Virus record (IMG/VR): IMGVR_UViG_3300043426_000069
Coordinates: 1 to 20,185 of that record
From: a virus
Strand: one strand, 5' to 3'
DNA: 20,185 nucleotides
The position numbers and the translations under genes are program-made. Under the pieces are notes generated by a model. The model was not told the origin of the DNA. It saw only the letters and a list, made by a program, of their open reading frames with translations, and searched no databases. Below, piece by piece: positions 1 to 20,185 of the stretch (its first letter is position 1; every line of letters starts with the position of its first letter).

Positions 1-1649
1 ACAACCGATCCAGAAGTAATAATGTTTTGCTGTCCAACTGTTAAAGAAGCCAAATTTGTTGTGACTTGTGGTACTTGACTTGGAAGAACTGGGATACGAG
101 CAACATCAAAAGTACCAGAAGTAATCCAAGAAGCATCGAGATTTGGTATTCTTGCAGTAGTAAAAACACCAGTAGTAATTTTAGATGTATCAAGGTTAGG
201 AATATCAGAAGCAACCATAGAACCACCAGAAGTAACTTGACCTTTAGCATTAGTTACAACTTTCACATAGGTTCCAGAAGTTCCAACATTGACAAGAGTG
301 ATTGGTGATGTAGGAATACCCAAGCCAGAAACAGAAGTACCATCAGTAGCAACAGTAATCAGTCCAGTCACGTTTGAAGATGATTGATTTACTTTGGTTC
401 CTGTTAATTTGTCTACTTGTTTGATTGACCAGTTAGAAGCAGTGTATTGAATTATGATCTTGGAGAAAAATACAAATTCAGGAGATAAGTTAGTTAAGTT
501 TGATAGGTTTAAAGAAGATACTGTTAGACCTTGAATTGTAGGAAGACCACCATTTGCTTGAGGTTGAACAAATATAAATCTCTTGTTCTGACTTAATGTA
601 TCTAATGTTGATGGTAGTGCAAAAACGAATATTGCACCATAAGAGTTATTAGCAAAAGGAACATTACTCCAAACACCACCACTAAATTGATTAAAATATG
701 GTCGGTTAGCATTTTGAAGAACTATATCGGCATTGTTAACAGTATAAGAACCAACGGAACCAGTACCAGACAAGTTAAAGAGTGTGTATTGGTTTGTGAT
801 TAAAGATGGAAGAGTTGTCGCAATATCCTCATCATTTACTATTGTTTGAGATATGTATGGACGTCTATTAGCTGTTGAATTGATTGTGAAGTTACTAAGA
901 TCCCCACCATCAGTAGCTTTAATATATGTTCCAAGGGTTTCGTGCAGTTCTTTATGACTTTCCCATTGCATCATTCCGTGTGGTTCTCTGATACAAAATT
1001 GAACAACACCATTAGCATCTATAGCCACCAAAGCAATCATCAACATATCAAAAGTCCAAGGTGTAGAGGACCAAACAATTGAAGTGCCGTTGTAATATAA
1101 GAATTGAGAGGTTGTCATTCCAACATTGTGAGCAGGAGATACCCAACCAGCAGATAAAAATGGGACTTGTGAACCTCTCCAGAAACCAGATACAGGGCCA
1201 GACAATGTTACGGTTCTATTAACATCAGAATACGTAATACCCACATTAGAAGGAGTAAAGAAACCAGTATACTCTTTAGTTACAGCAGCCATATTCTTTA
1301 CAAATTCGTGTTCTGTGTTTGTTAGGTGATAGTATTCTTCAACAGTTCCACCTTGTAAACCTCCCAAATCATTATGGTAGTTTGAAGTTTCTTCTATGTC
1401 TGGTAAGTTAAAAGATTGTCCAGCCCAAAGTATAGTAGAATTAGAATCAGTACCAGAACGAATGATTAAGTTAGATACATTTTCTTTGAATCTTAGGTAG
1501 TTTATTGTTACAGATTCGATTGATACAGGTTGAACTAGAATTTCTTTATAGTCTGGATCATAAATGTTAACATCACAAAATAGCCAACCACTACTTATAT
1601 CCTTTAGGTTCTCAGAAATAGAATTAACAACATCAGGATTTGTACGCAT
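1..1649 (-). CDS. Tail fibre protein, C-terminus cut by left window edge
   Basis: An open frame runs from ATG at 1647-1649 to the window edge with no stop (549 codons seen), so the gene is partial. SD AAGGACC lies just upstream (about 1655-1661). The N-terminal third begins MRTNPDVVNSISENL and contains LGGLQGGTVEEYYHLTNTEHE near residues 105-125, a motif that recurs in phage tail fibre and virion proteins (QGG...YYHLT). A later stretch, GTSGTYVKVVTNAKGQVTSG, is the classic tail-fibre shaft motif (GTxGTYxKVTxxxKGQVTxG). It is followed by two 18-residue repeats of the IPNLDxSxITxGxFxxAR type. The protein is probably a trimeric receptor-binding or shaft fibre at the virion surface. It is the third fibre gene in a row and has its own promoter-like motif at 1675-1684. 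It lacks the N-terminal anchor shared by the two upstream fibre genes, so it may attach differently. Fibre identity is firm; receptor and attachment site are unknown. Confidence 0.85.
   Translation of the reverse strand, partial: MRTNPDVVNSISENLKDISSGWLFCDVNIYDPDYKEILVQPVSIESVTINYLRFKENVSNLIIRSGTDSNSTILWAGQSFNLPDIEETSNYHNDLGGLQGGTVEEYYHLTNTEHEFVKNMAAVTKEYTGFFTPSNVGITYSDVNRTVTLSGPVSGFWRGSQVPFLSAGWVSPAHNVGMTTSQFLYYNGTSIVWSSTPWTFDMLMIALVAIDANGVVQFCIREPHGMMQWESHKELHETLGTYIKATDGGDLSNFTINSTANRRPYISQTIVNDEDIATTLPSLITNQYTLFNLSGTGSVGSYTVNNADIVLQNANRPYFNQFSGGVWSNVPFANNSYGAIFVFALPSTLDTLSQNKRFIFVQPQANGGLPTIQGLTVSSLNLSNLTNLSPEFVFFSKIIIQYTASNWSIKQVDKLTGTKVNQSSSNVTGLITVATDGTSVSGLGIPTSPITLVNVGTSGTYVKVVTNAKGQVTSGGSMVASDIPNLDTSKITTGVFTTARIPNLDASWITSGTFDVARIPVLPSQVPQVTTNLASLTVGQQNIITSGSV
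96..203 (-). repeat. Two 54-bp (18-residue) tandem repeats in the fibre shaft
   Basis: Within the left-edge fibre gene the protein reads IPNLDTSKITTGVFTTAR, then IPNLDASWITSGTFDVAR, then a third IP. The IP dipeptides are encoded with exact 54-nt spacing (Ile codons at 201-203, 147-149 and 93-95). The two units match at most positions. Such IPxLDxSxITxG repeats form trimeric beta-structured shafts in tail fibres and are prone to copy-number change. More copies may lie beyond the window. Confidence 0.8.
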
Positions 1650-1664
1650 TTATTGGTCCTTGTT

Positions 1665-1679
1665 TATATATATATATAT
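1665..1679. repeat. (TA)n dinucleotide tract in fibre leader
   Basis: Fifteen bases of alternating T and A lie between the TTAAATA promoter-like motif and the Shine-Dalgarno site of the left-edge fibre gene. The equivalent leader of the neighbouring fibre gene (2838-2851) has only a short TATA run. The tract is a simple-sequence repeat and could vary in length. Confidence 0.7.
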
Positions 1680-1684
1680 TTAAT
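1675..1684 (-). promoter_or_regulatory. Late-promoter-like motif ATTAAATATA
   Basis: On the minus strand this reads CCCCTAATTAAATATA, 25 nt before the ATG at 1649 and downstream of the stop of the 1702-2826 gene. The 15-base string CCCTAATTAAATATA is identical to the one before the 2826 start. It belongs to the recurrent (A/G)TTAAATA(T/C)A family seen before other late genes. The promoter role is inferred from position and recurrence. Confidence 0.5.
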
Positions 1685-1701
1685 TAGGGGTTGTGTGTTT
1701 G

Positions 1702-2826
1702 TTAGACCGAAACCCAAACCCAAGAAGAACCATTATTAAAACATATAACTTCTACTTTACTATAATTGGCTACTACAGTATTTCCACCAACCACCGAACC
1801 AGTAGCAGCAACAACAGTACATCCATATCCAATTCCTAAACCAACAATTACAACTTTACGTCCTTCATATTGTGCTGATGCTGTTGGTAGTGTAAGTGAA
1901 CTAAAATTACCACGAACTCCAATATAAGCATCACCATCAACAACAGTATAATCAGAAGCTACATATGTTATCGGCCCCCAAAAATTTGTACGGCTATTAA
2001 TTATTAACTTTTCACCAGCCAAATCTGATGCACTTGTAATCGTGATGCCAGCCCCAGCAATTAGTTTTTTGGATAGGTAATCATAAGAATCATTTTCAGA
2101 GACAGATACTTTCCCTACATCAAATACGTTAACGTGGAGTTGTTTATGTTGTCCAGCTTGTTCTACAGTTACAGTTACAGGACCAACACCGGCTGCTATC
2201 TTATCTACCAAATAGCCTGGAACGTCTAAATCTTCTACATCAACAACAGTCTTTCGGTCACCTGGTATTGTTGCAGAAATAGCCGAAACCTCAACATTAG
2301 CGGTCATTTTATTTGCAACTTCTGACCATTTAATTGAACTCGTATCGGTAAATTTCTGATTCAAATACCCTAAAGCATCACCAGCATTGACCTTACTTTG
2401 TCCTTTACTTTTTATTTCTAATTTTCTTGTAGTTCCAGTATAGAGTACAACATCAATACCATCAGAAGAAACTACCTTGTCAACTAAGTATTCTGCTGTA
2501 TCAAATTGGTCAACCTTTACTTTATATTCAGAGGCACCAGAAGTTGAAGAGCCGGAAGCTTCGATCCAATCTCTAGTCCATAAAAGAACATTATCTGACG
2601 TTTCACATTCAAATTTATATGCTCCAGAGGTCATAAAATACTGAGGGAGATACCCAGAACCGTCAGCAATAAGTGGGTTAGGTAATTGAGTTGTTAGAGC
2701 TTTATCAGAATACAACTCTTTTGGTAGATTTGTACTTCCACCAACAAATGTAGATAGTTTACCACCAGAAAGAGGTCTCCCATTTGAATCGAATAACTGT
2801 TGAATGAATGCTGGAGCTGTTGACAT
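1702..2826 (-). CDS. Tail fibre protein with anchor domain and YLxxK repeats
   Basis: A 374-residue fibre. Residues about 10-88 form an anchor domain (FDSNGRPLSGGKL, then a Y-D...NP...D.SGYLPQY pattern) that is also present at the N-terminus of the 3011-4972 spike; this domain type attaches fibres and spikes to the virion. Residues about 101-277 hold four degenerate repeats of roughly 40 residues built on kV...D..gYL..K (YLVDKV, YLNQKF, YLVDKI, YLSKKL), a repeat known from phage fibre shafts. The last 90 residues are rich in beta strands and end SSWVWVSV, probably a C-terminal knob. No enzymatic motif is visible. Start ATG at 2824-2826 is supported by SD AAGGACC at 2837-2843. A promoter-like motif lies at 2851-2860, and a terminator for the preceding gene lies further upstream. 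It is a structural tail appendage, possibly receptor-binding. Confidence 0.8.
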   Translation of the reverse strand: MSTAPAFIQQLFDSNGRPLSGGKLSTFVGGSTNLPKELYSDKALTTQLPNPLIADGSGYLPQYFMTSGAYKFECETSDNVLLWTRDWIEASGSSTSGASEYKVKVDQFDTAEYLVDKVVSSDGIDVVLYTGTTRKLEIKSKGQSKVNAGDALGYLNQKFTDTSSIKWSEVANKMTANVEVSAISATIPGDRKTVVDVEDLDVPGYLVDKIAAGVGPVTVTVEQAGQHKQLHVNVFDVGKVSVSENDSYDYLSKKLIAGAGITITSASDLAGEKLIINSRTNFWGPITYVASDYTVVDGDAYIGVRGNFSSLTLPTASAQYEGRKVVIVGLGIGYGCTVVAATGSVVGGNTVVANYSKVEVICFNNGSSWVWVSV

Positions 2827-2850
2827 ATTTTATTTGGTCCTTAGTTTGTA

Positions 2851-2860
2851 TATATTTAAT
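2851..2860 (-). promoter_or_regulatory. Late-promoter-like motif ATTAAATATA
   Basis: On the minus strand the context is CGCCCTAATTAAATATATAC, 24 nt before the ATG at 2826. It sits downstream of the hairpin terminator at 2938-2973, which ends the preceding gene. A terminator followed by this element and then a start codon is the order expected if the element re-initiates transcription. Confidence 0.55.
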
Positions 2861-2937
2861 TAGGGCGGTGTGTAATATATTGGACTATTTGATACAGAAC
2901 ATTTGACGCCTATAAAATCGAAAAATAGAAATGGATA

Positions 2938-2973
2938 AAGGCCCAAGCTGATCATTATTTCAACTTAGGCCTT
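2938..2973 (-). terminator. Hairpin terminator after tail-spike gene
   Basis: AAGGCCTAAGTTG (2973-2961) pairs with CAGCTTGGGCCTT (2950-2938). In the minus-strand RNA all 13 positions pair, two of them as G-U wobbles; the plus-strand RNA would have two mismatches. The strand is therefore minus. The loop is about 10 nt and the downstream U-run is short (UUUAUCC). It lies 37 nt beyond the stop of the 3011-4972 gene. Confidence 0.65.
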
Positions 2974-3010
2974 ATTGATTTAGATATTCACACAGCTCTT
3001 TACAATTGGA

Positions 3011-4972
3011 TTATAACTGGCTAAACACAGGGTACCAAATACTTCCAACTCTGAATAACTCAATAGATGCTACACCGACACCAGAACCGTTAATAAGAAA
3101 TGTTGTGGCTCCAGTATAAAACGTATCGCCACCAGTACAACCAACTCTTATATTATTGGAACCAGTCTTACCAATTAGTTTGAAATACACTGCTGTTGGA
3201 TCGGAAGGTAAAATAACATCCTTTTGACCAGCACTATTATCTATCAAGTTGTAGGAATAAGCTGGTGATAATGTTGCAGATGTCCCAGTTGGTGTTGCTA
3301 TGATTGGTGCGAATTTGCTAGGTTTAAGACTGTCTACTGTTGCTGATGTTAAAGTTAAAGAAGTGATTGATACGTTCCTTAAAGTCAAATCCGGTCCAGC
3401 ACTTACTATTTTGCTTGTCACATCTGTTCCTAGTATTTGGCAAGATGGGAGTAATGGTAAGTGAGCGTTGTAGATACTTGGTTGACCATCATAAACTGGA
3501 TATTTGTTTTTATCAGTATATACACAACCATCAATAAGAGAAGATGTTGCTGTATAATTTGATGGGAATAGTGCCGATATTGCCTTTAACCATGAACCGT
3601 TGAACCATAAAGTGCTATTATCAACAACTACAGTAGCGTTATAAATCCAAAGTTGTCCATTACCGAGTGTTCTATTGTTACCAAGTCTGACAGTACCTTC
3701 ACCAGTAATTCTATATGCTGCTGGCCATCCTGGAGTTGTAGTGCCAGTCTTTAACCAATAAGTCTTTCCAGTGGTCAAGAAAGTATATCCAGAAAGTGTA
3801 GAGTACCAGAAAGGAAAACTATCATCATTTGAGTTATTACCTACAGCGCCAAACCACTCTGGAAATGCTGTGTCTTTGCCGAAGTTAAATGATGTGATTG
3901 GTGTGGATGTATTAATTTCAAAGATATAATCAGCAGCATTCAATATACGAGGGAATGATAGAGTCAAACCACCACTATTTGAAATAACTAATCTGGCATT
4001 ATTTGTAAACTTAACAGATGCCAATGTTGTGTATGAGGTTGATGCTATATTTGCAGTCTGGTCTATTTCCAAGATTTGCTCAGAGACTGTTGAAGATGCT
4101 AGTAACTTGTTCAAACGGTCATCTGAAACAGTACCACCCATCCAACTCAATTTAATATTATCTACAACCAAAGCTTCAAACTTAGGACTCACTGCTTGAC
4201 CGAATGTAGTACCAAAAGCTGAAAAATCTGACCCTGTTGTAAATGTAAAAGTGATTCCAGCAGTAGATGTGAAGTATCCAGACTCCAGAACTAACAGATT
4301 TGCTTTGGTCGGAACTACTATATTCTGATTGATATACACATTTCCATTAACAACAAGCGGTAAACCTAAAGCAACAGATCTAGTCAATGCGTAAATGAAC
4401 AAAGTATATTGATTAACTGCTGACCCATATTCAACACCATAGAATTTAGGATCCAATACTTCTTGATTTAATCTGATGTATTTTGTAGCTCCAGCATTTG
4501 ACGTTAGAATATATCCATCATCATCAGACAGTTGGTAATTAGGATCATGATAAAACCAACCTTCTCCTCCATCAGCATTAAACGTACGACCACCAACATA
4601 TACTAGATCATATTCGGCCTGTAGATTTCTGAGAGCATTGTAATTTTCAACAGCCACAATCTTGATATCAGACCCACCACCAAACCCATCAACAACACCA
4701 GCAATACCGTTTAAAGGCTGGAACAATTGAACTTCATTAGCATCTTTCAGTATAACAGTATAATAACCAGTGTCCAAATAGATAGGAGCGAAGCCTGAAG
4801 CGTCAAGGATAACCGGATTTGTATTGATTATAGACTTAGTTGGTTCTTGATATGTGACCTTGGGTGTGGTTGTTCCTGACTCATAGAAATACAACTTACC
4901 ACCAGATAGAGGAAGTCCGTCCAGGGTCCATTGGCGAGGAAATACGAAAGGCATGATTGGAGCTGATGACAT
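3011..4972 (-). CDS. Tail spike-like protein, predicted beta-helix
   Basis: A 653-residue virion appendage. Residues about 14-90 form the same anchor domain as the 1702-2826 fibre (LDGLPLSGGKLYFYESGTTT, NPVILDASGFAPIYLDTGYY). Residues about 105-170 contain GGEGWFYHDPNYQLSDDDGY, a short module commonly found just after the anchor in phage spikes. Two pectate-lyase-like cap signatures follow: DPKFYGVEYGSAVNQY near residue 174 and PEWFGAVGNNSNDD near residue 371, each leading into a G-Y...I beta-coil pattern. This points to a right-handed beta-helix that binds or degrades host polysaccharide, but no catalytic residues can be assigned. The C-terminal 90 residues look like a beta knob and end GSIWYPVFSQL. 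Start ATG at 4970-4972 is preceded by AAAAAGGAC with a rather long 12-nt spacing. Promoter-like motif at 5014-5023; terminator at 2938-2973. Confidence 0.8.
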   Translation of the reverse strand: MSSAPIMPFVFPRQWTLDGLPLSGGKLYFYESGTTTPKVTYQEPTKSIINTNPVILDASGFAPIYLDTGYYTVILKDANEVQLFQPLNGIAGVVDGFGGGSDIKIVAVENYNALRNLQAEYDLVYVGGRTFNADGGEGWFYHDPNYQLSDDDGYILTSNAGATKYIRLNQEVLDPKFYGVEYGSAVNQYTLFIYALTRSVALGLPLVVNGNVYINQNIVVPTKANLLVLESGYFTSTAGITFTFTTGSDFSAFGTTFGQAVSPKFEALVVDNIKLSWMGGTVSDDRLNKLLASSTVSEQILEIDQTANIASTSYTTLASVKFTNNARLVISNSGGLTLSFPRILNAADYIFEINTSTPITSFNFGKDTAFPEWFGAVGNNSNDDSFPFWYSTLSGYTFLTTGKTYWLKTGTTTPGWPAAYRITGEGTVRLGNNRTLGNGQLWIYNATVVVDNSTLWFNGSWLKAISALFPSNYTATSSLIDGCVYTDKNKYPVYDGQPSIYNAHLPLLPSCQILGTDVTSKIVSAGPDLTLRNVSITSLTLTSATVDSLKPSKFAPIIATPTGTSATLSPAYSYNLIDNSAGQKDVILPSDPTAVYFKLIGKTGSNNIRVGCTGGDTFYTGATTFLINGSGVGVASIELFRVGSIWYPVFSQL

Positions 4973-5013
4973 AATTTAGAGTGTCCTTTTTGAGCAGAGT
5001 GAGTTCTTTTGAT

Positions 5014-5023
5014 TGTATTTAAT
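5014..5023 (-). promoter_or_regulatory. Late-promoter-like motif ATTAAATACA
   Basis: The minus-strand context is GCACATTAAATACAATC, 41 nt before the ATG at 4972. The spacing is longer than for most other copies. The motif lies in the 270-nt divergent region between the minus-strand spike gene and the plus-strand small-gene cassette. Confidence 0.45.
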
Positions 5024-5172
5024 GTGCGAGGTCAAAAAAGAAAATGAGTTTGAGATTTGGCCAAAATGATCTAATTACTTGTATGAATAATAAAAATAAA
5101 AGAGTGAGTTGTATTTTATCAATTTGCAAGTGTTAAAAAGCGAAAATATTAAATTAAAAGTGTAAAATCTAT

Positions 5173-5201
5173 TTGTGTTTTTAGCGTTTAGAATATATAT
5201 T
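5173..5201 (+). promoter_or_regulatory. Sigma70-like promoter for the plus-strand cassette
   Basis: TTGTGT (5173-5178) and TATATT (5196-5201) are separated by 17 bp in a strongly AT-rich stretch, 42 nt before the ATG at 5243. This is the geometry of a host-type sigma70 promoter. It does not contain the TTAAATA late motif seen on the other strand, so the cassette is probably transcribed on a different schedule. A second possible pair (TTGCAA near 5123 with TATTAA near 5146) exists. AT-richness makes both calls tentative. Confidence 0.45.
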
Positions 5202-5242
5202 AAGTAGAAGAGAATTTTAACACACTAACGAAAGGGGATAAA

Positions 5243-5560
5243 ATGACTACTGAACAATACCTTGAACAACTACGAGCAAACGGTGTGACAGATGAAAAGA
5301 TTACAGATCTTAGAAAAAAATTTGTAGATTTTGACCTCGAAAGCGCCAAACGCAAAAAAGAATATGATGCAAACCAAGAACATGAGAGAAAGGAAAAAGA
5401 CGCATTATTCTTTGTTTGGATTGGTATTGGTTTTTTGTGTCTAATAACTGCACTCTTTCCAATTGTAGGTTGTATTATGTTTGTTATAACATTTATTGGC
5501 ATTGTTATATATCTAGTGAAACATTATATCCGATTCAAACAAGCTAAAAGTGAGGGATAA
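5243..5560 (+). CDS. Small membrane protein with two transmembrane helices
   Basis: 105 residues, family not recognised. Residues 1-53 are hydrophilic and charged (helical, with KRKKEYDANQEHERKEKD just before the membrane). Two hydrophobic segments follow at about 54-73 and 75-92, joined by a very short turn (FPIVGC) that suggests a helical hairpin, and a basic tail closes the protein (KHYIRFKQAK). Charge placement favours both ends in the cytoplasm. SD AAAGGGG (5231-5237) precedes ATG at 5243. It is the first gene of a plus-strand cassette opposite in direction to all virion genes here. Possible roles are holin-like, superinfection exclusion or another membrane-acting accessory function; none is proven. 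Its start context GGGATAAAATG is repeated exactly at the next gene. Confidence 0.75.
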   Translation: MTTEQYLEQLRANGVTDEKITDLRKKFVDFDLESAKRKKEYDANQEHERKEKDALFFVWIGIGFLCLITALFPIVGCIMFVITFIGIVIYLVKHYIRFKQAKSEG

Positions 5561-5561
5561 A

Positions 5562-5846
5562 ATGTTTTCAAAAATTGTTGTTGTGGGTTTGGTAGCAGCA
5601 TCTCTAGGATTCTCAATGACAAAACAAAGATTACTGAACCTAAGGAGAGAATTTCAGAGCGCACTCAGTATTGACACTACTAGAAAATTATGTACAGATA
5701 GACAATTGACTTATCTTTTACACCTTAATAGATATACACAAACATATACGAAGGAAATAGATAACCTTTTTACAAAATGTCTTCCGGAAAGCCATAAAGT
5801 GTTAGCTAAGACTTTTAAGGAACTTGGATGGCGTAAACATGACTAA
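5562..5846 (+). CDS. Small protein with N-terminal hydrophobic segment, unknown
   Basis: 94 residues, not recognised. It begins MFSKIVVVGLVAASLGFSMTKQRL: a Lys, about 14 hydrophobic residues, then a basic helical region, so it is either a signal anchor or a secreted protein. There is no lipobox Cys, so it does not look like an outer-membrane spanin. The rest is charged and probably helical, with Cys at about 44 and 74. The frame also opens at a GTG (5550), but ATG at 5562 is preferred because GAGGGA sits 5-6 nt upstream and gives the same GGGATAAAATG context as the preceding gene. The stop of that gene (TAA 5558-5560) is one base before this start, and its own 3' end overlaps the next small gene, so the genes look translationally coupled. 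Confidence 0.65.
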   Translation: MFSKIVVVGLVAASLGFSMTKQRLLNLRREFQSALSIDTTRKLCTDRQLTYLLHLNRYTQTYTKEIDNLFTKCLPESHKVLAKTFKELGWRKHD

Positions 5847-5919
5847 TCTCGAACTTGCACTATCCGCTGTAATTCTTCTTCTTTGTTCTGGAATCTTGAT
5901 AAGGAGGCTGTGGAAATGA
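5839..5919 (+). CDS. 26-residue single-span membrane peptide
   Basis: The frame ATG 5839 to TGA 5917-5919 encodes MTNLELALSAVILLLCSGIL followed by IRRLWK: a short polar start, a hydrophobic span of about 15-17 residues, and a basic tail. That is the layout of a single-pass membrane microprotein. Its ATG overlaps the end of the 5562 gene (stop TAA 5844-5846) and its TGA overlaps the ATG of the next gene (ATGA at 5916-5919), so it fits exactly between two genes with coupled starts. No strong SD is visible for it, which suggests translation by coupling. Phage microproteins of this shape include lysis regulators, membrane toxins and exclusion peptides, but the function here is unknown. The overlap pattern is the main evidence that it is real. 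Confidence 0.5.
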   Translation: MTNLELALSAVILLLCSGILIRRLWK

Positions 5920-6083
5920 CGTTTGGTGAGTCTACAATGTTCGGTAATAGGTTGAGGTTTAAGCAGCAAGACCTTCAACCGCACATACAATCCCAACATG
6001 AAGACCGAATCAGTAAAGACAAGTTCCTCAATCAGTTCTTCCCTCCAGCTTTATCAGTATGGGATTTATTACCAACAATCTAA
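5916..6083 (+). CDS. Small hypothetical protein, 55 residues
   Basis: MTFGESTMFGNRLRFKQQDL, later FLNQFFPPALSVWDLLPTI; not recognised. It is soluble with no membrane span, basic in the middle and hydrophobic at the C-terminus. The frame extends upstream to a TTG at 5883, but ATG at 5916 is chosen because the strongest SD in the cassette, AAGGAGG (5901-5907), lies 8 nt before it. Its start overlaps the stop of the 26-residue peptide gene (ATGA). It is the last gene of the plus-strand cassette, and a hairpin terminator follows 8 nt after the stop. Confidence 0.55.
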   Translation: MTFGESTMFGNRLRFKQQDLQPHIQSQHEDRISKDKFLNQFFPPALSVWDLLPTI

Positions 6084-6090
6084 AAAATAA

Positions 6091-6120
6091 AAGGTCGCTA
6101 GATTAATTTCCGGCGACCTT
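6091..6120. terminator. Bidirectional terminator between converging operons
   Basis: AAGGTCGC (6091-6098) and GCGACCTT (6113-6120) form an 8-bp perfect stem with a 14-nt loop. On the minus strand the stem is followed by TTTTATTTTTTA, a good U-tract that ends the ejection-protein operon 33 nt after its last stop. On the plus strand it is followed by TCTTCT and lies 8 nt after the last cassette gene. Convergent transcription units meet here. Confidence 0.8.
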
Positions 6121-6152
6121 TCTTCTGTTATAATAAAAGAGTATGAGATCTA

Positions 6153-7976
6153 TTACTTTTTCTTTCGTTTTTCTTCAAATTTGGATCGTATTGCACTTAC
6201 CAAATCACCACCTATCTGAATTGTTGGTGCCGCTATTGGCTTTGATAATACTGATCCAATCTTCCAAGAGGTTGCTGGGGCGCTATAATTACTCTTAACC
6301 CTTAGATATGCATGAGGGCCAGCTTCGCCTAACACTGGGACACCAACGCGAACAGATGGTCCAGTTTCAGCTTGTTGTGCTATCGTACCCAAAACTCTCT
6401 TACCTAATGAATAGTCTGCACGTGTACCTGGAGCAATTTCTTCTAGGATATCATTATAAGATTTCACTTCACCATTATGCATTATACCACCAGTTAATAT
6501 ACCTCTTATCTGATCATCTCTTGATGTGATAGGTCCTTTACCCCCCAAAATATCTGAAACAATAGCATCTTTAGCAACCAACGCCATTTTGCTTTCAGCT
6601 GTAGGTATCTTACTCCCAACACCTCTACCAATATCTGTGTTAAGTTGGCCCAAGATGCTACCAATATTAGAAATCGGAACAACGTCTAATAATTCCTTTT
6701 CATCAACTACAGACTTTCTAGGTGTCTTTGACGCAGTCTTTCTAATACCACCCATTCTAGAAGCAACATAGTCGGCAATAACTTTATCAACATCTTCGAC
6801 TGCCATGTTCTGAAGTATACCAGTCTTTGCAGTAGTAGCATCGTCCAGTTTACTTCTAATTATGCGTTCGATGTCCTCTGTATTAATTCCACCATAAGGA
6901 TAACCAGTACTTTCCAAAGCTTTATCAAAAATATCATCAGTCTGCTTCCAAGCCGGACCTGTAGACTTTGCTAGATCTTGTGCGACATCATAATAGTCTG
7001 TTCTGTTCGGAAATATTGGAAGCATGTTATAAATTCTCGCACGTTCAGCTTCAGAGAGGTCCAACATTTCAGTATTCTTTTTACCGGACAATTTGGATCT
7101 CTCAATCTTACCAACGCCAGGAAAGTTATCAATTGCTGAGCGTTTTAAAAGTCCAGCAGCTCCACCACCAAGACCACCAAGAACGCCACCATATAGAGCA
7201 GCATCTGATAAACTCTGGCCCTTTTTCGTAGGATCTAATAATATCGAACCAACTCCATATCCAGCACCTTCAGCAGCACCCAAAACACCTCTACCTAAAG
7301 CTTGCCCCCATGTTGGTATTTCTGCACCAAACTTACCACCAAGAGCAACTTCACCCAGACCTGGAACAAAAAGTGATAGATTAAGTGGATCAGCAGCTAA
7401 CCCAGAAAACCCTTCACCTTCCGATCCCTTCCTAATACCCTCTTTGATATTTTCCCAGAGTGATGGAGCTTCTTGTGGAATTGCTACACCATCAACTTCT
7501 TTGTGAGGCATACCAAAAACTCTATCAATACCAGTTTGAATTGTTCCAGTGGCTAATCCTACAGGTACAGACAATCCTTTTCTAATATCATCATACTTTA
7601 GTGAATATTCTCCAGGCAGTCCAGATTCAAAAGGAAGATCAGTTGGTGCTTCTCTTATTTGTCTATCTCTAACTGCTTGGTCCGTCAATCTCTGAGCATC
7701 TTCAACAGTTCTCTTAGGATCAGCTTTAGCCCATGCGGAGTGAGGGAACTGAGCATTGTAAAGTTTTTTATCGTCATCAGAAAGGCCAGAGTATCCAACC
7801 TTATTAACTCTCTCCAATAGTGATGGCGCTCTCTCTTTATATGTTGGTGTTTGTTCAGATTGATATAATTTATGCAACCGTTCAAACTCATCAGCATCGT
7901 CATCCGTAAAAGAATTTAATACTTCAGGACTGGCATTTCTCATGAATAGGTATAATTTTTTCTCTTCCTCGTTCAT
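6153..7976 (-). CDS. Probable DNA ejection protein, gp16-like by position
   Basis: 607 residues, the last gene of the ejection block, where P22 has gp16 (609 residues). I see no direct sequence motif of gp16, so the match rests on position, length and composition. The N-terminal ~130 residues are charged, with two similar acidic helical units (FTDDDADEFERLHKLYQ and GLSDDDKKLYNAQFP). Residues about 195-280 are rich in Gly and Ala with amphipathic or hydrophobic stretches (LFVPGLGEVALGGKFG; LYGGVLGGLGGGAAGLL), typical of phage internal proteins that enter the cell envelope during DNA delivery. The C-terminus is basic (KFEEKRKKK). No lysozyme or transglycosylase motif is seen. Start ATG at 7974-7976 directly abuts the stop of the upstream gene (TAAATG), indicating coupling. 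Confidence 0.55.
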   Translation of the reverse strand: MNEEEKKLYLFMRNASPEVLNSFTDDDADEFERLHKLYQSEQTPTYKERAPSLLERVNKVGYSGLSDDDKKLYNAQFPHSAWAKADPKRTVEDAQRLTDQAVRDRQIREAPTDLPFESGLPGEYSLKYDDIRKGLSVPVGLATGTIQTGIDRVFGMPHKEVDGVAIPQEAPSLWENIKEGIRKGSEGEGFSGLAADPLNLSLFVPGLGEVALGGKFGAEIPTWGQALGRGVLGAAEGAGYGVGSILLDPTKKGQSLSDAALYGGVLGGLGGGAAGLLKRSAIDNFPGVGKIERSKLSGKKNTEMLDLSEAERARIYNMLPIFPNRTDYYDVAQDLAKSTGPAWKQTDDIFDKALESTGYPYGGINTEDIERIIRSKLDDATTAKTGILQNMAVEDVDKVIADYVASRMGGIRKTASKTPRKSVVDEKELLDVVPISNIGSILGQLNTDIGRGVGSKIPTAESKMALVAKDAIVSDILGGKGPITSRDDQIRGILTGGIMHNGEVKSYNDILEEIAPGTRADYSLGKRVLGTIAQQAETGPSVRVGVPVLGEAGPHAYLRVKSNYSAPATSWKIGSVLSKPIAAPTIQIGGDLVSAIRSKFEEKRKKK

Positions 7977-9659
7977 TTATTTTCCACCCATTAGTCTTTT
8001 AATTCTCTCTGCTGGAGTTTCTTTTCTTCTCGATGTTTTCTTAGGTTTAGTAGCTTTAGGAGTTAATGCTTTATCTGAACTTTGTGACTTTGAGGAATAT
8101 TTAATCGCTTCTCTAATCACATCAGCAGCAGACATTTCGGGATTCTTTTTCATTAACATTTGAACAGCTAATTCGTCATCTTTCTTAGGCTCGCCAGTTA
8201 CTTCATAATTAGAAGCACCGAGTTTATCTTTCAAATAGGTCTGCATCGCTATAACACCCTGATTACCAGTACCTTTTGTCGGATCAGTTATACCCAAAGC
8301 TTTTTCTTCCGGACTCTGAGACGTCATCTGATTCCAACGTAGTAACGAATTAAAAATCAAACCAACTTTATCAGGATTGGAAGGATTGTTAAAGTCAGTA
8401 TTAGAAACATCTGCTGGTTTAACAACATCTTCAGTAATTACAGCATCTTTGGAACCTTTAATATATGACTTTCTGGATATATTGTTGTACTCCATTGTGT
8501 CTTTTGAAACGTCCAACATTCTTTTTCGTATGCTTCCAGGTGTCTCACTTTCAATTCTCTGTAGTGTTTTCTCTAAAGGACTAACACCATCTTTAACTCC
8601 GGAAGCTTTACCAATAACATAATCAAGTAGATCTTTGGAGAAATTAGATACATCCGATTTACTAGCTTCTGGAAACATTCTACCAATAACTAGCTTAGCC
8701 TCTTCAATGGAAAACTGAGATGGTTGGGATTCTGGGTTACGGGCAATAGAGGTTTCAAATGCTACAGTAGGGAGTAATGCAGCCAACTTATAAATGTTAT
8801 CGCCAGCTTCCACTATTTTTTGATGTGTTTTTGATATTGCTTTTTCATTTACCAAGATATGATTAGCTACATCTCTCTTGGAAGGATCGAATAACATCTC
8901 ACCATCTTTACCAATAACTTTTAGATTCTCTTTAGCAATTGCATCAGCCCATTTAACTGCATCTTCTGACAACTTTGATTTTCTTTCCATCACTGCTTGT
9001 CTGGCTTTATCTTCTGCAAATTGGACTCTGGAAGCATAATCAGCCATTTCTTGATTATATTTCTGCATTGATTCCATGGTTGGGTTCATTGGATATTGTG
9101 GAACACCATGACCGGCCAATTGTTCAGAATATTTTTCATCGTACAAATGCTTTAGGACAGTCTTTACATCAGTACCCATTGAAGCCATCTGATCATCTAG
9201 AGCCATTTTAAACGCTCTTGATGTTGCGTCACCTTCTCTTTGTCCAGCACCAGAGGTAGGAGCAGAAGGAGTCCAAGTTAAAAGGGCGTCTAATGATTTC
9301 TGTTTAGCTGCATCAGAATTACCAGACATGTTTCCACTTCCACCCATACCACCCATTATTGCATTTTGGTATTGGTCTTTTGGTTGAGTTGCTACAGTTT
9401 CAGTCTCCGGTGCAAATATATCATCAGGATTGTAATATTTTCTGGAAGGTGCTGCTAAAGGCTCAGACATCTTACCTTCTGGTGTTTCCATTGGAGCTCT
9501 TGGTACAGCAACTGGACTAATAACCAACTCATCAGATCCTTCTTTCTTGATAGGAGCAGCAGCAATTAGAGTCTTTTCTGGAATTTTGGTCGTTTCTACT
9601 TTCTCTCCGCTATCCATAAAAATAACTGAAGGATCATAGTATTTTCTTTCGGCTGCCAT
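7977..9659 (-). CDS. Probable DNA ejection/internal virion protein, gp20-like by position
   Basis: 560 residues; P22 gp20, at the same place between gp7 and gp16, is 471. It is mainly hydrophilic and helical, rich in Lys, Glu, Ala, Ser and Met, with no membrane span. The N-terminal 130 residues are low-complexity and Pro-rich, and carry a duplicated motif, RKYYDPSVIF (residues 5-14) and RKYYNPDDIF (73-82). The C-terminal 60 residues are Lys-rich (PKATKPKKTSRRKE, then PAERIKRLMGGK), consistent with nucleic-acid contact. Its ATG (9657-9659) overlaps the TAA of the upstream gene by one base, with AGGATT as SD inside that gene. The role in DNA ejection is inferred from operon position, not from a recognised domain. 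Confidence 0.5.
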   Translation of the reverse strand: MAAERKYYDPSVIFMDSGEKVETTKIPEKTLIAAAPIKKEGSDELVISPVAVPRAPMETPEGKMSEPLAAPSRKYYNPDDIFAPETETVATQPKDQYQNAIMGGMGGSGNMSGNSDAAKQKSLDALLTWTPSAPTSGAGQREGDATSRAFKMALDDQMASMGTDVKTVLKHLYDEKYSEQLAGHGVPQYPMNPTMESMQKYNQEMADYASRVQFAEDKARQAVMERKSKLSEDAVKWADAIAKENLKVIGKDGEMLFDPSKRDVANHILVNEKAISKTHQKIVEAGDNIYKLAALLPTVAFETSIARNPESQPSQFSIEEAKLVIGRMFPEASKSDVSNFSKDLLDYVIGKASGVKDGVSPLEKTLQRIESETPGSIRKRMLDVSKDTMEYNNISRKSYIKGSKDAVITEDVVKPADVSNTDFNNPSNPDKVGLIFNSLLRWNQMTSQSPEEKALGITDPTKGTGNQGVIAMQTYLKDKLGASNYEVTGEPKKDDELAVQMLMKKNPEMSAADVIREAIKYSSKSQSSDKALTPKATKPKKTSRRKETPAERIKRLMGGK

Positions 9660-10201
9660 TAGAATCCTGCCTCTGCTTCATCAGTATACCATCCTCGTCC
9701 GTCAAAGGTGTATGTTCTTCCATACTTACCTTTTTTCGTCATACCAGCACTTTCAGGAGTTGTTATCAGGGGCTTCTGAACTTCTTGTGTTGGTGCCGGT
9801 TTACCTTCCACCATTACTTTCTGTTGATCCATTGCTTTAGCCTGTCCAGTCATTTGATTAGTTCTCTGCATCCTAGCTAACTGATACTGTCCATATTTAT
9901 CAGCATCGTCCATCTTAAACGGAACACCTGATTCTTTAGACCTCTTGAACAGTGCTTGGGAATATTTGTCAGGATCTAAGAAAAATGAGAAAGTTGTACT
10001 ACCATCTGGATTAACTTTCTTTTCCTTTTCTACAGCATCAGTGAAAGCAGCATCCATATTTTGTGTCTGTGCTTGTTCGTATTGCGCTTTCTTGGTTGCA
10101 GCTTCGTCTTTAGCACTTTCAGCAATAGTCTTTCGTGTAGTAGATGGATCGTATTTTACTTCTCTCATTCCACCAGTATTAGTATTGTCAAACCAGGCCA
10201 T
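9659..10201 (-). CDS. Hypothetical virion-block protein, 180 residues
   Basis: Not recognised. It is hydrophilic and helical with no membrane span. It begins MAWFDNTNTGGMREVKYDPSTTRKT; the KYDPS element resembles the KYYDPS motif of the next protein downstream. Residues about 20-60 are Ala/Glu/Lys-rich, and the C-terminus is aromatic and Gly-rich (KKGKYGRTYTFDGRGWYTDE). SD AAGGAAGT lies before ATG 10199-10201, and its stop overlaps the next start. It sits inside the ejection block between a gp7-like and a gp20-like gene, where P22 has no gene. It may be an additional packaged protein or a chaperone for one. Confidence 0.5.
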   Translation of the reverse strand: MAWFDNTNTGGMREVKYDPSTTRKTIAESAKDEAATKKAQYEQAQTQNMDAAFTDAVEKEKKVNPDGSTTFSFFLDPDKYSQALFKRSKESGVPFKMDDADKYGQYQLARMQRTNQMTGQAKAMDQQKVMVEGKPAPTQEVQKPLITTPESAGMTKKGKYGRTYTFDGRGWYTDEAEAGF

Positions 10202-10231
10202 TATTTTACTTCCTTTATCATATTAAACTGT

Positions 10232-11062
10232 TTATCCCCACAGCTTTGAGAGATAATTACCAACAGCTGGAATAGCACTTGCATTCTGAGCCATCTGTCC
10301 TGCGATATTACCAGAGTTTTGCGCCGCGGTTGCTTGTATATTTCCACGAGCCATTGTTCCACCAGCATTTGACGTCCCCCAATCTTTATATGACTGATCA
10401 AGGTTGTTGTCATAGTTCTGATTAATACCACCCATACTAGAAGCTGCACCAACACCCATAGAAGCCAGTCTCTGTAGGTTGTCTATTTGTGATTGGTCGT
10501 ATGCAGTGTTATTCATATATTGCTGTTGACCCTGACTGAATGTTTGATCTCCAGTCTTTAGCATTTGATCATAGGCATTGTTGTAATTAGTCATAGCCAG
10601 TTTATTAGCATTCTCAGACAAAGCTCTCATCATTCCACCACCAGCAGCACCAGATCCTAAAGCTGAAGCACGAATATTATCATTGGCAACTCTTGTAGAA
10701 TATGCTGCAGATGGATTTAGATAGTCAGCAACCTTAGATGGAGAACTGTTACTAAGTGTTGGTCCAGTGGCTTGAGTTCTATTATCTATTGCTGCTTCTG
10801 TCCCACTAGTTGCTCTCTGGCCAGCTTGAACATAAGGATTGAATGCTGATACATTTTCTGATCTTCCGGACTTTAGAATATCAATACCTTGCTGTGCTTT
10901 GGCTCCATATTCAGCTTTGGCCTGTGCTGCTGCTTTCTCTGCTGAGCTTGATCCGAATAGATTTCCCAAAAGAGATAACCCACCACCAATCACTGCTCCA
11001 ACAGGTCCTCCAACGGCTGCTCCTGTTCCTGCACCACTCGCTATATCTTGTACTGCTTGCAT
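10232..11062 (-). CDS. DNA ejection protein, gp7-like
   Basis: 276 residues. The N-terminus is Gly/Ala-rich and hydrophobic (SGAGTGAAVGGPVGAVIGGG) and is followed by SLLGNLFGSSSAEKAAAQAKAEYG. It then has a middle section with YLNPSAAYSTRVANDNIRAS and GSGAAGGGMMRALSENANKL, and a Gln/Asn-rich C-terminal half. This combination is typical of the short ejection proteins (P22 gp7 class, 229 residues), which leave the head first and help to form the channel through the envelope. ATG at 11060-11062 is preceded by SD AAGGAAA (11070-11076) and a promoter-like motif that overlaps the stop of the upstream gene. The gene probably starts a transcript covering 6153-11062. Confidence 0.65.
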   Translation of the reverse strand: MQAVQDIASGAGTGAAVGGPVGAVIGGGLSLLGNLFGSSSAEKAAAQAKAEYGAKAQQGIDILKSGRSENVSAFNPYVQAGQRATSGTEAAIDNRTQATGPTLSNSSPSKVADYLNPSAAYSTRVANDNIRASALGSGAAGGGMMRALSENANKLAMTNYNNAYDQMLKTGDQTFSQGQQQYMNNTAYDQSQIDNLQRLASMGVGAASSMGGINQNYDNNLDQSYKDWGTSNAGGTMARGNIQATAAQNSGNIAGQMAQNASAIPAVGNYLSKLWG

Positions 11063-11085
11063 ATATTATTTTCCTTGATTTTAAT

Positions 11086-11095
11086 TATATTTAAC
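11086..11095 (-). promoter_or_regulatory. Late-promoter-like motif GTTAAATATA
   Basis: The minus-strand context is GTCAGTTAAATATAATT, 23 nt before the ATG at 11062. The TAA in the motif is also the stop codon of the 11091-11462 gene, so the element is packed into the gene junction. It would drive the ejection-protein operon. Confidence 0.5.
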
Positions 11096-11462
11096 TGACT
11101 GATATGAAGAACCAATCATTTATTACATTGGTTCCTGTTGTAATGTATAGTTTTGTTGATCCAGCTTGTATTCTTTGTGTTGTATAGAGAGCTGGATATG
11201 GAAGAGAAATAGTTACATCTCCAGGACCATTATAATTGAAGAAGTACCTATTACCGTCTATTGTGTAGTGAAAACCAGGAACTTCAATTCTCTCAACACC
11301 AACAATATTACTCCCATTCCAACTCTCTGACATATTACGGACAACATCTGATAACTTCCTAAACCACAATTCCCAAGGCTGATTCATTACTTTATCTGCA
11401 GCACCTATAATTGGTTCTCTTGCAGGTATTGGTGCTATGATATTATTGATTGGTTTGTTCAT
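11091..11462 (-). CDS. Small virion-block protein with PWELWF motif
   Basis: 123 residues. The N-terminal part is Pro-rich (IIAPIPAREPIIGAADKVMN) and runs into QPWELWFRKLSDVVRNM, a short motif I associate with small structural proteins in several tailed-phage virion operons. The rest is beta-rich (DGNRYFFNYNGPGDVTISLP, then KLYITTGTNVINDWFFISVS). It lies immediately after the gp10-like gene (one base between the stop and this ATG) and before the ejection block. That is where P22 carries the tail needle gp26 and gp14, but it has no heptad-rich triple-coil as a needle would. Probably a minor virion component; function not assigned. Confidence 0.5.
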   Translation of the reverse strand: MNKPINNIIAPIPAREPIIGAADKVMNQPWELWFRKLSDVVRNMSESWNGSNIVGVERIEVPGFHYTIDGNRYFFNYNGPGDVTISLPYPALYTTQRIQAGSTKLYITTGTNVINDWFFISVS

Positions 11463-11463
11463 A

Positions 11464-13017
11464 TTAATTAGCCAAAGGAGTTACATCAGCGAGCAGTCCA
11501 ACAATAATAACTTGAACTGGATCTGTTACTGTTAATTTAAAAACTATGTTACGTCCAATACCCCAAGTTAGAGATCTGGAACGGTAACCATATTGCCCCA
11601 TTCTTCCAATACTGACCATTCTTTCTGTACTATAACTATTTCCTGAATCTCGACTTATAGCTATTTGCATTGTGGGATCTTGGCCAACTCCAGCAACGGT
11701 ATTAATATTAGTTCCAGTTCCTTGTTGTAGCATTGGTTGTATTGAGTGTATTTTAATTCTATTTCCATTTGACCATAAGATTGAAGTAGTTTTCTGACAT
11801 TTGATATAATTAACTCCAACACCATCAGGATCATCATTTTGGTAGTATTGTTGATCGAGCCAGTAATAAGCATCAGTATCGAGATCACCAACTATATTCT
11901 CAGAGAAGTTAAATGCTGAGAACATACCTTTCCAGCAACTCAAATCACCAGTATCTTTGTCTAGGTAAGTTCTCTCATGCCAGGCTCCAGTTATAATATC
12001 AAACACCAAAGTCTTTTTAGCTGATAGGAACTGAAGGATGTAGAATGTATGACCGGATTGAGAATATACATAACCAACAGCATCAGTATATTTCGGCATC
12101 AAGTTAATAATCTGTTCAATACCTCTTGTTGATATTCTTTTTGGAGAGTATTGATCATTAACAAAAACACCAATTGCACCATTCTTATCACTACCCAGCC
12201 AAAAGATATTATTCGCGTATCTTGCTGGACTGTCTTTAGCAGCTAATCCAACTTCTAATATTGCGGACTGGTATCTTGCCCATATTTGAGGAGGATTACC
12301 AGTATTATAATGAACCTCGATTGAATTATTACCAAAGAGCCATAGCATATTGTTAGTATCAAGGACTTTAAGGATATTACCCGCCCGTGCTATTTTCTGA
12401 CCGGATTGAAGAGGAGTCCAATAACCATTAACAACTGCAGGATTGAAATTTTCATATATCTGTGTTGCGTCATCAAGGTACTGATAATATGAGTTTGACC
12501 AGTAATAAGAGTTAGTTGATGGAATGTTAACTATGAAATAAGTATCAATACAGACAACAGTGTTAGGTGCAGATTGATCATTATTACCAGGGAAGTATTG
12601 GTCAGTAATCTTTGTAAATGTGGCTGTAGTGAAATCATATATCCACCCATTCATACCATCGACAATCATCATCTGTGTGCCATTATCTGCAAATGAAATG
12701 TTACCAGTATAAGTTCCAATAGTTCCGATTAATTCTCTCGATCCATTCTCTAATAACCTCATAACTTTATTACTATTACAGATATAAGTGGAGTTGTTAG
12801 ATGCTGTAAAAAGTCCTCTACACCCACCAATTGAAGTAGCTGATGTTTCTGGTGATAAAAGTCTTAGTCCAGGAATTTTGATGAAGTAATAAGGTTGTTT
12901 GGTTGTTGATGTCGGACTTATTTCAGTATATAGATTATGACAGATCTCAACACCAACAGAATTATAAGGAGATGTGTAAGGGCGCTCGTTTCCTATTAAT
13001 ATAATCTGTTGAGTCAT
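11464..13017 (-). CDS. Packaged DNA stabilization protein, P22 gp10-like tail hub
   Basis: 517 residues, close to P22 gp10 (472). Gp10 binds below the gp4 ring and forms the tail hub that holds packaged DNA and carries the needle and tailspikes. The C-terminal segment is diagnostic: SRDSGNSYSTERMVSIGRMG, then QYGYRSRSLTWGIGRN and FKLTVTDPVQVIIVGL. In the family this is the D-G-x-W/Y-S...SIG..GQY..R..W..LG...V....DP pattern. Earlier parts show repeated beta-strand blocks with Trp and Asn (beta-propeller-like). The ATG (13015-13017) overlaps the stop of the homing endonuclease gene (ATGA). Its SD, AGGAGA, lies inside the last codons of that gene. The stop is one base before the next gene's start. 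Confidence 0.85.
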   Translation of the reverse strand: MTQQIILIGNERPYTSPYNSVGVEICHNLYTEISPTSTTKQPYYFIKIPGLRLLSPETSATSIGGCRGLFTASNNSTYICNSNKVMRLLENGSRELIGTIGTYTGNISFADNGTQMMIVDGMNGWIYDFTTATFTKITDQYFPGNNDQSAPNTVVCIDTYFIVNIPSTNSYYWSNSYYQYLDDATQIYENFNPAVVNGYWTPLQSGQKIARAGNILKVLDTNNMLWLFGNNSIEVHYNTGNPPQIWARYQSAILEVGLAAKDSPARYANNIFWLGSDKNGAIGVFVNDQYSPKRISTRGIEQIINLMPKYTDAVGYVYSQSGHTFYILQFLSAKKTLVFDIITGAWHERTYLDKDTGDLSCWKGMFSAFNFSENIVGDLDTDAYYWLDQQYYQNDDPDGVGVNYIKCQKTTSILWSNGNRIKIHSIQPMLQQGTGTNINTVAGVGQDPTMQIAISRDSGNSYSTERMVSIGRMGQYGYRSRSLTWGIGRNIVFKLTVTDPVQVIIVGLLADVTPLAN

Positions 13018-13523
13018 TTGGAATATCTCCTAATTTGTGATTCACTCATTTTTTTTCTTGTGTCTTCAGTAAACAGTTGTAAAGCACGTTTTTCTTTAAT
13101 CTTACTTTTTGTAGATTCTGAAAGTGTTTTACCTTTCTGTACTTCACTTAATTTCTTACAATGCTCTTCTGATCTTTTGATTCGTTTAGTTCCTTTATTG
13201 GCAGCTGACATTATTTTCTTAGTCTCTTCAGAATGTTTATAACCAAAACCAGTTCGTCCACCCTCATTCATATTATATCCATTTATCCCAAAAGACTGAT
13301 ACTGTTTTATATAATATTTTTCCCAATAATCAAAACATATTTCTGGACATTTCAAAATTATCTCAAACATAAAACTATTAATGCCATATAATTGTATTGC
13401 TTTATGAATTATTTGGCATGTTGCTCTTTTATGATATTTCCAACGAGACATAATATTTTTGGAACAACCGATATAGACCTTATCATTGATTTTATTCGTG
13501 ATTTTATAAATTCCAGAAATCAT
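13014..13523 (-). CDS. Free-standing GIY-YIG homing endonuclease with NUMOD3 repeats
   Basis: 169 residues. The GIY-YIG nuclease domain covers residues 1-90: GIY at 4-6, YIG at 17-19, the conserved Arg in SRWKYHKR (R27) and the catalytic Glu in WEKYYIKQY (E68), followed by GINGYNMNEGG. Residues 91-168 contain four NUMOD3-like DNA-binding units, for example KHSEETKKIMSAANKG (96-111), KRSEEHCKKLSEVQKG (116-131) and FTEDTRKKMSESQ (151-163). All key residues are present, so it should be active. It lies between the gp4- and gp10-like genes. Its ATG overlaps the gp4 stop (TAATG) and its TGA overlaps the gp10 ATG, so it is spliced cleanly into a coupled operon. It is a mobile element that likely nicks or cuts a neighbouring gene in related phages lacking it. 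It is AT-rich and Lys/Ser-rich compared with its neighbours. Confidence 0.92.
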   Translation of the reverse strand: MISGIYKITNKINDKVYIGCSKNIMSRWKYHKRATCQIIHKAIQLYGINSFMFEIILKCPEICFDYWEKYYIKQYQSFGINGYNMNEGGRTGFGYKHSEETKKIMSAANKGTKRIKRSEEHCKKLSEVQKGKTLSESTKSKIKEKRALQLFTEDTRKKMSESQIRRYSK

Positions 13524-14254
13524 TATTGTCCACTCCAGAAGTTACGAGATCCCATTGAATTGAAATCATTCTTTAAACGCTGGATATTATTAAGTGAATT
13601 TCTCTGCTTGATGTGTTTTAAAGCCGAATTCATCAACATTATCAATCCCTCTGGTGCATTTTGGCCGAAGATTGGTGCGAGATGTGTGGCTAGTGTGTAT
13701 ATTAAAGCTTCAACATATTCTGGAGGTAAAACTACTGCTTGTGAGATGTTTGTATACTGTGGGAGATATGCTTTACCTACAACTCTAACACCATAAGACG
13801 CTGGAATTGCTGGATAGAACCATAACTCATCAAATGGCATACCTTCTCTGAAATAACAAGCTGAAGGTATCGAAACAACATTCTTCAGTGGTATTTTAGT
13901 ATATTCCGAGTATGTTTTAATAGCTACTGGAAATGTCAAAGTACCCATTATAATATCAACTTGGTCAATAGATGCTGGTCTTTCGTCAATATCACCAACA
14001 GTAGGAGTAGGAAATTCACCATCAACAGCCATACCCATATAGATTACAGAAGTTGGATTAGTTGGATACACGATTTGGTCATACGATTTGAAGTTCATGT
14101 ACGAGTTTGACCATTTTCTGAGTATGTTATTCATTTGCATCAGAGCAGCTTGAGACACAGCAGCTTCAATACTTTCTCCAAATGAAACGGCACCAACATT
14201 TAGAAGTGCTTGCTGAATAATCTCAAAAACTGAATAATACTTATTACCTATCAT
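13523..14254 (-). CDS. Head completion protein, P22 gp4-like tail accessory factor
   Basis: 243 residues; P22 gp4 is 166. Family features are the helical N-terminus (VFEIIQQALLNVGAV, AALMQMNNILRKWSN), followed by YPTNP, IDERPASI, and the sequence FDELWFYPAIPASYGVRVVG running into PPEYVEALIYTLATHLAP and a C-terminal helix with HIKQRN. This pattern is shared by the gp4/gp6-type ring proteins that bind beneath the portal after packaging and create the platform for gp10. The gene follows the coat terminator and a promoter-like motif. SD GGAG (about 14260-14263) precedes ATG 14252-14254. The TAA stop overlaps the start of the homing endonuclease. Confidence 0.82.
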   Translation of the reverse strand: MIGNKYYSVFEIIQQALLNVGAVSFGESIEAAVSQAALMQMNNILRKWSNSYMNFKSYDQIVYPTNPTSVIYMGMAVDGEFPTPTVGDIDERPASIDQVDIIMGTLTFPVAIKTYSEYTKIPLKNVVSIPSACYFREGMPFDELWFYPAIPASYGVRVVGKAYLPQYTNISQAVVLPPEYVEALIYTLATHLAPIFGQNAPEGLIMLMNSALKHIKQRNSLNNIQRLKNDFNSMGSRNFWSGQ

Positions 14255-14281
14255 GTTTACTCCAAATTCTTATTGTTAGCT

Positions 14282-14291
14282 TATATTTAAC
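14282..14291 (-). promoter_or_regulatory. Late-promoter-like motif GTTAAATATA
   Basis: The minus-strand context is GTTGGTTAAATATAAGC, 27 nt before the ATG at 14254 and about 16 nt after the coat-gene terminator hairpin. Its position between a clear terminator and the next start is the best single argument that this motif family promotes transcription. Confidence 0.6.
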
Positions 14292-14307
14292 CAACAGAAC
14301 CAAATAG

Positions 14308-14337
14308 AAAAAGGACTCCACAGTTAAGCAGAGTCCT
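14308..14337 (-). terminator. Rho-independent terminator after coat gene
   Basis: On the minus strand AGGACTC (14337-14331) pairs with GAGTCCT (14318-14312) over a 12-nt loop, followed by TTTTT (14312-14308). It lies 27 nt beyond the coat stop codon and limits read-through from the most strongly expressed gene. Confidence 0.85.
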
Positions 14338-14364
14338 CTTATTCTCAATTATATAAAACTAGAC

Positions 14365-15843
14365 TTACGAACGGATTCTCACAATACCATCTGGGCGAAG
14401 GAGTTTCACGCCGATGAGCAAGTCAAGACGGATAGCAACACCAACAGAACCAGTAGCGCCAGGAGCAACACCCATCGAGTCAAATGTCATGGAAGTTCTG
14501 ATACCAAAGCCAGTTTCCGGATCACGGTCGTAGCTGATATTAGCACCCATTCCAGCATAAGAAGGAAGCTCAGGGGAAGCAATCACAATGGACTTATCGT
14601 GGAAGATTACCGATTCTTTGAAAGTGTCTCCGCCAGTGTGATTAGCCTTAGTACCGAACAATGCAACCTTATCACCAGCAACCATCTGACGGCTGATATT
14701 TTTGTAATCACCAGCAAAGATTGGAGCCGGGGAAACGATAAGCTGAGCAGTTGCGGCGGTAAGAGTGACAGACCCAGCAACAGTAGCAATACCAGTAACA
14801 CCAACGACCGTGAACTGCTGACGATTGCTCTGAAGCTTGTAGTTGAGCGGATTGACTGCTACAACGTCACCAGTTTCAGGATCAACAGAAGATGCATAGG
14901 AAGTAGCCATCTTATTGGTAGGAAGTGCGGTGCCAACAGTAAACATATCACCAATATTGATAGTCTGACCAGAAGTTAGACCAGATACGGAGATAGTTCC
15001 AGTTTCAGCCCAACCAGTAGCGAGTTGACCGGCAGAAGTGGAAAGAGCTACTGCAGAAGTCCAAGCGGTACCATTTGTGTGGACGGCGAGGTTAGGACTG
15101 GAGAAGAACTTAACACCGAATGCTTCAACATACTTGCCTTCATCGACACTGTCAGCGGAAGCCTTATAGTTCGTAAAGATTGTGGCCTGCTGAGAGAGCA
15201 TCTGTCCCTCTGCCTTCGGAGTAAGAACACCAATACGATCTTCAAACGGGATACCAGCGTCAGTTAAGATCTGGTTAGCAAGAGTGATATCAGAAGCCAA
15301 GAGCGAATACTTAGGAACAAGCTGACCATTTACAACAGAGTCATTACCAGAACCGATGATACACCAGTTAGGACCAGTAAGAGTAAGACCAACAGCAGAT
15401 CCACCACCCAAACCAGGATTTCCACCGAGTTCAGACGATACTGTGATGTTGGTTCCTGCATTGGAGATAGCATCAGCGATAATGGTATCAACCTGGTTCA
15501 CGATCGAGCGGAGCCAGTTAGCAGCGTAGCGTTTCTTGAAGTCTTCGATACGGAATGCAAAGTCGGCATCCTGGAAGAAAGGAGTGTACTTGATAGGAGA
15601 GGTCAATGCGAGAATGACCTGGGTATCCGTAGTCTTCTGTGCATTGTAAGCCCAAGTTCCATCATTTACAGCCTGGATCTGAACCGGTCTGCGAACTGAA
15701 AGAGAGGTACCAATTTTATCAGTCTGACCAAATCTCTTAGAATAGGACCAGTCAGCGTGCTTGGAGATAGCGGGCATGTTATCATAACGGTAGATGAGTT
15801 CCTTCGTTATGATGTTAGAGTTGAGTAGAGCGTTAGTTGCCAT
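14365..15843 (-). CDS. Major capsid protein, P22 coat family
   Basis: 492 residues (P22 coat 430). The N-terminal region has LNSNIITKELIYRYDNMPAI and GTSLSVRRPV. The core has FRIEDFKKRYAANWLRSIVN, a helix pattern typical of P22-like coats, and GIPFEDRIGVLTP. Residues about 275-395 form a beta-rich segment (GQTINIGDMFTVG, YKLQSNRQQFTVVG) corresponding to the inserted I-domain. The C-terminus DLLIGVKLLRPDGIVRI matches the family end. It forms the T-number shell on the scaffold. Start ATG at 15841-15843 follows SD AAAAGGAT. The gene has its own 225-nt leader and terminator. Three sampled 60-base lines are 45-53% G+C, while two sampled lines of neighbouring late genes are 40%, and GAG, GCG, ATC and ACC codons are common, fitting codon selection for very high expression. 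Confidence 0.92.
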   Translation of the reverse strand: MATNALLNSNIITKELIYRYDNMPAISKHADWSYSKRFGQTDKIGTSLSVRRPVQIQAVNDGTWAYNAQKTTDTQVILALTSPIKYTPFFQDADFAFRIEDFKKRYAANWLRSIVNQVDTIIADAISNAGTNITVSSELGGNPGLGGGSAVGLTLTGPNWCIIGSGNDSVVNGQLVPKYSLLASDITLANQILTDAGIPFEDRIGVLTPKAEGQMLSQQATIFTNYKASADSVDEGKYVEAFGVKFFSSPNLAVHTNGTAWTSAVALSTSAGQLATGWAETGTISVSGLTSGQTINIGDMFTVGTALPTNKMATSYASSVDPETGDVVAVNPLNYKLQSNRQQFTVVGVTGIATVAGSVTLTAATAQLIVSPAPIFAGDYKNISRQMVAGDKVALFGTKANHTGGDTFKESVIFHDKSIVIASPELPSYAGMGANISYDRDPETGFGIRTSMTFDSMGVAPGATGSVGVAIRLDLLIGVKLLRPDGIVRIRS

Positions 15844-15897
15844 TGTTAATCCTTTTGAATGTGTTTGGCTATTTTATTTCTCAAGTTTTTATCGGTC

Positions 15898-15951
15898 TCA
15901 GGAAGTTCAGTTTAAGGTTATTTTCTATCTCCTGAACTCCCCAAAACCTTA
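15898..15951 (-). promoter_or_regulatory. Mutually exclusive stems (possible pseudoknot) in coat mRNA leader
   Basis: Three complementary pairs interleave: TAAGGTT (15951-15945) with AACCTTA (15919-15913); AGTTCAG (15938-15932) with CTGAACT (15910-15904); TCAGGA (15935-15930) with TCCTGA (15903-15898). The first two have the a-b-a'-b' order of a pseudoknot, and the last two compete for the same bases. The region lies 55-108 nt before the coat ATG. A role in translation control or transcript stability is inferred. Confidence 0.4.
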
Positions 15952-15995
15952 GTAATGAAAAACGAGGTAGATAACTTTAGATATTCAATTAACCC

Positions 15996-16042
15996 TGGAA
16001 TACTCAGATGTTAGTTATTTAACAGTGTTTCTGAGTATTCCA
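15996..16042 (-). other. 13-bp perfect hairpin between scaffold and coat genes
   Basis: TGGAATACTCAGA (15996-16008) and TCTGAGTATTCCA (16030-16042) are perfect inverted repeats around a 21-nt loop that itself holds a smaller TGTTA/TAACA repeat. Neither strand has a U-tract after the stem, so it is not a typical intrinsic terminator. It could be an RNase III-type processing site or an mRNA-stabilising 5' structure. The loop contains the GTTAAATA motif. Confidence 0.6.
16014..16023 (-). promoter_or_regulatory. Motif GTTAAATAAC in the hairpin loop upstream of coat
   Basis: The minus-strand context CACTGTTAAATAACTAAC carries the TTAAATA core seen at other late gene starts, but it is 170 nt upstream of the coat ATG and inside the loop of the 13-bp hairpin. 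If used, it would give a leader long enough to include the interleaved stems. A weaker look-alike, ATAAAATA (15870-15877), lies at the usual distance from the ATG. Confidence 0.35.
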
Positions 16043-16068
16043 AAGCATTTTATAAGTGTTAGTTTATA

Positions 16069-17130
16069 TTATCTACGACTTCTGTTTCGGTCTTCCTGTG
16101 CTCGTAGTTTCTTATACTCTTCAATGGTTGTAGCTTTATCTGATGCTTGTTTTGATCCACCAGAATTACCACCTACTGTCCTTGGAACAACTTTACTCTT
16201 AGCTGGTTTAGCATTGGCGTTATATTCTACATCCTGTTCACTCTCAGATTCCAATTCAATGTATGCTGAGATCTTACCAATTTTCTTTAGGATGGAGATA
16301 TTGTCAGCTTTATTGAATATATCTGCAACCAAGTTCTTATCTTTAATCACTCGGTATATCAGTTCTGGAGCGTTATCATCGAATACTAAAGCCTTTTGAA
16401 CTGAATGATCAATAGCTTCAATCCCCCCCTTTCTAATAATCTCTTTCTCAAACCAACCAATAGCGGACTTGATTTCTGGGTTCTTTTTACTAGCATCGTC
16501 AATCTTGGAAATAAATGCTGCTGATTGCTTCTCATTTTCACGAACAGCTTCAGCATGGGATATCTCTCTCTGGAATGATTCTCTAGTCTTATGGATCAAT
16601 CTCTCCTCTCTAATCTCTTCCATTCTAGCTTTCCATTTCTCTTGGTCAGCTTTCAATGTGTTCCAATCATCATAGTCAGTTGATTTTGGTTCTGGTCCTA
16701 GCTCTTTAATTAGTTTTTCAAAAGGATCTAATACAACTTCAGCTTCTTCTTTAGGTAGAGTCTTTTGAATAACTCTCTCATATTCTGCCAACTGACTCTT
16801 ATATCTTTCAACCTCAGCTTCTTTTTCCTTCTTCTGAGCCTTGAGTTTTAGAAGTTTATGGAGTGGAACCTTTTTATCAGAATCAGTTACAATCACATCT
16901 TCATCTTCTTCAGTTTCATCTGTTTCTGACTTTTTCTCTTCTTCCTCTTTCCATGGTGTATATTCTTCAGCTTCAGTACCATCTTCAGCATCAGTATTAG
17001 TTTTTTCCTTTGATGTGCTGATAACTTCTGTATTGCTATTAGATTCAGACTTTCTTTGTTCCTTATACTCAGCTACAGACATTTCTACTGATGGTGCACT
17101 TTCAATAATATCTAAATTCTGTTCTTCCAT
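16069..17130 (-). CDS. Capsid scaffolding protein
   Basis: 353 residues (P22 gp8 is 303). Very acidic N-terminal third (DAEDGTEAEEYTPWKEEEEK, DETEEDEDVIVTDSD), long charged helices with coiled-coil character (residues about 90-240), and a short basic C-terminus TTIEEYKKLRAQEDRNRSRR. In P22-type scaffolds the basic C-terminal helix-turn-helix binds coat protein, and this end fits that role. The gene lies directly before the coat gene, as in P22. It would be present in procapsids and leave before packaging. SVAEYKEQR near the N-terminus (18-26) resembles TIEEYKKLR at the C-terminus (335-343). Start ATG at 17128-17130, two bases after the upstream stop, with SD GGAGA. Confidence 0.82.
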   Translation of the reverse strand: MEEQNLDIIESAPSVEMSVAEYKEQRKSESNSNTEVISTSKEKTNTDAEDGTEAEEYTPWKEEEEKKSETDETEEDEDVIVTDSDKKVPLHKLLKLKAQKKEKEAEVERYKSQLAEYERVIQKTLPKEEAEVVLDPFEKLIKELGPEPKSTDYDDWNTLKADQEKWKARMEEIREERLIHKTRESFQREISHAEAVRENEKQSAAFISKIDDASKKNPEIKSAIGWFEKEIIRKGGIEAIDHSVQKALVFDDNAPELIYRVIKDKNLVADIFNKADNISILKKIGKISAYIELESESEQDVEYNANAKPAKSKVVPRTVGGNSGGSKQASDKATTIEEYKKLRAQEDRNRSRR

Positions 17131-17132
17131 AA

Positions 17133-17609
17133 TTATTCTCCGACCTTTTCTTTAAGTTTCTTACCCACAACACCTTGAACATTGCCTTGAGTGTATAGAA
17201 TTTCTTTCAACATTTCTGGCACTTCTGTTACATCAAAGTCACCACAATCTAGCATTAAACTGAGCTTATAAACTTCATCCAATCTTGTCAATCCATCAAC
17301 TTGAGCACCGAACTGAGCAGCAATATCTTCATGGACCAAATATTCTCGTACAGTGTATTCAGATTCATCATAAAGAGTAAATGGTGTCTTATATTCCGTA
17401 AAATCATTAAATTGTAGCTTTGTAATATCCTCAGAAGTCTTTTTATTCTCAACATTCATTTCAGCGGCCATCAACTGTTCAACCATTCTAGCAGTGAACG
17501 CATCCTTTTGTTCTGAACTCATATTCTTTAAGTCATTCAGTGTTAGAGATGGTGTTTGTGTTTCAGTCTCTACAGTTTTCTTAGTCTTTTTTGTTTTCTT
17601 GGTAGTCAT
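17133..17609 (-). CDS. Hypothetical protein between portal and scaffold, 158 residues
   Basis: Not recognised. The first 17 residues are Lys/Thr-rich (MTTKKTKKTKKTVETET). The rest is acidic and probably helical, with LNDLKNMSSEQKDAFTARMV, LYDESEYTVREYLVHEDIAA and two Cys-Gly/Asp-rich turns (LDCGDFDVTEVP). There are no membrane spans. It is transcribed with the scaffold (two-base gap) and lies just after the portal terminator. In P22 the portal and scaffold genes are adjacent, so this is an extra gene in the module. It may be an assembly factor or decoration-type protein; the evidence is positional only. SD AGGATTAACAATG is the same 13-base start context as the coat gene. Confidence 0.6.
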   Translation of the reverse strand: MTTKKTKKTKKTVETETQTPSLTLNDLKNMSSEQKDAFTARMVEQLMAAEMNVENKKTSEDITKLQFNDFTEYKTPFTLYDESEYTVREYLVHEDIAAQFGAQVDGLTRLDEVYKLSLMLDCGDFDVTEVPEMLKEILYTQGNVQGVVGKKLKEKVGE

Positions 17610-17633
17610 TGTTAATCCTATTGTGTCTTATTG

Positions 17634-17665
17634 AAAAGGTAAGCCGATGTTTGTCAAGCTTACCT
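17634..17665 (-). terminator. Hairpin terminator after portal gene
   Basis: On the minus strand AGGTAAGC (17665-17658) pairs with GCTTACCT (17644-17637) over a 13-nt loop, followed by TTTTC. It lies 40 nt beyond the portal stop. A TATAAATA string (17675-17668) sits immediately before the stem. Confidence 0.7.
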
Positions 17666-17704
17666 CCTATTTATATTACTGAATTTTAAGTTACTTTATC
17701 CATT

Positions 17705-19774
17705 TCATTTCATCAGATTTGTAACTATTGTTTTTTCCATGTCGTTCTTATGCTTTTGGTCAATTGAAGCAGATGATAAAGTATGGTCATGTTGTTTGAT
17801 TGCTACTTCATGTGCCAACTTTTGCTTCTCTTTCTCCATATCATTTTCAGACTTCAATTTATCATTTCTGGCATCTAATTCTGATTTAACAGCGGACTTC
17901 TCTTCTTCCTGTTGTGTTCTGTAAATATCTTCCTCGCGTTTAAACTTGGTCTTCATTACTTCCATTTCTGTCTGATGTTGTAGTTTCATGCTTTCAATTT
18001 GTAGACGGAGTTGGTTAGCATCATTAGCGGCTTGTAATTGGCTTTGAAGTTGATTGATAGCCGCTTGCATTTGCTCCGCTTGTGCTTGGCTTTGTGCAAT
18101 TTGATTCTGAAGAGCTTGATTGTTAGCCATAAGCGAATCAGTATCATTATTAGTTGGATTAGTAGCTGCCAATATTTTAGGATCCATTCCAGCTCTGATA
18201 CGTCTTGCAATTGAATCTGCGTTATCAAAGTCCATGTTCCCTATAATTAGATCAGCTGCAGTTGCTCCTATGATTGGCATTTGCTGTGAAAGAGTAGTCA
18301 GAACATCCAACATTTCACTGCGTTTATCTGTGTATGAAGGACCAATTGAAACCATACATTTATATTCTGCAGACTTAGTTAGATCATGGTACTCAATCTT
18401 CCCATTTTCTTGATATTCTGTATTAACTGGAACTTGACTTACTTGACCATCGACTCCTAAAATCTGCATTATGTCTTCAGTATCATAGTAATATCTGATC
18501 AAGTCTAAAAGAATCTCACCAGTATAACGAATGCCTAAATTGATATTGTTGATAAAGTTATAGGTCTGTAGATTCTTCTGAGATAGTTGTAGTGATATTG
18601 CTTTTCCAGATTGTGTCGTTGGAATATCAGTTAAAGGATTAGGAATACCCATACCAAATTGAATATCTTCTGATGCTTCCTTACTTCCTTCAATATATTC
18701 AGTTGGTATAGTTCCAGGAGTTATGGTATCAGGTTTAGCTCCATTTTTTCCATCATAAGGCAGGTAAGGGAAAGCGTCTATATTGATTGAGTTCCACATT
18801 CTCTGCAATTCTGGTGTGCTGACTGTATTATAATCAACCATGTATTTTGTCTTGGTCGTCTTCTGTATAGCATCAACAATTTCAGATTTTGTATAGTTAA
18901 GTATTTTCTGTTGATCAATAACGTCGGAGATAAGACTTTTAATTTTACGATCATCACCAACAGATATGTCTTCACCAACTACAAATATGATTGGAATCAA
19001 AGTGCCAGGATAATCAGTATTTTTATATAGTATCTTGGAACCATTGAAAATATATTGTTCCACTTTCCCATCAACTCTTCTCCAAAACTCTGATATCTGA
19101 ACAAACTCCTTATCACCCCAACCAGCTTCTGAATTAATTGGATCTTCATTGTCCTTCTCGTCTGGAAACTCTCTCTCAAACTGGTCCCTAGAGATTCTAT
19201 TTGTTATAAAGCAGTATTCCATGTCAGAGAAGTTTGGATTCTTAGCACCTGGATCAATTACAACACTCAAAACGTCTCTGATTCTCTCAATTACTAGTTC
19301 CACGTTATTCTTGTCATAGTCGCAAATTCTAGGTATAACTCTCCAAGCACCCATTCCACCAGCACAAACCGACATTAATGCGTTGGAATAAGCTTCATTG
19401 GCATCTGATGTGTACTGAATATATTTGATAATGCCGTCGAGAACTTCAGATGTATTCTTATTGGCATTTGAACCTCTTGGATGGATCTTAATTGACGGTG
19501 GATTGGATTTGAAATTATTAACCACATACCGAATATTAGCTGCTAAACGATTATTAGTTGTTATAGACCTTCCAGTAGCAGCACGTTTTGACCTTTCATC
19601 TTCAGTCCATTGCTCATTAAGTAGGGAAAATCTGATATTATACTCGTAGGTAGTTCTAATATCTTCCCACACCTTGACTGCTTTGTTATAGGTGTCCATG
19701 ATGTCTTTGTGGAACTTAACATCGGTATCTTCAGCTTCAGCTTTTGGTTTAGTGGTATCAAATAAGTTTTCCAT
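17705..19774 (-). CDS. Portal protein, P22 gp1-like
   Basis: 689 residues (P22 portal 725). The portal forms the 12-subunit ring at one head vertex through which DNA is packaged and ejected. Family features are the N-terminal region with YNIRFSLLNEQWTEDERSKR and GRSITTNNRLAANIRYVVNN, the NPPSIKIHPRG motif, then SNALMSVCAGGMGAWRV. A middle part follows with DPGAKNPNFSDMEYCF and GKAISLQLSQKNLQTYNFIN. Residues about 549-680 form a continuous Gln/Glu/Lys-rich helical region (LQNQIAQSQAQAEQMQAAIN and onward), equivalent to the long alpha-helical barrel of P22 portals that reaches into the head. ATG at 19772-19774 is preceded by SD AAAGGAAA. A promoter-like motif at 19798-19807 overlaps the terminase stop. 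Terminator at 17634-17665. Confidence 0.93.
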   Translation of the reverse strand: MENLFDTTKPKAEAEDTDVKFHKDIMDTYNKAVKVWEDIRTTYEYNIRFSLLNEQWTEDERSKRAATGRSITTNNRLAANIRYVVNNFKSNPPSIKIHPRGSNANKNTSEVLDGIIKYIQYTSDANEAYSNALMSVCAGGMGAWRVIPRICDYDKNNVELVIERIRDVLSVVIDPGAKNPNFSDMEYCFITNRISRDQFEREFPDEKDNEDPINSEAGWGDKEFVQISEFWRRVDGKVEQYIFNGSKILYKNTDYPGTLIPIIFVVGEDISVGDDRKIKSLISDVIDQQKILNYTKSEIVDAIQKTTKTKYMVDYNTVSTPELQRMWNSINIDAFPYLPYDGKNGAKPDTITPGTIPTEYIEGSKEASEDIQFGMGIPNPLTDIPTTQSGKAISLQLSQKNLQTYNFINNINLGIRYTGEILLDLIRYYYDTEDIMQILGVDGQVSQVPVNTEYQENGKIEYHDLTKSAEYKCMVSIGPSYTDKRSEMLDVLTTLSQQMPIIGATAADLIIGNMDFDNADSIARRIRAGMDPKILAATNPTNNDTDSLMANNQALQNQIAQSQAQAEQMQAAINQLQSQLQAANDANQLRLQIESMKLQHQTEMEVMKTKFKREEDIYRTQQEEEKSAVKSELDARNDKLKSENDMEKEKQKLAHEVAIKQHDHTLSSASIDQKHKNDMEKTIVTNLMK

Positions 19775-19797
19775 GCATTTCCTTTCTGTATATCATT

Positions 19798-19807
19798 TGT
19801 ATTTAAT
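19798..19807 (-). promoter_or_regulatory. Late-promoter-like motif ATTAAATACA
   Basis: The minus-strand context is CATAATTAAATACAAATG, 23 nt before the portal ATG. The TAA of the motif is the terminase stop codon, the same arrangement as at 11091-11095. Confidence 0.5.
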
Positions 19808-20185
19808 TATGACCGAATCCGAAAAATGGCATTGGTTTTGGTGCCTCGAATTGGAACTTAGGTTTGTTATTAGCTAGGTGCATTGCCAGATAACGGAGAG
19901 CGTCTGCACCATTTGAGTATTCATCGTGTAGTGGGGCTTCATATATTCCTAAAGATTTGTTATATTTGCGTTTATAATTCTCAATGACCTCTAATAAACG
20001 AGTTAAAGATTCATCAACATAGGTATTATCTAACATTTTCTTACAAGTGCTGATACCTAATTCAATATCTTCTCTTGGTAATACTTCAACATTGTGTCTT
20101 CCAAATGTTGTTATTGCCTGTTCCTCTACTGAGTATTCTGCGCCAACAGTTTTAGCTTTTGCATCATGTGGAAGAATAAGTTTTA
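19803..20185 (-). CDS. Terminase large subunit, C-terminal part (N-terminus outside window)
   Basis: The frame is open from the right edge to TAA at 19803-19805 (about 126 codons; an internal ATG at 20034-20036 is not the true start). It encodes the C-terminal end of the RNase H-like nuclease domain: LILPHDAKAKTVGAEYSVEE early, the sequence around LPREDIELGISTCKKML, and near the end YEAPLHDEYSNGADALRYLA. The LPHDA motif and the HDxxSxxADALRY motif, whose last Asp is one of the metal-binding catalytic residues, are typical of terminases that cut the concatemer during headful packaging. The protein ends Pro/Phe-rich (KPMPFFGFGHN). It is followed directly by the portal gene, the usual order. Confidence 0.88.
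   Translation of the reverse strand, partial: KLILPHDAKAKTVGAEYSVEEQAITTFGRHNVEVLPREDIELGISTCKKMLDNTYVDESLTRLLEVIENYKRKYNKSLGIYEAPLHDEYSNGADALRYLAMHLANNKPKFQFEAPKPMPFFGFGHN

Follow-up and report, generated by a model that had tools for sequence, protein, structure and literature searches.

A conserved RNA hairpin and a probable late promoter before the coat gene in a P22-like phage lineage

In a virus record of 20,185 bases (called the window below, and analyzed over its whole length), whose virion genes lie on the minus strand, the gene for the major coat protein is separated from a scaffold-like open reading frame (ORF) by 225 nt (15844-16068). An earlier note on this DNA had described the gap as a single structured leader of the coat gene and had offered processing, stability or autoregulation as its role. 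We confirmed the gap on the minus strand between the two ORFs, but found that the spacer probably combines a late promoter with a predicted 5′ untranslated region (UTR) of about 166 nt, so that 16068 is probably not where coat transcription begins. The promoter-like motif and the terminators flanking the coat unit had been overlooked, and the motif changes what the leader is. With moderate confidence, we favor the reading that coat forms a separate transcription unit whose structured leader promotes expression or protects the mRNA. The features on which we draw are listed in Table 1.

That the capsid genes are of P22 type, as had been proposed, was borne out by Pfam for both coat (P22_CoatProtein) and portal (P22_portal), while the scaffold-like ORF matched neither Pfam nor PHROG families. 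A close coat gene was found on two contigs, being 80% identical in L001 and 75% in L002; L005 and L020 denote the same contig as L002, and L003 that of L001. All comparative statements concern three sequences (the window, L001 and L002), whose contigs, 4.9-20.2 kb long, are all fragments.

Searches by coat, portal and head-closure protein, together with DNA-pattern scans of viral contigs, placed the leader on these two contigs only. Upon querying 50,697 phage records with the coat protein (tblastn), we obtained no match at 1e-5; a search of genome contigs gave no match, and blastn of the leaders against phages returned chance-level pieces only. The pattern scans were not watertight: the L002 contig, though it fits the pattern, was missed by two of them and found by a third in a piece of sequence that stops right behind the match, a case suggesting that hits spanning the edge of a stored piece were lost. 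Eleven of the 12 pattern-scan loci, all but L003, were judged unrelated from their gene context. Portals of named phages were less than 30% identical to that of the window among the matches listed (the best 30 of 98 records), and three further contigs (L021-L023) were remote, with a coat gene found only in L022. This P22-like lineage is known here only from environmental contigs. Among five more distant phages, the gap before coat measures 6 nt (L017), 20 nt (L018), 32 nt (L022) and 41 nt (phiEco32), and in the fifth, L019, 24 nt precede the first of the two pieces annotated as coat; within this sampling, the long coat leader appears to be a feature of this small group. The P22-type coat gene of L019 (MW202674.1, 10022-11537) is annotated as two pieces about 220 nt apart, both of which match the coat profile, and may contain an intron, an insertion or a frameshift.

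Table 1. Features of the coat region and of related gene borders in the window (all on the minus strand)
Feature	Position	Evidence or remark
Portal gene (P22_portal)	17705-19774	Pfam 6.5e-113; PHROGs concur
Scaffold-like gene, upstream of coat	16069..17130	Named from position and size alone
Perfect inverted repeat, 13 bp, straddling promoter	15996..16042	Shortened to 8 bp in L001, missing from L002
GTTAAATAA, probable phage late promoter of coat, single -10-like element	16015..16023	Motif distribution, logo
Predicted transcription start (A)	16009	A in 15/16 aligned sites
Predicted coat mRNA 5′ UTR, 166 nt	15844..16009	Predicted start to coat ATG; L001 has 165 nt, L002 157 nt
SL1, small stem-loop (+2 to +16), 4 bp, 7-nt loop	15994..16008	Same columns in three sequences
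Invariant block CUACCUC	15964..15970	Invariant in three-sequence alignment
Outer helix P1, 5′ strand	15956..15963	UUUCA:UGAGA probability 0.77-0.97 in all three
17-bp helix P2, 5′ arm	15932..15948	51/51 cells paired, 3 double changes, pair probability 0.93-1.00
Invariant loop segment AGAUAGAAA in 21-nt P2 loop	15922..15930	Invariant run
17-bp helix P2, 3′ arm	15894..15910	Hand alignment, pair probabilities, shuffles
Outer helix P1, 3′ strand	15876..15883	Pair probabilities, RNAalifold
Shine-Dalgarno region of coat, AAAAGGA	15850..15856	Sequence
Major coat protein gene	14365..15843	PF11651 P22_CoatProtein 3.8e-16 (Pfam); phrog_283 3.3e-27 (PHROG)
Intrinsic terminator after coat	14309..14340	Counterparts in L020 and L001
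Next late-promoter motif, past coat terminator	14283..14291	Counterparts at L020 8393 and L001 1757
RTTAAATA late-promoter-like motif upstream of seven gene borders	1675-1684, 2851-2860, 5014-5023, 11086-11095, 14282-14291, 16015-16023, 19798-19807	Also in L020 and L001

Conserved and unconserved structure in the spacer

Using a hand alignment of the three leaders, verified against the source sequences and adopted since MAFFT misaligned the 5′ arm and leaning towards the helix though both arms are contiguous and ungapped, we found a 17-bp helix (P2, including G-U pairs) in all three sequences, in which six pairs vary and three of these vary on both sides in a compensatory manner. Among 1000 column shuffles, the best helix had 8 bp and none reached 9 bp, and 2 of the 1000 gave a helix with three double changes. 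The claim of a structured leader therefore stands insofar as selected RNA structure lies before coat, with no broken pair in the three sequences. The RNAalifold consensus on this alignment contained P2, an outer 4-bp helix CUCR:UGAG (P1) and a 4-bp stem-loop at +2 (SL1). Single-sequence folds prefer a shifted P1 register, UUUCA:UGAGA, which three sequences cannot separate from CUCR:UGAG. SL1 showed two double changes and 11 of 12 cells paired in a hand count on the alignment, but was weak once coat codons were included, with a pair probability of 0.00 in the window, where other pairings win, and of 0-0.52 in the relatives.

The P2 loop is A-rich and measures 21-23 nt, and the extended hairpin occupies about 90 nt of the leader. 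Invariant runs of at least six columns were GTTAAATAA, CTACCTC, AGATAGAAA and CTGAACTTC; the exact GGAGATAGAAA of the P2 loop is unique within the window, which holds no further copies of the loop beyond chance. CUACCUC is complementary to GAGAUAG at six of seven positions, and the loop and the CUACCUC flank possibly touch each other. From CTACCTC to just past P2, the leader core is 69-79% identical, compared to 51-57% at fourfold-degenerate coat sites, an imperfect neutral yardstick where the coat gene may have codon bias. The whole spacer (225 nt with the start codon) folded more stably than dinucleotide shuffles (z = -7.2, 0/200), as did its counterparts in L001 (z = -5.4) and L002 (z = -4.9), while the predicted 5′ UTR by itself was less extreme (z = -2.4 in the window, -4.3 in L001 and -3.2 in L002). 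Rfam gave no matches reaching the gathering score in the window or L003, the leader showing only sub-threshold noise, and no conserved upstream ORF was seen by eye; the ATG ORFs of L001 and L002 lack a counterpart in the window. Listings of the open-licence literature, a scope outside which most subscription journals fall, yielded no structured RNA before a P22-like major capsid gene, and nothing relevant on scaffold autoregulation in P22.

The earlier note had described three incompatible pairings within 15898-15951. Of Watson-Crick pairings 6 or 7 bp long, this stretch indeed contains just three (15932-15938/15904-15910, 15945-15951/15913-15919 and 15930-15935/15898-15903), mutually exclusive as a set and partly in pseudoknot order, but two of them occur in the window only. 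AGUUCAG/CUGAACU alone is kept, as the core of the 17-bp helix with its G-U pairs, and in L001 and L002 the other two shrink to 4-5 bp. Loss of complementarity in relatives was what the note itself had named as refuting these pairs, and a pseudoknotted switch finds no backing here.

The hairpin might also be bound by coat, scaffold or a host protein and act as an autoregulatory operator for coat translation. Such an operator would be in keeping with the invariant AGAUAGAAA in the large loop, with the invariant CUACCUC, and with a basic C-terminal tail on the scaffold-like protein in both sequenced versions. A basic scaffold tail is, however, expected for coat binding as well, the alternative pairings are found in the window only, and the ribosome site is not shut off by any conserved pairing. 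The mean unpaired probability of the Shine-Dalgarno region was 0.65 in the window, 0.87 in L001 and 0.88 in L002, and that of the coat ATG was 0.35, 0.65 and 0.35, respectively, while the RNAalifold consensus of the three sequences contained no conserved helix hiding the ribosome-binding site. With the Shine-Dalgarno region mostly unpaired in all three, the proposal of autoregulation by scaffold or coat loses ground and we consider an operator unlikely; a stability role for the leader is possible.

The 13-bp perfect hairpin singled out earlier is present in the window (15996-16008/16030-16042), where 2 of 2000 shuffles gave a repeat as good, but is not conserved: L001 has 8 bp (22/2000 shuffles as good) and L002/L020 has 4 bp (2000/2000). 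It is real sequence and not a shared feature, and elsewhere in the window copies of its half-sites are no more frequent than expected by chance. Nucleotides +2 to +14 of the predicted coat transcript make up exactly its 3′ arm, and GTTAAATAA lies in its loop. Because the 5′ arm precedes the promoter, the hairpin would form only in read-through RNA or act as a DNA palindrome; in a read-through transcript it would extend to a 17-bp hairpin with G-U pairs, in the window only. The window has no intrinsic terminator before the coat promoter (-0.8 kcal/mol), and read-through from the scaffold gene is therefore likely there. Upstream of the coat promoter, L002 and L001, but not the window, carry a hairpin with a T-run (12 bp and 10 bp, respectively), as judged by folding and sequence reading, the terminator scanner (loops ≤8) having listed neither.

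These observations bear on whether the leader is an RNA processing site, at which an endonuclease such as RNase III would cut read-through scaffold-coat RNA into separate stable mRNAs. The 17-bp helices, P2 in the leader and the window-only one across the promoter, would accord with processing, as would the missing terminator before coat in the window. Yet cleavage at P2 would fall inside the coat leader itself, and the promoter-spanning hairpin is absent from L002, while both L001 and L002 have a terminator-like hairpin at that place, and we regard processing as quite improbable.

A probable late-promoter motif and the ends of the proposed coat unit

We found GTTAAATAA to be common to all three coat leaders and to belong to a motif, [AG]TTAAATA[ACT], that occurs in 18 coding-strand copies and one antisense copy across the window, L020 and L001 (44,908 bases). 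Sixteen of the 18 sense copies are intergenic and upstream of a start codon, and two lie inside genes. Fully non-coding segments hold 12 copies, compared to 0.79 expected and a maximum of 5 in 2000 first-order Markov simulations, the sites being partly non-independent in that several lie at one gene border shared by two or three of the phages. The one-mismatch form TTAAATATA was not enriched across the window or L020 as a whole, and the signal lies in the exact matches and their position. Upon aligning the 16 intergenic sites, we observed an A in 15 of them 7 nt beyond the end of TTAAATA and no second element upstream, with columns -32 to -1 all at or below 0.43 bits, so that no -35 element was apparent.

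From this pattern we infer that [AG]TTAAATA[ACT] is a phage late promoter, with coat transcription starting at 16009. A single -10-region element upstream of late genes with no -35 is the arrangement of single-element late promoters, and the motif appears to share it. With leader length taken as the motif-to-start-codon distance minus 14, the three of the 16 intergenic TTAAATA sites that precede coat, one per phage, predict leaders of 157-166 nt in all three phages, compared to 0-37 nt at the 13 remaining ones, including an L020 site that falls on an ATG. The short leaders reported earlier for other genes agree with the 19-37 nt predicted at the window's other six sites. If read as a promoter, the motif would let late transcription units of this lineage be read directly from sequence.

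RTTAAATA might instead be a recurrent mRNA element, that is, a leader or translation signal, with coat co-transcribed with scaffold across a 225-nt intercistronic region. AT motifs are common in AT-rich genomes, and the lack of enrichment of the one-mismatch form in the window and L020 would fit such an element, but the exact motif is specific in strand and position, stands directly after terminators and keeps a fixed spacing to the near-invariant A. These properties make an mRNA element very unlikely.

Returning to a separate coat unit, a terminator followed by the motif stands after coat in all three phages. The idea that the late promoter gives rise to the conserved RNA as a small RNA acting in trans, in packaging or assembly for instance, could draw on its compact conserved fold, its invariant unpaired segments and its own adjoining promoter-like motif, but is extremely unlikely given that the sequence and the terminator scan show no terminator between hairpin and coat and that the element is kept directly before coat in 3/3 phages and was found nowhere else in the scans.

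Other elements were also noticed. An exact T4 late consensus, TATAAATA, stands in place of RTTAAATA in the gap separating the portal gene from its neighboring ORF in both the window (17610-17704, minus strand) and L020 (5091-5117), and in the window it is followed by a hairpin of 8 bp that ends in a TTTT tail (AGGTAAGC/GCTTACCT). In L001, GUUAAAUA beside a hairpin with loop pairing resembles the pistol ribozyme motif; a self-cleaving ribozyme was rejected, as Rfam gave no match in the window or L003 and this motif is found again in front of many genes.

A possible role for the leader and its nearest parallels

On the reading that we favor, the spacer would be a control region in which transcription starts from the RTTAAATA late promoter without a -35 element and ends, at least potentially, at the intrinsic terminator just past coat. 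The mRNA would carry about 160 nt of untranslated RNA at its front, about 90 nt of it as one extended hairpin, with the ribosome-binding site downstream left open. The hairpin, perhaps with the 5′-terminal stem-loop, would most likely shield the 5′ part of the mRNA from decay and/or keep the ribosome site clear, and the outcome would be coat output in excess of that of its neighbors. A 5′ hairpin can stabilize an mRNA and impede RppH, according to a review (PMC3997798). A passive protective hairpin alone is less fitting, because the invariant loop and flank suggest recognition by something. It is conceivable, though doubtful, that the coat-mRNA hairpin is a new phage RNA element whose AGAUAGAAA loop and CUACCUC flank are recognized by coat, scaffold or a host factor, setting the coat:scaffold ratio post-transcriptionally. 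Separate promoter, terminator and conserved RNA hairpin would together provide a testable layout for over-production of the shell protein in a P22-like lineage.

Several known systems resemble parts of this arrangement. In T7, capsid gene 10 is served by a promoter of its own and has a structured leader, much shorter than the one here, as well as a terminator behind it; the coat unit shares this plan, but its sequence and promoter are unrelated and it has the conserved 17-bp hairpin. The middle and late promoters served by the phage sigma factor (gp36) of phiEco32 have the consensus tAATGTAtA with a start 6-8 bp downstream (PMC8948821). As there, we see a single AT-rich element without a -35 upstream of late genes, and genes in the order portal, small ORF, scaffold, coat; the predicted start A, 7 nt downstream, would lie at about the distance seen there. 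The element sequence differs and the scaffold-coat gap of phiEco32 is the short one given above. The T4-type late promoter, TATAAATA (PMC2984593), is likewise a single element ending in AAATA, but most sites here carry RTTAAATA instead. Stabilizing 5′ UTRs of the ompA type (PMC3997798) are also structured and leave the ribosome site mostly open; unlike in these, the 5′-terminal stem-loop here is weak and the strong helix starts about 60 nt inside.

We also made a few observations on neighboring genes. The stretch at 13523-14254 has a weak match to the SU10_adaptor family (3.3e-05, under the curated cut-off), which hints at kinship with phiEco32-like virion genes. The three phages share a 7-bp stem near the start of the coat ORF (15781-15813, minus strand; nt 31-63), in which one pair changes on both sides (A-U to G-C); of eight such stems in this ORF it alone has a double change. 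Furthermore, a long stretch without minus-strand genes (4973-6152) lies before a tail-region gene and holds small opposite-strand ORFs at 5243-5560 and 5550-5846; with a counterpart stretch without plus-strand genes in L020 (15929-16579), it may be an accessory or lysis module in the opposite orientation.
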